This document shows, in pieces, positions 1 to 64,000 of a stretch of DNA of 64,000 nt. Within the stretch, counting starts at the first letter, position 1. Each line of letters starts with the position of its first letter. The stretch is taken from NCBI GenBank assembly GCA_021156365.1, contig JAJNDK010000006.1, forward strand, positions 124,001 to 188,000, written 5' to 3'. A program made the position numbers and the translations under genes. The DNA comes from Bacteroidota bacterium (GTDB taxonomy: Bacteria > Bacteroidota > Bacteroidia > B-17B0 > Aurantibacillaceae). The notes below the pieces were generated by a model. The model was not told the DNA's origin. It searched no databases and was given only the letters and a program-made list of their open reading frames with translations.

Positions 1-1
1 G

Positions 2-298
2 GGAGGAACTGCCAATGCAGAACGCGTTGAAAAAGCATTCCGCATTATCTTAAAAGATCCGAATGTAAAAGTGATCCTCGTAAATATCTTCGGTGGAATT
101 GTTCGTTGCGACCGCGTTGCACAGGGAATTGTAGATGCTTACAAAAACATGGGCACCATCAATGTACCGATCATCGTTCGTTTGCAGGGCACCAATGCCG
201 TAGAAGCAAAAAAGATCATCGACGAGTCGGGACTGAAAGTATATTCCGCTATCCAATTGCAGGAAGCGGCGGACCTTGTGAAAGACTTAATTAAATAA
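2..298 (+). CDS. sucC: Succinyl-CoA synthetase beta subunit, C-terminal part
   Basis: This is the last 98 codons of SucC, the nucleotide- and succinate-binding subunit of succinyl-CoA synthetase in the TCA cycle (succinyl-CoA + NDP + Pi to succinate + NTP + CoA). The frame is open to the left edge, with its first full codon at base 2, so the ATP-grasp half lies outside. Seen in the sequence: a glycine-rich GGTANAERVEKAF segment, then VNIFGGIVRCDRVAQG and PIIVRLQGTNAVEAKKII, which are hallmark stretches of the C-terminal CoA-ligase domain. The C-terminus is the normal SucC end, so the gene is truncated only by the window. An exported-protein gene follows after 23 bp on the same strand and may be cotranscribed. 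Confidence 0.96.
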   Translation, partial: GGTANAERVEKAFRIILKDPNVKVILVNIFGGIVRCDRVAQGIVDAYKNMGTINVPIIVRLQGTNAVEAKKIIDESGLKVYSAIQLQEAADLVKDLIK

Positions 299-321
299 AA
301 AAGGAAACCCCAGTTTAAATT

Positions 322-1230
322 ATGAATAGATTCTTTAAAACTGCATTCTTAGCAGTGCCTTTAGCGGCAGGTGTAATACTCACATCTTGCGGTGGAGACC
401 ACCCTGATGGAGAGGAAGTAATAAATGACTCAACGAAAGTTGATTCCGCCGGAACAGTAAACGACGGCCTGGAAACAGGAGAGTTGTCTTTCCAGGTTCC
501 TTCACCGGGCGAAATGCTGACCTTCATAAAAATGGTGGGCGGCAAAACCAACAAGAGTACTGCGTTTTTAAATTCGCCGGATAATAATAAGAACTATACG
601 GACGCAAAATCGAAAGCCTTGAATTTCGGTATCTATAGCTGCGATCTTAGCTACTGCTCTACTTTTGAAATGGGGCCTGAAGCATTGAAGTATTTCATAG
701 TAGTGAAAAAATTAGGAGATGAGATCGGAATCTCTACTTCAATCAATCCGGAAGTGGCAAAACGCCTGCAGGAAAATGTAGGAAACTCTGATTCACTGGC
801 TGCTATCACCGACGATCTGTACTACTCTTCATTCGAAACGCTGCAAAACAGCAAGCAGGGAAGCACCCTCGCGCTGGTAATTGCAGGTGGATATATCGAA
901 AGCCTTTACATTGTTACGAACCTCGTGAAATACGAGGCTAACAGTCCGGGTATTCAACGTGTGGCCGATCAAAAGATCACCCTTGAGAATATCATCGAAT
1001 TCGTTAAGAAATATGAATCGGATCCTGCAACTGCAGATGTTATAAAAGAGCTGAATGGTTTGAAAGACGAGTTCGCTAAGCTAAAAGAAACAGAAGTGAA
1101 AGCAGAAAAAGGAAAAGACGGAGTGAATGTATTAGGAGGTGGAACGAATATTGAAATGACCGCTGACCAATACAAAGCAATTTCCGAAAAAATTAAATCA
1201 GTTAGAAATACATTCACTCAAACCAAATAA
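322..1230 (+). CDS. Uncharacterised lipoprotein, 302 aa
   Basis: This is an exported lipoprotein of unknown function. A basic N-terminus and hydrophobic stretch (residues 1-22) end in the lipobox L-T-S-C, making Cys23 the lipidated residue. An acidic, Gly/Asp-rich linker follows. The core carries PSPGEMLTFIKMVGG, LNSP, KSKALNFGIYSCDLSY and, near residues 180-200, a hydrophobic segment ALVIAGGYIESLYIV. The last 80 residues are Lys/Glu-rich and probably helical. From memory, the 'ALN-GIY..DL.Y' core resembles a family of uncharacterised Bacteroidota lipoproteins, but I could not check this. The next exported-protein gene starts 3 bp after the stop, so the two are surely cotranscribed. Confidence 0.85.
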   Translation: MNRFFKTAFLAVPLAAGVILTSCGGDHPDGEEVINDSTKVDSAGTVNDGLETGELSFQVPSPGEMLTFIKMVGGKTNKSTAFLNSPDNNKNYTDAKSKALNFGIYSCDLSYCSTFEMGPEALKYFIVVKKLGDEIGISTSINPEVAKRLQENVGNSDSLAAITDDLYYSSFETLQNSKQGSTLALVIAGGYIESLYIVTNLVKYEANSPGIQRVADQKITLENIIEFVKKYESDPATADVIKELNGLKDEFAKLKETEVKAEKGKDGVNVLGGGTNIEMTADQYKAISEKIKSVRNTFTQTK

Positions 1231-1233
1231 CAG

Positions 1234-1731
1234 ATGAAAAAAGCATTTATACTACTAACGATATCTATGCTGGGTGCGCTAAGCTCGCAGCTTCATGCGC
1301 AGGCAGGTGTTTGCGGCAATTTCCATAAGAAAAACTGTCATATGGAAGGCTCAAAGGATGATAACAAAGCATTTATGTATAACTCCCAGTCGAAAAGCGG
1401 TTTGTTTGCACAGGGAACTACTTCTAAATTGCGTTGTGTTATTTATAAAGGAATGGATTACCGTATGACTGTTTGTTGCGAGACTTCCGGATCTACTGTA
1501 AATTTCAAGATCATGGACGCAAGAACGAATGAAGAATTGTTCGATAATGCAAAAAATGAAAATACACAGCAGTTCGAATTTCAATCGGCAACAACACGCC
1601 AGTTGGTTATCGAAGTGATGATCCCTGCAGGAGAAGCTTCTTCTGCAAAAGGAAAACCACAGGATGCAGCTTGTGTAGGTTTACTGATCGAGCACAAGAT
1701 CTCTGACAAAGTAGGATTTTCAAAATATTAA
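1234..1731 (+). CDS. Unknown secreted protein, 165 aa
   Basis: This is a small exported protein with a clear type I signal peptide (MKKAFILLTISMLGALSSQLHAQA, cleavage likely after HA or AQA). The mature part is about 140 residues with five to six cysteines (GVCGNFHKKNC, LRCVIYKG, VCCET, AACVG), which suggests a compact disulfide-bonded or metal-binding domain, probably mostly beta strand. I do not recognise the family. It lies 3 bp after a lipoprotein gene and is followed by a strong terminator, so the two form the end of a transcript and may act together in the periplasm. No sorting domain for the T9SS is present. Confidence 0.82.
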   Translation: MKKAFILLTISMLGALSSQLHAQAGVCGNFHKKNCHMEGSKDDNKAFMYNSQSKSGLFAQGTTSKLRCVIYKGMDYRMTVCCETSGSTVNFKIMDARTNEELFDNAKNENTQQFEFQSATTRQLVIEVMIPAGEASSAKGKPQDAACVGLLIEHKISDKVGFSKY

Positions 1732-1753
1732 TATCGGATTTTCAGGTTATATG

Positions 1754-1791
1754 ATCCCCTGTCTGCATTAGGCTGACGGGGGATTTTTTTT
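1754..1791 (+). terminator. Rho-independent terminator after the lipoprotein pair
   Basis: A 10-bp stem, ATCCCCTGTC (1754-1763) with GACGGGGGAT (1775-1784), contains one G-T wobble. An 11-nt loop separates the arms and a run of eight T (1784-1791) follows. It lies 22 bp after the stop codon of the secreted protein and just before folC. Confidence 0.9.
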
Positions 1792-1799
1792 GATGTAAA

Positions 1800-3095
1800 A
1801 TGGGAAAGGATTACAAACAGACAGTGGAGTATCTCTTCAGCCGCCTTCCAATGTTCCAGCGGATAGGGGCTGCTGCCTACAAGGCAAACCTGGATAATAC
1901 CTGGAAGCTAATGGATGCGCTGGATCATCCCTACAGGCAGTTTAAAAGCATTCATATTGCAGGCACCAACGGGAAAGGATCTACTTCCCATATGATCGCT
2001 GCGGTATTACAGCAGGCAGGATACAAAACAGGTTTGTATACATCCCCGCATTTAAAGGATTTCAGGGAGCGCATCCGTGTCAATGGAAAAATGATCCCAC
2101 AGAACTACATCGTTGATTTTGTAGAACAGCATAAGCAGGGATTTGAAGCCATTGAGCCTTCTTTTTTTGAATGGACGGTAGCGCTTGCTTTTGACTATTT
2201 TGCAAAAGAAAAAGTAGATGTAGCTGTGATCGAAACAGGGTTGGGCGGCCGGCTGGATTCTACCAATGTGGTCATACCTGAACTTTCGGTTATCACAAAC
2301 ATAAGTATGGATCACATGAACCTGTTGGGGGATACGCTGGAAAAGATAGCGACGGAAAAAGCAGGGATCATGAAGAAGCAGGTGCCCGTTCTGATAGGTG
2401 AACGGAACAGTGTGAGCGATGAGGTCTTTATAAAAGCGGCCAAAAAGAATACGGCCCCTTTGTTTTTTGCCGAAGATAATTTCAAAATAAAGGCAGGTAA
2501 ACAGATCTTCAAAGGCGGGCAGCTGATGCTGGAATACACGGTCAATTCATCCGCGCAAAAATATACCTGCGATCTGCCGGGATATTACCAGGCAAAAAAT
2601 ATAGCAACTGTTTGTGCCGCTTGCTCGTTGCTGAATACGAACGGTTCTTTCCATATAAAACGGGAGGATTTTCACAAAGCATTGACGAAAGTAACAACAC
2701 TCACCGGTTTGAAAGGCAGGTGGCAGGTATTGGACCGTAAGCCACTGGTGATAGCAGATACGGGTCATAACGAAGCAGGCATCCTCGAAGTATTGAAAAA
2801 TATAAAGAGGACACCGCACAAAAAACTTCATTTTGTGATCGGTATGGTAAATGACAAGGACGTGCGAAAAGTTCTTTCCATGTTGCCCAAACAGGCAGTT
2901 TATTATTTTACCAAAGCTTCCCTGCCGCGTGCATTGAACGAGCAGGAACTATGCACCATTGCCGGCGAATTCAAATTAAAGGGTGAAACGTATGCAACAG
3001 TGAAAAAAGCACTGAAAGCTGCAAAGGAAAATGCATCAAAGGCAGATCTTATTTTTGTGGGCGGAAGTACGTTTACGGTGGCGGATGCGATCTGA
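1800..3095 (+). CDS. folC: Dihydrofolate synthase / folylpolyglutamate synthase
   Basis: FolC adds glutamate to dihydropteroate and to tetrahydrofolate with ATP in the cytosol. At 431 residues it is of normal length. Visible signatures are the Mur-ligase-type P-loop GTNGKGST (about residue 55), GLYTSPHL and FRERIRVNG just after it, the ETGLGGRLDSTN segment, MDHMNLLGDTLEKIATEKAGIMK, and the C-terminal ADTGHNEAG motif. The ATG lies 8 bp after the T-run of the preceding terminator, and I see no convincing TAnnTTTG box there, so the promoter may overlap the terminator. It converges on a PorP/SprF gene with 5 bp between the stop codons. Confidence 0.96.
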   Translation: MGKDYKQTVEYLFSRLPMFQRIGAAAYKANLDNTWKLMDALDHPYRQFKSIHIAGTNGKGSTSHMIAAVLQQAGYKTGLYTSPHLKDFRERIRVNGKMIPQNYIVDFVEQHKQGFEAIEPSFFEWTVALAFDYFAKEKVDVAVIETGLGGRLDSTNVVIPELSVITNISMDHMNLLGDTLEKIATEKAGIMKKQVPVLIGERNSVSDEVFIKAAKKNTAPLFFAEDNFKIKAGKQIFKGGQLMLEYTVNSSAQKYTCDLPGYYQAKNIATVCAACSLLNTNGSFHIKREDFHKALTKVTTLTGLKGRWQVLDRKPLVIADTGHNEAGILEVLKNIKRTPHKKLHFVIGMVNDKDVRKVLSMLPKQAVYYFTKASLPRALNEQELCTIAGEFKLKGETYATVKKALKAAKENASKADLIFVGGSTFTVADAI

Positions 3096-3100
3096 TCCGC

Positions 3101-4120
3101 TTACATATAGATCGGGCAGGGTCTTTGTTTCGGAACAAAAGCTTTCGGTTTCTGAATGATACAGATCACCCCGAATTCAATGGCGCCTCTTCGGTTCGTA
3201 GCAGCTTTGAAAGCAGAAGTATTAATGTCGTAGCTCATGCCGAACTGCCAGTTCCTGAAATCATATCCGATCCTGGTGATCAGGGCATCTTTGGCGCGCA
3301 GGTAGAAACCCATGTTTACATTTTGTTTTACTTCCGACAGGAAATTGTAGCCTGCTTTTAATCCGAAAACATTTTCTTTGTACGTGCCTTGTTTCTGGAA
3401 CAGGTATTCAGCGCTGAGGTCTATTTGCGTAGCAACAGGATAGGTGAATGACAGGTAGGTATTGAATTTCGGATCGAGTTGAATATCCTCGTTCTTGAAA
3501 TACGAGATCTTCGGTGTGCCTAAGTGAGACAGGCCTATTCCCAATGTTACGGCTGAGCGTTGTTTGATCCGGTACTGAAGCGCCATTCCGGTATTGATAT
3601 CGAAATAGGTCCTTTTCATTAAAGGAAAATTCTCACCGGTGGAAAGCGCAGGGTTGTATGCATCGCCGTCCCACTGACTATCGAAAGTCAGTTTGTTCGT
3701 GCGGAAACCTACATTTGAAATGCCTGGCTGTAAACCAAGACTGAGAAAAAGATTGGAATCGGCCGACAGCATATGAATATAACTAAGCGGAATGTAGAAT
3801 TGCGTGGTGCCGTATTTACTATCTCCTGCCACATCATTGTTGAACAAGATGCCTGCTCCTACGCGGTTGCTTTTTAGTTTCTTCAGGTCCGTATTCATAT
3901 CCGCCGAAACAGAGACGGTGGAATACGAGACAGGAACCGTTGTCCACTGGCTCCGGTAATTGGCTGCTCCACGGTAATCTCCGTCAAAGAACCCGGTGAA
4001 AGCGGGATTGAGATTCAGTGGCGACATGCTGAATTGCGAGAAATGAATATCCTGGGCAAACGAAATGCAGCTCAACAAGGTAAGCAGGAACAGCAGGTAT
4101 GTATGTAAATGTTTTTTCAT
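3101..4120 (-). CDS. PorP/SprF family T9SS-associated outer-membrane protein
   Basis: This is a 339-residue PorP/SprF-family outer-membrane protein. The signal peptide MKKHLHTYLLFLLTLLSCISFAQ is followed by the family start DIHFSQFSMSPLNLNPAFTGFF and YRGAANYRSQW. The rest is a membrane beta-barrel pattern with aromatic strand ends (GMALQYRIKQRSAVTLGIGLSHLG, YDFRNWQFGMSYD). In Flavobacterium, SprF is needed for secretion of the type-B cargo SprB, and relatives are thought to pair with the type-B cargo encoded beside them. Here the gene is the last of a three-gene minus-strand unit. Its ATG lies 1 bp after the stop of a type-B cargo gene, so translational coupling is likely. Confidence 0.95.
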   Translation of the reverse strand: MKKHLHTYLLFLLTLLSCISFAQDIHFSQFSMSPLNLNPAFTGFFDGDYRGAANYRSQWTTVPVSYSTVSVSADMNTDLKKLKSNRVGAGILFNNDVAGDSKYGTTQFYIPLSYIHMLSADSNLFLSLGLQPGISNVGFRTNKLTFDSQWDGDAYNPALSTGENFPLMKRTYFDINTGMALQYRIKQRSAVTLGIGLSHLGTPKISYFKNEDIQLDPKFNTYLSFTYPVATQIDLSAEYLFQKQGTYKENVFGLKAGYNFLSEVKQNVNMGFYLRAKDALITRIGYDFRNWQFGMSYDINTSAFKAATNRRGAIEFGVICIIQKPKAFVPKQRPCPIYM

Positions 4121-4121
4121 G

Positions 4122-5771
4122 TTATCGTATGAGTGTTACATTTCCTTTTTCTTCCGTAAACTCTACTCCATCGCAGCTTGCCTTCATATAATAGCCGTAT
4201 ACACCCGGATCAGACGCCATGTTGTGGTAGGTACCATTCCATCCGTTGTTTATATTGTCCGTATCGAATACCTTTTCTCCCCAGCGATTATATACTGCAA
4301 GGTAAAAAAAATTGAGCAAAGGCCCGCGTGCCCTGAAAACATCATTGTTGCCGTCTCCGTTAGGGCTAAAAGTATTCGGAACAAAGAGAGCAGTCTTTGG
4401 GCTGATATAAATGGATTGACTTGACACAGTATCCGAGCAGTTCACGCCACCAACTGCATTCGACACGAGGGTGATCACAAAATTACCGCTGCTTTGATAT
4501 TCATAATCAAACTCGGGCAGATTTGATTGCGAGCCGTCTCCGAGGTTCCACAAATAATGTGTTGGCAATGAAGTAGGATTGACCGAATGTGCAGTAAAGT
4601 GTATTTTACTTGTGTTGCATGCGAAGGGTTCGAGTGTGAAATCAGTGGAAAAGGCGTGTTCTATAGTTACCACCGAGCTCGCGGTATCATTACACTGTGG
4701 CAGTGCAGGAGGGGCATAAGCGATCAGTGTGGCAGTATAAGTGCCTGCTGCAGGATACGTGTAATCGGGAGCGCTAACGGTTGTCACGTCACTGCCGGTA
4801 GTGGGATCACCGAAATTCCAGAGATACGAAGAAGCGCCCTGGCTGTGATTTACGAAATTCACCGTAGGCTCGCCGCAGATCACATTCGGTGCAATGGCTG
4901 CCGCTACCACCACATTCGTACAAGGCTTCACGATGAATTGAAAATCACGATACGTTTCACCAATCAATACACCATTCCTGTATTCACTTACTTTGATCCC
5001 GATCACAAAAAGCCCAAGTGTGCCCGGAGTGGCAGTCAGCAGCCCTGTCTGGGAATTAATGGAAAGCGGAACGCCACCTAACATATTCGATTGGGAATAA
5101 GGGGCCTGCCACACAACGGATGTATAGGGAGGATTGTAGGGCGGCTGCGGTTGCGGATCATTGTAATCTGCACCGTGAAAAGGATTGTAGAGGCTGTAGA
5201 CCAATGAATCACCATCGTAGTCGGTAGCGGAATGATCAAATATGAGTTTTTTGTTCAGACAAATAAAAGGTGGAGGCCAGTTGTTGAATTTTGGATTACT
5301 ATCGCTTATCACAAGGGCTGTGTCGGGAATGTGCGCGTAATAAGTCGCTCCGGCCGCCAGTGGATTAACAAGGTTAAGAATACTTTGATTGCGGCAGCAA
5401 CGTTGATAAGCTAACTGGTAACCTCCGGGAATAGGCGGAAGGTGCACGATGGTGATATAAGTAGTTACTTCATAACAAAAATCAGTTGGTACAATGGTGC
5501 AGGGATCATTGATAAGGCCCGGTAATGTATCCAGCGATACAAAAGGAACCAGTACCTGTTGTACGAATGCATTGTTCTGGTTAAAGATCCCGATCGAAGC
5601 AGGATTATCAAACGGCGGAACGCCGGTGTAGCAATCCCTGTAAACAGTCAGTTTTAGCTCGTAATCAAAATTTCCCAAATGCCGGTAATTCAATTCACCG
5701 CCGACAATATGCGTAGCTTTCATGTTCAGGGAGAACAATGCAAAAAGAGCTATGTATAAAAATACTCTCAT
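4122..5771 (-). CDS. T9SS type-B cargo protein with PKD domains, 549 aa
   Basis: This is a secreted cell-surface protein. The signal peptide ends near NMKATHIVGG, and the following GELNYRHLGNFDYELKLTVYRDC segment is a common N-terminal beta domain of Bacteroidota surface proteins. Two PKD-like domains lie at about 300-355 (SYLWNFGDP) and 390-445 (HYLWNLGDG). The last ~85 residues are a gliding-motility-associated C-terminal (CHU_C, type-B) sorting domain: LFVPNTFSPNGDGNNDVF, YNRWGEKVF, GWNGTYHN, ending GNVTLIR. The start overlaps the upstream cargo gene by 4 bp and the stop is 1 bp from the PorP/SprF start. The three products probably form one secreted complex with its outer-membrane partner. 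Confidence 0.95.
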   Translation of the reverse strand: MRVFLYIALFALFSLNMKATHIVGGELNYRHLGNFDYELKLTVYRDCYTGVPPFDNPASIGIFNQNNAFVQQVLVPFVSLDTLPGLINDPCTIVPTDFCYEVTTYITIVHLPPIPGGYQLAYQRCCRNQSILNLVNPLAAGATYYAHIPDTALVISDSNPKFNNWPPPFICLNKKLIFDHSATDYDGDSLVYSLYNPFHGADYNDPQPQPPYNPPYTSVVWQAPYSQSNMLGGVPLSINSQTGLLTATPGTLGLFVIGIKVSEYRNGVLIGETYRDFQFIVKPCTNVVVAAAIAPNVICGEPTVNFVNHSQGASSYLWNFGDPTTGSDVTTVSAPDYTYPAAGTYTATLIAYAPPALPQCNDTASSVVTIEHAFSTDFTLEPFACNTSKIHFTAHSVNPTSLPTHYLWNLGDGSQSNLPEFDYEYQSSGNFVITLVSNAVGGVNCSDTVSSQSIYISPKTALFVPNTFSPNGDGNNDVFRARGPLLNFFYLAVYNRWGEKVFDTDNINNGWNGTYHNMASDPGVYGYYMKASCDGVEFTEEKGNVTLIR

Positions 5772-8700
5772 CGTATCAGCGTTACATTTCCTTTTTTGAA
5801 GCTTTCCTGGCCGTTGGTGCAGGTATATTTTAAATAATATCCGAAAACGCCCGGATCTGATTTCATTCCTTTGAATATACCGTCCCAGCCTTTTGCAATG
5901 TCGGTTGTTTCAAATACACGCTCACCCCAGCGGTCATATACGGCAAAGTATAGGTCAGCTACAAAATTACTTCTGATGTACAGGATATCGTTCGATCCGT
6001 CTGAGTTTGGCGAGAAGGTATTCGGGATAAACACACTTCCTTCATCGCATTGCCGGCTGAGTACATAAATCGTGAGTGTATCCAGCGGGTACTGACATCC
6101 ATGGTTATCAGTTGCTATTGCGGTATAGGTAGTGGTATGCAGTGGAGTAGCAATGGGATCATAAACCGTGGTACTGGAGAGTGCATAAGGAGGTGACCAG
6201 TGGATCGTAAAAGGCGCCGAGATATTGCTGTTGATCTGGCTGCTTTCACCTTCATACAAGGTATCAGGGTTAGCAGATGTAGTAAGCAGTGTTCCGCCTA
6301 ATGTGGAAACATTTACAGTAGTTACAAGATTGGAATAACAGGTAGCGCCGAGCGAGCTGAGCGTAGTAACAATAACTGAATACGTAGTGGTAACACTCGG
6401 GCTTGCTGTTGGGTTGGGAATGCTGCTGCTGTTCAGGGATGCTGCCGGAGACCAGCTGTAAGCAATTCCCCCGCTTGCATTTAATTGTGCAGATTGATTG
6501 AAACAAATGGTTTGCGTAGCACTGATGTTAAGCGGATTAAAGCCTGCCAGTGTCAGCGGTTTTATAATTGTATCCGTACATCCGAAACTGTTTTGCACTG
6601 CCAGGCTTACAGAGTATGTGCCCGGTGTAGTGTAAGAGTGATTGGGATCCTCTGATACAGAAGAATAACTATCTCCGAAATTCCAGCTCCAGGAATTTAC
6701 TGCACCGAGGGAAGTGTTTGTAAAATTGAATGTATTCCCGCAGGCATTGGAGGTGTATGTATAATTAGCGCTTACAGTCGGATAAACGGTGATATCGATC
6801 GTATGAGTTGATGCACAAACATTGCCTCCGAAATCGGTTTCTGAAATGGTAACCGTGTAGGAAGTAGTTGAGCCGGGCATTGCAACTGGATTTGCAATAG
6901 AAGGATTGTTCAGGCCGGCAACAGGAAGCCAGGAATAACTCGTTCCTCCGCTGGCCGTTAATTGGATCGGTACAATACTATCACCACAATAGGCTCCTCC
7001 TCCGTTCGCCACATCGGGAGTCAGCAGTGTCTGCACGGGCAGGAAGACCGAATCCACACAACCCTGATCGCTGGTAACATGCAGGGAAACAGTATAGGAT
7101 CCATTTGTTGTATAGCTATGTGTTGGAGAAGTCAATGCAGAATTTGTGTTGTCTCCGAAATCCCAGTCATAGGACAAAATACCTGCGCTGATCGTAGAGA
7201 GGTTGTTGAAATCAAAAGTGCTGTTGCATGGCTGTATAGTCACTGTTGCCTGCGCATCCGGAGCAGGATGTACAATGATCCCGACAGTGTGTGTAGATGT
7301 ACAGACATTGCCGCCAAAATCGTTTTCTGAAATGGTAACAGTGTAGGTAGTAGAAACAGCAGGGCTTGCAACAGGACTTGCAATGGCCGGATTACTAAGA
7401 CCGGCAGCCGGGCTCCATGAATAGCTCGTGCCACCGCTTGCATTTAACGAAGTCGGAGTGACCACATTTGCACAATACGCTGCATCGCCGTTTGCACTAT
7501 CAGGTGTCAGTATTGTTTGCACAGGCAGAAACACAGAATCTGTACAACCATGATCGCTGGTGACATGCAGGGAAACCGTGTAGGAACCATTACCTGCATA
7601 AGTATGCGTTGGAGAGGTAACTACAGAATTTGTAGCATCATCAAAATCCCAGGCATAGGTCATTGTTCCGGAACTGATCGTAGAGAGATTGGTGAAATCG
7701 AATGTATTGGTGCAGGGCTGAATGCTCACCGTAGCCTGTGCATCCGGAACAGGATAAACAATTATGCTTACCGTTTGATCGGAAGGACATGGATTCCCTG
7801 CTGCATCGTTTTCGGAAATGGTGACCGTGTAAGTGACAGAAGCAGTAACCGTTGCGACTGGATTTGCAATGGCAGCATTGCTCAGACCGGTGGCAGGGTT
7901 CCATACATACGTACCGCCGCCGGTGGCAGTGAGGGGAACAGGATTGATACCATTTTCACAAAACGAAGCACCGCCGCTTACACTATCGGGATGCAATGTT
8001 GTTTGTACCGGGAGGAGAACAGTGTCCTTACATCCGTGATCCGAAGTAACGATAAGCTGCGTAGTGTAAGAGCCTGCTGATGCATAGGGATGTGTTATGG
8101 TTGGAGTGGAAGCAGTTCCGCTGTCGCCAAAATCCCAGGCATAGCTGAGTGTGCCGGAGCTCACTGTTGACTGGCTGGCAAAATCCCAGGTATTGGTGCA
8201 GGGCTGAAGTGTTGCAGTAGCCAGCCCATCCGGTTTCGGGAATACTGTAATCACGGTATAAGCAGTATCCCACACATTAAAGCAGGCGCTGTTCTTGGCA
8301 AGCAACACAACAGTATAAGTTCCGGGTGTGGTAAATGTTTTAACGGGGTTAAGAATAAGGGAAGTGGTATCGTTACTTCCGAAATCCCAGAGATACTGCA
8401 CGGCAGAAATACTGGTATTCGTAAAGTTTACAGTAAGTGGAGAACAACCACTCACAATATTTGATGTCATTTGTGCAACAGGAATGGCATATTCAAAATT
8501 AAATTTAAAGGTTCCGTTATTGCAATTCGAAGATTGATTCCAGTTATTGCCATACAGGGAAGTAGGCCAGGAACCGGATGTTACCGGGAAGTCATCATAA
8601 CCGTTGCATCCGGCACATACACTCTGGTAAATAATTCCTTTTTTATCGAAGCGACTGGTACCTCCATCCACATGCTCACGACTGGATCCGCCTCCGAAAT

Positions 8701-10804
8701 ACGTTGCATACAACAGGGACCCTGCATTTTTGCTTAATACCATTAAATAAAAATTAAACCCGTCTGTGGAGGGCTGATGCGCGTTGGCTGTCAAAGGCAT
8801 ATTGAAAGTAGCCGGGCCCGTAATGATATTTCCTCCCCATCCGCTCAGATATATATTCTCTGCACAATCTACCAGGAAAGCGGAGGGTGAAATATTTATC
8901 GTTGGATTACCATTGCCGAATTTTGTTTGCATCAGTAATGTGCCCATCGTACTATCCAGTTTGGAAATAAATTGCCGGCCGTTTGTGTTGGAGTAGGCAG
9001 CGTTCACAACTGCCATAGTACCTTGCGTCTGGCCAAAGACAAAAACATTGGCGCTGTTGTCTAACTGAACAAAATAACATTGATCGTAATTTGTCGTTCC
9101 AATGTATGTTGAATGCAGCAGGGCTGTTCCGTCGTTTTTTATTTTTGCTATGTAGCCATCTGCTTTCCCGCCTCCATAGGTTGGAGAAAATGCTCCGGCG
9201 GTTATATCAAGATCCTGGCTACAGCTTCCACCGGTAAAGAATACATTGTTGTTCGCATCCAGGCAAAGGGCATGACCTGCATCCAGGCTTGAACCTCCGA
9301 AAAAAGTACTCCAGGTGAGTGCATCTAAGTTTGAAGTGAGTTTGAACACAATAGCATCCTGCACGCCACCTAAGGAATTATCGAAACCATTAACAGGAAA
9401 ATCCGCTGATCGTGTTGTGCTGGCTACTACCACATTCCCTGCATTGTCCAGCTGGATCTCTCCCCGGTTCTGATCACCGTAATTAAAAAGCAATGAGTCA
9501 TAGTTGGGTTGATAAATATTTCCGTATGGGAAAATGGATCCCTGGAAAGTTGAATCTACCGTATAGTTCAATCCGTCGTTACTGCTTCCACCAATGAATG
9601 TCGAAGAAAGCAAGGCTGTTCCGGTACTGTTCAGCTTGGAAATATAAATATCCGTTCCGTGCTCGAAAAAGGCCCCGTTGTAATAATACCGCACTCTTTG
9701 GCCACCATTGAATGTCTGATCATAAGCGCTGGCAGAAGTTGGGAAATCAGGAGAAGCCGTAACGCCGTACATATACAGGTTATCCTGCGCATCTACTATC
9801 AGACTGTTCACTACATCCGCATCATCGGCTCCTCCGAGGTAAGTAGAGTAACGGAGAAAAGTTCCTGACGAATCGTATTTGGTGATCACTACATCTGTTT
9901 GCCCGTATTGTACAAGACTGCTGTAATTCGGATCGTATGCGCCGGCAGTGACAGGGAAGCCAATATCGAAAGCAGTTCCACCGGAGTACAGATTCCCTTC
10001 TTCATCATAGGTTGCTGTCATTCCGAAATTATCCGCAGTGGATCCGGAAGAGCAGGCAAATACAAGTACGGGGTCGATGACCAGCTCAAGGCTTTTATCA
10101 TAGCCTTCCGGAAATTCATAGCTCAGTGTGTTTTTCTTCAGCTTAAAATTGCAAGGCACTTCTTTTTTAGTTCCGTTTATGACCTGGTAAGCGTATGGTT
10201 CATGCTCCGTCATTTCATTGATGATGGTAGAAATGCTGAGAACATTGTTTTTTAAGCTGATATTCTTTACACCTTCATAATTCAGTTGAATAGCGGAAGC
10301 ATCAGTACCTGGCGCTACATAAAAGTTGGACTTCATGCTGTTGTCTTGCCCGATCATCTGCAGGTCGATACCCGGCCAGATGTTCTGATACATCACCTCA
10401 CTGTAGTTCTTTACATTAGCCGCCCATTTTGCCGGATCTTTCCCGATAAAATAATTGTTGTAGTCGGGTGCCGGAGTAACTGAGGTATAGCTGACATCCG
10501 GGTTCGGATTCAAAAAATTAACATGGAACCAGACTCTTTTTATATCTTTTACTTTAGTTTTTGGATTCCCGTGAATGCTTCTGTAGGTATCCTTATCGTA
10601 AAAATGATAGGTAAGCCGGTTGTTTTGCAGGAAAAGCGCACCGCCATCCAGCTGGGCCCGGTATTTAATAAAACCGTCCCATTGATTTTTGTTCTCGGTA
10701 AAACGAATGAGGGATGGTTTAACAGCGGGATGCTCATGAGCCCGAAGCAGATAGCTGCCCGTTATACAGAGCAGAAAAACGAGATATTTGAACCTCCGGA
10801 CCAT
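5768..10804 (-). CDS. Giant T9SS type-B cargo with SBBP-like and PKD repeats
   Basis: This surface protein of about 1678 residues has a signal peptide (VRRFKYLVFLLCITGSYLLRAHEHP). Residues 35-260 form the domain starting RFTENKNQWDGFIKYRAQLDGGALFLQNNRLTYHF (opening motif only), typical of SBBP-type surface proteins. About 260-760 is a beta-propeller-like region with repeated D..GN.Y..G....FP.......G..D....K....G..L..STY.GG motifs (SBBP repeats). PKD domains with Y.WDFGD follow, then three near-identical ~162-residue units, and the last ~90 residues are a type-B sorting domain (FIPNTFSPNSDGSNDI, YDRWGERVF, GNVTLIR). ATG at 10804 is chosen; the codon before it is TTG (10807). It overlaps the next cargo gene by 4 bp. 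Confidence 0.95.
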   Translation of the reverse strand: MVRRFKYLVFLLCITGSYLLRAHEHPAVKPSLIRFTENKNQWDGFIKYRAQLDGGALFLQNNRLTYHFYDKDTYRSIHGNPKTKVKDIKRVWFHVNFLNPNPDVSYTSVTPAPDYNNYFIGKDPAKWAANVKNYSEVMYQNIWPGIDLQMIGQDNSMKSNFYVAPGTDASAIQLNYEGVKNISLKNNVLSISTIINEMTEHEPYAYQVINGTKKEVPCNFKLKKNTLSYEFPEGYDKSLELVIDPVLVFACSSGSTADNFGMTATYDEEGNLYSGGTAFDIGFPVTAGAYDPNYSSLVQYGQTDVVITKYDSSGTFLRYSTYLGGADDADVVNSLIVDAQDNLYMYGVTASPDFPTSASAYDQTFNGGQRVRYYYNGAFFEHGTDIYISKLNSTGTALLSSTFIGGSSNDGLNYTVDSTFQGSIFPYGNIYQPNYDSLLFNYGDQNRGEIQLDNAGNVVVASTTRSADFPVNGFDNSLGGVQDAIVFKLTSNLDALTWSTFFGGSSLDAGHALCLDANNNVFFTGGSCSQDLDITAGAFSPTYGGGKADGYIAKIKNDGTALLHSTYIGTTNYDQCYFVQLDNSANVFVFGQTQGTMAVVNAAYSNTNGRQFISKLDSTMGTLLMQTKFGNGNPTINISPSAFLVDCAENIYLSGWGGNIITGPATFNMPLTANAHQPSTDGFNFYLMVLSKNAGSLLYATYFGGGSSREHVDGGTSRFDKKGIIYQSVCAGCNGYDDFPVTSGSWPTSLYGNNWNQSSNCNNGTFKFNFEYAIPVAQMTSNIVSGCSPLTVNFTNTSISAVQYLWDFGSNDTTSLILNPVKTFTTPGTYTVVLLAKNSACFNVWDTAYTVITVFPKPDGLATATLQPCTNTWDFASQSTVSSGTLSYAWDFGDSGTASTPTITHPYASAGSYTTQLIVTSDHGCKDTVLLPVQTTLHPDSVSGGASFCENGINPVPLTATGGGTYVWNPATGLSNAAIANPVATVTASVTYTVTISENDAAGNPCPSDQTVSIIVYPVPDAQATVSIQPCTNTFDFTNLSTISSGTMTYAWDFDDATNSVVTSPTHTYAGNGSYTVSLHVTSDHGCTDSVFLPVQTILTPDSANGDAAYCANVVTPTSLNASGGTSYSWSPAAGLSNPAIASPVASPAVSTTYTVTISENDFGGNVCTSTHTVGIIVHPAPDAQATVTIQPCNSTFDFNNLSTISAGILSYDWDFGDNTNSALTSPTHSYTTNGSYTVSLHVTSDQGCVDSVFLPVQTLLTPDVANGGGAYCGDSIVPIQLTASGGTSYSWLPVAGLNNPSIANPVAMPGSTTSYTVTISETDFGGNVCASTHTIDITVYPTVSANYTYTSNACGNTFNFTNTSLGAVNSWSWNFGDSYSSVSEDPNHSYTTPGTYSVSLAVQNSFGCTDTIIKPLTLAGFNPLNISATQTICFNQSAQLNASGGIAYSWSPAASLNSSSIPNPTASPSVTTTYSVIVTTLSSLGATCYSNLVTTVNVSTLGGTLLTTSANPDTLYEGESSQINSNISAPFTIHWSPPYALSSTTVYDPIATPLHTTTYTAIATDNHGCQYPLDTLTIYVLSRQCDEGSVFIPNTFSPNSDGSNDILYIRSNFVADLYFAVYDRWGERVFETTDIAKGWDGIFKGMKSDPGVFGYYLKYTCTNGQESFKKGNVTLIR
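6780..8238 (-). repeat. Three tandem ~486-bp units coding for PKD plus Ig-like pairs
   Basis: Inside the giant cargo gene three direct repeats of about 486 bp (162 codons) run from about 8238 to 7752, 7752 to 7266 and 7266 to 6780. Each begins P.PD..AT..IQPC..TFDF.NLST and carries a Y.WDFGD PKD domain ending VTSDHGC.DSVFLPVQT. A second beta domain follows, with ASGGTSYSW.P..GL and TYTVTISE.D..GN.C. A degenerate fourth unit lies downstream at about 6300-6780. The unit lengths are equal to within a few bases, which points to duplication by unequal recombination. Confidence 0.88.
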
Positions 10805-10811
10805 CAAATAT

Positions 10812-10819
10812 CAAATATA
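10812..10819 (-). promoter_or_regulatory. -10-like box of the T9SS operon
   Basis: Read on the minus strand this is TATATTTG, an exact match to the Bacteroidota TAnnTTTG element. It ends 7 nt before the ATG at 10804 and 4 nt before the in-frame TTG at 10807. The predicted 5' leader is therefore nearly absent. I see no clear TTG element 17-23 bp further upstream. Confidence 0.55.
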
Positions 10820-10906
10820 AAGAATCGGGTGGAGAAAACATAATTTTTGGGCCTTTAATAATGTGCTAAAACTCCCTTTTCAGAGGCCATTCAAACTGAT
10901 TTTTTA

Positions 10907-10914
10907 TATATTTG
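10907..10914 (+). promoter_or_regulatory. -10-like box for pdhA
   Basis: TATATTTG matches TAnnTTTG and ends 20 nt before the chosen pdhA start. It lies in the 130-bp divergent space shared with the T9SS operon. The -33 element is not evident. Confidence 0.55.
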
Positions 10915-10934
10915 TAGCTATAATTTTTAAAGCT

Positions 10935-11954
10935 ATGGCTAAAGTTGCGGAAAAAACGGAAAAGAAATTAAAATTCACGAAAGAACAATACATTACCTGG
11001 TACGAAAGCATGCTCCTGATGCGAAAATTTGAGGAGCGTACGGGACAACTTTATGTTCAGCAAAAGATCAAAGGCTTTTGCCATTTGTACATCGGGCAGG
11101 AAGCCATAGTAGCAGGAACCGTGAGCGCTACCAAAAAAGACGATAAACATATTACCGCTTACCGCGATCACGCGCATCCTATCGGACTGGGATTACACCC
11201 GAAGTATGTGATGGCCGAAATGTATGCCAAGATCACCGGTTGCAGCAAGGGGAAAGGCGGTTCCATGCACATATTCAGTAAAGAACATAATTTCGTTGGC
11301 GGCCACGGTATTGTGGGCGGACAGATCCCTTTGGGTGCAGGTATTGCATTCGCGGAAAAATACAATGGAACCGACAATGTATGCGTTTGCTCGATGGGCG
11401 ACGGAGCCGTTCGTCAGGGTGCTTTGCATGAGGCATTCAATATGGCGATGACCTGGAAATTGCCTGTTATTTTCATCATAGAGAACAACCATTATGCAAT
11501 GGGAACTTCCGTAGAGCGTACATCCAATGTGCACGACCTGTGGAAGCTTGGTCTGGCGTACGATATGCCTGCAAAACCGGTTGACGGAATGTCGGTAGAG
11601 GCAGTGCACGAAGCAATGGAAGAAGCAGTGGCAAGAGCAAGAAAAGGTGACGGGCCTACTTTGCTCGAAATGAAAACTTATCGTTACAAAGGACACTCGA
11701 TGAGTGATGCACAAACATACCGTACGAAAGATGAAGTAAAAGAATACCAGGCACAGGATCCGATCGAAAAGGTACTTGCTGTGATGAAAAAGAACAACTG
11801 GATCGATGATGCAGGAATAGAAGCAGCAGAAGCAAAAGTAAAAGCGATCGTGGATGAATCCGTTCAGTTTGCCGAAGAGTCTCCATACCCGGATGCAGAA
11901 GAACTGTACCATGATGTGTATATGCAAAAAGACTATCCATATATTATTGAATAA
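10935..11954 (+). CDS. pdhA: Pyruvate dehydrogenase E1 component, alpha subunit
   Basis: PdhA is the thiamine-diphosphate-binding half of the alpha2-beta2 E1 enzyme, which decarboxylates pyruvate and acetylates the lipoyl domains of E2. Visible are MLLMRKFEERTGQLY, GFCHLYIGQEAIVAG, the phosphorylation-loop-like region YRDHAHPIG, KGKGGSMH, and the ThDP motif GDGAVRQG through IENNHYAMGTS, then RYKGHSMSD near residue 270. I chose ATG 10935 (MAKVAEK); an upstream in-frame ATG at 10863 would add a hydrophobic 24-residue leader unlike the family and would start before the promoter box. The beta subunit gene is not adjacent. pdhC follows after 46 bp, so the two probably form one operon. Confidence 0.96.
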   Translation: MAKVAEKTEKKLKFTKEQYITWYESMLLMRKFEERTGQLYVQQKIKGFCHLYIGQEAIVAGTVSATKKDDKHITAYRDHAHPIGLGLHPKYVMAEMYAKITGCSKGKGGSMHIFSKEHNFVGGHGIVGGQIPLGAGIAFAEKYNGTDNVCVCSMGDGAVRQGALHEAFNMAMTWKLPVIFIIENNHYAMGTSVERTSNVHDLWKLGLAYDMPAKPVDGMSVEAVHEAMEEAVARARKGDGPTLLEMKTYRYKGHSMSDAQTYRTKDEVKEYQAQDPIEKVLAVMKKNNWIDDAGIEAAEAKVKAIVDESVQFAEESPYPDAEELYHDVYMQKDYPYIIE

Positions 11955-12000
11955 GGAACGAACGATCGACAAAAAATTTAATTCGTATTAAGGAAAAATT

Positions 12001-13638
12001 ATGGCGGAAATTGTAAGAATGCCGAAGCTGAGTGATACCATGACAGAAGGCGTGGTAGCAAAGTGGCACAAAAAAGTAGGTGATAAAGTAAAATCAGGAG
12101 ACCTGCTGGCTGATATCGAAACAGACAAAGCTACCATGGAATTTGAATCGTTCCAGGATGGTATCCTGCTGCATATCGGTGTGGAACAGGGCAAACCTGT
12201 GCCTGTCGACAGCGTTCTTGCTATTTTAGGAAAAGAAGGTGAAGATATTTCCGGCCTGCTAAAAGGCAATACAGGAGGCAGTACAACTACTGCTGATGCT
12301 AAAACAGAGAAAAAAGCAGAAGAAACAAAAACAGAAGCTAAACCGGAAACAAAAGAAGTGGCCACTGCTGAAGTAAAGATCCCTGCGGGAGTAGAGATCG
12401 TTCGTATGCCCAAGCTGAGCGATACCATGACAGAAGGTGTGGTAGCCAAATGGCACAAAAAAGTGGGTGATAAAGTAAAATCAGGTGAGCTTCTTGCAGA
12501 TATTGAAACGGATAAAGCCACCATGGAATTCGAATCGTTCCAGGAAGGCGTATTGTTATATGTAGGAGTGGAAGCCGGTAAAGCGGCTCCTGTTGACGGG
12601 ATCCTTGCTATCCTTGGCAAAGGCGGAGAAGATGTGTCTGCTATTGTAGCTGCCGACAAGAACAAAGGTGCGGCACCGGTGGCAGCAAAAACAGAAACAA
12701 AACAGGAAGTGAAAGCAGAGACAAAAACTGCCGAAACAACCGAAACGAAACAAGCAGTTGCACATACAGCCAATGGCGATGCCCGGATGAAAATTTCTCC
12801 ACTTGCTAAAAAACTGGCCGCAGAAAAAGGCATCAGCCTGAATGCATTGCAGGGAAGCGGCGACGGAGGAAGAATTGTGAAAAGAGATATTGAATCTTAC
12901 ACGCCTTCGCAGCAAACGGCTAAATCCGGAGCAGCATCAACTGTTGCTTTGGGCAAAGAAAGCTTTACGGACGAACCGGCATCACAAATGCGTAAAACCA
13001 TTGCACGCCGGCTCGTAGAAAGTACGACCACCACACCGGTGTTTTACCTGACCGTTGATGTAGATATGGATAATGCCATTGCTGCACGTACTGCGATCAA
13101 CAGCCTGCCCGACACCAAGGTTTCGTTCAACGACCTTGTGATCAAAGCATGTGCGGTGGCTCTGCGTAAACATCCGAAAGTAAACAGCAGTTGGAAGGGC
13201 GATAAAATAAGAACCAATCACCATATTCATGTAGGGGTGGCCATAGCGGTTGAAGACGGGCTCCTGGTTCCGGGCATTCGTTTTGCTGATCAGTTGTCCT
13301 TGTCGCAGATCTCATCTACAGTGAAAGATCTGAGCAAGCGAGCAAAAGACAAAAAATTGCAGCCTGCCGATTGGGAAGGCAATACATTTACGGTTTCCAA
13401 CCTTGGGATGTTTGGGATAAGCGAATTTACTTCCATTATCAATATCCCTGAATCGTGTATTCTTTCGGTGGGGGTTATCAACCAGGTTCCTGTGGTGAAG
13501 AACGGCCAGGTAGTGCCGGGCAATGTAATGAAAGTAACACTGGCCTGCGATCACCGAACGGTAGATGGAGCTACAGGTGCAGCGTTCCTGCAAACTCTGA
13601 AACAGATGCTGGAGAACCCGGTAACGATGCTGGCATAA
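12001..13638 (+). CDS. pdhC: Pyruvate dehydrogenase E2, dihydrolipoyl acetyltransferase with two lipoyl domains
   Basis: This is the E2 core of the pyruvate dehydrogenase complex, which moves the acetyl group from lipoamide to CoA; 545 residues. Domains in order: lipoyl 1 (1-78, lipoyl Lys43 in ETDKATME), a Lys/Glu/Thr-rich linker, lipoyl 2 (131-208, Lys173 in the same motif), a second flexible linker rich in Ala/Lys/Thr, the peripheral-subunit-binding domain (about 262-300, ISPLAKKLAAEKGI and GGRIVKRDIE), and the catalytic domain (about 318-545) with MRKTIARRL, FNDLVIKACA, FTVSNLGMFGI and the catalytic DHRTVDGA. It follows pdhA by 46 bp and is followed by a terminator. Confidence 0.97.
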   Translation: MAEIVRMPKLSDTMTEGVVAKWHKKVGDKVKSGDLLADIETDKATMEFESFQDGILLHIGVEQGKPVPVDSVLAILGKEGEDISGLLKGNTGGSTTTADAKTEKKAEETKTEAKPETKEVATAEVKIPAGVEIVRMPKLSDTMTEGVVAKWHKKVGDKVKSGELLADIETDKATMEFESFQEGVLLYVGVEAGKAAPVDGILAILGKGGEDVSAIVAADKNKGAAPVAAKTETKQEVKAETKTAETTETKQAVAHTANGDARMKISPLAKKLAAEKGISLNALQGSGDGGRIVKRDIESYTPSQQTAKSGAASTVALGKESFTDEPASQMRKTIARRLVESTTTTPVFYLTVDVDMDNAIAARTAINSLPDTKVSFNDLVIKACAVALRKHPKVNSSWKGDKIRTNHHIHVGVAIAVEDGLLVPGIRFADQLSLSQISSTVKDLSKRAKDKKLQPADWEGNTFTVSNLGMFGISEFTSIINIPESCILSVGVINQVPVVKNGQVVPGNVMKVTLACDHRTVDGATGAAFLQTLKQMLENPVTMLA

Positions 13639-13661
13639 TTATCAACGAAAAAATAAAGAAG

Positions 13662-13692
13662 AAGCCGTGGAGAGATCTGCGGCTTTTCTTTT
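13662..13692 (+). terminator. Rho-independent terminator after pdhC
   Basis: A short stem, AAGCCG (13662-13667) with CGGCTT (13680-13685), has a 12-nt loop. A T-rich tract, TTCTTTTTTT, follows. It lies 24 bp after the pdhC stop. Confidence 0.7.
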
Positions 13693-13718
13693 TTTGGGCA
13701 TACTTTCTCCGAGGGGTT

Positions 13719-13952
13719 AACCGCAAAGGGCGCAAAGTTTTCGCGGAGAGCGCAGAGAAAAAATCAGTGAAGTGTTGAGCCATCGCGAGGCTTCGCGAAG
13801 GCTTATAAGGTTGTTGGATTTAAAAAGACTTGCTTAGGATTTTTGCTGCTGTTACATGAAAAACGTTAGGTGAACAATAAATGATTCATACTCCTTCTAC
13901 AGATAAACCTCTGCGGCCTTTTGCGTATACTCCTTCGCGCTCTTTGCGGTAA
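13719..13952. repeat. Inverted pair of a CCGCAAAG intergenic repeat
   Basis: The 320-bp space between the convergent ends of pdhC and the TPR-CHAT gene holds no gene. At 13719-13757 is TAACCGCAAAGGGCGCAAAG followed by TTTTCGCGGAGAGCGCAGAG. At 13909-13952 the reverse complement reads TTACCGCAAAGAGCGCGAAG, then ...ACGCAAAAGGCCGCAGAGG, a diverged inverted copy. A small GC-rich hairpin CGCGA-ggct-TCGCG lies between them at about 13785-13799. The arrangement looks like a non-coding dispersed element that also folds at convergent gene ends. Confidence 0.7.
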
Positions 13953-13961
13953 AAAACTGTG

Positions 13962-16900
13962 TTACTTTCCTACCATCACAAAGGCACCCCAGAAATAAGG
14001 GCTCGGATAGCGTTTCTTCACTTCCAGCTGTGCTTTACGGAAAGCGGCACGTTTGTTTTTCGAAGAGTAATTTTGCAGCCACTCCGTATAAAAATTGGTC
14101 ATCAGTTCCTGTGTTGCATAATCGTCTACCACCCACAGGCTCATAAGCACCGATCTGGCTCCGGAAGTGAGGAATGCCCGCTGCAGGCCATACACACCTT
14201 GTCCGTTCAACAGCTGATCACCTAATCCTGTTTCGCAGGCAGAAAGTGTAACGAGCTCTGTGTTTTGAAGATTTAATAAAGAGGCTTCATAAGCAGTCAG
14301 GATTCCATCATCCTTTTTTTGAATGAGCGTATCTTTTGATGCTGCACCTGCCATGATCACACCCGAACGCAATAAAGGATTCTGCCGGGCCACTTCCGTT
14401 TCAAAGCCCATGATCTTTTCATCGCTGTAATCCAGGTTGGGAAGAAAAAATCCGTGCGTGGCAATGTGAAGGATCGTAGGGCTTTCCACTTCTTTCACTT
14501 TCTCTTCAGTTGCTTCTTTCGCAAGATGCAAATGGGTATCCCAGCCTTTGGCATTGAATACATCCGAGATCATTTCCGTTTCTTTTTTTGTTCCCGGCAG
14601 CTCCGGTAATTCGGAGAAGCCAAAACGCGATACGATCATTTCCTGCTCGGGTGCTTTTTTCGAATCTTCTTTTTTCCATTCATAATCCGGGTAGCCAAAT
14701 AAAACAGCGCTTCCGGTTTTGGCCAAAACTCCTCCTTCTTTCTGCAGATCGTTGAGCGATGTGACTTGTTCTATTTCCAGGGTTTCCAGCAGGTATTTAT
14801 TCGTAACCGGGTTGAACAGGGTATATACATTCAGTTTCTGATAGGCTCCGTCCGGCGAAAAATAAACTTTATTTATTCCGCCGAGGTATTTTTCGAAGGC
14901 TTTGAAAAAACGATTGTAAGACACACGGTCGGTGCTCCTTGCATGAATATTGAATTTGTATTTATCCACGAACAGTGTATCGAAAAACGCAGCACTGTCC
15001 AGTACCACCAGTTTCGGAGCGGCATAGTCTTTTCCAACGATCAAAGCGGAGTAGCTGACAGTAGAAACAGAATCGTTGAGCTCCGGCTCATTGCGAACGA
15101 TCTCGATCGCCAGCTCAGATTTGGATAATTTGTTTTTAAGGGTTTCAAAATTCAGATATTCCTTTTGCTGCGAGAATTGTTTGGAAGCTTTGGACAATTC
15201 TTTTTCGATCTCGTTCAGGTAACTCTGCTCAGCATCCATATCGATCTTGTTTTCTTCCAGCTCTGTTTTCGAGAACTGGTATAGCTGGTGCAGGTTTTTT
15301 TTCTGTTCGAACCATTTGGAGAAAAGACTTCGAATAGTGGTGTCCTTGCTGTTGAGCATGCTTTTGTGCAGGGCACTTGATTCATTTAACAGCAGGGATT
15401 TGCTCCACAAACGTTCATCGATGAATGCTTTCAGCAGGCTGTCGTCCCTTTCGTTCTTTGTATTGGTAAAACGTTTTACCACGAAGTTCTCGAAATCTGC
15501 ATAACGTGGCGAATTCGCATAATAGAAATTGGTTTTCTCCTCATCGCTCATAAAAGCAAGGTTATCACTTGCTATTCGTTTATAGCCATAAATAGCTTTC
15601 AGGTGTGCGCTTCTGGCTGCAGTGTAATTACCGGCCTTATCATTTGCCATGGCCTGGTTATGCACCATGTCGATGTAATTATAATTGGTAGCTCCGAAAT
15701 TTGTTTTGAAAATAGCAGCAGCTTCATCAAAGGTGTTCACAGCTGTTTTATATTCTTTCATGCTCATTTCCACGATCCCTTTTCCGGAAAGGAACAAGCC
15801 GTATCGGTCATTTTGCTTGCCTACCGTGGTTTCCATCAGACGCAGGCATTTATTCTTGTATTCGAGCGCTTTGGAAAATTGTTTCTTTGCTGCATACACA
15901 GCCCCTAACTGGTTAAGGATGCCGGCATAGCGATCGTTCTTTTCACCGAGCTTCGCCTTATAAATTTCTTCACACCGCAGAAAGATCTTTTCCGCATCGT
16001 CGAGCTGGTTGTTTTCGTAACACAACAAACCAACATTATTATACGCGTTGGCATAATATTCATGTTCCTCACCGCTTGTATTCCTTCGTACTTCCAGTGC
16101 ATACATCAGGTAATTATAGGCTTCCTTTGCATTTCCGAGGATCCGGTACATATCACCAAGATTGTTGCAGGGGTTTGCAAATTCCACGGTCCGCTGCATA
16201 TTTGCTTTCTGGTAGAGTTCAATGCTTTTAAGAAAACATTTCTCCGCATTGGCATAATCGCATTTGGCTTTGTAAACGATCGCCAGGTTGTTCAGCAGGG
16301 AAGCCTGCTCTGCCAATGGGATAGATGAACATTGTGTCTGCAGCTGATAAGCTTCTATAAAATAGCGTTCTGCTTCGTTGTTATTGCCGGTAAGACGATA
16401 ACAATAAGCCAGGTTATTCAATGTGATCGTTTGCGTCAGCGTATCTTCGGGAAAATTAAGTTTGGTCTCATACACCAGCTGGTTGAAGATCGGAATAGCC
16501 TCGTTGTATTTGCCCAGTCCCTGCAGGATCCTGGCTTTATTGGTGAGGCAGGCGAGATACATATCGTTTTTCTCACCTTTTGTCATTTTGTAATAATACA
16601 GGAGGGCATCATTATAGGCTGCCGCCGTCGTATAATCAGCCATGTCTACTTTCAGGTCTACGTATTGTTTGCAGTAAGCAGAATACTCTTCGCTGGAAGC
16701 TCCTAAGAAATTGGCAAGCCGCGGTAAGGCCACTGCGTAATACTTGTCCGAAGTTTCGTAATAACCCATTTCCTTGAGCACAAAAGACATATTGGCAAGG
16801 TAATAGGCATATTCAAAAGAAGTATCGGCTTTTACCGAATAGACAAGATTCACCGCACGGGCAAAGCAGGCCTGAGAGCTATCGAAATTGCTCTGCTGGT

Positions 16901-17129
16901 AATAATAGTTCCCGAAAGTATTGTTGAGAGAGGCCAGTTTCATCACATCCTTTTGCAGCTCTTTCTGGTATTTGCCGAGAAGCTTGTTTCCAAGAACAAA
17001 TGCTTCCTCACTTTTGCCATTGTAACGCGCAGTATCGAAATCGTTGCTGAGTTGCTTATAAGACTGGGATTGCCCCGCCAAACCCTGAAAAAGGAATAAA
17101 ACAAGCAGAAAATAATTTCGACGAAACAT
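13962..17129 (-). CDS. Exported TPR-CHAT domain protein (putative caspase-like protease)
   Basis: This is a 1055-residue protein with a signal peptide (RRNYFLLVLFLFQGLAGQSQS). Residues about 30-520 are TPR-type helical repeats (for example NNLAIVYKAKCDYANAEKCF and NLGDMYRILGNAKEAYNYLM). A charged helical, probably coiled-coil region spans about 560-670. The C-terminal CHAT domain (about 740-1055) is of the caspase/separase clan, with the His motif ILHIATHGFF (His near residue 890) and the Cys motif LSACETGLG (Cys near residue 965), so the catalytic dyad looks intact. The C-terminus FWGAFVMVG is typical of CHAT. No T9SS sorting domain is visible, so a periplasmic or outer-membrane-associated location is likely. 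It stands alone, divergent from an amino-acid dehydrogenase. The substrate is unknown. Confidence 0.92.
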   Translation of the reverse strand: MFRRNYFLLVLFLFQGLAGQSQSYKQLSNDFDTARYNGKSEEAFVLGNKLLGKYQKELQKDVMKLASLNNTFGNYYYQQSNFDSSQACFARAVNLVYSVKADTSFEYAYYLANMSFVLKEMGYYETSDKYYAVALPRLANFLGASSEEYSAYCKQYVDLKVDMADYTTAAAYNDALLYYYKMTKGEKNDMYLACLTNKARILQGLGKYNEAIPIFNQLVYETKLNFPEDTLTQTITLNNLAYCYRLTGNNNEAERYFIEAYQLQTQCSSIPLAEQASLLNNLAIVYKAKCDYANAEKCFLKSIELYQKANMQRTVEFANPCNNLGDMYRILGNAKEAYNYLMYALEVRRNTSGEEHEYYANAYNNVGLLCYENNQLDDAEKIFLRCEEIYKAKLGEKNDRYAGILNQLGAVYAAKKQFSKALEYKNKCLRLMETTVGKQNDRYGLFLSGKGIVEMSMKEYKTAVNTFDEAAAIFKTNFGATNYNYIDMVHNQAMANDKAGNYTAARSAHLKAIYGYKRIASDNLAFMSDEEKTNFYYANSPRYADFENFVVKRFTNTKNERDDSLLKAFIDERLWSKSLLLNESSALHKSMLNSKDTTIRSLFSKWFEQKKNLHQLYQFSKTELEENKIDMDAEQSYLNEIEKELSKASKQFSQQKEYLNFETLKNKLSKSELAIEIVRNEPELNDSVSTVSYSALIVGKDYAAPKLVVLDSAAFFDTLFVDKYKFNIHARSTDRVSYNRFFKAFEKYLGGINKVYFSPDGAYQKLNVYTLFNPVTNKYLLETLEIEQVTSLNDLQKEGGVLAKTGSAVLFGYPDYEWKKEDSKKAPEQEMIVSRFGFSELPELPGTKKETEMISDVFNAKGWDTHLHLAKEATEEKVKEVESPTILHIATHGFFLPNLDYSDEKIMGFETEVARQNPLLRSGVIMAGAASKDTLIQKKDDGILTAYEASLLNLQNTELVTLSACETGLGDQLLNGQGVYGLQRAFLTSGARSVLMSLWVVDDYATQELMTNFYTEWLQNYSSKNKRAAFRKAQLEVKKRYPSPYFWGAFVMVGK

Positions 17130-17188
17130 GACTTAAATTTAGTCTAAATTAGCTATTTTAACGCTAAGTAAAACATGTATAAATTTCA

Positions 17189-17217
17189 TTTGTATAATGA
17201 AAAAAAACATACATTTG
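17189..17217 (+). promoter_or_regulatory. Promoter of the Leu/Glu dehydrogenase gene
   Basis: TTTG (17189-17192), a 17-bp spacer and TACATTTG (17210-17217) fit the Bacteroidota housekeeping promoter TTG-N17-23-TAnnTTTG. The box ends 25 nt before the ATG at 17243. Confidence 0.75.
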
Positions 17218-17242
17218 GAGCCTCAAATTTAAACCCATATTC

Positions 17243-18346
17243 ATGGAAGTAGTAGATATCAAAACAAGTCCTTTGGCGGAAAATCCGGTGATCGGGCAAA
17301 TGCTGCAATACAATCACGAACAGGTTGTTTTTTGTAACGATAATGAAACCGGACTGAAAGCGATCATCGCTATTCACAATACCGTGCTGGGCCCAAGTCT
17401 TGGTGGAACGCGTATGTGGAACTACAACAATGAAATGGAAGCGCTGAATGACGTACTGCGTTTGTCCCGTGGTATGACCTACAAATCAGCAGTAGCTGGT
17501 CTTAACCTCGGAGGAGGTAAAGCAGTGATCATCGGCGATCCGAAAAAACTGAAGAATGAAGCGTTCCTGCGTCGTTTCGGTAAATTCGTGAACAGCCTCG
17601 GTGGAAAATATATTACTGCAGAAGATGTGGCGATGAACAGCCGCGATATGGAGATCATCAAAATGGAAACGGACTTTGTGAGCGGTCTGCCTGAATCAAT
17701 GGGTGGAAGCGGTGACCCGAGCCCGGTTACAGCATATGGTGTATATGTTTCTATGAAAGCGGCAGCCAAAGAAGCATACGGAAACGATTCATTAAGTGGT
17801 AAAAAAGTATTGGTGCAGGGTCTTGGAAATGTAGGGATGCATTTAGTTGAGCATCTTTACAAGGAAGGCGCTGTGATCAGTGTATACGACATAAATGAAG
17901 AACGCGTGAAAATGGCAGTGGATAATTTCAAAGCTACCGTTACCAGCCCTGAAAAAATGTTCGACCTGGATATTGATATTTACGCTCCCTGCGCATTGGG
18001 CGCTACTGTGAACGATGATTCACTGAGCAAGCTGAAGTGTAAAATTATCTGTGGCGCGGCGAATAACCAGCTGGCCGAAGAGAAAAAACATGGGGAAGCA
18101 GTGAAAGCAAAAGGTATTATTTATGCCCCTGATTTCGTTGTGAACTCCGGCGGGATCATAAATGTGTTCTATGAGCTGGAAGGATATGTACGTGAGCGTG
18201 CTATGAAACATGCGGAAGGCATTTACAATACCACCTGGAATATCCTGCAAATCGCTAAGAATGAAAATGTTCCGACCTATGTAGCTGCCAACAGGATCGC
18301 GGAAAAGCGTATTGCAGATATCGGAAGAATAAAAATGTCGTTTTAA
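17243..18346 (+). CDS. Leu/Glu/Phe/Val-family amino-acid dehydrogenase
   Basis: This is an NAD-dependent oxidative deaminase of the Glu/Leu/Phe/Val dehydrogenase superfamily, 367 residues, the size of leucine/valine dehydrogenases and shorter than glutamate dehydrogenases. The substrate-binding half has LGGTRMWNY, RLSRGMTYKSAVAGLNLGGGKAVI (catalytic Lys in GGGK) and the TAEDVAMNSRDMEII and SGDPSPVTAYGV segments. The Rossmann half has VLVQGLGNVGMHLVEHLYKEGA and Asp in SVYDINEER for NAD. PCALGATVND and ICGAANNQLAEE follow. The best guess is leucine dehydrogenase, feeding branched-chain catabolism. A strong promoter precedes it and a terminator follows, so it is monocistronic. Confidence 0.93.
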   Translation: MEVVDIKTSPLAENPVIGQMLQYNHEQVVFCNDNETGLKAIIAIHNTVLGPSLGGTRMWNYNNEMEALNDVLRLSRGMTYKSAVAGLNLGGGKAVIIGDPKKLKNEAFLRRFGKFVNSLGGKYITAEDVAMNSRDMEIIKMETDFVSGLPESMGGSGDPSPVTAYGVYVSMKAAAKEAYGNDSLSGKKVLVQGLGNVGMHLVEHLYKEGAVISVYDINEERVKMAVDNFKATVTSPEKMFDLDIDIYAPCALGATVNDDSLSKLKCKIICGAANNQLAEEKKHGEAVKAKGIIYAPDFVVNSGGIINVFYELEGYVRERAMKHAEGIYNTTWNILQIAKNENVPTYVAANRIAEKRIADIGRIKMSF

Positions 18347-18354
18347 GACCTGAG

Positions 18355-18386
18355 CAGCTCCGGAAGGAGCTGTTGTGATTTTTTTT
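18355..18386 (+). terminator. Terminator after the amino-acid dehydrogenase
   Basis: A perfect 7-bp stem, CAGCTCC (18355-18361) with GGAGCTG (18366-18372), has a GGAA tetraloop. TTGTGA and then eight T (18379-18386) follow. It lies 8 bp after the stop codon. Confidence 0.9.
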
Positions 18387-18419
18387 GAATTTAGTGGCTG
18401 GAGTCTGGAGTTTTGAATA

Positions 18420-18427
18420 TATTTTTG
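18420..18427 (+). promoter_or_regulatory. -10-like box for nusB-rlmH
   Basis: TATTTTTG matches TAnnTTTG and ends 34 nt before the nusB ATG, just after the preceding terminator. I see no convincing -33 element. Confidence 0.5.
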
Positions 18428-18461
18428 TAAATTAGAATTAGAAAATTTAATTACGTTCTTT

Positions 18462-19406
18462 ATGATCAATCGTCGTTTTTTAAGAGTGAAGGTAATGCAG
18501 GCTTTGTACAGTTATTTCCAATCCGGAAGTACTGACCTTGCCAAGGCTGAGAAAGAGATGTTCCAGCAAATTGAAAAAGTGTACGAACTGTATGTATACC
18601 TGTTGGTACTCCTTACCGACATACATCATGCAGCCACCCTGGTCATAGAGGATCACAAGAACAAGCGACTTCCTACCAAAGAAGATCTGAATCCCAATAC
18701 CAAATTTATTGATAATCCCATCCTTGTTAACCTAACGCAAAGCCCTTCTTTGAAAAAGGAAGTAGCTAACCGGAAAGTAAGCTGGCAGAATGATATGGAC
18801 ATGGTCCGTAAATTATTCAGCGAGATCCGCAATGGCGAAGATTACAAAACCTATCAGGCTTCGGGCGAAAATTCTCCGAAAGAGGATAAAAAATTCCTGG
18901 AGCTGATGATCCGCAACCATATTGCCGATAACCAGTTGCTGGAATTCTGGCTCGAAGAAAAAAATATTTACTGGACCGACGATATATTCCTCGTGCTGAC
19001 CACTGTACTGAAAACCATCGAAGCAGCAGATGACAGCGGTAAAGTTACCTTGTCTGCTTTATATAAGGATCCGGAGGATGATAAACTCTTTGCCCGCACC
19101 CTGTTCACTAAATGTATTGCCTATAACCACGAAGCGGAAGAAATGATCTCTGCCAAAACCCAGAACTGGGAAATAGAGCGGATCGCCTTCCTGGATGTGT
19201 TACTGATGAAAATGGCGCTTTCCGAAGTATTGTATCTGCCCAACATCCCGATAAAAGTTTCGTTAAATGAATACATCGAGATCGCGAAACAATACAGCAC
19301 GCCGAAAAGTAAGATCTTTATCAACGGGATCCTGGACAAAGCCGTAGCAGAATTAAAGGAAAGCGGCAAGATCCAGAAAACAGGCCGTGGATTACTCGAA
19401 AGCTAA
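18462..19406 (+). CDS. nusB: Transcription antitermination factor NusB, long Bacteroidota form
   Basis: NusB binds boxA RNA with NusE and prevents early termination of rRNA transcription. At 314 residues it is about twice the length of the E. coli protein, which is usual in Bacteroidota. The N-terminus MINRRFLRVKVMQALYSYFQS is the NusB start. The NusB core resumes in the last third (residues ~190-300): LFTKCIAYNHEAEEMI, WEIERIAFLDVLLMKMALSEVL, IPIKVSLNEYIEIAKQYSTPKSKIFINGILD. The middle helical insert is lineage-specific. rlmH follows after 9 bp and is certainly in the same operon. Confidence 0.93.
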   Translation: MINRRFLRVKVMQALYSYFQSGSTDLAKAEKEMFQQIEKVYELYVYLLVLLTDIHHAATLVIEDHKNKRLPTKEDLNPNTKFIDNPILVNLTQSPSLKKEVANRKVSWQNDMDMVRKLFSEIRNGEDYKTYQASGENSPKEDKKFLELMIRNHIADNQLLEFWLEEKNIYWTDDIFLVLTTVLKTIEAADDSGKVTLSALYKDPEDDKLFARTLFTKCIAYNHEAEEMISAKTQNWEIERIAFLDVLLMKMALSEVLYLPNIPIKVSLNEYIEIAKQYSTPKSKIFINGILDKAVAELKESGKIQKTGRGLLES

Positions 19407-19415
19407 ATTGCATTC

Positions 19416-19889
19416 ATGAAGATCACCCTGCTTCAGATAGACAAAACCGATCAGCCCTGGGTGGCCGAAGGCTTTGAACTGTATGAAAAACGACTGAAGC
19501 ATTATATTCCTTTTGCTGTGCAAACGATCGTCTTCCCGAAAGCCAACCGCAACAAGTCTTTCGAGCAGCAGAAAAAGGAAGAGGGTGTATTGCTGTTGAA
19601 AGAACTGGAAAAATTCGATCATATCATTCTTCTTGATGAGAAAGGAAAATCGTTTACCTCGAAAAATTTTTCCGAACAGCTGAACAAACAGAGTCTCTCC
19701 GGCAAAAAACACATCTGTTATGTGATTGGCGGTCCGTATGGCTTCGACGAGAGTATTTATGCGAAAGCGCAGGATAAGATCAGCCTTTCCGAAATGACCT
19801 TTTCGCACCAGATGGTCCGGGTTTTCTTCGTGGAGCAGCTGTACAGGGCTTTCAGTATCCTGAAAGGGGAGAAGTATCACCATGAATGA
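19416..19889 (+). CDS. rlmH: 23S rRNA (pseudouridine1915-N3)-methyltransferase
   Basis: RlmH is a SPOUT-class methyltransferase that modifies pseudouridine 1915 in helix 69 of 23S rRNA using S-adenosylmethionine. At 157 residues it is the normal size. Seen: IILLDEKGKSFTSKNFSEQL, the SAM-binding knot loop CYVIGGPYGFDESIYAKA, and the C-terminal KISLSEMTFSHQMVRVFFVEQLYRAFSILKGEKYHHE (motif only), with the terminal YHHE typical of the family. It is second in a unit with nusB, so both genes serve rRNA production. Confidence 0.97.
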   Translation: MKITLLQIDKTDQPWVAEGFELYEKRLKHYIPFAVQTIVFPKANRNKSFEQQKKEEGVLLLKELEKFDHIILLDEKGKSFTSKNFSEQLNKQSLSGKKHICYVIGGPYGFDESIYAKAQDKISLSEMTFSHQMVRVFFVEQLYRAFSILKGEKYHHE

Positions 19890-19924
19890 ATACCCTGATG
19901 TGGTGGAGAAGCAGGCCCGTTTAA

Positions 19925-20043
19925 GACATATAAGGACATATAAGGTTTTTACTCGTTAGAACTATATGGTCTGTTCCATAATTTTCCCGTCGACTTTTAA
20001 TGGAAGGAGTTTCTTGAGTACCGGGCTTATATGTCCTTATATG
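19925..20043. repeat. 18-bp perfect inverted repeat with tandem decamers
   Basis: The 219-bp gap between rlmH and the RluA-type gene holds no gene. At 19925-19944 the decamer GACATATAAG occurs twice in tandem. CATATAAGGACATATAAG (19927-19944) recurs exactly inverted as CTTATATGTCCTTATATG (20026-20043), 81 bp apart. A 14-bp core, TATATGTCCTTATA, appears again in the yqgE-hemW gap near 36606. It is non-coding and probably a dispersed repeat. Confidence 0.8.
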
Positions 20044-20096
20044 GTTCATTAAATAAGTAATATGTTTCCATTTATATACCTGTTCCCCGAATTCCG

Positions 20097-20104
20097 TATA
20101 TTTG
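20097..20104 (+). promoter_or_regulatory. -10-like box directly before the RluA-type start codon
   Basis: TATATTTG (exact TAnnTTTG) ends at 20104 and the ATG begins at 20109, leaving 4 nt. In Bacteroidota the transcription start lies about 4-6 nt after this box, so the transcript would begin at or next to the ATG (leaderless). A second in-frame ATG at 20115 would give a leader of only a few nt. Confidence 0.6.
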
Positions 20105-20108
20105 CACT

Positions 20109-20825
20109 ATGACCATGTCGACAGCCTCCACCATCGAAGTCCTTTACGAAGACAACCATATTATTGCCATTAATAAAAAACCTTCTGATATTGTGCAGGG
20201 TGATAAAACCGGTGATGAGCCGCTGAGCGAAAAGGTAAAGCAGTTCCTGCGGAATAAATACGATAAACCGGGCGAAGTGTTTTGTGGAGTGGTGCATCGA
20301 ATTGATCGTCCTGTAAGTGGAGTGGTACTGTTTGCCAAAACCTCCAAAGCGCTGACCAGGTTGAACGAACTGTTCAGGACAAAGGATATTAAAAAGACCT
20401 ACTGGGCAGTGGTGAAAAATAAACCGAAAGAGGAGGAAGGAACCCTTCTCCATTACTTAATAAAAGACGAGCAAAAGAATAAAAGTCGTGGATATGCAGA
20501 GCCACGCAAAGGCGCTTTGAAATCCGAGCTGCATTATAAGGTCCTGGTAAAAACAGATACCTATTTTATGCTGGAAGTAAATCCAATCACAGGCCGGCAT
20601 CACCAGATCCGTGTGCAGCTCTCGGCTATGGGCAGCCCGATCAAAGGCGATATTAAATATGGTTTCGATCGTACGAACAAAGATGCGAGCATTCACCTGC
20701 ATGCACGTAAGATAGAATTCACGCACCCCATAAAGCAAACTCCATTAACTATTGTAGCCCCGACTCCCGATGAAGTGGTTTGGAATGCCTGTGTAAGGGA
20801 TTTTAATTTATTGGAAGGAAGTTAG
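20109..20825 (+). CDS. RluA-family pseudouridine synthase without S4 domain
   Basis: This enzyme isomerises uridine to pseudouridine in rRNA or tRNA. The 238 residues correspond to the catalytic domain alone, without the S4 RNA-binding domain that the second such gene in this window has. Seen: IEVLYEDNHIIAINKKPSDIVQ at the start, the catalytic motif VVHRIDRPVSGVVLFAKTSKA (catalytic Asp in HRIDRPVSG), KTYWAVVKN, the EVNPITGRHHQIRVQLSAMG motif and IHLHARKIEFTHP near the end. The family is close to RluC/TruC-like enzymes; the target site cannot be told from sequence. The start codon sits 4 nt after a promoter box. Confidence 0.93.
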   Translation: MTMSTASTIEVLYEDNHIIAINKKPSDIVQGDKTGDEPLSEKVKQFLRNKYDKPGEVFCGVVHRIDRPVSGVVLFAKTSKALTRLNELFRTKDIKKTYWAVVKNKPKEEEGTLLHYLIKDEQKNKSRGYAEPRKGALKSELHYKVLVKTDTYFMLEVNPITGRHHQIRVQLSAMGSPIKGDIKYGFDRTNKDASIHLHARKIEFTHPIKQTPLTIVAPTPDEVVWNACVRDFNLLEGS

Positions 20826-20828
20826 TAT

Positions 20829-20910
20829 ATCCGCAGATTTCTCCTGTAACATAGTATAATCTATATCCGCGAAATCTGCGCTCCCGAAAGCTATCGGGAC
20901 CGTGTCTGGT
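20829..20910. repeat. Intergenic palindromic repeats (CCGCAGATTT and CCCGAAAGC types)
   Basis: The 240-bp gap before the radical SAM gene is non-coding. It holds ATCCGCAGATTTCTCC (20829-20844), then CCGCGAAATCTGCGC (about 20866-20880), whose second half is the inverse of the first. A near-palindrome, CCCGAAAGCTATCGGG, follows directly (20883-20898). Related CCGC/GCAGATT sequence flanks the other end of the radical SAM gene at 22149-22246. Confidence 0.6.
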
Positions 20911-21013
20911 CAGTTCATTTCTTCTTTATCTATCCTGTTAAATACGCCGCGAAAAAAATCAATGATTACTTTCTAATCGTTCACAAATTTTATTTTACTG
21001 AATTGTAGCAAAA

Positions 21014-21021
21014 TAGCTTTG
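21014..21021 (+). promoter_or_regulatory. -10-like box for the radical SAM gene
   Basis: TAGCTTTG matches TAnnTTTG and lies 44 nt before the ATG at 21066. The -33 element is unclear. Confidence 0.45.
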
Positions 21022-21065
21022 TTAAGAGATTTTCCATTCGACCTGAATGGCAGTAAATTTAAGGT

Positions 21066-22142
21066 ATGCAGGAGAATGAAAATAAGGACAATTATTTCAA
21101 GGGACGGGGAGCGCAGTTCAATCCGAACAGTAAGTTCGATAAATTCAAAGTGGTAAGGGAGCATATCGAGGGCCTGGATGAAGAATTACTGGAACAACAC
21201 AAAACGGAATACATCGTAACGTATCCGAAAACGATCATCAACAAAGTAGACAGCCCGGATGTAGGCGCAGCGTATTCGATGAATCCCTACCAGGGTTGCG
21301 AGCATGGTTGTATTTATTGTTATGCACGTAATTCGCATGAATACTGGGGATACAGCGCAGGGATCGATTTTGAGCAGAAGATCATCGTAAAACAAAATAT
21401 CGCAGAAATACTGGAAAAACAGCTTTCGAACAAAAACTGGCAGCCTTTACCCATCATGCTTTCCGGAAATACGGATTGTTACCAGCCTGCCGAACGTAAA
21501 CTGAAGCTGACACGCAGTATCCTTGAAACCTGCCTCAAATTCAAACACCCGGTTGGTGTGATCACTAAGAACGCACTCGTGACACGTGATATCGACATCA
21601 TGCAGGAAATGGCAAAGGAGAACCTGATCCATGTGATGGTCTCGATCACGGGACTTACGGAAGAAACAAGGTTGATGCTGGAACCGCGAACCGCTTCCTA
21701 CAAATCACGTTTGAATGCCCTGAAAAAGTTAAGTGATGCCGGCATTCCCTGCGGAACAATGGTAGCGCCGATCATTCCGGGACTCAATAACCACGAGATC
21801 GCCAATGTGGTGGAGCAGGCTGCACTACACGGAGCCACTTCGGCCGGTTATACCATCGTACGCCTGAACGGTGCCATCGGCGATATATTCAAGGATTGGC
21901 TCTTCAAAAATTACCCCGACGGTGCCAACAAGATCTGGAACCAGATCTGTGATTGCCATGGCGGCAATGTGAATGACAGCCGTTATGGTACAAGAATGCG
22001 TGGTGAAGGAAAAATCGCCGAATCCATTAGAATGCTTTTTACGATTGCCAAACGCAGGCATATGGGGCATTGTAAGCCTTTCGTATTTAATCTGGATGCC
22101 TTTGATTACAGGGCAGGGGAGAGTCAGTTGAGGTTGTTTTGA
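21066..22142 (+). CDS. Radical SAM protein of the PA0069 / SplB-like family
   Basis: This is a 358-residue radical SAM enzyme. The [4Fe-4S]-binding motif is CEHGCIYCYARNSHEYWG (Cys-x3-Cys-x2-Cys), near residues 78-85, followed by KIIVKQNIAEILEKQL and the MLSGNTDCYQPAERKLKLTR segment. The later stretches PVGVITKNALVTRDID, VMVSITGLTEETRLMLEPRTAS and APIIPGLNNHEI are the usual order in the PA0069-like group, which is distantly related to spore photoproduct lyase SplB. The substrate of this group is not established. The gene stands alone, flanked on both sides by non-coding repeats. Confidence 0.92.
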   Translation: MQENENKDNYFKGRGAQFNPNSKFDKFKVVREHIEGLDEELLEQHKTEYIVTYPKTIINKVDSPDVGAAYSMNPYQGCEHGCIYCYARNSHEYWGYSAGIDFEQKIIVKQNIAEILEKQLSNKNWQPLPIMLSGNTDCYQPAERKLKLTRSILETCLKFKHPVGVITKNALVTRDIDIMQEMAKENLIHVMVSITGLTEETRLMLEPRTASYKSRLNALKKLSDAGIPCGTMVAPIIPGLNNHEIANVVEQAALHGATSAGYTIVRLNGAIGDIFKDWLFKNYPDGANKIWNQICDCHGGNVNDSRYGTRMRGEGKIAESIRMLFTIAKRRHMGHCKPFVFNLDAFDYRAGESQLRLF

Positions 22143-22148
22143 AAAATA

Positions 22149-22246
22149 CTGCCGCGGATTTTCGCAGATTACGCGGATAAGTTCAATGTAAAAGATATCT
22201 TAACATAGTTTTCACATCGGCGAAATTTGTGAGAATCTGCGGCAAA
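22149..22246. repeat. Inverted CCGCGGATTTTCGCAGAT-type repeat between convergent genes
   Basis: CTGCCGCGGATTTTCGCAGA (22149-22168) continues TTACGCGGAT. The far arm at 22214-22246, read on the minus strand, is TTTTGCCGCAGATTCTCACA and then AATTTCGCCGATG, an imperfect inverse. The element fills the whole 111-bp space between the convergent ends of the radical SAM and porin genes and may form a large hairpin acting on both transcripts. Confidence 0.65.
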
Positions 22247-22253
22247 ATTCACG

Positions 22254-23480
22254 CTAAAAATAACTACTCACCCCAAACTGTATCGCTCCTGTCCTTGCAG
22301 GGGGATTACCTAAAAGATCTTTTTGCCATTGCTGGCGGTAGTTCAGTCGCAATACTGTTTGCGGAGAAGTACGGAAGCTGATCGCAGGTACAATAGAGAA
22401 CAGATCATCTGAGATATTGCCTCCCGTTTCTTTGAAGGTGCCAATGTTCCAGTCTACATATTCCACACGCAGGGCTGCATTAAAGCTGGCTTTTTCGAAA
22501 CCGAACATTTTCTTTTTAATAATGGGCTGTACAATGTCAATAAAGCCTCCCTGTTGTTTATTCCCGAACTGCTGTGTGTAGGTATCCGGTACATCCACAA
22601 AGGTCCAGGCAAACTCGGCAGTGATCACTGTATTTGCTTTCGGGATGGTTGTGTTGAAATCGATGGCCATCACGTCCACCCTGCGTTTGCTGTCGAGTTC
22701 TAAACCATCGTCTTCAAATTTGTTGTAAATGCCTCCCATGTAGGAAAGACCGATCTCTCCGATCTTTTTGTACCGGAACGATGTTTTGGCATTCGTCAGA
22801 GGGATACCGTTGAAGCTTTCTTCAAAGCGCTCCGGATCGAGTTTCGTAGCAGGCAGGAAAGTTTTATTCTCCGTATTGTTGATGATATTGTCATTGAAAC
22901 CATTCGTCAGGTAGATCTCATAAGCCCATACGAATTTCGGTTTGTAGGTTTTTCCGTAGAAACCAAAACCCACATTGCTAAAAGTGGCAGGAAGCATTTG
23001 CGTGGCAGCGATAGGGCGGTCTATAAATTCCCAGCGTGGACCATCGTGGTTCTGGTTGAAGCCCCCGATAGGGTTCATAATGATACCTCCGCGAAAGGTG
23101 AGTAGGTTGTGCAGCTGAATATCAAGTGCAGCGAATTCGATGTTGATCTCTTTGGTGCCATCTTCAAATTCTATTTCCGAAAGAAATTTTATTTTCCGGT
23201 GAATGGAAGAAGAAACGAACAAAGTCATCCGGCGCATCTGGAAAGAAAATCCTTCTGTTACTCCATCTGTTACTGCATACTGTGTGTTGGCTTCAGCATA
23301 ACCACCAATGGCTACGGGGATCTTTCCGTATTGCAGGAAAGGCCGGTTGTATACCGCATCCATATTGAGCTGCATTTTGGAAGTGTCGGTAGGTGTACGG
23401 CTGATCTTACTGCTGTCTGTTTGTGCAAAGCTGCTCAATGACATCAACAGGGAAAACAGGATGCTATAAAAGCGCAGCAT
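22254..23480 (-). CDS. Outer-membrane porin (phosphate-selective porin O/P-like)
   Basis: This is an outer-membrane beta-barrel of about 408 residues. The signal peptide is MLRFYSILFSLLMSLSSFAQ. I chose ATG 23480 because it gives a clean signal peptide and begins 4 bp after the stop of the Rieske gene; an ATG at 23510 would overlap that gene. The barrel shows alternating strands such as FSFQMRRMTLFVSSSIHRKIKFLSEIEFEDG (partly quoted motif), GFGFYGKTYKPKFVWAYEIYLTNGFND, and ends in an aromatic residue (FGVSSYF). It resembles OprO/OprP-type or short-chain porins of Bacteroidota. It is the last gene of a unit with a di-haem protein and a Rieske protein. Confidence 0.88.
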   Translation of the reverse strand: MLRFYSILFSLLMSLSSFAQTDSSKISRTPTDTSKMQLNMDAVYNRPFLQYGKIPVAIGGYAEANTQYAVTDGVTEGFSFQMRRMTLFVSSSIHRKIKFLSEIEFEDGTKEINIEFAALDIQLHNLLTFRGGIIMNPIGGFNQNHDGPRWEFIDRPIAATQMLPATFSNVGFGFYGKTYKPKFVWAYEIYLTNGFNDNIINNTENKTFLPATKLDPERFEESFNGIPLTNAKTSFRYKKIGEIGLSYMGGIYNKFEDDGLELDSKRRVDVMAIDFNTTIPKANTVITAEFAWTFVDVPDTYTQQFGNKQQGGFIDIVQPIIKKKMFGFEKASFNAALRVEYVDWNIGTFKETGGNISDDLFSIVPAISFRTSPQTVLRLNYRQQWQKDLLGNPPARTGAIQFGVSSYF

Positions 23481-23484
23481 GAGC

Positions 23485-23925
23485 TTATAATTGAATATAA
23501 ATGGTTTCATTATCTTCTGTGGTTGTGAATGTTCTTAAATTGGAATCGGCAGGGCCCTGTGTCACTTCTCCTTTGGTATTGAACTCTGCGCCGTGACATG
23601 GGCACACAATAGTGGTTTCGTAAGGAGAAACTTCACATCCCTGGTGTGTGCATTGTAGCAGGATGGCTTTGTACCCGCTTGCATTCACTTTGTACAATGC
23701 GATGGGAAATTGAAGGCTGTCGGGTTTGAGCAGGATGTATTTCTGTTCTACCGTTTTATCTTTTTTTACCACGGTAAAAGCTGTTTTCTTAACGCTTATT
23801 TTGGTTCCGCTCTGTGAAAAATCACTGATGTACTTCCCTGTGGTGCAGGCCTGCAAAAGTACCGTTAAGCCGGTCATTCCGGCACAAGCCATGCAGGAGG
23901 CACCTATAAAATCCCGTCTGTTCAT
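23485..23925 (-). CDS. Rieske [2Fe-2S] lipoprotein
   Basis: This is a 146-residue exported Rieske protein. The N-terminus MNRRDFIGASCMACAGMTGL has a twin-arginine-like RRDF start, so it may be exported folded by Tat. A lipobox L-Q-A-C follows (Cys27), predicting a membrane anchor. The cluster ligands are visible as CTHQGC (Cys-x-His) and CPCHGAEF (Cys-x2-His), with TKGEVTQGPADSNLRTF after them. It is not a cytochrome bc1 Rieske by context, since no cytochrome b gene is nearby. It overlaps the upstream di-haem gene by 1 bp (TAATG) and is followed by a porin gene, so the three products probably share one envelope function. Confidence 0.95.
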   Translation of the reverse strand: MNRRDFIGASCMACAGMTGLTVLLQACTTGKYISDFSQSGTKISVKKTAFTVVKKDKTVEQKYILLKPDSLQFPIALYKVNASGYKAILLQCTHQGCEVSPYETTIVCPCHGAEFNTKGEVTQGPADSNLRTFTTTEDNETIYIQL

Positions 23926-25115
23926 TAAAGACTTTCTAAAAATTTAATTACTTTTTCTTTTTCCGTTGCGGGCAGACTTTGATAATAATTTTTGGATACG
24001 AAGCCTTCTCCACCATGCATTAATATGGCTTCTTCTATGGAGTGTGCACGCCCGTCATGCAGCAGGAAATAACTGCCTCCCTGTGAAGCTTTCGAAAGAC
24101 CTAATCCCCACAGGGGTGGTGTTTTCCACTCATAGGTTTTGGCAGAGCCTTCGGTGTAATTGTCATCCAGTCCGCTGCCCATATCGTGCAGGAGCATATC
24201 GGTGTAGGGATAGAATGTTTTATTGGATAAGGCTGCTATAGAGGAAGCTCCTGTTTTCAGCTCCGGTGTATGGCATTTATCACAACCGGCTGTCATAAAA
24301 AGCTGCTCTCCTGATCTCACATCGGCATCATCAGCGTTTCTGCGGTAGGGAGCTTTCAATGCCTTTAAATAAAACACAACATTGTTTACCGTTTCGTTGG
24401 AAACTTCGGGATCCATGTCCAGGTGTGAATAGGTATCATAATGTTCAAAGCTGCTGCTCACACCCATATCCTGGTTATACGCGTTGGCTGTTTGTTGCAG
24501 GAGATCATAGGCAGCCCCTTTTTTACCGAAGCGGGCAATGTATTTGCCATTATGCGAAACGGTATTTGCTCTTTCCTGGCAATAGGCGGGTGGATGGATC
24601 CAGTTGGGCACACCTGAGATACCATCACCGTTCAGATCGTTCGGATCGGCAAGGGCAAGAATATCTGCATCGCTGACTGCATCGAGGTAACCGAGCCCTG
24701 TATTGGCAGGTGGCAGTATTTTCGAAAAGCCCACACCTGCAGGCAGCGTTTCGGGTGTATAACCCGGAATGGCACGGTTCTGCAATTGCGGTGCCCCCAC
24801 ATGTAAATACTGGTTCCCGCTGCTGTCGGTTTGTCCGAAACGGGTGAGCGAAGTAAAAGGATGGCCTTTTCCATCACCTGCATGGCAGGTACCGCAGGAA
24901 TTGGCAACAAATAGAGGCCCAAGCCCTGTTTGCGAGGTAAAGACCTCATCATTAAAAGCTACATCCCCTTTCAGGAACTGTATTTTTTCCTGGGAGGAAA
25001 GCCCGTCCACCGGACCGTCCAGCAGTTCGTTCTCTTCCGGTGCTTCCGGCATTATCTTTTTACAGCCTGTTGCGATGCCCAGCAAACAGATCAATAGGAT
25101 TACAATCGTTCTCAT
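23925..25115 (-). CDS. Di-haem oxidoreductase (DUF1111/DHOR family) lipoprotein
   Basis: This is an exported c-type cytochrome of about 396 residues, of the DHOR (DUF1111) family related to MauG-type di-haem peroxidases. I chose ATG 25115 (MRTIVILLICLLGIATGCKK); the longer frame begins with TTG at 25136. The lipobox ends at Cys18. Two haem c motifs are visible, CGTCH near residues 74-78 and CDKCH near residue 280, along with GLGPLFVANS before the first and DMGSGLDDNYTEG, WKTPPLWGLG and FLLHDGRAHSIEEAILMHGGE near the end, typical of the family. In other bacteria such genes are often iron-regulated, which fits the divergent DtxR-type regulator here. It is the first gene of the unit. Confidence 0.93.
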   Translation of the reverse strand: MRTIVILLICLLGIATGCKKIMPEAPEENELLDGPVDGLSSQEKIQFLKGDVAFNDEVFTSQTGLGPLFVANSCGTCHAGDGKGHPFTSLTRFGQTDSSGNQYLHVGAPQLQNRAIPGYTPETLPAGVGFSKILPPANTGLGYLDAVSDADILALADPNDLNGDGISGVPNWIHPPAYCQERANTVSHNGKYIARFGKKGAAYDLLQQTANAYNQDMGVSSSFEHYDTYSHLDMDPEVSNETVNNVVFYLKALKAPYRRNADDADVRSGEQLFMTAGCDKCHTPELKTGASSIAALSNKTFYPYTDMLLHDMGSGLDDNYTEGSAKTYEWKTPPLWGLGLSKASQGGSYFLLHDGRAHSIEEAILMHGGEGFVSKNYYQSLPATEKEKVIKFLESL

Positions 25116-25166
25116 TTTCGTTTTTATTCGGCACAAAGTTCTTTTTATTTAGCCGGATAAAATTAT

Positions 25167-25186
25167 TATTTTTGGCAGACCAAAAA
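25167..25186. promoter_or_regulatory. Palindromic operator over the DtxR-type regulator promoter
   Basis: TTTTTGG (25169-25175), CAGA, CCAAAAA (25180-25186) is a perfect 7-bp inverted repeat. TATTTTTG (25167-25174), an exact TAnnTTTG box for the regulator gene starting at 25195, overlaps the left arm. A repressor bound here would cover the promoter. The site lies in the 79-bp divergent gap, about 30 bp upstream of a weak minus-strand box GAACTTTG (25141-25134) for the di-haem gene. The palindrome has the length and spacing expected for a DtxR/MntR-type site; assignment to the adjacent regulator is inference. Confidence 0.6.
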
Positions 25187-25194
25187 AATAAATT

Positions 25195-25869
25195 ATGCAG
25201 TCCGAAACGATCGAAAATTACCTGAAGACCATTTACCATCTTTCCGGTGGAAATGCATCCGTGGTTGGCAACAAGCAATTGGCGGATAAGCTGAACGTGA
25301 TCCCTGCCACGGTGACGGAAGCTGTAAAAAAGCTGCATGAGCTGAAACTGGTTGTATACGAAAAATCCTATGGTACCCGGCTTACGGCGGCCGGTTCCAA
25401 AATAGCTCTGACCATTGTACGCAGGCACCGTATCTGGGAAACCTACCTGGCTAAAGAGCTGGGTTTTGGTTGGGATGAAGTACATGAGATCGCAGAAGAG
25501 CTGGAGCACATAAAAAACGATAAGCTGATAAAAAAACTGTCGGAGAAATTAGGGCATCCCCATTTTGATCCGCACGGGGATCCGATCCCGGATGAAAAAG
25601 GCAAGATCCGGAAAAGTAATTTCATTAAACTATCGGAAGCAAAAGTGAATACCAGCTACAAAATAACAGGTGTTACGGACCATTCCCCGGCTTTTTTAAA
25701 ATACCTCGAGAAACACCAGCTCATCATCGGTGCATTACTGAGTATAAAAAATGTTGAAGCTTTTGATAATTCCCTGCTTTTGCAATGCCGTAAAAAAGAG
25801 ATCAGCGTAAGCTCAAAGGCAGCTGAATGTATTATCGTAGAGGAATTGCCGGTACAGACTGCAGCATAG
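25195..25869 (+). CDS. DtxR/MntR-family metal-dependent transcriptional regulator
   Basis: This is a 224-residue regulator. The N-terminal winged-helix domain (1-70: ENYLKTIYHLSG, VGNKQLADKLNVIPATVTEAVKKL, YGTRLTAAG) is followed by the metal-binding dimerisation domain (71-140) with VRRHRIWETYLAKELGFGWDEVHEIAEELEHI. Its His and Glu residues are the usual ligands, and the CxxAE-like region reads WDEVHEIAEELEH. An HPHFDPHGDPIPD segment and an SH3-like domain (FeoA-like, about 150-224) follow. Such proteins sense Fe(II) or Mn(II) and repress uptake genes. It is transcribed divergently from the DHOR-Rieske-porin unit, with a palindrome in between, so it probably controls that unit and itself. Confidence 0.94.
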   Translation: MQSETIENYLKTIYHLSGGNASVVGNKQLADKLNVIPATVTEAVKKLHELKLVVYEKSYGTRLTAAGSKIALTIVRRHRIWETYLAKELGFGWDEVHEIAEELEHIKNDKLIKKLSEKLGHPHFDPHGDPIPDEKGKIRKSNFIKLSEAKVNTSYKITGVTDHSPAFLKYLEKHQLIIGALLSIKNVEAFDNSLLLQCRKKEISVSSKAAECIIVEELPVQTAA

Positions 25870-25939
25870 GCGGATTTTTCCTTTATTGTGATTTTTTGTT
25901 CCCGGAGGATTTTAAATACGGTACCTTTAGAACTGTTCT

Positions 25940-27814
25940 ATGCTCATTCCGAAAAATCAATTTACACGGCTCAAGCTCTTTGTTACAGAAATGCAGCGCA
26001 TTCCTGTTGAGGATGTCTCTGACTTCAATGCAAGTCTCGCACTATTACTGGCGGAATACAGGAAGGATATGTTATTTGGAGAGCAATTAAACGCCTTTGC
26101 ATCTCTGCTGCTGGATCAGGCGCATTTTGTGAATGCCTTTACCGATTATGGGATCAGTTCCAGCCGTGGTTTTTTTCCGGAGCTCTATTCGCGCATTAAA
26201 CACAAGCTGCTTCCTCCCAAACTCGAAGAAGATGAGCTCAGTCATTTCATTCGTTTTCTTTTTCCGGAAAAGAAAAACCTGCTGCGCCTGAGCCGGATCA
26301 ACTCACACAACTGGCAGCTTATCCTGGAGTTTTTGCATGACGAACCGGCCGCACACAAGGAAAAAATCATACAACAACTTTATAATTCCATCCTTATTCT
26401 CAGTCATCGCTTAACGAGCCTTGGCATCGATCCGTATGTGGTGAAACGCCTGCCAAAAGCGGATGATAACGATTCACCTTTTTTTGAGCTGAACGAGCTC
26501 GTAAGCATACTCGCAAAAAAACACCTGCAAACACATACACAGGTAGAGGACGAGGAAATAGAAGCGGCCCGCAAAAAACTGCAGCAATGTGAAAGCCTGC
26601 TGAGAGAGCTGGAAGAACAAAAAGACCGGACGGGTATCAGCCTGCACCTCACGTTCCTGATCCGGCTGGCATTTCAGCAGATCGAACGGATGAAGCTGCT
26701 GGTACAGTTGTTCCTCTCCAAAGACCAAACGTATAGAGTAGTTGTTATTTCGCGGCTCATTACCGAGCTTGCCATAGCAGAAAAGGAAAGAACAAGCGTT
26801 GGTAAATTCTTTAATGAGAACACACAACTACTTGCTTACCGGGTTATCAGCCATGCTTCCGAAAAAGGCGAGCACTATATCGGTTTTTCCAAAGAAGAGA
26901 ACCGGAAGCTTTTTCGTTCGGCGATGGGTGGAGGCCTGGTTGTTGTTTTTCTCGTGTATATAAAAGATCTTATTCATCTTCTTCAGCTTGCACCTTTCGG
27001 GGAAGGATTTTTATTCGGGCTCAATTATGCTATTGGTTTTGTTTTTATGCATCTCGCGCATTTTACTTTGGCGACCAAGCAACCCGCTATGACTGCTTCT
27101 TATATGGCTGCATCGCTGGAAGGGGAGAACATCGATATTCCCCGGGCAGCAAGAGCGTTCCGACAGGTAATGCGAAGTCAGTTCATTTCACTGTTTGGGA
27201 ATTTACTGATCGTTCTGCCGCTTTGTTTTGCTTTTGCATACGTGCTTAAAAATTTCTGTCATTTGCAGGTCTTTACCGATGAAGAATCCACTTCACAATT
27301 TTATTCCAATCATCCCTTGTTGAGTGCTTCCTTGTTCTATGCATTCATCACGGGCATTTTTCTTTCCATCTCGGGATATGTAACAGGTTATATCGACAAC
27401 AAGGTCGTGTTCTCTGAAATTCCTTACCGCATTCAAACCCACCCCGGTCTTACCCGGAGATTTGCAAAAGAGCGTCTGCAAAAATGGGCCGGCTTCATCG
27501 AAACAAATGCCGGCGCTATTACCGGGAATGTGTTTTTAGGTTTCTGCCTCGGAATGGCCGGCAATATTGGAAAATTTATGGGCCTGCCATTCGATATCCG
27601 GCATATTACTATTTCTGCAGGAAATTTCGGTATTGGATTAGGCAGCATTGATAGCTTCCCACTGCCTTTTCTGCTGACCGTGTTTGCAGGTGTTATGGGC
27701 ATCGGGATCATCAATATTATTTCCAGCTTCCTTATTTCCTTTGCACTGGCCTGCCGCTCGCGAAATCTTTCCTGGAAACAATCGCTCCGGCTGCTGGCGG
27801 GTATTGGCAGTTAA
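25940..27814 (+). CDS. 'SpecificRecomb' (PF10136-like) membrane protein
   Basis: This is a 624-residue protein of the family labelled 'site-specific recombinase' (Gcr-like). The N-terminal half is soluble and helical with acidic and Leu-rich segments (for example EEIEAARKKLQQCESLLRELEEQ). The C-terminal half has about six to seven membrane segments, including GGLVVVFLVYIKDLIHLL, FISLFGNLLIVLPLCFAFAY, LLSASLFYAFITGIFLSISG and FLLTVFAGVMGIGIINIISS. The segment NVFLGFCLGMAGNIGKFMGLPFDIRHITISAGNFGIG (only its PFDIRHIT core is diagnostic) marks the family. I see no tyrosine or serine recombinase active site, so the recombinase label should not be taken as function. It lies 70 bp after the DtxR-type regulator on the same strand. 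Confidence 0.82.
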   Translation: MLIPKNQFTRLKLFVTEMQRIPVEDVSDFNASLALLLAEYRKDMLFGEQLNAFASLLLDQAHFVNAFTDYGISSSRGFFPELYSRIKHKLLPPKLEEDELSHFIRFLFPEKKNLLRLSRINSHNWQLILEFLHDEPAAHKEKIIQQLYNSILILSHRLTSLGIDPYVVKRLPKADDNDSPFFELNELVSILAKKHLQTHTQVEDEEIEAARKKLQQCESLLRELEEQKDRTGISLHLTFLIRLAFQQIERMKLLVQLFLSKDQTYRVVVISRLITELAIAEKERTSVGKFFNENTQLLAYRVISHASEKGEHYIGFSKEENRKLFRSAMGGGLVVVFLVYIKDLIHLLQLAPFGEGFLFGLNYAIGFVFMHLAHFTLATKQPAMTASYMAASLEGENIDIPRAARAFRQVMRSQFISLFGNLLIVLPLCFAFAYVLKNFCHLQVFTDEESTSQFYSNHPLLSASLFYAFITGIFLSISGYVTGYIDNKVVFSEIPYRIQTHPGLTRRFAKERLQKWAGFIETNAGAITGNVFLGFCLGMAGNIGKFMGLPFDIRHITISAGNFGIGLGSIDSFPLPFLLTVFAGVMGIGIINIISSFLISFALACRSRNLSWKQSLRLLAGIGS

Positions 27815-27897
27815 ATGCTGTCCCATGTAAATAATTTGTAAATTGGTATCCTTCTTTTCCGGTTCTATTTACATAACAGGGTTTATTTTCGCGCACC

Positions 27898-29406
27898 ATG
27901 AAGATCCTATCAGCAACACAACTAAAAGAGGCAGACCAATACACGATCGCCAATGAGCCTGTTCCTTCTATCGAGCTGATGGAAAGAGCAGCACGAGCCT
28001 GTCTTTTCAGGATCCTGCGCTATGGCGACGATGATACCGAATACAGTATTTTTTGCGGTAAGGGAAATAACGGTGGGGATGGCCTTGCGATTGCGCGTAT
28101 GCTCTCGGAAAGGAGCCTGCAGGTGAGTGTATATATTGTGGAGCATACATCCAACAAAAGTCCTGATTTTACCGAAAATCTCAGGCTTCTCACCAAACAG
28201 GGCAAAGTGAGTATTCAGTACATTGCTTCAAAAGAAGACCTCGCTGCAGTAGTCACAGAAAATAAGCTTGTTATTGATGCTTTGCTGGGAACCGGTATTT
28301 CAAAACCGGCAGAAGGAATTGTTGCAGAAGTCATTGGTTTCATTAATTCCAGCAGGTGCAAGGTCATTTCCATAGACGTACCCAGTGGAATGATACCCGA
28401 TACGAACAATGAAGGCAATACGATCATTAGAGCCAATAGGACGCTTTCGTTCCAAACACCCAAGCTGGCTTTTTTCTTCCCGGAGAATTATGCCTGGTAC
28501 GGTTCTTTTGAGATCCTGGACATTGGCCTCGATAACGCATTCATTCATGAATTACCCTGCTCTTATTTTTTCACGGATAAAGAAGTGATCAAACAGGTAT
28601 TGTTGTTCCGCAAGGCAAATGCGCACAAAGGCAATTTTGGTCATGCTTTGCTGGTTTGCGGAAGTACGGGAAAGACCGGAGCAGCTCAGCTGGCTGCCCG
28701 TGCCTGTCTTCGGTCCGGAGCCGGCTTACTTACCGTTCACATACCGAAGTCTGCTTCTATTCCCATGCAGACAGCCGTTCCGGAAGCGATGATCTCGCAT
28801 AGCGAAGGGGAGGAGTACATAAGCGATCTTCCGGATGTTGCTCCATATGCCGCTATCGGCGTAGGTTGTGGCCTGGGCACTGAAAAACAAACGCAGAATA
28901 TTTTGAAATTGCTGATCCAGAACAGCGTGCGCCCCCTGGTGATCGATGCTGATGCCCTGAATATCCTTTCGGAAAACAAAACCTGGATGGCCTTTTTGCC
29001 AAAATACTCCATCCTCACACCCCATCCGAAAGAATTTGACCGGCTGGCTGGTGCGCACAGCTCTTCTTTCGACAGGCTGAACAGCGCAAAGGAAATGGCG
29101 GCTAAAAATGTCATCATTATTGTGCTCAAAGGCATGTATACTGCAGTCGTAATGCCCGACGGGAATGTGTTTTTCAACTCTACCGGTAATCCGGGATTGG
29201 CCAAAGGAGGAAGCGGCGATACGCTCACCGGGATCATCACTGGTCTGCTGGCGAGGGGCTATGCTCCCAACCATGCTGCTATTTTTGGGGTGTATCTTCA
29301 TGGGATGGCGGCTGACCTTGCACTGAAAAAAAATCATGTGGAATCCTTACTGGCCAGTGATGTTATCGATAAGCTGCCAAAAGCCTTCGAAAAGATCTAC
29401 CAGTAA
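27898..29406 (+). CDS. nnr: Bifunctional NAD(P)HX epimerase/dehydratase
   Basis: This enzyme repairs hydrated NADH and NADPH. The N-terminal YjeF_N epimerase (NnrE, 1-215) interconverts R and S hydrates. The C-terminal dehydratase (NnrD, about 225-502) restores NAD(P)H using ATP or ADP. Seen: MKILSATQLKEADQYTI and IELMERAARACLFRI at the start, FCGKGNNGGDGLAIARML, VIDALLGTG and SIDVPSGM in the first domain. In the second are KGNFGHALLVCGSTGKTGAAQLAARACLRSGAGLL (core GSTGKTGAA), VIDADALN, LTPHPKEFDRL, and GNPGLAKGGSGDTLTGIITGLLARG, whose GSGD is the catalytic site. The fused order and 502-residue length are normal for bacteria. Confidence 0.97.
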   Translation: MKILSATQLKEADQYTIANEPVPSIELMERAARACLFRILRYGDDDTEYSIFCGKGNNGGDGLAIARMLSERSLQVSVYIVEHTSNKSPDFTENLRLLTKQGKVSIQYIASKEDLAAVVTENKLVIDALLGTGISKPAEGIVAEVIGFINSSRCKVISIDVPSGMIPDTNNEGNTIIRANRTLSFQTPKLAFFFPENYAWYGSFEILDIGLDNAFIHELPCSYFFTDKEVIKQVLLFRKANAHKGNFGHALLVCGSTGKTGAAQLAARACLRSGAGLLTVHIPKSASIPMQTAVPEAMISHSEGEEYISDLPDVAPYAAIGVGCGLGTEKQTQNILKLLIQNSVRPLVIDADALNILSENKTWMAFLPKYSILTPHPKEFDRLAGAHSSSFDRLNSAKEMAAKNVIIIVLKGMYTAVVMPDGNVFFNSTGNPGLAKGGSGDTLTGIITGLLARGYAPNHAAIFGVYLHGMAADLALKKNHVESLLASDVIDKLPKAFEKIYQ

Positions 29407-29516
29407 ACCGAAGTGTTTTAGCAAAATTTACCGAATAAAGAAGAGAAATTCTCCGTATTCCCTTCCCATTCTATGCCCCAAAATAGTATCTTTATAGCTT
29501 TATTGCAGCTATACTT

Positions 29517-30338
29517 ATGAGGGATTTTTTCCGGTTTTTGCGTACGAAAACCTTTTTTATCCATTTTACCCTGGCCGTTCTCAGCGCTTTGCTGGTACTT
29601 TGGATCGCATTTAAATGTATGGGGATCTATACCAATCACGGAGACGTGGTGCAGGTGCCCGATTTTACGGGACAGCCAATTACAGAGCTGGATGCTTTTG
29701 TGAACGGGAAAAATGTTACGTACCGGATCATTGATTCGTTGTACAACCCCAAAGAGAAGCCAGGGACTGTGATCAGCCAGGATCCGGAAAAAAATAGCGA
29801 GGTGAAACACAATAGAACCATCTATTTGTACGTTACTTCCGTGCTGCCCCCACAGATTGCTATGCCCAAGCTGATTGACCGTTCTTTGAGACAGGCTACA
29901 GCAATGATAGAGAGTTATGGATTAAAGACCGGCAAAACGAAATTTGTAGCGGATCCCTGCAACAATTGCGTGCTGAAACAGCTGTTCGATGGTAAGGAAA
30001 TAACACCCGGCACTCTGATCAAAAAAGGCTCTGTGATAAGCCTCGTGGTTGGAAAAGGAGCCTCGTCAGATGCGCAAACGTCCGTTATCAACGTAACGGG
30101 ATTAACGTATTGCCAGGCGAAGTCCAAACTGGTAGCGAACGGTCTGAGCATTGGCGCACTTATACTGGATGCACCGATGAAGGATACCTGTTCGGCTTTC
30201 ATTTACAAGCAATCGCCGGGAGCTGATAACATAGTGAATATGGGGGCAAGCGTAGATCTTTTTATTACTAACGATAAAAAAAAATTAACGAATGAAGATG
30301 ATGAAATCGATGGCGGTGATGATGACGATGGGAAGTAA
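29517..30338 (+). CDS. Membrane-anchored PASTA-domain protein
   Basis: This 273-residue protein has a short cytosolic N-terminus, one membrane helix (about 14-34, FFIHFTLAVLSALLVLWIAF) and three PASTA domains outside. They begin VQVPDFTGQPITELDAFV, IAMPKLIDRSLRQATAMIES and SVINVTGLTYCQAKSKLVANG. The C-terminal tail is very acidic (EDDEIDGGDDDDGK). PASTA domains bind peptidoglycan fragments and usually belong to Ser/Thr kinases or class B penicillin-binding proteins, but no kinase or transpeptidase domain is present. The acidic tail overlaps the start region of a T9SS cargo gene, and an RluD-type gene follows. A role in the cell wall is likely but unproven. Confidence 0.92.
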   Translation: MRDFFRFLRTKTFFIHFTLAVLSALLVLWIAFKCMGIYTNHGDVVQVPDFTGQPITELDAFVNGKNVTYRIIDSLYNPKEKPGTVISQDPEKNSEVKHNRTIYLYVTSVLPPQIAMPKLIDRSLRQATAMIESYGLKTGKTKFVADPCNNCVLKQLFDGKEITPGTLIKKGSVISLVVGKGASSDAQTSVINVTGLTYCQAKSKLVANGLSIGALILDAPMKDTCSAFIYKQSPGADNIVNMGASVDLFITNDKKKLTNEDDEIDGGDDDDGK

Positions 30339-32301
30339 AAGAGTTCCATACCTGGCAATTCTGCTTCTTTTTGTATCTGCTTCTTTTGCACAAAAGGACA
30401 CCCTTGTTCCTTTGAGCTACAATCCTGTATTGCAACAACAATCGACGCAGGAAGATCTCAGCAACCTGCGGCTCATGATTACCGGTGGAGATACAATGAT
30501 GGAGCTTCCTTTTTACGACGACTTCTCCAAACCAGGCCCTTACCCCGATACAGCAAGGTGGATGAAATCCCGCTCCGTGTATGTAAACCGCACGTATGGC
30601 TACAATCCACGTACATTGGGTGTAGCAACTTTTGACGGATTAAAAGCAACAGGTTATCCTTACAAACCATTCGGATCTTCTGCCGTCGAAAATTCAGATA
30701 CCCTCACTTCCAAATATATCAGGCTCGATTCTATCACTTCTCAATCGTTACCCATTGTTGCCGGTGACAGTTTGTATTTAAGTTTTCATTACCAGCCTAC
30801 AGGTTACGGACGCTATCCGGGAAGCACGCATACACTCATCCTTGATTTTTTTAATCCGACTACCCAAGCCTGGGTGACCAAAATGACGCTGAGCAGATCG
30901 GGCACCTCTATCACACAAACGAAAGATACGGTCTTTACGAAAGTAATGATCCCGATCACCGATCCTCAATACCTGAAAAAGAATTTCCGTTTCCGTTTCC
31001 GTAACAAAAGTGCAGGCACCGGCGCTGTCAATCACTGGAACATTGATAACGTTTATCTTGGCAAAGACAGGTTCAGGACAGATACCACGATCCGCGATCT
31101 GAGCTATGTATATCCGGCACAATCCCTTTTGGAGCAATATTCGGCAATACCTTACAATCAGTACACAGGCGCTTCTCAAATGGCTGCGCATTCCTACCTG
31201 AAGATCCGCAACAACGATGTTTCACCAGTGAACTTCACCGGTTTTATGGAGGTAAGGGACAATACAAATTCAGTGGTTGTGTCCGATACAACAGGAACGG
31301 ATAATGCACTTCCTTTTTATCCGAACGGTTATGTAAGCAACCCGGATATTACAGATCCGCTGACGACCGGCGTGAGTCCTGCCATTAATAATTACGCATT
31401 TAACAATGGTAATACCTTGTCTGATAGCATTACCTACACTGTAAAGCATTCCTTTGCTTCCGGAGGTTCGGATTTTAACAAGGGAAATGATACGCTGGTG
31501 CATAAACAGATCTTTCATAATTATTTTGCATACGATGATGGAAGTGCAGAGCTGGCTTACGGTTTGCAGGATCCTTCTTTTTTCGGCGCTCAGATGGCTG
31601 TGAAATATGGCATGAGCAATCCGGATGTATTAAGAGCGGTTGATATTTTTTTCAATCCGGTGCCAAGTCCGGGAAGCAGTGTTGATGCACAAACCAATCT
31701 TCTTTTCGGGCTTCGTGTGTGGAGCGATAACGGTGGTGTGCCGGGAACTATATTGTACGATGATAACAACTCAGCACTCAGAAGTCCCAACTATTATCAA
31801 TGGGGACCGACCAATTATTTTACACGCTACTACCTGAATTACCCGATTTCAGTGTCTGCCGGTACCTTCTATGTGGGTGTTGAACAGGACGGCATCCCCT
31901 CCCTGAATATTGGTTTTGATCAGAATACCAACAGGCAGAGTAAAACTTTTTACAACGTAGGTACATGGACCAATGCTTCTTTCAAAGGAACACTGATGAT
32001 CCGTCCGGTGTTCGGTGATTCAGCATGGGCTGCTACCGGTGTGAAACAGGAAGTATCGAAAGCTACTAATGTTCTCCTGTATCCGAATCCTGCCAGCGAC
32101 AAACTTTTTATAAAAATGACGGAGCCTGTATCCGATCTTACGATTGAACTGATCGATGCTTTGGGTAAAACACAGATCAAACAGGCAGTGAGCGACGGAC
32201 AATCCGTTTCTGTTGCAGAACTGGAACCGGGCTTTTATTTCGCCCGCGTTTACAGCGGAGACCAGCTGATAAAGGTCCGGAAAATAATTGTAAGTCATTA
32301 A
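30328..32301 (+). CDS. T9SS type-A cargo protein, 657 aa
   Basis: This is a secreted protein with a C-terminal type-A (Por_Secre_tail) sorting domain in the last ~75 residues: NVLLYPNPASDKLFI, TIELIDALGKT, LEPGFYFARVYSG, ending KVRKIIVSH. The signal peptide is VPYLAILLLFVSASFAQ. I chose ATG 30328, the ATG closest to the signal peptide; six upstream in-frame ATGs (30292-30322) overlap the acidic tail of the PASTA gene. The body has a MAM/carbohydrate-binding-like beta sandwich near the N-terminus (LPFYDDFSKPGPYPD, RLDSITSQSLPIVAGDSLYLSFHYQP in part) and further beta-rich regions. Catalytic residues are not evident. The mature protein is probably released or attached to the surface. Confidence 0.92.
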   Translation: MGSKRVPYLAILLLFVSASFAQKDTLVPLSYNPVLQQQSTQEDLSNLRLMITGGDTMMELPFYDDFSKPGPYPDTARWMKSRSVYVNRTYGYNPRTLGVATFDGLKATGYPYKPFGSSAVENSDTLTSKYIRLDSITSQSLPIVAGDSLYLSFHYQPTGYGRYPGSTHTLILDFFNPTTQAWVTKMTLSRSGTSITQTKDTVFTKVMIPITDPQYLKKNFRFRFRNKSAGTGAVNHWNIDNVYLGKDRFRTDTTIRDLSYVYPAQSLLEQYSAIPYNQYTGASQMAAHSYLKIRNNDVSPVNFTGFMEVRDNTNSVVVSDTTGTDNALPFYPNGYVSNPDITDPLTTGVSPAINNYAFNNGNTLSDSITYTVKHSFASGGSDFNKGNDTLVHKQIFHNYFAYDDGSAELAYGLQDPSFFGAQMAVKYGMSNPDVLRAVDIFFNPVPSPGSSVDAQTNLLFGLRVWSDNGGVPGTILYDDNNSALRSPNYYQWGPTNYFTRYYLNYPISVSAGTFYVGVEQDGIPSLNIGFDQNTNRQSKTFYNVGTWTNASFKGTLMIRPVFGDSAWAATGVKQEVSKATNVLLYPNPASDKLFIKMTEPVSDLTIELIDALGKTQIKQAVSDGQSVSVAELEPGFYFARVYSGDQLIKVRKIIVSH

Positions 32302-32305
32302 AAAT

Positions 32306-33373
32306 ATGAAGGACGAGGCGGCAGATATTGAAGAATTGCAGGAAGACGATGCGCAGGATCTATACGAACATCACCGCATTACGGTTGATAAAGGGCAGGT
32401 GATGATCCGTATCGATAAATTCCTTGTGAACTGCATTAAAAATGCCACCCGTAATAAGACACAGAATGCGATCGATGCAGGCAATGTATTGGTAAATGGC
32501 AAACCGGTAAAGTCCAATTACAAGGTGAAGCCTTTTGATGAGATCGTTATTTCTCATGCACACAAACCGCACGATACCGAGCTTGTTCCGGAGAACATTC
32601 CGATCAATATCGTTTACGAGGATGATCATGTAGTAGTAGTGAACAAAGAGGCAGGCATGGTTGTTCACCCTGCGTTTGGTCATTACAGGGGCACCCTTGT
32701 AAATGCGCTGGCCTATCATTTTCAGAATCTTCCCGACCGGAAACAGGTAATAGATGGCCAGGAAATTTCCCGTCCGGGTCTATTGCATCGTATCGACAAA
32801 AATACTTCGGGCATCCTGATCATTGCAAAAACGGAGCTGGCGATGCAAAAGCTCTCACTCGATTTTTTTCATCATAATCTTGACCGGAGATACATTGCGC
32901 TAGTTTGGGGCGATTTCCAGGAGGACAGTGGAACTATTACAGCACATGTGGGCCGCAACCTGAAGAATCGGAAAGTGATGGATGTATTCCCTGCAGGTGA
33001 CCAGGGTAAACATGCTATAACGCATTATAAAGTATTGGAGCGTTTTGGTTATGTTACACTGGTGGAATGCAAGCTGGAAACAGGTCGTACGCATCAGATC
33101 CGTGTGCATATGAAACACATCGGGCATCCGCTTTTCAACGACAATGAATATGGAGGCGACCGGATACTGAAAGGAACTACTTTCTCGAAATACAAACAAT
33201 ATATCGACAATTGCTTTGCGATGTGTCCACGTCAGGCCCTGCATGCAAAGTCACTTGAGATCACGCATCCCGGCACCGGCAAATTATTGAAATTCGAAAG
33301 TGATTTAGCTCCCGACATGAAAGCATTGGTGGAGAAGTGGAGAAATTATGCGAAGGGATTGGAGCTGGAATAG
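32306..33373 (+). CDS. RluD-type pseudouridine synthase with S4 domain
   Basis: This 355-residue RluA-superfamily enzyme probably modifies helix 69 of 23S rRNA (positions 1911/1915/1917), as RluD does. An acidic N-terminus is followed by an S4 RNA-binding domain (about 30-95: RIDKFLVNCIKNATRNKTQNAI, VLVNGKPVKSNYKVKPFDEI). The catalytic domain has INIVYEDDHVVVVNKEAGMVVHP, LLHRIDKNTSGILIIAKTE (catalytic Asp in HRIDKNTSG), RRYIALVWG, ECKLETGRTHQIRVHMKHIGHP and QALHAKSLEITHP. RlmH, encoded elsewhere in this window, methylates pseudouridine 1915 made by RluD. The gene begins 4 bp after the T9SS cargo and ends at a large inverted repeat. Confidence 0.95.
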   Translation: MKDEAADIEELQEDDAQDLYEHHRITVDKGQVMIRIDKFLVNCIKNATRNKTQNAIDAGNVLVNGKPVKSNYKVKPFDEIVISHAHKPHDTELVPENIPINIVYEDDHVVVVNKEAGMVVHPAFGHYRGTLVNALAYHFQNLPDRKQVIDGQEISRPGLLHRIDKNTSGILIIAKTELAMQKLSLDFFHHNLDRRYIALVWGDFQEDSGTITAHVGRNLKNRKVMDVFPAGDQGKHAITHYKVLERFGYVTLVECKLETGRTHQIRVHMKHIGHPLFNDNEYGGDRILKGTTFSKYKQYIDNCFAMCPRQALHAKSLEITHPGTGKLLKFESDLAPDMKALVEKWRNYAKGLELE

Positions 33374-33394
33374 ATCTCCGTTCCTGAATAGATG

Positions 33395-33572
33395 TTCAAC
33401 CCCTTCAGGGTTGTAAATAAATCAATTGATTATAATATTATCCATATTCAAGCTCTTCAGACTTGGATTGTATGAAAATTAAAAATTTCATTCTTTAAAA
33501 CCGAACCCCGAATGGGGTTCAATATGAATAAAAGTAGTACTCATGTACCCCCACAACCCTGAAGGGGTTGAA
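33395..33572. repeat. 19-bp perfect inverted repeat flanking a GAACCCC hairpin
   Basis: The 203-bp space between convergent rluD-like and trmH-like genes holds TTCAACCCCTTCAGGGTTG (33395-33413) and its exact reverse complement CAACCCTGAAGGGGTTGAA (33554-33572). Each copy is itself a hairpin (CAACCC-CTTCA-GGGTTG). Between them, GAACCCC-gaat-GGGGTTC (33503-33520) forms another stem. The whole unit is non-coding. It may act as a two-way terminator or be a dispersed mobile-type repeat. Confidence 0.85.
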
Positions 33573-33576
33573 TCTG

Positions 33577-34260
33577 TTACTTACGTTTTTCCTTCCAGTC
33601 CTTAATAATAAGGTCGCAGCGTTTAATGGATTTCTCCAGCCAGTTCAACCACAGCTCTTCCCGCTCATCTTCCGACAAGTGATAGTCTATGTTTTTATCC
33701 GCACGCATTTTTGTGGAAAGCTCATAGAGACATAAAGCCGCACTTACGCTGATATTGAAGCTCTCGGTGAAGCCATACATCGGGATCCTTACAAACTCGT
33801 CTGCGCAAGCCCTGACATCATCCGTGATGCCTTCGATCTCCGTTCCGAATACCAGGGCTGTTTTCTGTGTAACGTCCAATTGACTCAGTGTGCAGTCTTT
33901 TTCGTGCGGCGTGGTGGCTACGATCTTATACCCTTTTTCTTTCAAACTGTTCAGGAAAGGGATCGTGTTATTTGTTTCTTTATTTGAAACACGGTGTATA
34001 TCGAGCCATTGCGATGCACCCATGTCCACATCGGTGCTGATCTTATACTTATTCCGGCTTTCAATAAAATGCACATCCTGTATGCCGAAACTTTCACAGC
34101 TCCGCAGGACAGCGCTTGCATTATGTGCCTGGTATATATCTTCCAATACTACTGTGATGTGGCGGGTACGTTCTGCGAGGATATCATCAAAGCGCACCAG
34201 ACGGTCTTCCGAAACAAATTGCTTCAGATATCCGATCAGTTCTTGCCGTTCCGTATTCAT
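33577..34260 (-). CDS. TrmH-family tRNA/rRNA 2'-O-ribose methyltransferase
   Basis: This is a 227-residue SPOUT methyltransferase, closest by layout to TrmH (tRNA Gm18), with an N-terminal helical part and C-terminal extension. Motif 1 is TVVLEDIYQAHNASAVLRSCESFGI (NxxAVLR with the catalytic Arg). Motif 2 is ALVFGTEIEGIT. Motif 3 is RIPMYGFTESFNISVSAALCLYEL, with FTESFNVS-like SAM-knot residues. The tail DEREELWLNWLEKSIKR is also TrmH-like. It overlaps the ureohydrolase gene stop by 1 bp (TAATG), so translation is coupled although the functions are unrelated. It is the last gene of the pdxH-ureohydrolase-trmH unit. Confidence 0.92.
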   Translation of the reverse strand: MNTERQELIGYLKQFVSEDRLVRFDDILAERTRHITVVLEDIYQAHNASAVLRSCESFGIQDVHFIESRNKYKISTDVDMGASQWLDIHRVSNKETNNTIPFLNSLKEKGYKIVATTPHEKDCTLSQLDVTQKTALVFGTEIEGITDDVRACADEFVRIPMYGFTESFNISVSAALCLYELSTKMRADKNIDYHLSEDEREELWLNWLEKSIKRCDLIIKDWKEKRK

Positions 34261-35300
34261 TATTTTCCCTGCGAATGCATAACTAAATTAGCGATGCGGT
34301 ACAATAAGCGGGCTGCTACATTGGCATCCCATTCATCTGCACCCGGACTCACTTCATTGATGTCGAAAGCAATGATCTTTTTGCCGGATTTTACCACCTG
34401 CTCGATCAGGAACAAAACCTGCTCAGCTTCGAATCCACCTGCAACCGGCGTTCCCGTATTCGGACATAGTTTCGGATCGAGACCATCGATATCAAAGCTC
34501 AGGTAGATATTATTGGGCAATGCTGCAACGACCCGGTCGCAGGTTTGCTGCCAGGTTTCGCCTGCATAGGAAGCCTGCTTGATATCCCGGTCGAAGAAGG
34601 TTTTTATTCTTCCGTTCGATGCGTTAATGATATTTAATTCTTCTTCGCAATAATCGCGGATACCAACCTGCACCAGCTTTTCAACCTGTTCAATTTTCAA
34701 AGCGTTGAACATGATCGAAGCATGGGAATAGTGGAATCCTTCGTAGGCATCACGCAGATCGGCATGGGCATCGATCTGCAGAATGCCGAATTTCCCGAAA
34801 TGCTCTGCGAGTGCTTCCATCATACCAAGTGGTGTGGAATGATCCCCACCGATGAGGCCGACTGTTTTATCTTGTTTCAGGTAACGGAGCACATTTCCTT
34901 TTACATGACTTTTTAATTCTTCGCAGGCCGTATTGATAGCAGCATACGAAGGACTATTGGAAACATCTTCGCCATTTGACATCCGGTTGATCAGCTCTTC
35001 TGCCATCAAACGGAATTTCTCGCTTTTCTTTTGCAGATCGTATGGCATATCACTCATCCCGATACCCAATTTCCAGGCATCTTTTTTATTCGGATCATAA
35101 AGATCTACCTGGAAAGAAGCATCATAAATAGCCTGAGGTCCATAAACAGTTCCACCACCATAGCTCACGGTTACTTCCCATGGAACGGGAACAATAACGG
35201 TTTCGCATTCTTCCAATGAGAAAGGAAGTCCGAACATGCCGGCAGTTGTATCACCTACACTGTTCGGGTCGAAGCTGTCAATTTTTTCTTGTTTTGTCAT
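34260..35300 (-). CDS. Ureohydrolase (agmatinase/arginase family)
   Basis: This is a 346-residue di-manganese hydrolase that releases urea (agmatinase, arginase) or formamide (formiminoglutamase). The metal ligands are visible in order: GGDHSTPLG (His), QIDAHADLRD (Asp-x-His-x-Asp) and SFDIDGLDPKLCPNTGTPV (Asp-x-Asp). The N-terminus VIVPVPWEVTVSYGGGTVYGPQAI is typical. Bacteroidota copies of this type are usually called agmatinase family. The presence of an FtcD/cyclodeaminase fusion at 47-48.7 kb shows that the cell degrades histidine via formiminoglutamate, so a formiminoglutamase role cannot be excluded, but no hut genes are near. It lies between pdxH (17 bp) and trmH (1-bp overlap). Confidence 0.88.
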   Translation of the reverse strand: MTKQEKIDSFDPNSVGDTTAGMFGLPFSLEECETVIVPVPWEVTVSYGGGTVYGPQAIYDASFQVDLYDPNKKDAWKLGIGMSDMPYDLQKKSEKFRLMAEELINRMSNGEDVSNSPSYAAINTACEELKSHVKGNVLRYLKQDKTVGLIGGDHSTPLGMMEALAEHFGKFGILQIDAHADLRDAYEGFHYSHASIMFNALKIEQVEKLVQVGIRDYCEEELNIINASNGRIKTFFDRDIKQASYAGETWQQTCDRVVAALPNNIYLSFDIDGLDPKLCPNTGTPVAGGFEAEQVLFLIEQVVKSGKKIIAFDINEVSPGADEWDANVAARLLYRIANLVMHSQGK

Positions 35301-35317
35301 TTCTTATTTTTTGTTTC

Positions 35318-35971
35318 TTAAGGAGCGAGTCGTTCTATTTTCCAGCTTCCTCCGTTTTGTAAAGTATATACAATCCTGTCGTGGAGACGGCTTGCACGTC
35401 CCTGCCAGAATTCGTAATAATTTGCTTTCAATACATAGCCACCCCAGAAATCAGGGCGGGGCACATCTTCGGTCGGATATTTTTTGTCAAAGTCAGTAAC
35501 CAGATCGTCCAGCTCTTTCCGGTTTTTCAGTATTTTACTCTGCGGGGAAGACCATGCCCCGATCTTTGAATGATGAGGACGTGAATAAAAATACGAATCG
35601 GACGCTTCTTTACTGTGCTTTTCCACGATGCCTTCTATACGAATTTGCCTTTCCAGCTCCGGCCAGAAAAAAGTGAGGCAGGCCTGTTGATTATTGCTGA
35701 GCTCTTCGGATTTTCTGCTCTGATAATTGGTAAAAAATGCAAAATTATTATCGCCGTATTCACGTAGGTAAAGCACGCGTGCAGACGGTTTTCCGGAGGT
35801 GCTTACGGTGCTCAGTACCATTGCCTGGGCCTCTCCGATCTTCGCTTCCAGCGCCTGATCCATCCATAAGCCGAACTGCATTGCCGGCAGCAGATGTACC
35901 TCTTTTTCATCCAGCGATGCCATGCTGAAATCATGACGCAGGTTGTAAATAGATTTGTCTGATTGCTCCAT
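35318..35971 (-). CDS. pdxH: Pyridoxamine 5'-phosphate oxidase
   Basis: PdxH is an FMN enzyme that oxidises pyridoxine or pyridoxamine 5'-phosphate to pyridoxal 5'-phosphate. I chose ATG 35971 (MEQSDKSIYNLRHDF), giving 217 residues, the usual size. The frame is open further upstream to 36202, but this would run across the divergent promoters and into yqgE. Seen: EAQAMVLSTVSTSGKPSARVLYLR (FMN phosphate site), FFTNYQSRKSEELSNN, ACLTFFWPELERQIRIEG, SDSYFYSRPHHSKIGAWSSPQS, and the C-terminal FWQGRASRLHDRIVY and WKIERLAP. It is the first gene of a three-gene minus-strand unit. Confidence 0.95.
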   Translation of the reverse strand: MEQSDKSIYNLRHDFSMASLDEKEVHLLPAMQFGLWMDQALEAKIGEAQAMVLSTVSTSGKPSARVLYLREYGDNNFAFFTNYQSRKSEELSNNQQACLTFFWPELERQIRIEGIVEKHSKEASDSYFYSRPHHSKIGAWSSPQSKILKNRKELDDLVTDFDKKYPTEDVPRPDFWGGYVLKANYYEFWQGRASRLHDRIVYTLQNGGSWKIERLAP

Positions 35972-35994
35972 TCGGCTAATTTTGTACAAATATA
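35954..35994. promoter_or_regulatory. Overlapping divergent promoters of yqgE and pdxH
   Basis: Plus strand: TTTG (35954-35957), 19 bp, TAATTTTG (35977-35984) is a full consensus promoter for yqgE (ATG 36012). Minus strand: TATATTTG (35994-35987) is an exact box for pdxH (ATG 35971). The two boxes are 2 bp apart and share the perfect palindrome TTTGTACAAA (35981-35990). Polymerase can hardly use both at once, so the two genes probably compete. Confidence 0.75.
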
Positions 35995-36011
35995 ATTGAT
36001 TAAAGGGACTG

Positions 36012-36563
36012 ATGCAGGTCGAGCAAGGAAAAATACTGGTAGCGCAGCCATTTTTGAACGACGGATATTTTAAACGTACCGTGGTTTTGCTCACGGAGCA
36101 TAATGAGCATGGCACGATGGGCTTTGTAATGAACAAACCCATGCACCTCCGTTTGAAAGACGTACTGCCCATGTTCCCCGATCTCATGCATCCTTTGTAC
36201 AAAGGCGGACCTGTTGCAGATAACCAGTTGTTTTTTATTCACCGTTTCGGAATTGAGATCAACAACGCGATGCCTGTTTCCAAAAGCGGCTGGTATTGGG
36301 GTGGTGATTTCGAAGATGTCGTCCGTTTGCTTCGTGATAACAAAATAGGTATGGACGACATTCGTTTTTTTATTGGTTACAGTGGTTGGGAAGCCGATCA
36401 GCTGAACGGAGAGCTGGAGTCCAAAGCCTGGTATGTGGCCAATGCAGATTACAAACTGCTGATGGAGGAAGATATGGAACAGGCATGGGGCAATGAGCTC
36501 AAACGGATGGGTAGTAATTTTGCCGTGCTTGGGAATTTTCCCGAAGATCCGAGCATGAACTGA
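36012..36563 (+). CDS. YqgE/AlgH family protein (DUF179)
   Basis: This 183-residue cytosolic protein belongs to the YqgE/AlgH (UPF0301) family. The N-terminus QGKILVAQPFLNDGYFKRTVVLLTEHNEHGTMGFVMNKPM (core FKRTVVLL and GFVMNKP) and the central GGPVADNQLFFIHR and GYSGWEADQLNGELESKAW segments define it. The molecular role is not established; in Pseudomonas AlgH affects alginate and general physiology. It is transcribed from a strong promoter that abuts the pdxH promoter. An intergenic repeat separates it from hemW. Confidence 0.95.
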   Translation: MQVEQGKILVAQPFLNDGYFKRTVVLLTEHNEHGTMGFVMNKPMHLRLKDVLPMFPDLMHPLYKGGPVADNQLFFIHRFGIEINNAMPVSKSGWYWGGDFEDVVRLLRDNKIGMDDIRFFIGYSGWEADQLNGELESKAWYVANADYKLLMEEDMEQAWGNELKRMGSNFAVLGNFPEDPSMN

Positions 36564-36604
36564 TTCCGGATGTCCATCACCAATGGGATTATAGGAATAA
36601 GATC

Positions 36605-36645
36605 CTATATGTCCTTATAGTTTACACTGAACTTGTCGAAGTGTG
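36605..36645. repeat. Intergenic repeats between yqgE and hemW
   Basis: CTATATGTCCTTATAG (36605-36620) shares a 14-bp core with the inverted repeat at 20026-20043. Directly after it, ACACTGAACTTGTCGAAGTG (36624-36643) is the reverse of CACTTCGACAAGTTCAGTGT, a partly palindromic motif that I have met as a dispersed intergenic repeat in other bacterial genomes. No promoter box is clear before hemW. Confidence 0.6.
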
Positions 36646-36683
36646 CCTTATATCGTTTAAATTTACAGTCTTAATTATTCTCC

Positions 36684-37811
36684 TTGTCCGGAATCTACAT
36701 CCATATACCTTTCTGTCGCAAGGCTTGTATTTACTGCGATTTCCATTTTTCCACACAACTGGATTACAAAGGAAAGATGGTGGATGCTATTTGCAGGGAA
36801 ATAGAATTGCGAAAAGAATATCTAAAAGGCGAACCGATCGGAAGTATCTATTTCGGAGGCGGTACACCCAGTGTATTGAGTCTGACCGAACTGGAGCAGA
36901 TACTGAATGCAATCCGGAAAATCCATTCGGTAGAACCCGGTGCGGAGATCACGCTGGAAGCCAACCCGGATGATCTCGATATTCAAAAATTGACAGAGCT
37001 GAAACAGGCCTGTATCAACCGATTGAGCATAGGTATCCAGAGCTTTCATGAAGATGAGCTGAAATGGATGAACCGGAGTCATACAGCAGAGCAATCGGTA
37101 GCCTCCGTAAAAAATGCGAAGGAACTTGGTTTTGATAATATAACCATTGACCTGATCTACGGATCTAAATTCCAGGACATGGATAGTTGGAAATATAATT
37201 TACAAAAAGCTTTCGATCTAGATGTGCAGCACATTTCTGCATATAACCTTACGATAGAAGAAAAAACGGTATTGGGTACTTTATTAAAAAAAGGCAAGGA
37301 ACCATCCGTAAATGATGAATTCAGTAATCAGTGTTTCGATTGGCTGATCAGTGAAAGCAGGAAACACGGATTTATCCAGTACGAGATCTCCAATTTCGGA
37401 AAAAAAGATCTTTTCGCCGTGCATAATAGTAATTACTGGAAAGGGATCACTTACCTCGGACTTGGTCCCTCGGCGCATTCATTTGACGGTGAAACACGGC
37501 AGTGGAACAGTGCCAATAACCAGTTGTATATGGATGCGATCGCTAAGGATACGATTTCCGGAGAAAAAGAAAACTTAAGTATACAGAACAGGTACAACGA
37601 ATACATTCTTACCCGCCTGCGTACGATCTGGGGAGTGGATGCAGACTACATCCGGAAAACATTCGGAGAGACATTCCTTGATTCTTTTTTGCAGAAGAGT
37701 TCGGAGTATATTCAGTCGGGCGATCTTTTTGTTTCCGGACCTGTTTATGCACTTACGGACAAAGGCAAAGCATTTGCAGATAAGATCAGCTCGGAATTTT
37801 TTGAAGAGTAA
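36684..37811 (+). CDS. hemW: Radical SAM family haem chaperone HemW
   Basis: HemW is a radical SAM protein that binds haem and passes it to acceptor proteins; it was long mislabelled as a second coproporphyrinogen III oxidase. It has 375 residues. The start is TTG at 36684, which gives the family N-terminus SGIYIHIPFCRKACIYCDF, with the CxxxCxxC cluster motif within the first 22 residues, so no more upstream start is needed. Further signs are SIYFGGGTPSVL, EITLEANPDDL, RLSIGIQSFHEDELKWMNRSH, ITIDLIYG, HISAYNLTIEEKT, and YLGLGPSAHSFDG. The C-terminal HemW domain is complete. A two-way terminator follows. Confidence 0.95.
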   Translation: MSGIYIHIPFCRKACIYCDFHFSTQLDYKGKMVDAICREIELRKEYLKGEPIGSIYFGGGTPSVLSLTELEQILNAIRKIHSVEPGAEITLEANPDDLDIQKLTELKQACINRLSIGIQSFHEDELKWMNRSHTAEQSVASVKNAKELGFDNITIDLIYGSKFQDMDSWKYNLQKAFDLDVQHISAYNLTIEEKTVLGTLLKKGKEPSVNDEFSNQCFDWLISESRKHGFIQYEISNFGKKDLFAVHNSNYWKGITYLGLGPSAHSFDGETRQWNSANNQLYMDAIAKDTISGEKENLSIQNRYNEYILTRLRTIWGVDADYIRKTFGETFLDSFLQKSSEYIQSGDLFVSGPVYALTDKGKAFADKISSEFFEE

Positions 37812-37856
37812 CAAAAAAAATGCCCGTCCTTGGTAGAACGGGCATCTTCTTTGAAT
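37811..37856. terminator. Two-way terminator between hemW and a T9SS cargo gene
   Basis: The perfect stem ATGCCCGT (37820-37827) with ACGGGCAT (37838-37845) has a 10-nt loop. Eight A (37813-37820) precede it and a T-rich stretch (CTTCTTTGAATTATTTTT) follows, so it can stop transcripts from both convergent genes. Confidence 0.88.
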
Positions 37857-37867
37857 TATTTTTGTTG

Positions 37868-40800
37868 TTATTTCACGAGCATCACATATCCTTTTTCTTC
37901 CAGCTCGGTTCCGTCTTCTCCGCGACCTTTTGCAATAAAGAAGTAGGTTCCTTCGCTGCTTCCTTCACCGTTCCAGCCGCTGTTCAAACCATCGAAAGAG
38001 ATCATTTTTTGTCCCCATCTGTTATACACATCCACTGTAAGCTCCTTCATACCTGTAGTGATCGGTTTCAGGATCTCATTCAGGTTATCTCCGTTTGGAG
38101 AGAAGATATTCGGAATGACCATGGTTGCATATTCTTTTACTTCAATAATAACATACGCTGTACTATTACAGGAAGGTGAGCCATTGCTGGCTACCAGTGT
38201 TACAGTATAAGTACCTGGTTCTGTAAAGGTATTTGAATAATTATGCGCAACAGCTACCGGTAATCCGGACGGTGTACCGGAGATATACCACTGGTACGTA
38301 TTGGAAGCGGTACTGGTATTGTTATAAACAACATTCAGGGGAGCATAACCTTCATAAATAGAAGCACTGAGGTTTGCATCCGGAACAGTTCCCGCTACGA
38401 TGATCACACTGTCTTCGCTTTCGCATCCTGTTGCAGGGTTAACAGCAGTTAAGGTATAAATTCCGGTCACTGTAACAGGAGGAGGGTTGAAATTTGTGGA
38501 AGTATAACCATTCGGTCCTGACCAGGTGTACTGATAACCGGTTTGTTGTGAAGTAGGATGAATTGTTAATCCTGTTGATCCGCAAGGTAAGGTAAGAGTC
38601 GCAGGTCCTGCATTTACAATTGTAGCCGATCCGTTAGAGCTAACAAGAACAGTAGTGGTACTTGTACATCCGTTTGCCGGGTTTGTAACCGTAACGGAAT
38701 AGGTTCCTGCCGCAGTTACATTTGTGATGTCGCTATTCGGTGTGGTTCCTGCAGGTGTGCCGCCGGTTGGTCCGGTCCATGCATAGGTAACGTTAGGTGT
38801 AGTAGAGGTGGCCGTTAAATTTACCGAGCTTACCGTACAGGATAGAAGCGGGTTTGGTCCTACTGATACCTGCGGATTGGTGAGATTGGTGTTTATGGTT
38901 ACCTGTGTGGAAGAAACGCAATTATTGGCTGGATCTGTTACTGTCAAAGTGTATGTTCCTGCCGCACTTACGTTAGTGGATGCAGAGGTAGGAGTGCTTC
39001 CTGCAGGTGTTCCCGAAGTCGGGCCAGTCCAGGCATAAGTCACACCGGTAGTTGTGGAGGTACCTGAAATAGTTGCATTGTTTACAAGACAAGTCAGGGT
39101 TGTGCCGGCACCCGGTGTAACATTCGGTAATCCTGTACTTGCACTCACGGTAACTGTTCCGGTTACAGTACAACCATTGGCTGCATCGGTAACTGTCAGC
39201 GAGTATGTTCCTGCTGCAGAAACAGCGGTTGAGGATGAAGTAGGGGTAGTACCTGCCGGAGTCCATGCATAGCTGATCGCACTTCCGATCTGTGAAGCAC
39301 CTGTACCTGATATAGTAACAGTGTTTGCAGCGCAGGTGATCGATTGATTAGTACCCATTGTAACAGTAGGCGGTGTAGTATCGGAAAGTACGAGCCCTGT
39401 TGTATTGGCCGTACAGCCGTTAGTAGGATTAGTAACAGTCACTGTATAAGTACCCGCAGTACTTACATTGGTAGAAGCTGCATTTGGTGTTGAACCTGCC
39501 GGAGTTCCTGCTGTAGGGCCTGTCCATGCATACGTATTACCTGCTGCAGAGCTTGCGGTTAATGTTACGGTTGTAGTAGTACAAGTCAGTCCCTGTCCGA
39601 TCACCGGATTAATAGTTGGTGCAGTAGTGTTGCTTGTTACCACAATGCTGTTTACACTGGTACATCCGCTTGTATTATCCGTAACGGTGATCGTGTATGT
39701 TCCGGCAGCATTTACGGTAGTGGAAGTTGCGGCAGGAGTAGTTCCCGCAGGAGTTCCTGTTGTAGGTCCTGTCCAGGCAAGTGTTGTATTCGGTGTGCTT
39801 GTTCCGCTGGTAAGTACTGCTGTTGTATTGATACAATCCAGATTGTGATTGGAAGTTGGTGCTGTTAATTGCGGTGAGCTGCCCGGAGGATTTACCAAAA
39901 CGGTGGCAGTGTTAGTACAAGCACCTATCGAAACAGTAAGGGTATAGGTTCCGGCACCATTAACAGTAGGAGTAGCTGTATTGCCACCGCTTACCACACC
40001 CGGACCTGCCCATGAATAAGATACGCCGCCTGTGGTAGAGTTACCGCTCAGTTGAACAGTGTTAGGATTACAGGCCAGACTAACTGGTGTGGTAGCTGTT
40101 GCATCCGGTCCCGGACTCACAGTAACTACAACAGGAGTTCTCGGACTTTCGCATCCTGATGGAGTTTGAGACACATACCAGGTAAAGGTACCGGTTGCTG
40201 TGGTAGTTGGAGTAGGGGCAGTGGAAACACCGTTTCCTCCGGTTGCTGCCGTGTACCACAATAAATTGGTTCCTGTTGCCGTAAGAGCGGTTGGTGTTTC
40301 TCCCTGGCAGTAACTTACATTGGACGCCGCCGGTGCCGCAGGAGCATTCGTTACATTAATAGTAACAACTTCTGTTGCAGCACAATTGGTAGCATCAATA
40401 CCGTTGAGGATTGCTGTGTAAGAACCCGGATTAGCATATGTAACTGTATGAGGTCCTATACCTGTTGCACTTGTGGGTGATCCCCCGTTTATAAAATTCC
40501 AGTTCAGACCATTCGGTACATTGGAGGATGCTGAACCGTTGAATGTTACAGTTTGCCCTGCACATATGGTTGTTGCACTGGTGGAGATATTCGGATCAGG
40601 TCCCAGGAAAGTTCCGGTACCACCAAAGTTCATCGTGAAGCCGTTATTACCGCTCCAGTTATTTACAAGGATCCCGTATGAAGTTCCGGCAACCATATTA
40701 ATATATTGACAATAGGCATTTTCTCCCGGATCACATCCCGGATCTTCTTCCGTATTGGTATCCGTCATGCTTAAACCGGTAGAACCGTTTGCATTTAAGC

Positions 40801-41593
40801 AGGCAGAAGTATTACAACGAAGGATCGTTCTCGGTCCGCACATATTAGGTCCTGACAGTTGGTATACAATATAATCGATATCATCGTTTGGATTGATCGG
40901 GGTAAGATCGAGTGTTAATGGACCGGATGTACCACATGTCCAGTAATACCAGGATGAATTTCCTTCATCGGCTCCGAAGGTTTCTTCCATACAGGAAGAA
41001 GATTCAGGCTCATCGGCGTTGGCGCCACCTCCCGATAAAGATCCCACACTCACCGGGTTCTGGTTACAGAGAAAGGCTGCTCCCCCGCAATCCGCACCTG
41101 CATTGGCAGATGGAGTATAATTGTTTACACACAGCTCAAATGATCCTTCATTGGCTTGTGTAGTACTAATACGTATAAAATAAACAGTACCCGGATTAAG
41201 TGGAGCAAAATACAGCTGTGTTACGCCTGATCCTGCCGTACCATTGGCACAACCGAATTGATTGATCGTTCCACCGCAATTACCGGTGTACATAGCAATA
41301 CGGGGGCGAACCATCGTTCCGCCTGCACCGGATCCACCTGCCGAGATAAGGATGTCTGTTCCTGTTGCAGTGAACTGGAACCACACATCTTCTGTGGCTG
41401 CACCTGTAACACAGGCGGCATTGGCAAATCCGCTTGCGGTAGATCCTACATTCGTGTAGGCACCTCCACCTGAGCAAAAATTCATCACATTGGTCAGCTG
41501 CGTAGCCGTGCTACAATCGTCTCCCTGTGCTTTTGCAAAGGAAAAAAGGCCGGCTGAACTGATTAAACTTAGGGTAAGTATGAGTCTTTTCAT
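37868..41593 (-). CDS. Repeat-rich T9SS type-B cargo (adhesin-like), 1241 aa
   Basis: This is a large secreted surface protein. The signal peptide is MKRLILTLSLISSAGLFSFAKAQG. The N-terminal ~330 residues are beta-rich with paired cysteines (DDCSTATQL, EDVWFQFTATGTD, YFIRISTTQ), probably binding or lectin-like. A PKD-like domain (about 335-420) follows, then an Ig-like domain of the P.A....YCQGE.P type. About seven repeats of ~82 residues, rich in Thr/Gly/Asn, carry TYAWTGPT.GTPAG.TP and AAGTYT.TVT.P.NGC. The last ~90 residues are the type-B sorting domain: MVIPNIFSPNGDNLNEI, VYNRWGQKMI, GWNGEGSSEGTYFF, ending GYVMLVK. It has no adjacent PorP/SprF gene and probably shares one. It stands alone on the minus strand. 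Confidence 0.94.
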   Translation of the reverse strand: MKRLILTLSLISSAGLFSFAKAQGDDCSTATQLTNVMNFCSGGGAYTNVGSTASGFANAACVTGAATEDVWFQFTATGTDILISAGGSGAGGTMVRPRIAMYTGNCGGTINQFGCANGTAGSGVTQLYFAPLNPGTVYFIRISTTQANEGSFELCVNNYTPSANAGADCGGAAFLCNQNPVSVGSLSGGGANADEPESSSCMEETFGADEGNSSWYYWTCGTSGPLTLDLTPINPNDDIDYIVYQLSGPNMCGPRTILRCNTSACLNANGSTGLSMTDTNTEEDPGCDPGENAYCQYINMVAGTSYGILVNNWSGNNGFTMNFGGTGTFLGPDPNISTSATTICAGQTVTFNGSASSNVPNGLNWNFINGGSPTSATGIGPHTVTYANPGSYTAILNGIDATNCAATEVVTINVTNAPAAPAASNVSYCQGETPTALTATGTNLLWYTAATGGNGVSTAPTPTTTATGTFTWYVSQTPSGCESPRTPVVVTVSPGPDATATTPVSLACNPNTVQLSGNSTTGGVSYSWAGPGVVSGGNTATPTVNGAGTYTLTVSIGACTNTATVLVNPPGSSPQLTAPTSNHNLDCINTTAVLTSGTSTPNTTLAWTGPTTGTPAGTTPAATSTTVNAAGTYTITVTDNTSGCTSVNSIVVTSNTTAPTINPVIGQGLTCTTTTVTLTASSAAGNTYAWTGPTAGTPAGSTPNAASTNVSTAGTYTVTVTNPTNGCTANTTGLVLSDTTPPTVTMGTNQSITCAANTVTISGTGASQIGSAISYAWTPAGTTPTSSSTAVSAAGTYSLTVTDAANGCTVTGTVTVSASTGLPNVTPGAGTTLTCLVNNATISGTSTTTGVTYAWTGPTSGTPAGSTPTSASTNVSAAGTYTLTVTDPANNCVSSTQVTINTNLTNPQVSVGPNPLLSCTVSSVNLTATSTTPNVTYAWTGPTGGTPAGTTPNSDITNVTAAGTYSVTVTNPANGCTSTTTVLVSSNGSATIVNAGPATLTLPCGSTGLTIHPTSQQTGYQYTWSGPNGYTSTNFNPPPVTVTGIYTLTAVNPATGCESEDSVIIVAGTVPDANLSASIYEGYAPLNVVYNNTSTASNTYQWYISGTPSGLPVAVAHNYSNTFTEPGTYTVTLVASNGSPSCNSTAYVIIEVKEYATMVIPNIFSPNGDNLNEILKPITTGMKELTVDVYNRWGQKMISFDGLNSGWNGEGSSEGTYFFIAKGRGEDGTELEEKGYVMLVK
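38740..39790 (-). repeat. Tandem ~245-bp repeats in the 1241-aa cargo gene
   Basis: The segment coding for AGTTP/AGSTP...AAGTYT recurs at about 38747, 38997, 39245, 39490 and 39735, a spacing of 245-250 bp (about 82 codons). One unit (near 39245) has lost the GPT.GTP piece and reads YAWTPAGTTP. The DNA of neighbouring units is similar over long stretches, so slippage or recombination could change the copy number. Confidence 0.8.
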
Positions 41594-41685
41594 TATTAGT
41601 TTGATTTATACGCTAAGATAACAGAATTTCCGAGACTAAAAAATTCCCGTGTTTTTTGTAAAAACAGGTAAGAATAAAAGGCGGA

Positions 41686-42906
41686 TCAGGCGATCCTCAG
41701 CAGGCGCGCCATATAAAAGCCGTCTGCATTTACTTCATCGGGATGAATGCGCAGTTCATCTTCCAGTTTCCAATCTGTGTGATTTTGCAGGAAATCTACG
41801 ATCTGTTTTTCACCTTCCGATGGCAATACGCTGCAGTTAGCATATACCATGGTCCCGCCTTTTTTGCACATCCCGGAATAATTGTCGAGGATCTTTTTCT
41901 GTATTTCGATCAGCTGAAGGATCATGGAAGGCTCCATATTCCATTTAGCATCCGGGTTCCTTTTGAATACGCCGCTCCCGCTGCAGGGCACATCCAGCAG
42001 CAACCTATCTGCGGTATTATTCAGGTTCTTTATTACTTTATCGCTATCGATCACCCTGGTTTCTATAGTTTGAATGCCGGCCCTTGCCGCTCTTTTTTTC
42101 AATACTTCCAGTTTTGCGGCATTGATATCCAGGGCGATCACTTTTCCTTTATTTTCGAGTAGCGCAGCAAGGTGCAGACTTTTGCCACCGTTTCCGGCAC
42201 AGGCATCGATTACCCGCTCGCCTTTTTTTACTCCGGTAAATTCGCTCACTTTTTGCGAAGAGATGTCCTGTATCTCGAACAAACCCTCATGGAATTCTTT
42301 CAGTGCAAATAAGGGGCGGCTGGAAAGATTTTCTATAGCAGAAGCTGTGTTGGCAACGGCCTTATTTTTTATGCGCTGTTCCCTGAGCAATTCGCTCAGT
42401 CTGTCGCGGGATATTTTGAGGGTATTGGCGCGGATGTACTGAAGGGGCTTCCCATTGAGCGCAGCAGCAAGACTATTCCATTTTTCTTCTCCAAGATCAT
42501 TGACACAATACGTGTCGAGCTCATCCGTATACGATTCCCGGAATTTCCGTATGTTTTGGTTTTCGGCAAGCCGCTGCAGGAAGATTCTTTTGTTAAAAGT
42601 GATCCGTGTCAACGGTTCCGGCAGATCCATTTTTTTGAAATAATAATAAGCGGGTAAAAAGGAGAAGGGATGTTTGAATATAAAAGCGTTGTCCTCCCCG
42701 AAACTTTCCTGCAGCAATCGCCAGTTACGGATCAGATCGTAACACAATTCCGAAAAGAATGCTTTGTCCTGTGGCTGGAGCTTCGTATGCCTGCTGAAAT
42801 ACTGGTGCAGGCATTTGTCGGCATGTTTTTTTTCGTTGAATACTTCTTTTAGGATAGAAAAAAGAGGGATGATCAGTTTTTCGTTAAAAACAACGGCAGG
42901 GAGCAT
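41686..42906 (-). CDS. RsmB/NOL1-type rRNA cytosine-C5 methyltransferase
   Basis: This is a 406-residue RNA m5C methyltransferase resembling RsmB (16S rRNA C967), with a NusB-like helical N-terminal part (FSILKEVFNEKKHADKCLHQYFS core) and a C-terminal Rossmann domain. I chose ATG 42906 because it lies 4 bp after the stop of the preceding membrane-protein gene; an upstream start at 42951 would overlap it. Seen: SSQKVSEFTGVKKGERVIDACAGNGGKSLHLA (SAM motif I DACAGNGGKS), ALDINAAKLEVLKKRA, LLLDVPCSGSGVFKRNPD (motif IV PCSG) and MVYANCSVLPSEGEKQI (motif VI with the catalytic Cys; Asn replaces the usual Thr/Ser before it). It is last in a three-gene unit. Confidence 0.93.
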   Translation of the reverse strand: MLPAVVFNEKLIIPLFSILKEVFNEKKHADKCLHQYFSRHTKLQPQDKAFFSELCYDLIRNWRLLQESFGEDNAFIFKHPFSFLPAYYYFKKMDLPEPLTRITFNKRIFLQRLAENQNIRKFRESYTDELDTYCVNDLGEEKWNSLAAALNGKPLQYIRANTLKISRDRLSELLREQRIKNKAVANTASAIENLSSRPLFALKEFHEGLFEIQDISSQKVSEFTGVKKGERVIDACAGNGGKSLHLAALLENKGKVIALDINAAKLEVLKKRAARAGIQTIETRVIDSDKVIKNLNNTADRLLLDVPCSGSGVFKRNPDAKWNMEPSMILQLIEIQKKILDNYSGMCKKGGTMVYANCSVLPSEGEKQIVDFLQNHTDWKLEDELRIHPDEVNADGFYMARLLRIA

Positions 42907-42910
42907 ATTT

Positions 42911-43936
42911 TCAGTTTTTTTTGCGGAACAAAGCCCGCGTTTCGATCCCAATCCCTTTGATGGTGATAAAGTTCAGGGGGAATTCCAGCAGTACGTGCAT
43001 CATACTGAACAGGAAAAGTATTTTAAAGCCGAAGTTATAATCGACCAGGTAGGAAACAACGGCTCCTATCCAGATGACAAGGATCAGGATCATTCGTTTT
43101 TTAGAGACCTCGTGCCATTTGATCACCGATGTTTTGGAGAACCAGTTCAGGTAATGATACGTGTAAGCAAAGGCAATGAAACGCGCTACAACAATGGCAG
43201 CAGGTTGGATAAACAATAAATTATCGGAAAAATCGAGCGCCTGCTCCAGGTTGGTAACACTTCCGTCCAGCCCGAAAAGCAATAACAGAGATTTGTTGAT
43301 GACATTAAAATTGATCAGGGACTTTTCAACGAACTGCTGAACAGGTGCGGAAGGACCGGAAGGCACAAAAAAGAAAAGACTGGCGGCACAGGCAATAAAA
43401 ACGAAAAGGGAAGCAATTCCCGTCTTGCTCTTGTTTTTTAATGCTCCGTACAAAATAAAAAGTCCCGTGAAAACAAAAACATGGATGATGGTTGGAAGCA
43501 TGATCCCTACCCAGAATAGCGTCGACTCGTTGGTATCAGGATTAAAACCGTAAATGAAAAAAAAGACAACCACGGTCGTGATGTATTTTAGGATGGGTTG
43601 TTTGAAAAAGAAAATGATGAATGTAAAGCAAGCAGCGGTCATCAGGAACGTAACTCCAAAACGGGCCAGATACGCATCCGGGTCAAATGCGGGAATAGTA
43701 AGCAGTATGGACATCAGTAGGTAGAGCCAGATATCGCTTTTGGTTTCAATAAAAAAACTTCTTCTTTCCAGCCACGATATTTCGGTAATGTAATGAAGAG
43801 GACCTAACACGGCATATACGAACAGGAAGAGGTGAAAAGGAAAAGCAAAGGACAGCAGGGCACTGATCACCATCAACGACATATTGGTGATGTTGATGCC
43901 TTTATCTGTAGTAAGCGCTGTCTGAAATATACTCAT
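42911..43936 (-). CDS. Polytopic membrane protein of unknown function, 341 aa
   Basis: This inner-membrane protein has about nine predicted transmembrane segments (for example LMVISALLSFAFPFHLFLFVYAVLG, FLMTAACFTFIIFFF, IASLFVFIACAASLFFFV, RMILILVIWIGAVVSYLV) and short loops. Conserved-looking polar residues sit at the second segment end (GPLHYITEISWL), a pattern faintly like the membrane carotenoid-cleaving Brp/Blh group, but the key GxxHGxLD motif is absent, so I do not assign it. It starts within the stop codon of the sorting-domain-only gene (1-bp TAATG overlap) and ends 4 bp before the RsmB-like gene. The link with the T9SS domain protein may be functional. Confidence 0.88.
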   Translation of the reverse strand: MSIFQTALTTDKGINITNMSLMVISALLSFAFPFHLFLFVYAVLGPLHYITEISWLERRSFFIETKSDIWLYLLMSILLTIPAFDPDAYLARFGVTFLMTAACFTFIIFFFKQPILKYITTVVVFFFIYGFNPDTNESTLFWVGIMLPTIIHVFVFTGLFILYGALKNKSKTGIASLFVFIACAASLFFFVPSGPSAPVQQFVEKSLINFNVINKSLLLLFGLDGSVTNLEQALDFSDNLLFIQPAAIVVARFIAFAYTYHYLNWFSKTSVIKWHEVSKKRMILILVIWIGAVVSYLVDYNFGFKILFLFSMMHVLLEFPLNFITIKGIGIETRALFRKKN

Positions 43937-44295
43937 TATTTGATGAGCTGTACAAAACCTTTGTGCTCGAGCTTTGTAGAATTAATGGTTAACTGAATGT
44001 TGTAATAATACGTTCCATCGGGGCAGGGCATTCCACCGGTAGTGCGTCCGTCCCATGAAAAATTTTGTTTTGTTGTCTCCACTAACTTTATTCCGAAACG
44101 ATCGTATATTTCCATTTTATAGCTCTGTATCCTGCTTTCGAAATTGAAAAGCGGTTTAAAAACATCATTCATGCCATCCGAATTAGGTGTGAAAATATTC
44201 GGCACGAATAAGCTGTCTTTGATAGATTGGGCTTTCGAAGGCATTGCCAGCCACATAAAAAGGGCAAAAAAGCAATATATAAAGGTAGCTTTCAT
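43936..44295 (-). CDS. Signal peptide plus type-B sorting domain only, 119 aa
   Basis: The protein consists of a signal peptide (MKATFIYCFFALFMWLAMPSKAQS) and a complete gliding-motility-associated C-terminal domain (residues ~27-119): LFVPNIFTPNSDGMNDVF, MEIYDRFGIKLVET, FSWDGRTTGG, PDGTYYYNIQL, ending HKGFVQLIK. There is no cargo between them, whereas the other type-B proteins in this window carry 450 to 1600 residues. It has a clean reading frame and its stop overlaps the next start by 1 bp, so it is an expressed small gene and not a remnant by appearance. It could be a free sorting domain, a competitor or accessory of secretion, or a surface subunit in itself. Confidence 0.9.
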   Translation of the reverse strand: MKATFIYCFFALFMWLAMPSKAQSIKDSLFVPNIFTPNSDGMNDVFKPLFNFESRIQSYKMEIYDRFGIKLVETTKQNFSWDGRTTGGMPCPDGTYYYNIQLTINSTKLEHKGFVQLIK

Positions 44296-44376
44296 AAGGA
44301 GAACACTAATATAAACAAAATCGTTCTATGCTGTGTCTTACCTTTCTGAATTATTTCAGTATTCCCGTGTTAAAAA

Positions 44377-45123
44377 TTAATACACGTGCTGGCCTCCATT
44401 GATGCTGTAATTTGCGCCCGTAATAAAGCTGGTTTCGTCGCTTGCAAGGAAACAAACGAGGTGCGCTACTTCATGCGTCCCGCCGAGCCGTCCCATGGGC
44501 ACCTGCGCCACGATCTGGTTCAGTACTTTCTCCGGAACTGCCATTACCATATCCGTGGCAATATAACCGGGAGAGATCGTGTTCACCGTGATCCCGTATT
44601 TTGCTACTTCCATCGAAAGCGACTTGGTAAATCCGTGCATGCCTGCTTTTGCCGCGCTATAGTTGGTTTGCCCGAATTGGCCGCGCTGGCCGTTTACGGA
44701 AGAAATATTAATGATCCGGCCGAAGTTCCGGTCTATCATCCCCTGGATCACATGTTTGGTGCAATTAAAAACACTGTTGAGATTCGTATTGATAACCGCA
44801 TACCAGTCTTCTTTTTTCATATTGATCAACCGCGAATCTTTGGTAATACCCGCATTGTTTACCAATATATCGATCGTACCCGCTTCTTTTTCGATCTGTT
44901 CGACCATTTTACCGGTACTGTCAAAATCACTTACATCACCTTCAAAAAGCAGGGCATCGTACCCTTCCGCTTTTAATTTTGCTTTCCATTCATCGGCTTT
45001 CGCTTTGTTGCGGTAATTGCCCGCCACCGTATACCCCTCGTCGAAAAGTTTTTTGCACATGGCCGTTCCGAGGCCGCCTGTTGCACCGGTTACAAGTGCT
45101 ATCCGTTTGTTGTTCTTGTCCAT
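44377..45123 (-). CDS. phaB: Acetoacetyl-CoA reductase (PhaB type, SDR family)
   Basis: This is a 248-residue short-chain dehydrogenase. The NADP-binding motif is ALVTGATGGLGTAMCKKL (TGxxxGxG), with VNNAGITKDS. The active site is Ser in NISSVNGQRGQFGQTNYSAAKAG (Ser, Tyr, Lys as YSAAK) and INTISPGYIATDMV follows. The SVNGQ.GQFGQTNYS segment and the C-terminal SINGGQHVY are characteristic of PhaB, which reduces acetoacetyl-CoA to 3-hydroxybutyryl-CoA in polyhydroxybutyrate synthesis, rather than of FabG. No phaA or phaC gene is nearby, so the polymer pathway cannot be confirmed here. Confidence 0.9.
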   Translation of the reverse strand: MDKNNKRIALVTGATGGLGTAMCKKLFDEGYTVAGNYRNKAKADEWKAKLKAEGYDALLFEGDVSDFDSTGKMVEQIEKEAGTIDILVNNAGITKDSRLINMKKEDWYAVINTNLNSVFNCTKHVIQGMIDRNFGRIINISSVNGQRGQFGQTNYSAAKAGMHGFTKSLSMEVAKYGITVNTISPGYIATDMVMAVPEKVLNQIVAQVPMGRLGGTHEVAHLVCFLASDETSFITGANYSINGGQHVY

Positions 45124-45160
45124 GTTGTAGAAGATTAGTAGGTAATGAATTCCAATAATA

Positions 45161-46135
45161 TTACTTTCTCAGGATATATTCAACTTTTTCGGGAGAAATT
45201 TTAGTTACTTTAATGTTAGGTGCCGTGCACTGCACATTCACCTTCAGTTTATTTTTAGCGCCTTCCTTATAGTCCACGCTTGCTTTGAACAGTTCATCCT
45301 TTACGCTTTCGAACTCGCTCATAGGTACCTGCACCGTGATCTTTACCTTATCGGGAAATGTTTTCAGCTGGTAGCCTGTCGGTACATTCCTTGCCTCCAC
45401 AGGTATCTCCGCATAAGTTTCCGTGTATTTGTCCACATCGATCTCCAGCAATACTTCATCAGCGGATAAACCGACTCTGTTTTCGAGCTCTTCGGGCAAA
45501 AGGATCTTTGCTTTTTGAGAAATGGAAGAGTTGAAATCATTTAGCACGATCTTGTCCGTTTGCACGCTGTCAATACCTGAGAGCAAAGTACTGTCGCCAA
45601 ACAGGGTAACAGAAGAAGGGGTGATGCGCACTTTGTTATTGTAATTGTAGAAAGGATCAAAATTGATCAGCAGCACAGGCTTCACCGGAACGATCTTTTT
45701 GTAGGACCTGCCGAAGCTGAAATAAATAGAGTCGGGTTTTACTTTTATCAGCTCTACTTCCGTGTTCAGCACCTTCGAGAAATTCCCGATCGCCTGGGCC
45801 GTGTTGATGGCTACCGTTTGCTGATTTTGTTTTTTTGCGAGGGCAACGGACGCATCGATGACAACAATTGTTTCCGACAGGTTGAATTTAATGAAGAATA
45901 GTTTGGCACCTGTCGTTTTTATTTCTGCCTGTATGAATTTCGGGAGCTCTGTCGCAAGCATTTTGCTTTTCGGCAGATTGATGTATTTAATGGCTATCGG
46001 AAGTGTTTCTTTGTAATTCCGGTTCAGTGCATTTATCAACCATAAGAAGGAGGCAATGAAAAGACAAACAAAAAAAGTAGCCACTTTTTTATTCAGGAAG
46101 ACCTTACGTATGTATTTGAATAATTTGTTGTTCAC
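45161..46135 (-). CDS. YbbR-like domain protein, membrane-anchored
   Basis: This protein of about 324 residues has one N-terminal membrane helix (KVATFFVCLFIASFLWLINAL) followed by YbbR-type beta repeats outside the membrane (for example LPIAIKYINLPKSKM, PVKPVLLINFDPFYNY, TPSSVTLFGDSTLLSG, AEIPVEARNVPTGYQL, FPDKVKITVQVPMSEF). YbbR domains occur in CdaR, which regulates the diadenylate cyclase in Firmicutes; no cyclase gene is adjacent here. I chose GTG 46135 (start reads NNKLFKYIRKVF) because the ATG at 46204 lies 43 bp inside the preceding aldose epimerase gene. The choice is uncertain. Confidence 0.85.
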   Translation of the reverse strand: MNNKLFKYIRKVFLNKKVATFFVCLFIASFLWLINALNRNYKETLPIAIKYINLPKSKMLATELPKFIQAEIKTTGAKLFFIKFNLSETIVVIDASVALAKKQNQQTVAINTAQAIGNFSKVLNTEVELIKVKPDSIYFSFGRSYKKIVPVKPVLLINFDPFYNYNNKVRITPSSVTLFGDSTLLSGIDSVQTDKIVLNDFNSSISQKAKILLPEELENRVGLSADEVLLEIDVDKYTETYAEIPVEARNVPTGYQLKTFPDKVKITVQVPMSEFESVKDELFKASVDYKEGAKNKLKVNVQCTAPNIKVTKISPEKVEYILRK

Positions 46136-46161
46136 GATCGCTAATGCACTAAAATACGCAT

Positions 46162-47043
46162 TTATTCTGCATCGGACCGGAGGGCGCTGAATGAAAATCC
46201 ACAATCGTATTGTTGATTACCGGCCAGGCAGATAATGCCTTCTTTTTTTGTGAGGTTGCCATCCGCATCCCCCTGATCTGCAATTCCCGCCCAGGGCTCG
46301 AGGCAGACAAAGGAATCACAGTTGTTTTTTGTCCAGATCCCGAAATAAGGCATGTTATACCAGTCGAAGAAAAGAGTATACTTTGAGGAACGGAGCTTCA
46401 GAAGATCGGATTGCAGGTTTTTCAACACGATCGCGTCCTTGTCGAACAGGCTTCGTGTAAGTGGTATGCCTGCATCTTCCGTAATTACGGGTTCGGTTTT
46501 ATCAGAGAGCAATCCGTTTTGCAACACTACCCGCTCTGCAGTTTCGTGGTGTTGGAATAAAACGCGGTAGTCGGAAAAAATTTCATCAGGGAACAAAGGA
46601 CAGTTAAAACCCGGGTGTGCACCAATGGAGAAATACAGGTCTTCATCCGAAGGATTGTGAACCGAATAGTGGCAGGAAACACGATTTGTTTCAATAGAGT
46701 AGGTGATCTTCAACACAAAACGGAAAGGGAATTTCAGCAGGGATGCTGCATCTTCTTTCAGCTCCAATACAATTTTTGTGTCGGAGGTTTCGCTTACTGA
46801 AAATTCCTGGTCGCGTGCAAAGCCGTGTTGAGGAAGAGAATAGGTTTTATCATTGAAGATATACGAATCATTCTTCAGCCTGCCTACGATCGGAAACAAA
46901 ACCGGCGCATGTCTTCCCCATACTGCTGGATCAGCCTGCCAGAGGATCTCTTTACCCAGCGTTTTGGAAAATACGGAATGCATTTCTGCACCTTTCGCGG
47001 AAATCTTTACAGATAAAAAAGAATTGCTTAATTCATAGAGCAC
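46162..47043 (-). CDS. Aldose 1-epimerase family protein (galactose mutarotase-like)
   Basis: This 293-residue protein of the galactose mutarotase-like fold is close to the LacX/YeaD type. Seen: AEMHSVFSKTLGKEILWQADPAVWGRHAPVLFPIVGRL (core WGRHAPVLFPIVG), QHGFARDQEF, ISIGAHPGFNCPL as FSIGAHPGFNCPL, and CLEPWAGIADQ near the C-terminus. The catalytic His (HGFARD, GAHPGF) and Glu (EPWAGI) positions are conserved. Substrates are probably sugar hexoses or their phosphates. The start is 1 bp after the stop of the ftcD fusion gene, and it is followed by the YbbR gene, all in one minus-strand unit. Confidence 0.92.
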   Translation of the reverse strand: MLYELSNSFLSVKISAKGAEMHSVFSKTLGKEILWQADPAVWGRHAPVLFPIVGRLKNDSYIFNDKTYSLPQHGFARDQEFSVSETSDTKIVLELKEDAASLLKFPFRFVLKITYSIETNRVSCHYSVHNPSDEDLYFSIGAHPGFNCPLFPDEIFSDYRVLFQHHETAERVVLQNGLLSDKTEPVITEDAGIPLTRSLFDKDAIVLKNLQSDLLKLRSSKYTLFFDWYNMPYFGIWTKNNCDSFVCLEPWAGIADQGDADGNLTKKEGIICLAGNQQYDCGFSFSALRSDAE

Positions 47044-47044
47044 C

Positions 47045-48736
47045 TTAGTCCAGCTTTATTTTTTCATTCACCAGTTTAATGATCTCTGCTTCTATTGTGA
47101 TCGCCTGTTTTTCGATCTCCGTTCCTTTGGCAATGATATCTTTTACATAGTTCTTGTCCTTGTAGCCCGATGCATTGATCTTCACATTCATGAAAGCACC
47201 GATAACAGCCGTACGTGCACAAAGCGCACCCACACCTGCATCCGTAACGGAATTAGGATTACCATGTTCTGCCATTGCCCTGATGACCCCCATGCTTCCT
47301 AAAGAGGCCTCCATTACTTTGTAAGGGATCTCGATCGCATATTTCGTGGCATCCTGGATGGCAGCATCCCTGATCGTTTTCTCATCTTCGGTAGATTTAG
47401 GAAGGTTGAAGGAATTCATAATCCGGTTGAACGCAGCAGTATCCAGATCTACCAGGCGGATCAATTCATCTTTGTACTGTTGCCCTTTTTCCGCCCAGTC
47501 GCTGAATTCTTTCCAGCGATTGTCCCAGCCTTTTTTATGCGAAGAAAGATTGGCGACCATGGTTGCAAGCGATACACCCAACGAGCCTACATAAGCAGAA
47601 ATGGAACCACCGCCCGGAGCGGGACTTTCACTGGCTGTTTCATCTGCAAAAGCTACCAGGTCCATACTTACCAGTTTGCTATCTGCTTTGTCTTTCAGCA
47701 TGTATTCAATGATCCGCTCTTCCGGGTTGAAAGGCCCCAGTTCATCAAGGCCCATTGATTTGATCGCAATTTTGATCAATTCTTTTTCACTCACCCCAAT
47801 AGACCGTTGCTGTTTCGTTAGGAAGAATTTTCCGGCATCCAGCATGGCTTTCAGCGGGATCAATCCTACAAGCTCACTGCCGGTGACACGAATGCCACGA
47901 GAGGTAGCGCTCTTGCATACTTCATCGAAAGCAACATGCACGGAAGTTGCATTGATATTCGTCAGGTTCATGGAGATCTGTGCCACTCCGTATTCTTCAA
48001 TATACCAGCCGATCGCTTTTACAAATTTCAGCGTACCTGGAACCGATTTCGGGTTGCCTTTTTCATCGGTCACAATTTTTCCGGTGATCAGGTTTCCTTC
48101 ACGCAGCACACGCCCTGCTTCACGTACATCGAATGCAATGGAATTGGCTCTGCGGGTGGAAGTGGTGTTGAGGTTTACATTGAATGCCACGAGAAAATCA
48201 CGGGCACCTATTACCGTGGCGCCACGTTTCGCATCAAACTCCTGTGGCCCGAAATCCGGTTTCCATTCCGGTAATTTTATTTTTTTGAAAAAACCTTCGT
48301 ATTCTCCGGCACGGATCACCGAAAGATTGTTACGTTCTTTATTGCTTTGCGCAGCTTCATATAAATATACCGGCAGGTTCAGTTCCTGTCCGGCCCGTTT
48401 TGCGAGCATGTGTGCATACTTCGCTGTTTCTTCCATGCTGATATTGGCGATCGGGATCAGGGGGCATACATCGGTGGCTCCCATCCGCGGGTGCTCGCCC
48501 TTGTGCTTGCTCATATCGATCAGCTCTCCCGCTTTTTTGATAGCAAGGAAAGCAGCTTCTATTACGAGGTGCGGCTCACCTACAAAAGTAACGACCGTAC
48601 GATTGGTAGCTTTGCCCGGATCCACATTCAATAAACGAACACCTTCCACCGATTCGATCTCACCGGTGATCTGTTTGATGATATTCATGTCGCGTCCTTC
48701 ACTGAAATTAGGAACGCATTCGATTAATTGTTTCAT
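47045..48736 (-). CDS. ftcD: Glutamate formimidoyltransferase / formimido-THF cyclodeaminase fusion
   Basis: This fusion enzyme of about 563 residues handles the last steps of histidine degradation: it moves the formimino group from formiminoglutamate to tetrahydrofolate, then closes it to 5,10-methenyl-THF and releases ammonia. I chose ATG 48736 (MKQLIECVPNFSEG), the normal family start. The transferase part (1-325) shows ECVPNFSEGRDMN, HPRMGATDVCPLIPI, GEYEGFFKK and FDVREAGR. The cyclodeaminase part (about 355-563) begins VSMDLVAFADETASESPAPGGGSISAYVGSLG (core SPAPGGGS). Such fusions are known from animals and many Bacteroidota. No other hut gene is in the window. Confidence 0.96.
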   Translation of the reverse strand: MKQLIECVPNFSEGRDMNIIKQITGEIESVEGVRLLNVDPGKATNRTVVTFVGEPHLVIEAAFLAIKKAGELIDMSKHKGEHPRMGATDVCPLIPIANISMEETAKYAHMLAKRAGQELNLPVYLYEAAQSNKERNNLSVIRAGEYEGFFKKIKLPEWKPDFGPQEFDAKRGATVIGARDFLVAFNVNLNTTSTRRANSIAFDVREAGRVLREGNLITGKIVTDEKGNPKSVPGTLKFVKAIGWYIEEYGVAQISMNLTNINATSVHVAFDEVCKSATSRGIRVTGSELVGLIPLKAMLDAGKFFLTKQQRSIGVSEKELIKIAIKSMGLDELGPFNPEERIIEYMLKDKADSKLVSMDLVAFADETASESPAPGGGSISAYVGSLGVSLATMVANLSSHKKGWDNRWKEFSDWAEKGQQYKDELIRLVDLDTAAFNRIMNSFNLPKSTEDEKTIRDAAIQDATKYAIEIPYKVMEASLGSMGVIRAMAEHGNPNSVTDAGVGALCARTAVIGAFMNVKINASGYKDKNYVKDIIAKGTEIEKQAITIEAEIIKLVNEKIKLD

Positions 48737-48757
48737 AAGAAGCTGCTTGATTTTGAA

Positions 48758-48765
48758 CAAAACTA
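48758..48765 (-). promoter_or_regulatory. -10-like box for the ftcD unit
   Basis: Read on the minus strand, TAGTTTTG matches TAnnTTTG and ends 21 nt before the ftcD ATG at 48736. The -33 element is not evident. Confidence 0.5.
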
Positions 48766-48770
48766 CTAAA

Positions 48771-49124
48771 ATATTTGTTTGGAACTATGCTGCTCTTAAG
48801 GAACTACCGTTTAGCTGGCCAGACACAGATTTCGCTGATTTTTGTAGGGTTAATTAAAAAGACCGTGATAATTTAACGGATTAATTCACTATGTGTCAAT
48901 GCTGATCACATAGTATCTATAGTTTTAGCGATGATGCAGGCTAAAGGCAATTCATGGCTCTCTCAATCCTTAAAATTATATCAGCGGAAGCTGTGGCTGC
49001 TTTCAAAAGCTTCACAAGGAGCAGCTTATGCATCTACATCTCAAATTGTATGTTCATTAACATACTGAACTAAAAAAAGCATGCATATCAGTATGAAAAC
49101 AAAAAAAATTAATTTATATATTTA
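48771..49124. promoter_or_regulatory. Structured non-coding region upstream of the STAS-like/histidine-kinase genes
   Basis: This 375-bp gap carries no convincing gene. A degenerate CAGATTTCGCTGATTT repeat lies at about 48828. There are two perfect inverted repeats: ACTATGTG / CACATAGT (48888-48895 and 48907-48914, loop 11) and CATACTGA / TCAGTATG (49061-49068 and 49088-49095, loop 19). A near-consensus box TATATTTA (49117-49124, one mismatch) lies 11 nt before the ATG at 49136. Either inverted repeat could be a regulator site or an RNA hairpin. A 45-codon ATG frame at 48931-49068 is probably chance. Confidence 0.4.
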
Positions 49125-49135
49125 GCCATCTGATT

Positions 49136-49531
49136 ATGGAGATACCCGCCCATGCAACTGAAGTGACCTGTTTCCATTCCTGGATCAGGGAGGATGGAGT
49201 GGCCTGCACAAAAGTAAAAGCAGGTTCGGAAGTGACAGTGGAATTGGCAAGAGAGAATTCGAATGCAGTAAATTCCCTTTTACAGACAAAAAAAAGACCC
49301 CTGCTGGTTGATGCGAGAGGGATCAAATCGATGACACGGGATGCACGCAATCAGTTTTCCACAAAGGGGAGGGAAACACAAACACTTGCTTTCGGCATCC
49401 TGATCGGATCACAGGTGAGCAAAGTGATAGGTAATTTTTTTATGGGTATAAATAAACCGGCCGTGCCCACACGACTGTTTGATAAAGAAGAGGAAGCGAT
49501 AGTATGGTTAAAGCAATTTCTGAGGGAGTGA
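49136..49531 (+). CDS. STAS/SpoIIAA-like protein (DUF7793-like), 131 aa
   Basis: This small cytosolic protein has an alternating beta/alpha pattern. The C-terminal segment [38 protein letters not shown] and [19 protein letters not shown] matches, from memory, a group of Bacteroidota SpoIIAA/STAS-like proteins (DUF7793 type). [14 protein letters not shown] could hold the regulatory residue region. Function is not established; some relatives of this fold act as protein-protein switches. It overlaps the following histidine kinase gene by 28 bp (or 4 bp if that gene starts at GTG 49528), so the two are translated together and probably act as a pair. Confidence 0.85.
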
Positions 49532-50319
49532 GAGAAGAAACTCTGAATAATGCCTATTCAGAAGAACGGGCGAATAATATCCTGGAAGTGGTGATGGCGT
49601 ACGCACGGATGGAATTTCATCACAAGACAAAAGTGACCGAACCGGGCGATGTGTTTGATGCGATCGGGGCCGGGGTGAATATGCTGGGAGAGGAGCTGGA
49701 AAACTCTACTGTATCACTGAAAGAGAAAGAGCAGTTGCTGAAGGAAGTCCATCACCGGGTAAAGAACAACCTGCAGATCATATCCAGCCTGCTGAATCTC
49801 CAATCGGAAAACATTGTGGATGAAAAATTTCTTTCGCTGATCAGGGAGAGCAAGAACAGGATCTCTTCCATGGCGCTGATCCACGAAATGCTCTATGCGT
49901 CCAAAGACCTGAGCAGGGTAAAGATCAAAGACTATATCGTCAAGCTGAGCCAGAGCGTATACCAGTCTTTTTATACCGTTGATTTTAAAATACTGTTCCA
50001 GTATGAGATCGACGAGGAGCTGCATTTCGAGATCGACCGGATGATCCCCATCGGGCTTATCCTGAACGAGATCATCAGCAACTCATTGAAATATGCATTT
50101 CCGAAAAAGGAAGGAGTGATCCGGATCAGCCTGCATAAAAAGGAAAATGAATTCGAATTGCAGGCAGGTGACAATGGCATTGGCTTCGGCGATGACTTCG
50201 ATTACAAAAACTCCAAAAGCCTTGGTATGCAATTGATCCACATGCTGTCGGAGCAGCTGGCAGGCAAGATCAGTGTTAGCAATAAAAAAGGGATCAGTTA
50301 CGGGTTGATATTTGCTTAA
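49504..50319 (+). CDS. Soluble sensorless histidine kinase (HisKA_2 type)
   Basis: This 271-residue kinase has no membrane segment and no recognisable PAS or GAF sensor. An N-terminal helical part (residues 1-75: [40 protein letters not shown]) precedes the phosphoacceptor motif [23 protein letters not shown] (HisKA_2 type, His in EVHHRVKNN) and the ATPase with N-box [16 protein letters not shown] and G-box [11 protein letters not shown]. The start is ATG 49504; a GTG at 49528 would give a 4-bp GTGA overlap with the previous gene and is a real alternative. No response regulator gene is nearby. The stop overlaps the bshC stop on the other strand. Confidence 0.92.
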
Positions 50320-51917
50320 TCTTCTCCGCTCAGTAACAAATACCCTGAAAGATCATCCAATTCCGTTTCAAACGCTTCTTTCAGATCAGCGATAAAATTT
50401 TCATTCCTGATCCAAAACTGTGAAAAATTGTCATACCGTTCCTGGATCGAATCTTCGGGAAATAATTTTTGCTTTATGCCTTTGAGCTGATTGATCGCTG
50501 TTTCGTTTTTTGTTTTCAATGCGCGTACGATCTTCTGCTCGATATTTTCAATGCCTTTCAGCGTTTTTTGCAATTCGCCTTCTACCGTTCCGCTCAGGGT
50601 TTTGTCGGTTGCTTCCGCCTGTTGTTTGATGGAAGCGAACACGGCAGCGAGCTTTTCTTTCTCTCCGGAGAAATTGATCTGTTCGGTGTCTGCACTTATT
50701 ATTTTTTTGATGAGTGATTCGGTATCGGTAAAAATATCGACAGCCTGTAGCTGCAGTTTTTGCAGTTTATTTTTCGAAGTTGCATCTATGATCAATGCAA
50801 ATTTTCGTGGCAGCAATACCGGGAAATGAGTACCGGTTGTATCGAATTCTTTTTTCAATTGCAGCCAGTAGGCAATTTCTCCCGGACCGCCCACGTATGC
50901 AAGATTCGGCAGGATCTTTTGCTGATACACCGGGCGCAGGATCACATTCGGACTGAATACTTCGATCTCGTTCTGCAAAAGTGTTTCTATTTCTGTTTTT
51001 GAAAAACGCAGTTGTGTGTTTAAAACACTGAATCCGTCTCCCGTGCGTTCGAAACGTTCGCGGATACCATCTTTTGCATAGAACAGGTTGATCTCTCTCG
51101 GGTTTACCTGTGTGCTGTATCCCTGTTGTTTCAGGTATTCACTGGTTTCCGTTACGGCTTTGTGAGAAAAACTGCTGAACAATTCTTTTTCGATCTCCGC
51201 CTTGAACGCTTGTTTCAGGTTCTTTGAATCACCGTCCAGGATAACCAGGCCGTATTCCCCGAAAAGCTCATTCACCAGGTAGCGGGTTGCTTCTGTGAGG
51301 TTTGTTTTTGAGTAGGCATCTTTTAAAAGGGTTACCAGTTTTTTAGCGGATTCACTTTCTCCCACTATCTGTTCCAGCTCTGCGATCACCTCCTGCATGC
51401 CATCCAGTGAAAAGCTACCGACTTTGCCGGTCTGCTCACTGTTCCAGGTTATTTTTTTGCCGAATACATGCGCATGGTTCACTTCTGCAAAATCATGGTC
51501 TTCGCTTGCCAGCCAGTACACCGGCACGAAATGTCTATCAGGGATCACTTTGTTCAGGTATTCGCAGGTATTGATAGCAGTAATGATCTTATAGATAAAA
51601 TAAAGAGGTCCTGTAAATAAGCAGAGTTGATGCCCGGTTGTGATCGTAAACGTGTTGGCATCGGACAAACTGTTGATATTTTTTATACTCAATCCGGACA
51701 GTGTGATGCTTTCGTTTTGCTTTTTAAGCTCGTTTACCAGGACATTCCGTTCTACATAGGAAAAAGTATTTTCGGCGAGATATTTTTTTACGGAGGCCAG
51801 GTCAAAATGATGACTGTAAAGGCTTTTCAGGCTTTTATTCTGTTCTGTATAATCGAGAAACAGCTTAGAGAATTGCCCGGTGAATGTGAAAGGAATTTGT
51901 TTTTTTACAAAGGTCAT
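50316..51917 (-). CDS. bshC: Bacillithiol biosynthesis cysteine-adding enzyme BshC
   Basis: BshC joins cysteine to glucosaminyl-malate in the last step of bacillithiol synthesis, the low-molecular-weight thiol of Firmicutes and many Bacteroidota. The protein is about 533 residues, a normal length. Visible are [17 protein letters not shown] at the start, [78 protein letters not shown] (core GGPGEIAYW), and a C-terminal coiled-coil region. I chose ATG 51917, where the family homology begins; an in-frame ATG at 51956 overlaps the NUDIX gene by 10 bp. It is cotranscribed with the NUDIX gene and convergent with the histidine kinase. Confidence 0.94.
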
Positions 51918-51946
51918 GGTATACGGTTTGGTTTCAGAAATGGTTC

Positions 51947-52570
51947 TTAGTTCCATTTCATGTGAGTGAGCACATCTAGTACGCTCGGAAAGGTATTCTT
52001 AATTGTTTTTTCTATCCCGGTTTTTTTGAACCATTTGATCTGCGTGATCCCTTCTTCTTTTTGCGGTTTCAGTTTTTGTCCCGTAACGGTCGACATCTCG
52101 AACCAGTATGTTTTTTTCAGTACCAGTTTGCCTTTTATTTTATAAAAGTGGAATGTTTCGGGCAATTGTTTTTTAATTTTGAGCTTACTGATCCCGCATT
52201 CTTCTTCACATTCGCGGATCGCAGCTTTTCGGGGAGTTTCGCCTTTGTCGATCTTTCCTTTCGGGAGATCCCATTTTTTATTGCGGTAGATGAACAATGC
52301 TCCTTCGCTGCTGAGGATAAATCCACCTGCCGCTTCGATCTGCCGGTAAGATTTCAGGAAATTCGTCTGTGCTTTTGAAACGGTAGCAGAGCAAAAGATC
52401 AACGTAGAACATTTTTTTTGCTTCAGGAACCAGTTGAAATCACGTTTCAGGTCTTTTTCGGAAACTGCGCTGCTAATGACAGACATGTGCCCATCCTGCA
52501 AAAGAGGATATTGATTTTCGTTGATGAAACATATTCGCTTAGTTCCAAAATAGATGGTTAAATTGTTCAT
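51947..52570 (-). CDS. NUDIX hydrolase, 207 aa
   Basis: This hydrolase cleaves nucleoside-diphosphate-linked substrates. The Nudix box is visible as GKIDKGETPRKAAIRECEEECG (GX5EX7REXXEEXG), near residues 120-142. The preceding ~85 residues form an unrelated N-terminal extension (MNNLTIYFGTKRICFIN, LKRDFNWFLKQKKCSTLIFCS) that does not resemble a known domain to me. The last 30 residues are the usual IKWFKK and helix. The exact substrate is unknown. It is upstream of bshC in the same direction and divergent from pyrE, with only 43 bp between the starts. Confidence 0.92.
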   Translation of the reverse strand: MNNLTIYFGTKRICFINENQYPLLQDGHMSVISSAVSEKDLKRDFNWFLKQKKCSTLIFCSATVSKAQTNFLKSYRQIEAAGGFILSSEGALFIYRNKKWDLPKGKIDKGETPRKAAIRECEEECGISKLKIKKQLPETFHFYKIKGKLVLKKTYWFEMSTVTGQKLKPQKEEGITQIKWFKKTGIEKTIKNTFPSVLDVLTHMKWN

Positions 52571-52601
52571 AACTCGTTTTATGGGAAATTAGTGAGAATG
52601 G

Positions 52602-52609
52602 TAAATTTG
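52602..52609 (+). promoter_or_regulatory. -10-like box directly before the pyrE start codon
   Basis: TAAATTTG (exact TAnnTTTG) ends at 52609 and the only plausible pyrE ATG begins at 52614, after TGCC. With the usual spacing the transcript starts at the ATG, so pyrE is predicted to be leaderless. The 4-nt gap is the same as before the RluA-type gene at 20109 and the cargo gene at 53369. Confidence 0.6.
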
Positions 52610-52613
52610 TGCC

Positions 52614-53255
52614 ATGACTAACACCGACATTTCATCGCACAAAATTGCGGAATATTTACTTCAAATCAAAGCTATCAAATTACAACCTGAAAATCCATTC
52701 ACCTGGGCATCGGGCTGGAAATCCCCGATATATTGTGATAACCGAAAAACCCTGTCTTTCCCGGCTGTACGAACATTTATCCGCCAGCAATTTGTTGATA
52801 CAATTAACGAAGCTTTCGGTAAACCGGATGTGATCGCAGGTGTTGCTACCGGCGGAATTGCCCAGGGAGCCCTGGTAGCACAGGATCTGGGACTTCCTTT
52901 TGTATATGTAAGAAGCGAGGCAAAAAAACATGGCCTGACCAATATGGTTGAAGGCGTGGTAGAAGCAGGACAAAGCGTAGTGGTGATAGAAGACCTGATC
53001 AGTACGGGCGGAAGCAGCCTGAAAGCTGTGGAAGCACTTCGGGAAGCCGGCTGTATGGTAAAAGGCATGGTAGCGATATTTACATATGGATTTAATACAG
53101 CGGAAGAAAATTTTGCGGCTGCCAAATGCCAGTTAGAAACGCTGAGCAATTATCATGTACTGATAGAGGAAGCCCTTCGTAATAATTACATTACCGAAAA
53201 AGATCTCGATTCGCTGAAAAAGTGGAGAGAAGCTCCCGATAAGTGGGGAGTGTAA
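52614..53255 (+). CDS. pyrE: Orotate phosphoribosyltransferase
   Basis: PyrE makes orotidine 5'-phosphate from orotate and PRPP in pyrimidine synthesis. The 213 residues are normal. Seen: FTWASGWKSPIYCDNRKTLSFPAVR (orotate-site motif), VIAGVATGGIAQGALVAQDLGLPFVYVRSEAKKHG (with the Lys pair), and the PRPP motif VVVIEDLISTGGSSLKAVEALREAG. The C-terminal helix KDLDSLKKWREAP is also typical. The promoter box lies 4 nt before the ATG, and the gene is followed by an empty 113-bp stretch before the next surface-protein gene. Confidence 0.97.
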   Translation: MTNTDISSHKIAEYLLQIKAIKLQPENPFTWASGWKSPIYCDNRKTLSFPAVRTFIRQQFVDTINEAFGKPDVIAGVATGGIAQGALVAQDLGLPFVYVRSEAKKHGLTNMVEGVVEAGQSVVVIEDLISTGGSSLKAVEALREAGCMVKGMVAIFTYGFNTAEENFAAAKCQLETLSNYHVLIEEALRNNYITEKDLDSLKKWREAPDKWGV

Positions 53256-53356
53256 TGCTCCTGTTCTGAATCATTTAGAATCTACCACTCACTCAGTTTT
53301 TGGCACGGAAACGATCTAATACTTAAAGTGATACGATTTTTTTCATCCCTAATACG

Positions 53357-53364
53357 TATCTTTG
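53357..53364 (+). promoter_or_regulatory. -10-like box directly before the 1425-aa cargo gene
   Basis: TATCTTTG (exact TAnnTTTG) ends at 53364 and the GTG start codon begins at 53369, again 4 nt later. There is no other ATG, GTG or TTG codon in frame before the end of the signal peptide region except a TTG within it. The transcript would be leaderless with a GTG start, which is unusual. Confidence 0.6.
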
Positions 53365-53368
53365 CCTT

Positions 53369-56300
53369 GTGAATGCATGCTATACCTGCTACCTTAAAAA
53401 AGGACGCATAAATTATTTATTTCTGCGGGCAAGAAATCTTTTCTTCGTTGTTGCATTCTTTCTTTTTCAGCAAGCCTTGTTTTCACAAACGTTTTACCGG
53501 AGCTATGGCCAGACCACCGTTAACGAAGGAGGACAATCCATGGCTACGCTATCCGATGGCAACCTTGTAGTGGCAGGCCATAAAGGCGATAGCGCATTCG
53601 TGATGAAAATAAATCCGACGGGTGATGTACTCTGGACACGTACATTTAAGCCACAAGCCGGAGCCCAAAACATCATACAGGGTATTGCGGTTACCCCCGA
53701 TAATTTCATCATCGGAACAGGCAACACCAATTCCGGCGTTAACTTCTATAGTTTTTATTTTAAAATAGATCTGAACGGAACTATCCAGTGGATGAAACAG
53801 TTTGCCCAGACGCAGACTATCTATTTCCGGCGAATGTGGGCTAAAAGCAGTTCGGAGTACATACTTCACGGAGCGTATTTCGATAACAATTCAAATCCTT
53901 ATGGCGATGAAATGTGGAAACGGATCGATGCGGCAACAGGTGCTGTTATATACACTTCTCCACGGATCAATATTTCCACCCCTGCGTATGTGGATGATAT
54001 GTATTCCTCTGTGATCGGCCGTGGCGAAGCTTCCTATATCACCGGGAGGATGTACCTTTCGGGGAATACTCCCACGGGTATGCGTGCATATATAACCAAA
54101 GCAGATGCCGCTGGTACGTATTTGTGGTCGAGATACCTTATGCAGACCACTGCACAGTCGGCCAGGGTATATGGAACAGATATCATTTATGATAATGATT
54201 CGCTGATCGTAGGATATACCGGTGATGTGAATGCCGCCTCCGGCAATTATACAGTTGGTTTAATAAAAACGGATACACTCGGCATTGTAAAATGGGCAAA
54301 AAATTATCAACTGGCAGGTAGTAGTACGGAATTTTGTTTAAAGGTGCTGACAACTGCCACGGGCTATGTGATGACCGGCGTGAGATCGGGAGGCGCAAGT
54401 GATTTTTTTATTCTGTCTGTCGACAAGCAGGGAAACCTTTTATGGGCAAAGGCATATGGAACCACGGCCAATGAAACACTGACTATAAATAACACGAGTA
54501 ATTCGACCATACTGAACGGGGATATTTATTTTACGGGAGCAACTATCAGTGGCGCAAACAGCGATCTGGTAGTGGCAAGAGTGGACAGCGACGGAAACCT
54601 TGGCTGCCTCACACCTGCCACTATAAATGTAACCGTAACAAATAACCCTATCAATTCTTCACTTTGTACGGTAAGCACACTAACGGCTTCTGTGGCGGTT
54701 TCTACTTCCACGGCTTTTGGCAGTGTGCCTATGAACAACAATTGCCCGGTTTTAAACCTTGGGAATGATACTTCCATTTGCACGCCTCATACGTTGAATG
54801 CAACAGTGCCGGGGGCCACTCAATATACCTGGTCCGATGGATCTGCCTTGCCTGCATTGAATGTAACACTGCCCGGAATGTATTGGGTGACTGTTCTTGC
54901 AGGCTGTTGTATTATAAGTGACACCATCGTTATCACTTCCCAGGCTCCTCAGGCTAATGTATTGGCTGTTCCTTCCACATGCAGCCAGAGCTATTCTTTT
55001 TTCGTGAATACCTCCAATACGATTACTTCTTATCAGTGGGATTTCGGTGATGGTGCATCTTCTGCATCCGCTGCACCATCTCATGGGTATGCGAATGCAG
55101 GAACCTATACTGCATCGGTGACAATAATTACTGCCTGCGGAACAGCTGCCTTTGATACTGTTATTACGGTTCAGCCTTCCAATGTGCAATCGGGCTTTAC
55201 CCATATAATAAGTCCATGTCTGGGAAATGAGCTGCACTTTTCCAATACTTCCGCGAATGCAACAGGCTATGAATGGCATTTTGGTGATGCGCAGACAAGC
55301 ACGGCCCAGGATCCTGTTCACACTTATTCAGCACCCGGTACCTATACGGTCATACTGATCGCGCATCCTGCCACGCCTTGTGCGGATACAACTTCTTCCA
55401 TTGTTACAGTATATGCTCCGCCGCAGGCACAATTTACAGCAATGCCTGTTAATTGTTCGTATGATGTAAATTTTACCGGTACTTCTCTGAATTCCACACA
55501 GTATACCTGGGATTTTGGTGATACAAACACGTCTGCTCTGCAGGATCCCGTTCATACATATAATGCGCCTGGTACCTATACGATCACTCTTATTGCTGAT
55601 AGCGCAGGTGTGTGTGCAGATACGATCTCACAAACAATAACAATTCCGGATATTTATCCACTGGCAGCATTTTCTACCTCTTCCTTTATTTGTGCTGATA
55701 GTACAGTCTTCAGTAATAGCAGCGTGAATGCCCAAAATTATCTCTGGGATTTTGGTGACGGATCGGCTATCTCTGCTGCTGTTTCGCCGGTTCACACGTA
55801 TGGTGCAGGTACCTATACTGTTCAGCTGATCGCTTATAATACGACCTGTAATACGACAGATACAGTTCAGCATGTAATTACAGTGAATGCATTGCCAACT
55901 CTTTCTGTATCTGATACTAGTATCTGTATTGGCGGAACCGCAGTTTTGAATGTAAGCGGCGCGCTGTCGTATCTATGGAGCGATAGCCAGATCGGATCTC
56001 CTGTACAGGTTTCACCCCTTGTTACTACTTCATATACTGTTACCGGTACAGATGGAAATACTTGCTCGTCAACAGCCATAGTGCTGGTAACAGTAAACCT
56101 ATTGCCTGTTCTTACTGTTTCCGATACTGCGATATGTACAGGACAAACAGTTGTTTTGACAGCGGTAAGCAGTGTGTCCGATTATGTATGGAGCACCGGA
56201 GAAACGACCGATCAGATCTCCGTATCCCCTGTATCATTTACGTCTTACTCAGTGACAAGCACGGATGCGAACGGTTGTACTGCTTCAGCAATTGCAGACG

Positions 56301-57646
56301 TGACTGTTAACAGCCTTCCGGTCGTAATGACCAACCAGGCAATTATATGCATCGGCTCGGCTGCAGAACTGGTCGCAGAAGGCGCCTCTACTTATCTCTG
56401 GAGTACTGGGGAAACAACCGGTACTATTTTCGTAAGCCCTTTATCGGATAATGTATATGCCGTTACCGGCACTGATAACAATGGTTGTTCGGCCAGTAGT
56501 ACTGCTCTGGTTACTGTGCTTCCGGTGCCTGTTGCCTCATTGATAAATGATACGGTTTTGTGCAGCGTTACCAGTCTTCTGTTGAATGTGGCCGATGGAG
56601 GGAATACTGTTTTGTGGAATACAGGTGCTACCAGTAATTCGATTACTGCAACACAGCCGGGTGAGTATTGGGTAATGCTGAGCAATGGAATTTGCAGCGA
56701 CAGGGATACGGTGAATGTACAATTTTTCGATCCCCCGGATCTGGGATCTGACCAAACGCATTGTGAAGGCGAGGTTGTTACGTTGAGTGCAAATTCAGCT
56801 AACCCAACTTACGTATGGTCTACCGGTTCTGTTTCGTCTTCTGCAACCATTGGTACCAGTGGTATGTATTGGGTGGACGTTTCATTGGGAACCTGTTATG
56901 CACGCGATTCCGTAACCATAAAATTCCTTGCCGTTCCGAACGTAAATTTAGGCAGCGATACCGCACTGTGTGATCAGCAATTTACTGACTCTTTGCTATT
57001 GGATGCAGGTGCAATGCCTTCTGTTACTTATTTGTGGAACACGGGCGACACTACTCAAATGATTGCTGCATCTTCTGTAGGCACCTACTGGGTCCTTGTG
57101 GCAAACGGTATCTGTACAGATATGGATACACTTACCATCAGCCGTTTTGAAGGAATAGAGCTTGGAGAAAAACAATTGTTATGTGCACAGGAGGAACTTA
57201 TGTTGATCCCAAAACTTGCACGTAATGTTCCATCAGTGTATACCTGGTCTACCGGGGAAACAACTCCTTCCATATCGGTTGGCGGACCGGGTACCTACAT
57301 TGTATTTGTTGACCAGGGCGAATGTATATTTGTAGACTCCGTTGAAGTGGCAGGCTCTATAAGTGAAGGTGCTTTGTATGTACCGAATACATTTACACCC
57401 GGCCCTGATTATATCAATGATGTATTTTATGCGGAAGGTGAAGCGATCTCTTCATTCACTATGAAGATCTATAACCGCTGGGGAGAGCTGATCTTCGAAA
57501 GCCATAAACAATCAGATGGATGGGATGGCACCTATAAAGGCAAGCTCGTTCAAATGGATACGTATATCTGGATCATTGATTATATAACAGATTGCAGCGA
57601 GGAAATGTCTATACGAAAATCGGGTGTAGTGACGGTGATACGATGA
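53369..57646 (+). CDS. Giant T9SS type-B cargo with PKD domains, 1425 aa
   Basis: This secreted surface protein starts at GTG 53369. The signal-peptide region (about residues 22-40, RARNLFFVVAFFLFQQALFSQ) is preceded by a basic stretch. Residues ~45-400 form a beta-propeller-like domain with repeated SxxxxG.xxG...G.....K.D..GN..W.K.YG motifs. Four PKD domains with YQWDFGD, YEWHFGD, YTWDFGD and YLWDFGD lie between about 540 and 830. Ig-like repeats of ~75 residues with LSVSDTSICIGG.A.L and Y.WS.GET follow, then the type-B sorting domain in the last ~85 residues (LYVPNTFTPGPDYINDVF, IYNRWGELIFE, GWDGTYKG, ending SGVVTVIR). No PorP/SprF gene is adjacent. Confidence 0.94.
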   Translation: MNACYTCYLKKGRINYLFLRARNLFFVVAFFLFQQALFSQTFYRSYGQTTVNEGGQSMATLSDGNLVVAGHKGDSAFVMKINPTGDVLWTRTFKPQAGAQNIIQGIAVTPDNFIIGTGNTNSGVNFYSFYFKIDLNGTIQWMKQFAQTQTIYFRRMWAKSSSEYILHGAYFDNNSNPYGDEMWKRIDAATGAVIYTSPRINISTPAYVDDMYSSVIGRGEASYITGRMYLSGNTPTGMRAYITKADAAGTYLWSRYLMQTTAQSARVYGTDIIYDNDSLIVGYTGDVNAASGNYTVGLIKTDTLGIVKWAKNYQLAGSSTEFCLKVLTTATGYVMTGVRSGGASDFFILSVDKQGNLLWAKAYGTTANETLTINNTSNSTILNGDIYFTGATISGANSDLVVARVDSDGNLGCLTPATINVTVTNNPINSSLCTVSTLTASVAVSTSTAFGSVPMNNNCPVLNLGNDTSICTPHTLNATVPGATQYTWSDGSALPALNVTLPGMYWVTVLAGCCIISDTIVITSQAPQANVLAVPSTCSQSYSFFVNTSNTITSYQWDFGDGASSASAAPSHGYANAGTYTASVTIITACGTAAFDTVITVQPSNVQSGFTHIISPCLGNELHFSNTSANATGYEWHFGDAQTSTAQDPVHTYSAPGTYTVILIAHPATPCADTTSSIVTVYAPPQAQFTAMPVNCSYDVNFTGTSLNSTQYTWDFGDTNTSALQDPVHTYNAPGTYTITLIADSAGVCADTISQTITIPDIYPLAAFSTSSFICADSTVFSNSSVNAQNYLWDFGDGSAISAAVSPVHTYGAGTYTVQLIAYNTTCNTTDTVQHVITVNALPTLSVSDTSICIGGTAVLNVSGALSYLWSDSQIGSPVQVSPLVTTSYTVTGTDGNTCSSTAIVLVTVNLLPVLTVSDTAICTGQTVVLTAVSSVSDYVWSTGETTDQISVSPVSFTSYSVTSTDANGCTASAIADVTVNSLPVVMTNQAIICIGSAAELVAEGASTYLWSTGETTGTIFVSPLSDNVYAVTGTDNNGCSASSTALVTVLPVPVASLINDTVLCSVTSLLLNVADGGNTVLWNTGATSNSITATQPGEYWVMLSNGICSDRDTVNVQFFDPPDLGSDQTHCEGEVVTLSANSANPTYVWSTGSVSSSATIGTSGMYWVDVSLGTCYARDSVTIKFLAVPNVNLGSDTALCDQQFTDSLLLDAGAMPSVTYLWNTGDTTQMIAASSVGTYWVLVANGICTDMDTLTISRFEGIELGEKQLLCAQEELMLIPKLARNVPSVYTWSTGETTPSISVGGPGTYIVFVDQGECIFVDSVEVAGSISEGALYVPNTFTPGPDYINDVFYAEGEAISSFTMKIYNRWGELIFESHKQSDGWDGTYKGKLVQMDTYIWIIDYITDCSEEMSIRKSGVVTVIR

Positions 57647-57737
57647 TCCGGCAATGCCTGTAAGCTCTTTAATGTCCATGCTTTGCTCTTTTCCACTTAT
57701 TATCCTGTTATTGTTATGTTCCTTGCCTAATTTTTTA

Positions 57738-57745
57738 TAATTTTG
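57738..57745 (+). promoter_or_regulatory. -10-like box for the FkbM methyltransferase gene
   Basis: TAATTTTG matches TAnnTTTG and ends 37 nt before the ATG at 57783. A TTG at 57711-57713 is 24 bp upstream, slightly too far to be convincing. Confidence 0.5.
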
Positions 57746-57782
57746 GGGATGGGTAAGGTCTTATGTCTGCCCGGATATATTC

Positions 57783-58640
57783 ATGAAATCACTTCTTGGA
57801 AAGCTACTTTTGTTTTACATGCGTAAAATGCCTGTTGAGAAAAAAAAATACCTGATAGAAAGGCATTTTTCGGGTCTTTTACCCTCAAAAGATATTAAAA
57901 CGATCTATAAAAATAATGACGGTATTTCTTTCTATATAGAGAACCATGATTTTGTGATGAACAAAATATTTACCCGGAGTGTGTATGAAAGAAATACCAT
58001 CCGGATGGTGAAGCCTTATATTTATGGAAAATCCGGCGCTACTATAATAGATTGCGGTGCAAATATCGGAATGTACTCGATGTATTTTTCCAAATGGGCT
58101 CCGGGATCAACGATCCATGCTTTCGAACCGCTTAAAAAAAATCAGGAGCTGTTTTTGAAAAACTGCGAACTGAACAATTTCAGGAACATTAGACTGAATA
58201 GCTTCGGTCTTTCAAACGAAGAGAAAGAGATCGATATCTATGTTGTGGATGAATCGAATCTCGGCAGAACGAGTGCTTTTTCACTTAATAAGGACGAAAA
58301 GAAAGAAAGGATCAAATTATCTACTCTCGATAAGTATTGCGAAGAGAATAAGATCGAACAGATCGATTTTATAAAAGTGGATATAGAAGGTGCAGAACAT
58401 GATTTTATCAGGGGAGCGGAAAAGGTCATTTCCAGATCGAAGAACCTCAAAATGCTGGTGGAAATAAATGAATGTGCCTACGTATCCGACTCCACGCCGG
58501 AAGACCTTTACAAATACATTATGAGTTTTGGCTTTCGCAGCTATATCGAAAGAGACTATCCTTTCTCCAAAAAGGAGATCTTCAAAAACGATAACTTCCG
58601 CGGAAATATTCTGTTCGTTAAATCAACTGCCGCAGAGTAA
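57783..58640 (+). CDS. FkbM-family SAM-dependent methyltransferase
   Basis: This 285-residue methyltransferase belongs to the FkbM group, which typically O-methylates sugars of polysaccharides or other natural products. Seen: TIIDCGANIGMYSMYFSK (SAM motif I with DCGANIG), IHAFEPLKKNQELFLKN (motif II), and IDFIKVDIEGAEHDFIRGAEK (motif VDIEGAE). The first 60 residues are basic (MPVEKKKYLIERHF). It is at the start of a glycan-modification block but stands on its own promoter. A methyltransferase on the opposite strand follows, so this gene is convergent with it and 19 bp away. Confidence 0.92.
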   Translation: MKSLLGKLLLFYMRKMPVEKKKYLIERHFSGLLPSKDIKTIYKNNDGISFYIENHDFVMNKIFTRSVYERNTIRMVKPYIYGKSGATIIDCGANIGMYSMYFSKWAPGSTIHAFEPLKKNQELFLKNCELNNFRNIRLNSFGLSNEEKEIDIYVVDESNLGRTSAFSLNKDEKKERIKLSTLDKYCEENKIEQIDFIKVDIEGAEHDFIRGAEKVISRSKNLKMLVEINECAYVSDSTPEDLYKYIMSFGFRSYIERDYPFSKKEIFKNDNFRGNILFVKSTAAE

Positions 58641-58659
58641 GGAATTTCCCGATAGCGAT

Positions 58660-59370
58660 TTAAGACAGCATATTTAAAATACGTGCAACCAGTTTTTTCC
58701 GGATCGTTACAGAAGTAGGGTTACGCTTGTATACAATATTCCTTCCTGCTTTCGCCAGCACGATCTGCTGGTAATCATTCTCGTTGTGAAAGATCTTATA
58801 GCCCGTCAGCTCTCTCAGGTATAACCCATTCTGATAACAGATCGAAATCAGCCTGTCAGAGTGCACGGCGAGGTCAATAATTTGTTGTTTATCAGGTGAT
58901 GTTTTGCTGCACCATTCGTTGAATGTGGGTTCAGGGATGTTTATAAAAATGATACCGTCATTACTAAGCAGGGCGCTCATTTTTTTAAACAGCTCGTTAT
59001 GCTGCTCAAAAGGAATATGTTCCAGTACATCCAGTAATACGATGAAATCATATGTTTCCTTTGTATCCAGGTGAAGCAGATCAACTGCCTGGAGTTTTAC
59101 ATTTTTATAACCGACAAGATTTTCCTTTGCTGCTTCTACGGTTTTTTCGCTGATATCAATTCCCAGTATGTTCCCGCTCATGGATTTTGCGATCAATCGC
59201 GTTACGCCACCATTTCCACAGCCGATCTCGAGGCAGTTCTTCGCCTGGCGGATCCCCAGCTGTTTTAGTTTAAGGATCAGCAGGAAGTGTCTTAAATTAT
59301 TCCTGATCTTATATTTGGCAGTAGTGTCTTTGTCGTAAAACGATTTTACCTCTTCAACTGATGTTGTCAT
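58660..59370 (-). CDS. Class I SAM-dependent methyltransferase
   Basis: This 236-residue small-molecule methyltransferase has a UbiG-like Rossmann fold. Seen: CLEIGCGNGGVTRLIAKSM (SAM motif I), NILGIDISEKTVEAAKENL, DFIVLLDVLEHIPFEQHNELFKK (motif IV DVLEH) and GIIFINIPEPTFNEW. The N-terminus SFYDKDTTAKYKIRNNLRHF is unlike that of UbiG itself. The context (glycosyltransferases, flippase, FkbM) suggests modification of a sugar or a lipid-linked glycan, but the substrate is unknown. It is the only gene of the block on the minus strand. Confidence 0.9.
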   Translation of the reverse strand: MTTSVEEVKSFYDKDTTAKYKIRNNLRHFLLILKLKQLGIRQAKNCLEIGCGNGGVTRLIAKSMSGNILGIDISEKTVEAAKENLVGYKNVKLQAVDLLHLDTKETYDFIVLLDVLEHIPFEQHNELFKKMSALLSNDGIIFINIPEPTFNEWCSKTSPDKQQIIDLAVHSDRLISICYQNGLYLRELTGYKIFHNENDYQQIVLAKAGRNIVYKRNPTSVTIRKKLVARILNMLS

Positions 59371-59398
59371 TTGGGAAAAATTGGATTTTTATTGTCGG

Positions 59399-59406
59399 CA
59401 AAGATA
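59399..59406 (-). promoter_or_regulatory. -10-like box for the minus-strand methyltransferase
   Basis: On the minus strand TATCTTTG (exact TAnnTTTG) ends 28 nt before the ATG at 59370. The rest of the 221-bp divergent gap to the GT2 gene shows only a one-mismatch plus-strand box, TAACTTTA (59575-59582), 9 nt before ATG 59592. Confidence 0.5.
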
Positions 59407-59591
59407 GTAATATTATATCTTCCGGTAGTGCCTCCCTGTAAAGATCTGTAAGAGGTTGAACAGGTAAGAAACATGGTTTCAATCATTTGAAAATTAGTTC
59501 GTTGTGATTTATCTGGCATATATGCAGGATCCCGTAATTTTAATAAAAACACGATGATGTTACTGGATTTTCCATAACTTTATCCGGCTAA

Positions 59592-60548
59592 ATGAAGACT
59601 ATTAATGATTTGTCCCCCGGGGACGTTTTTTTTTCTGTGGTTCTCCCTGTATTCAATCGGGAAGAGATGATTTCAAAGGCGATCAAAAGTGTTTTGCAGC
59701 AGGAGTTTCCTTTTTGGGAACTGATCGTGATCGATGACGGATCCACCGACGGGACACGGAAAGTAGTTGAGTCGTATACAAATGATCCGAGAATCAAATA
59801 TGTTTACCAGCAAAATGCCGAAAGAAGCGCTGCCCGGAACAATGGAATAGAGCTATCGGCCGGTGATTTTATCTGCTTCATCGATAGTGATGACTATTAC
59901 CTCAACAATCATTTAAGCGAGCTGTATAAAACGATCTCGGCCAATAACTTCAAAGAGGCCTTGTATTATACACATTACTACAAAGAAATTTCCGGGAAAC
60001 GGGTAGAGGGAAAAATGTTTTCGGAGATCCGCAACAAAGGCTTGTACAACATCTTTCATGAATCATTGCTGCAAACGAATTCCGTCTGCATTCATAAAAA
60101 CCTGGTAAAGGATCATAAATTCCCGCTTGAGTTTAATTTGTTTGAAGATAATCATCTCTGGATCCGGGTAATTGCTTTAAGCGGGCTCATCTATAGCAGA
60201 ACACCTACCACCGTGATGGTGGAGCATGACAGCCGGAGCCTTCGTACAGATAAGGAAGGCCTGCTTAAAAAAACCGGAAAGTATGAAGCCGTGCTTACAG
60301 ACTTGTTGCTCCGGGACAAATATCCGTTTCTCGACAAGTATCTTAGCTTTAAGGATCGTAAACGTTTTTTGGCAGCGAAATATATTGTGCTCGCGTATGA
60401 AGCTTTGGTGATGGGGGAAGTAGTGCTTACCTATAAGCTGTTGTTCAAATCACTGCGTATTGATATCGATCTGAAACGAGCTCCCGAATATATTAAATTA
60501 TTGGCAGGCACTCCTTTTTATGTTCTAATGCAAAAAAATGGAAAGTAA
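59592..60548 (+). CDS. Glycosyltransferase family 2
   Basis: This 318-residue inverting glycosyltransferase has a GT-A fold. The N-terminus SVVLPVFNREEMISKAIKSVLQQEF and the nucleotide site LIVIDDGSTDGTRKVVESY are typical, and the metal-binding DxD-like site is FICFIDSDDYYLN near residue 100. The catalytic base region includes EFNLFEDNHLWIRVIALSG. The C-terminal ~80 residues are basic and helical (KDRKRFLAAKYIVLAYEAL) and may lie at the membrane. It overlaps the next glycosyltransferase gene by 11 bp, so the three genes GT2, GT4 and flippase are one translationally coupled operon building a surface glycan. Confidence 0.95.
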   Translation: MKTINDLSPGDVFFSVVLPVFNREEMISKAIKSVLQQEFPFWELIVIDDGSTDGTRKVVESYTNDPRIKYVYQQNAERSAARNNGIELSAGDFICFIDSDDYYLNNHLSELYKTISANNFKEALYYTHYYKEISGKRVEGKMFSEIRNKGLYNIFHESLLQTNSVCIHKNLVKDHKFPLEFNLFEDNHLWIRVIALSGLIYSRTPTTVMVEHDSRSLRTDKEGLLKKTGKYEAVLTDLLLRDKYPFLDKYLSFKDRKRFLAAKYIVLAYEALVMGEVVLTYKLLFKSLRIDIDLKRAPEYIKLLAGTPFYVLMQKNGK

Positions 60549-61827
60549 TACGCGGTGCGACATACTTTTGATCACTAATTCATTTCCTTATGGAACAGGG
60601 GAGTCGTTCATAGAGTTGGAAATACCCCGTTTGCTTGCCAATTTCGATACGGTTTACATCCTGCCGTTCAAAATGCGAAAAGGAACCGGAGAGCTGGCTA
60701 AAAGAGATATTGATCCGCGTGTACAGATCGTGCTCCCTTCTCAAAGTGTAATTGATAAATCGATACCGTCATTAAATTACCTGTTTCCCACCTTACTGCT
60801 TTTTTGCCGTGTGTTTTTTATGGAATGTTCCGACCGGAGGTCCTTTAAAAAAGTAATGAAGCCACGAAATTTACTGCTTACGTTTATCCGGACCTACCGC
60901 GGAGTTCTGTATAAGAAGGAATATGCAGCTATTGTGAATAGGCTCCCGCTGAAAAATCACATCGTTTATTCCTATTGGACCGATGCCTGGCTGACCGGTA
61001 TTTTGGACTATCACCGCAGGAAGGACAAGAACAGGTTAGTAGTATCGAGGGCGCATCGGGGCGATCTGTATGATGAAGCCAGCATGCAGAAATACCAGAC
61101 CGCCCGGAAATTTATATTCAGGTATATTGATTACGTATTCCCGATCTCCACTTCCGGATATACGTATCTCACCGAAAGATATGAGGAACTAAAAAATAAA
61201 TGCAAGGTACATTACCTCGGCATAAAACTGTATGAGGCACACCTGAATAACGAACCCCCTGCTGTAAGCGCTCAGTTTGTAACAGCTTCCTGCTCGTTTG
61301 TTACGAAAGTCAAACGGGTTGATCTGATCATAAAAGCGCTTGCCCGTGTTGACCGGAAAATAAGAATAACGCATCATCATTTTGGTGACGGGCCTTTGAT
61401 GGAGGAGCTGAAATCTTTGACAGGATCTTTGCCTGAGAATATTAATTTTGTGTGGCACGGATACAAAAGCCAAAATGAATTATATGATTTTTATGCCAAC
61501 AATCCGATAGACCTGTTTATGAATGTGAGCGAAAGTGAAGGATTACCGGTTTCCATTATGGAAGCGATGAGCTTTGGGATCCCCGTTATCGCTACGGATG
61601 TGGGAGGTACGTCGGATGCAGTGGATGCATCGGTAGGGTATCTGATCCCAATGATGCCTGACCTTGCTGAAATCACTGGGCTACTGGAAAAACATATCGT
61701 ATTAGATACGGCTGCAAAACAACAGTACAGAAGATCGGCGAAAGAGAAGGCCTTTGAGAAATTTAACAGTGAAGTCAATTATGACAGGTTTCATGAAGAC
61801 TTATATAATTTGAGCTCATGGGAATAG
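60538..61827 (+). CDS. Glycosyltransferase family 4 (GT-B)
   Basis: This 429-residue retaining glycosyltransferase has the GT-B fold. The N-terminal half has the short acceptor domain start CDILLITNSFPYGTGESFIELEIPRL (GTGESF) seen in colanic-acid-type enzymes. The donor half has VTKVKRVDLIIKALA, ITHHHFGDGPLMEELK, VWHGYKSQNELYDFY and the E-x7-E motif SESEGLPVSIMEAMSFGIPVIATDVGGTSDAV. It overlaps the GT2 gene by 11 bp and the flippase gene by 10 bp. The likely role is to add a sugar to a lipid-linked oligosaccharide. Confidence 0.95.
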   Translation: MESNTRCDILLITNSFPYGTGESFIELEIPRLLANFDTVYILPFKMRKGTGELAKRDIDPRVQIVLPSQSVIDKSIPSLNYLFPTLLLFCRVFFMECSDRRSFKKVMKPRNLLLTFIRTYRGVLYKKEYAAIVNRLPLKNHIVYSYWTDAWLTGILDYHRRKDKNRLVVSRAHRGDLYDEASMQKYQTARKFIFRYIDYVFPISTSGYTYLTERYEELKNKCKVHYLGIKLYEAHLNNEPPAVSAQFVTASCSFVTKVKRVDLIIKALARVDRKIRITHHHFGDGPLMEELKSLTGSLPENINFVWHGYKSQNELYDFYANNPIDLFMNVSESEGLPVSIMEAMSFGIPVIATDVGGTSDAVDASVGYLIPMMPDLAEITGLLEKHIVLDTAAKQQYRRSAKEKAFEKFNSEVNYDRFHEDLYNLSSWE

Positions 61828-63320
61828 TACAAAAAAATGCACTTAGAACCACGATCATTTCCTATGCGGGAATGACCATTGGTTTTTTGAATAAAATTTA
61901 CCTGTCGTTTGTGTTTTTAACCACCGAACAGATAGGATTGCTTAACCTGATCTTCAGCGTTTCCATCCTGTTGTCCAATATTTCGGCCTTCGGAACCTCC
62001 AATTCTATTGTGAAATTTTTCTCGTATTTCAGAAACCAGGAAAGGAATCACTCCGGCTTTCTGGCATTTATTTGTATAATAGCAGGTATCGGTTTTCTGG
62101 TCATAACCGCGTTGCTGTTTATTTTTAAGCCTTTTGTAGTAGGTCATTACATCGAGAAATCTCCGCTCTTCGTGGATTATTATTACTGGCTGATCCCGAT
62201 GTGTGCAGCCAATCTGATGTTCCTGGCCCTGGATAGTCTGTTGAAATCCATGTACAAAAATGTGATCACTACCTTTTCGTATGAGATCGTTTTACGCTTA
62301 TTGTTCACCGGTTTGATCCTGGTGTATGGAGCCGGGATCATTTCGTTTGGTTTATTCATGGCGCTCAATGTGCTTACCTATTTTATTCCGAACCTGATCC
62401 TTTTTGTATACCTCGTCAAAACCGGGGTGGTGCAGCGGGTGGTTCCGAAGATCCGGATCCAGAAGAGGTTCAAGAAGATAATCCTGAACTTTAGTTTTTT
62501 CAGCTCTTTGAATACAGTAGGCGGCATTTTTGTAGCGAGCATCGATAGCCTGATGATCTCGAAGTACCTGAGCCTCCAGCTAACGGGTATTTATACAACG
62601 CTGATCTTTAGCATGGGAGCGCTTCAGATCCCTTACCGCTCCATCGTTCGGATTGCGGTGCCGCTTGTGGTTAAGTTCTGGAAGAATAAGGATATGGTGG
62701 AAATGGAGAGCTTGTATAAAAAAATAAGCACCGTTAATTTAGTGATCGGTATTTATATCTACGCGACCGCTTTTTTATGCAGGGAAGAGCTATTGACTTT
62801 TTTTCCAAAGGAAGTCAGACTGGGCATTGATATTATCGGGATCTTAGGCCTTGGATATTTGTTCGATATGTATTTCGGGCTGAATGGGATCATATTCATT
62901 ACTTCGAAGAAATACAGGTTTGACAGTGTGTTTACCCTGCTGATGATCCTCCTCGTATTTATCCTGAATATTATTCTGATTCCTTTGTATGGCATTGTGG
63001 GTTCGGCAATCGCGACGCTGGCTGCCATTCTCAGCTATAACCTTGCGAGGATGATCTATGTATGGATTGCTTATAAAATACATCCTTTCGAAAAAAAGCA
63101 GCTAAGTATAGCCCTGATAGGTGCTGTTGTCGTCCTTGGCATTCAGTATTTATTTCCATCGGATCTTAACAGGTGGACTCTGCTTGTCGCCAAACCTTTT
63201 GTAATGGGGGTATTGTTCCTGCTGCCGGTATATATATTAAGGCTTTCGAGCGATTTTTCAGATTATATCGACGCTGTTTTTCTGAAGATCTTTAAATTGC
63301 TCGGGCTTAAGAAAAGTTGA
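61818..63320 (+). CDS. Oligosaccharide flippase (Wzx-type, MOP superfamily)
   Basis: This 500-residue membrane protein has about 12-14 transmembrane segments, for example TEQIGLLNLIFSVSILLSN, GFLAFICIIAGIGFLVITALLFIF and ALIGAVVVLGIQYLF. The N-terminus IVQKNALRTTIISYAGMTIGFLNKIYLSFV (core NALRTTIISYAGM) is typical of Wzx/RfbX flippases, which turn undecaprenyl-linked repeat units to the outer leaflet. It is last in the operon with the two glycosyltransferases, so the glycan made by them is probably exported by this protein. No polymerase or ligase gene is seen here; these may lie elsewhere. Confidence 0.93.
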   Translation: MGIVQKNALRTTIISYAGMTIGFLNKIYLSFVFLTTEQIGLLNLIFSVSILLSNISAFGTSNSIVKFFSYFRNQERNHSGFLAFICIIAGIGFLVITALLFIFKPFVVGHYIEKSPLFVDYYYWLIPMCAANLMFLALDSLLKSMYKNVITTFSYEIVLRLLFTGLILVYGAGIISFGLFMALNVLTYFIPNLILFVYLVKTGVVQRVVPKIRIQKRFKKIILNFSFFSSLNTVGGIFVASIDSLMISKYLSLQLTGIYTTLIFSMGALQIPYRSIVRIAVPLVVKFWKNKDMVEMESLYKKISTVNLVIGIYIYATAFLCREELLTFFPKEVRLGIDIIGILGLGYLFDMYFGLNGIIFITSKKYRFDSVFTLLMILLVFILNIILIPLYGIVGSAIATLAAILSYNLARMIYVWIAYKIHPFEKKQLSIALIGAVVVLGIQYLFPSDLNRWTLLVAKPFVMGVLFLLPVYILRLSSDFSDYIDAVFLKIFKLLGLKKS

Positions 63321-63345
63321 TAGAAGACAAATAGGCCGCCAAAAC

Positions 63346-63376
63346 TTGCTTATCCTCGCTTCTTTGTCTAATTTTG
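63346..63376 (+). promoter_or_regulatory. Promoter of fumarylacetoacetase gene
   Basis: TTG (63346-63348), a 20-bp spacer and TAATTTTG (63369-63376) fit the Bacteroidota consensus. The box ends 24 nt before the ATG at 63401. Confidence 0.72.
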
Positions 63377-63400
63377 GGCTTCTCAATTTCAATAAACAAT

Positions 63401-64000
63401 ATGGCAACAAGATCTTCCTGGATACAATACGCAGCTGATTGCGACTTCAGTATTTATAATATTCCGTTTGGAGTGTATGCGGATGCGGACACAAGGCATC
63501 ATGCCTGTAGTGCGATCGGTGACCAGGTCATTGATCTCTATGAGTTGTGCCACCATGGATATTTCGGAATCCTGAACCTGGATAGCTCACTTTTTAAACA
63601 CGAGTTCCTCAACGAATTTATTGCATTGGGTAAAGAAGTTACCAATCCGGTACGGAACAGGATCATCGAGCTGTTCTCCGCAGGAAATACAGAGCTACAG
63701 AACAATCCCGTGCATTGCAAAACGATCCTGAAAAAACAGGCAGATGTCCGGATGCTGTTGCCTGTTCATATAGGCGATTATACCGATTTTTATTCGAGCA
63801 TCGATCATGCAACCAATGTGGGGACCATGTTCAGGGATCCGGCCAATGCACTGTTGCCCAATTGGAAACATTTGCCGGTAGGATACCATGGAAGAGCTTC
63901 TTCTATCTGTGTTTCCGGGCATTCCTTTCATCGTCCGAAAGGACAGCAAAAACCACCTGATGCCGAGCTGCCGGTATTTGGTCCCTGCAAGCTACTGGAC
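63401..64000 (+). CDS. fahA: Fumarylacetoacetase, N-terminal part
   Basis: This enzyme hydrolyses fumarylacetoacetate to fumarate and acetoacetate, the last step of tyrosine and phenylalanine degradation. Only the first 200 codons are in the window; the frame runs to the right edge. ATG 63401 gives MATRSSWIQYAADCDFSIYNIPFGVY, the normal start. Visible are HIGDYTDFYSSIDHATNVGTMFR (catalytic His in DHATNVG and metal-binding Asp in DYTDFY), LPNWKHLPVGYHGRASSI and HRPKGQ, which match the family strongly. The C-terminal metal and substrate residues lie outside. It is on its own promoter. Confidence 0.95.
   Translation, partial: MATRSSWIQYAADCDFSIYNIPFGVYADADTRHHACSAIGDQVIDLYELCHHGYFGILNLDSSLFKHEFLNEFIALGKEVTNPVRNRIIELFSAGNTELQNNPVHCKTILKKQADVRMLLPVHIGDYTDFYSSIDHATNVGTMFRDPANALLPNWKHLPVGYHGRASSICVSGHSFHRPKGQQKPPDAELPVFGPCKLLD

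Follow-up and report, generated by a model that had tools for sequence, protein, structure and literature searches.

In the T9SS, type B C-terminal domains (CTDs) are viewed as tags for the transport of cargo. F. johnsoniae has 12 type B proteins, its orphan type B substrates share one unlinked shuttle, and efficient type B secretion is reported to need up to 235 residues, reaching beyond the conserved domain (PMC12618676). The sole type B protein of P. gingivalis, PG1035 (PGN_1317), binds PorP on the cell surface and has been proposed to act as a protective cap (PMC9143113). No paper on stand-alone type B CTDs was found in the open-licence literature.

The window, a 64,000-nucleotide stretch of a 5.3-Mb genome (G000) whose T9SS points to a Bacteroidota, encodes a type B CTD protein without cargo, here called P0001. 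We propose, with a probability of roughly one half for the explanation as a whole, that P0001 is a minimal type B substrate that would be exported and would form a small cap at the surface, seated on one of the shared PorP/SprF-like barrels, and that the cargo-free form is an evolved, maintained state. Tag-only proteins, if kept by selection, would demonstrate a surface role for the tag itself. Stand-alone CTDs also make it testable whether ~97 residues are enough for type B export, when up to 235 have been reported as necessary.

P0001 and its predicted fold

P0001 (Table 1) begins with a signal peptide-like stretch, read by eye as MKATFIYCFFALFMWLAMPSKA/QS, and Q23 is shared by every one of the 17 stand-alone proteins aligned; an N-terminus of this kind, likewise judged by eye, is kept in all relatives. 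The remainder is matched almost end to end by two type B CTD profiles, in both cases above the curated cut-off: PF13585 (CHU_C) aligns with residues 30–117 over profile positions 2–86 of 86 and scores 70.2 bits (cut-off 27), and TIGR04131 aligns with residues 31–118 at 60.7 bits (cut-off 35). With an E value of 5e-16 in a whole-genome search that returned 65 matches, the TIGR04131 match is not due to chance. The sequence-only reading, which described the 119 residues as a signal peptide plus a full-length type B domain, is upheld, for the signal peptide by eye and for the domain by these scores; the domain is complete as judged by the domain models, whereas efficient secretion in F. johnsoniae is reported to need up to 235 residues.

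Table 1. Features of the P0001 locus, in window coordinates
Feature	Position	Strand	Basis
RsmB-like 16S rRNA methyltransferase	41686..42906	(-)	Start taken at internal ATG (our choice)
Polytopic membrane protein, 341 aa	42911..43936	(-)	Start overlaps CTD stop by 1 bp
P0001, stand-alone type B CTD protein, 119 aa	43936..44295	(-)	ORF, HMM matches, stand-alone orthologues
Type B CTD (CHU_C), residues 30–117, predicted Ig-like β-sandwich	43945..44208	(-)	PF13585, AlphaFold2, structural match
Linker QSIKDSL, ~7 residues, sole replacement for cargo	44209..44229	(-)	Alignment of stand-alone and PKD-carrying relatives
Putative signal peptide, residues 1–22, cleavage likely before Q23	44230..44295	(-)	Read by eye
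Predicted mature part of P0001, about 97 aa			
SDR, acetoacetyl-CoA/3-oxoacyl reductase, upstream neighbor	44377..45123	(-)	TIGR01829 above cut-off; synteny with G002

A large N-terminal cargo, as in SprB-like surface adhesins, is not present in the ~97 mature residues. Stops lie in frame just 5′ of the P0001 start, and the SDR gene before it is only 81 bp away, so no in-frame cargo is hidden by a wrongly chosen start. P0001 is the shortest complete CTD protein in its genome, the next frames measuring 186, 357, and 398 aa; of the two other short TIGR04131 matches, one is a broken frame of 72 aa and the other a contig end. The 72-aa frame (L180, 566–781; C8:3565–3759 of G000) is without the PNxFTPNxDG motif and has a signal peptide-like start upstream in a different frame; it is a broken or strongly divergent CTD gene.

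Set against 42 other CTDs from G000, P0001 carries the commonest residue at 20 of the 22 most conserved positions, the exceptions being F67 in place of Trp and K119 in place of Arg. Trp occupies the position of F67 in 90% of the genome's CTDs, and recognition of P0001 could therefore differ. The type B motifs P-N-x-F-x-P-N-x-D-G-x-N-D, R-x-G, W-D-G, and G-x-Y-x-Y are kept, together with G113; their matching to the published motifs A–E (PMC12618676) is our own assignment.

An AlphaFold2 model built from 17 stand-alone sequences (mean pLDDT 82) aligns best with the CTD of RemZ as seen in the translocon of SprA and PorV (8gl8_D; Z 8.0, rmsd 2.5 Å, 74/75 residues), with the CTDs of RemA and NucA close behind (Z 7.5 and 7.3). 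Foldseek alone gave weak CTD matches, with a best E of 0.007. Many other Ig-like domains score Z 6.5–7.5 against the model, so that the fold match supports the CTD assignment without proving it, and the sequence profiles carry the assignment.

The predicted Ig/fibronectin-like β-sandwich invites the alternative that the CTD is itself functional: P0001 would be a small Ig-like protein of the surface, with a ligand or a neighbor as binding partner, and the tag would double as an active module. A Cys immediately preceding the GTY motif, at position 91, could be taken as a mark of such a module, being present in 17/17 aligned stand-alone members against 4/42 of the other CTDs in the genome. The same Cys, however, is found in the PKD-carrying relatives at the reductase locus described below, which makes it a subfamily trait that is not tied to the cargo-free state, and conservation among the stand-alone CTDs is centered on the general T9SS motifs; we consider this alternative unlikely. 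A second Cys lies seven residues later in two genera (g5 and g6) and in G008, making the pair a possible candidate for a disulfide. The rule that all stand-alone members are without the Trp of NRWG was rejected, as G006 retains it.

T9SS machinery and the proposed role of P0001

SprA is present in all five genomes tested, scoring 2398 bits in G000. The same genome encodes 65 type B CTDs (TIGR04131), far above the number in F. johnsoniae, against 23 PorP/SprF-like genes. A PorP/SprF-like gene lies within 2.5 kb downstream of 17 of the 65 CTDs and is absent there for the other 48, so an orphan substrate is normal in G000. P0001 shows no cognate pairing of the SprB-SprF type, in which PorP/SprF lies directly downstream: the next gene downstream encodes an α-helical membrane protein, and the nearest PorP/SprF gene on the contig is ~39 kb away. 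Elsewhere in the window (3170–6030, minus strand), a PorP/SprF-like gene has two type B CTD genes directly upstream.

In the cap reading that we favor, a Sec signal peptide would bring P0001 to the periplasm, the CTD would be bound in the SprA translocon, and a shared, unlinked PorP/SprF-like barrel would carry the protein out. The ~97-residue domain would then remain with the barrel, forming a small cap or stub at the surface that takes the place of a large adhesin and keeps the shuttle occupied, stable, or closed. We infer export, PorP/SprF binding, and the cap role by analogy, drawing the export steps from how type B CTDs behave in F. johnsoniae (PMC12618676) and P. gingivalis (PMC9143113) and the cap role from a speculative suggestion made for PG1035 in one paper. 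The sequence-only reading had offered three roles for a free domain, namely blocking or tuning of secretion, occupation of PorP/SprF, and assembly as a surface subunit; among these, parking on a PorP/SprF-like barrel appears to fit the literature best. The main doubt concerns length, since with an efficient signal of up to 235 residues, export of the 97-residue P0001 may be poor or may fail altogether.

Occupancy of the machinery could also serve control, with the free CTD taking up SprA or the PorP/SprF shuttles and thereby limiting or timing the secretion of large type B adhesins. If exported, a CTD without cargo must vie with cargo proteins for a common receptor, and 65 CTDs on 23 shuttles make competition plausible. 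Feedback from a small CTD protein has a precedent in PorA of P. gingivalis, an Ig-CTD protein that acts on T9SS gene expression, with the Ig domain, not a bare CTD, as the suspected sensor (PMC7712824). No link to a T9SS or regulatory gene is seen, however, in any of the genomic contexts read, and a protein found in only 21/87 family genomes is not a general control element; such a tuning role is improbable. A further conjecture, which we hold to be quite improbable, is that P0001 represents a dedicated "blank" T9SS substrate, its kind having shed cargo possibly more than once. The free secretion and anchoring domain would have been retained to occupy PorP/SprF-like shuttles and would in this way determine the choice of adhesins displayed or moved on the surface.

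Conservation of the cargo-free state and probable cargo loss

The closest homologues of P0001 in the family are also stand-alone proteins of 119 aa without cargo, one from another species of the same genus (G002, 57% identity) and one from another genus (G008, 49% identity). G002 shares the order epimerase–YbbR-like–SDR–CTD with the window, and G008 shares the order CTD–membrane protein–RsmB; both genes are thus positional as well as sequence orthologues. All main motifs and, by eye, the signal peptide are retained in the two proteins. The claim of a free, intact type B domain without cargo extends from P0001 to its relatives. Recent truncation, or cargo hidden upstream, was rejected on the basis of the in-frame stops, the 81-bp gap, and the 119-aa length of both orthologues. 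Between the CTD genes of G000 and G002, synonymous sites are saturated and dN is 0.34, pointing to purifying selection.

The earlier reading had proposed a search for other short stand-alone CTD proteins and their neighbors. A profile search found such proteins in 21 of the 87 family genomes, in two sets: P0001 with its orthologues, and a set from a locus at which the CTD gene sits between the gene for a LuxC-like acyl-CoA reductase and that for an ABC ATPase. The window gene does not lie at this reductase locus. The set found there, about 128–141 aa long, comes from 18 genomes of two genera (17 genomes of g6 and G006 of g5). In g6, the cargo-free form is under purifying selection, with dN/dS values of 0.03–0.16 for the five pairs with a usable synonymous distance. 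No CTD gene is present between the reductase and ABC genes in some g6 genomes (G054, G058), in g7, or in g10.

Stand-alone CTDs look rare outside the family. Among the best-scoring matches listed from 395 genomes of the class, two near-stand-alone CTD proteins belong to other families, of ~142 aa (G439, L253) and ~160 aa (G203, L254), with linkers of roughly 35–45 residues; the other short frames among the listed matches are contig ends. A scan of named genomes yielded no complete stand-alone CTD among 80 loci, using patterns derived from P0001 that would miss the g6 type.

At the same reductase locus in g2, g8, g9, and g4 lies a ~280-aa protein consisting of a signal peptide, two PKD/Ig-like domains, and the CTD. 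This PKD-PKD-CTD form was counted by frame size in 47 genomes, in 14 of which the locus was read or the adjoining reductase found; among the matches listed, no genome contains the stand-alone and PKD-carrying forms together. In a CTD tree that includes the 280-aa relatives, the PKD-carrying group encloses the stand-alone proteins of g5 and g6 (96/89); the reductase tree places g5 beside g6, with g7 next. The positional PKD-carrying orthologues and the nested g5/g6 group indicate that cargo was very probably lost at this locus, before the split of g5 and g6; the cargo-free form there would derive from a surface protein of roughly 280 aa by loss of its two PKD/Ig domains. Longer orthologues, which the sequence-only reading had named as the sign of recent truncation, thus occur in other genera at the reductase locus, whereas for the window gene that sign fails, the G002 and G008 proteins being as short as P0001.

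The origin of the window gene is less directly traced. In the tree with the 280-aa relatives, the G000/G002 pair and G008 fall apart, and supported branches force at least two state changes; an AU test, on 89 columns only, did not reject one stand-alone clade (p = 0.37). A single origin of all stand-alone CTDs, as given by a first tree (one clade, 100/84), was discarded as a sampling effect, the 280-aa relatives having been absent from it. The residues preceding the CTD read KDS in both G000 and G008 and QDS in G002; the PKD proteins have ADSSG or a similar sequence there. This hints at a common source, in a stretch too short to decide.

A LuxC-like acyl-CoA reductase gene also lies beside a type B CTD gene in Cytophagales (L164, L169 (Fulvivirga), L146 (Chryseolinea), L165, L168, L132, L151, L162, L154), and the reductase-CTD neighborhood seems older than the family. 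In G000 (C22:67723, L247), the reductase gene is convergent with the CTD gene of a 2262-aa frame.

Positional orthologues with two PKD domains in four genera, and the missing CTD gene at the reductase locus of others, would suit an evolutionary leftover: a short gene that has lost its cargo, serves little or no function, and persists through its place in the operon. Such a relic is disfavored by purifying selection on a gene that is intact in 17 g6 genomes, and at the window locus the putative signal peptide and main motifs have been kept at 57% and 49% identity, with synonymous saturation between G000 and G002; we rate it as distinctly unlikely.

The coupled membrane protein and comparison with known systems

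The CTD stop and the membrane-protein start share one base, CAAATAATGAG (TAATG), confirming the 1-bp overlap noted earlier from the sequence. Taken as a sign of partnership, the overlap did not hold up. The membrane protein was found in 60 of 100 relatives searched, and the gene preceding it changes across the family: it is thioredoxin-like in g2, g8, and g4, an S46-type peptidase in g9, and a TPR protein in g10, names that come from reading the sequences and not from HMM searches. Several g6 genomes have the membrane protein without a co-directional upstream partner, G054 has a long CTD protein upstream, and a stand-alone CTD precedes it in G000 and G008. No match to it was obtained in G002, which belongs to the same genus and retains the CTD gene. 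The membrane protein gene often overlaps whatever precedes it, so the TAATG coupling is a recurrent trait of this gene and speaks only weakly for a partnership; a functional pair of CTD and membrane protein was accordingly downgraded.

The 341-aa protein is modeled as a multi-helix, α-helical structure (mean pLDDT 83). It has no Pfam family beyond chance-level hits, even at E = 1, and no PDB fold match at E ≤ 0.001. Five histidines (H48, H152, H261, H275, and H314) are invariant across 13 homologues and could bind metal.

That export fails, leaving P0001 in the periplasm with another role, for example alongside this membrane protein, is very improbable: the minimal efficient type B signals reported are longer than P0001 (PMC12618676), and the two genes are coupled by 1 bp in G000 and adjacent in G008, but the membrane protein has many other upstream partners in the family and no match in G002, and the g5/g6 stand-alone proteins stand in a wholly different context.

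P0001 shares its profile matches, C-terminal position, motifs, and predicted β-sandwich with the type B CTDs described by TIGR04131 and PF13585. It differs in having no cargo, with only ~7 residues between the signal peptide and the CTD. Orphan type B substrates are like P0001 in having no adjacent PorP/SprF gene, but they are treated as putative adhesins, and P0001 has no adhesin part. PorA is, like P0001, a very short T9SS CTD protein without enzymatic cargo, and it has a regulatory effect; it differs in possessing an Ig/FimH-like domain and in interacting with PorV (PMC7712824), and since P. gingivalis has no type B protein other than PGN_1317, PorA is not of type B. The ~280-aa PKD-PKD-CTD proteins occupy the same locus as the g5/g6 stand-alone CTDs and are their closest CTD relatives, but they carry two PKD/Ig domains as cargo, and their locus is not that of the window gene. 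PG1035 and P0001 are both of type B, and a cap role is proposed for both; PG1035 has a known PorP partner, and its likeness to P0001 is a functional analogy at the level of the type B class only.
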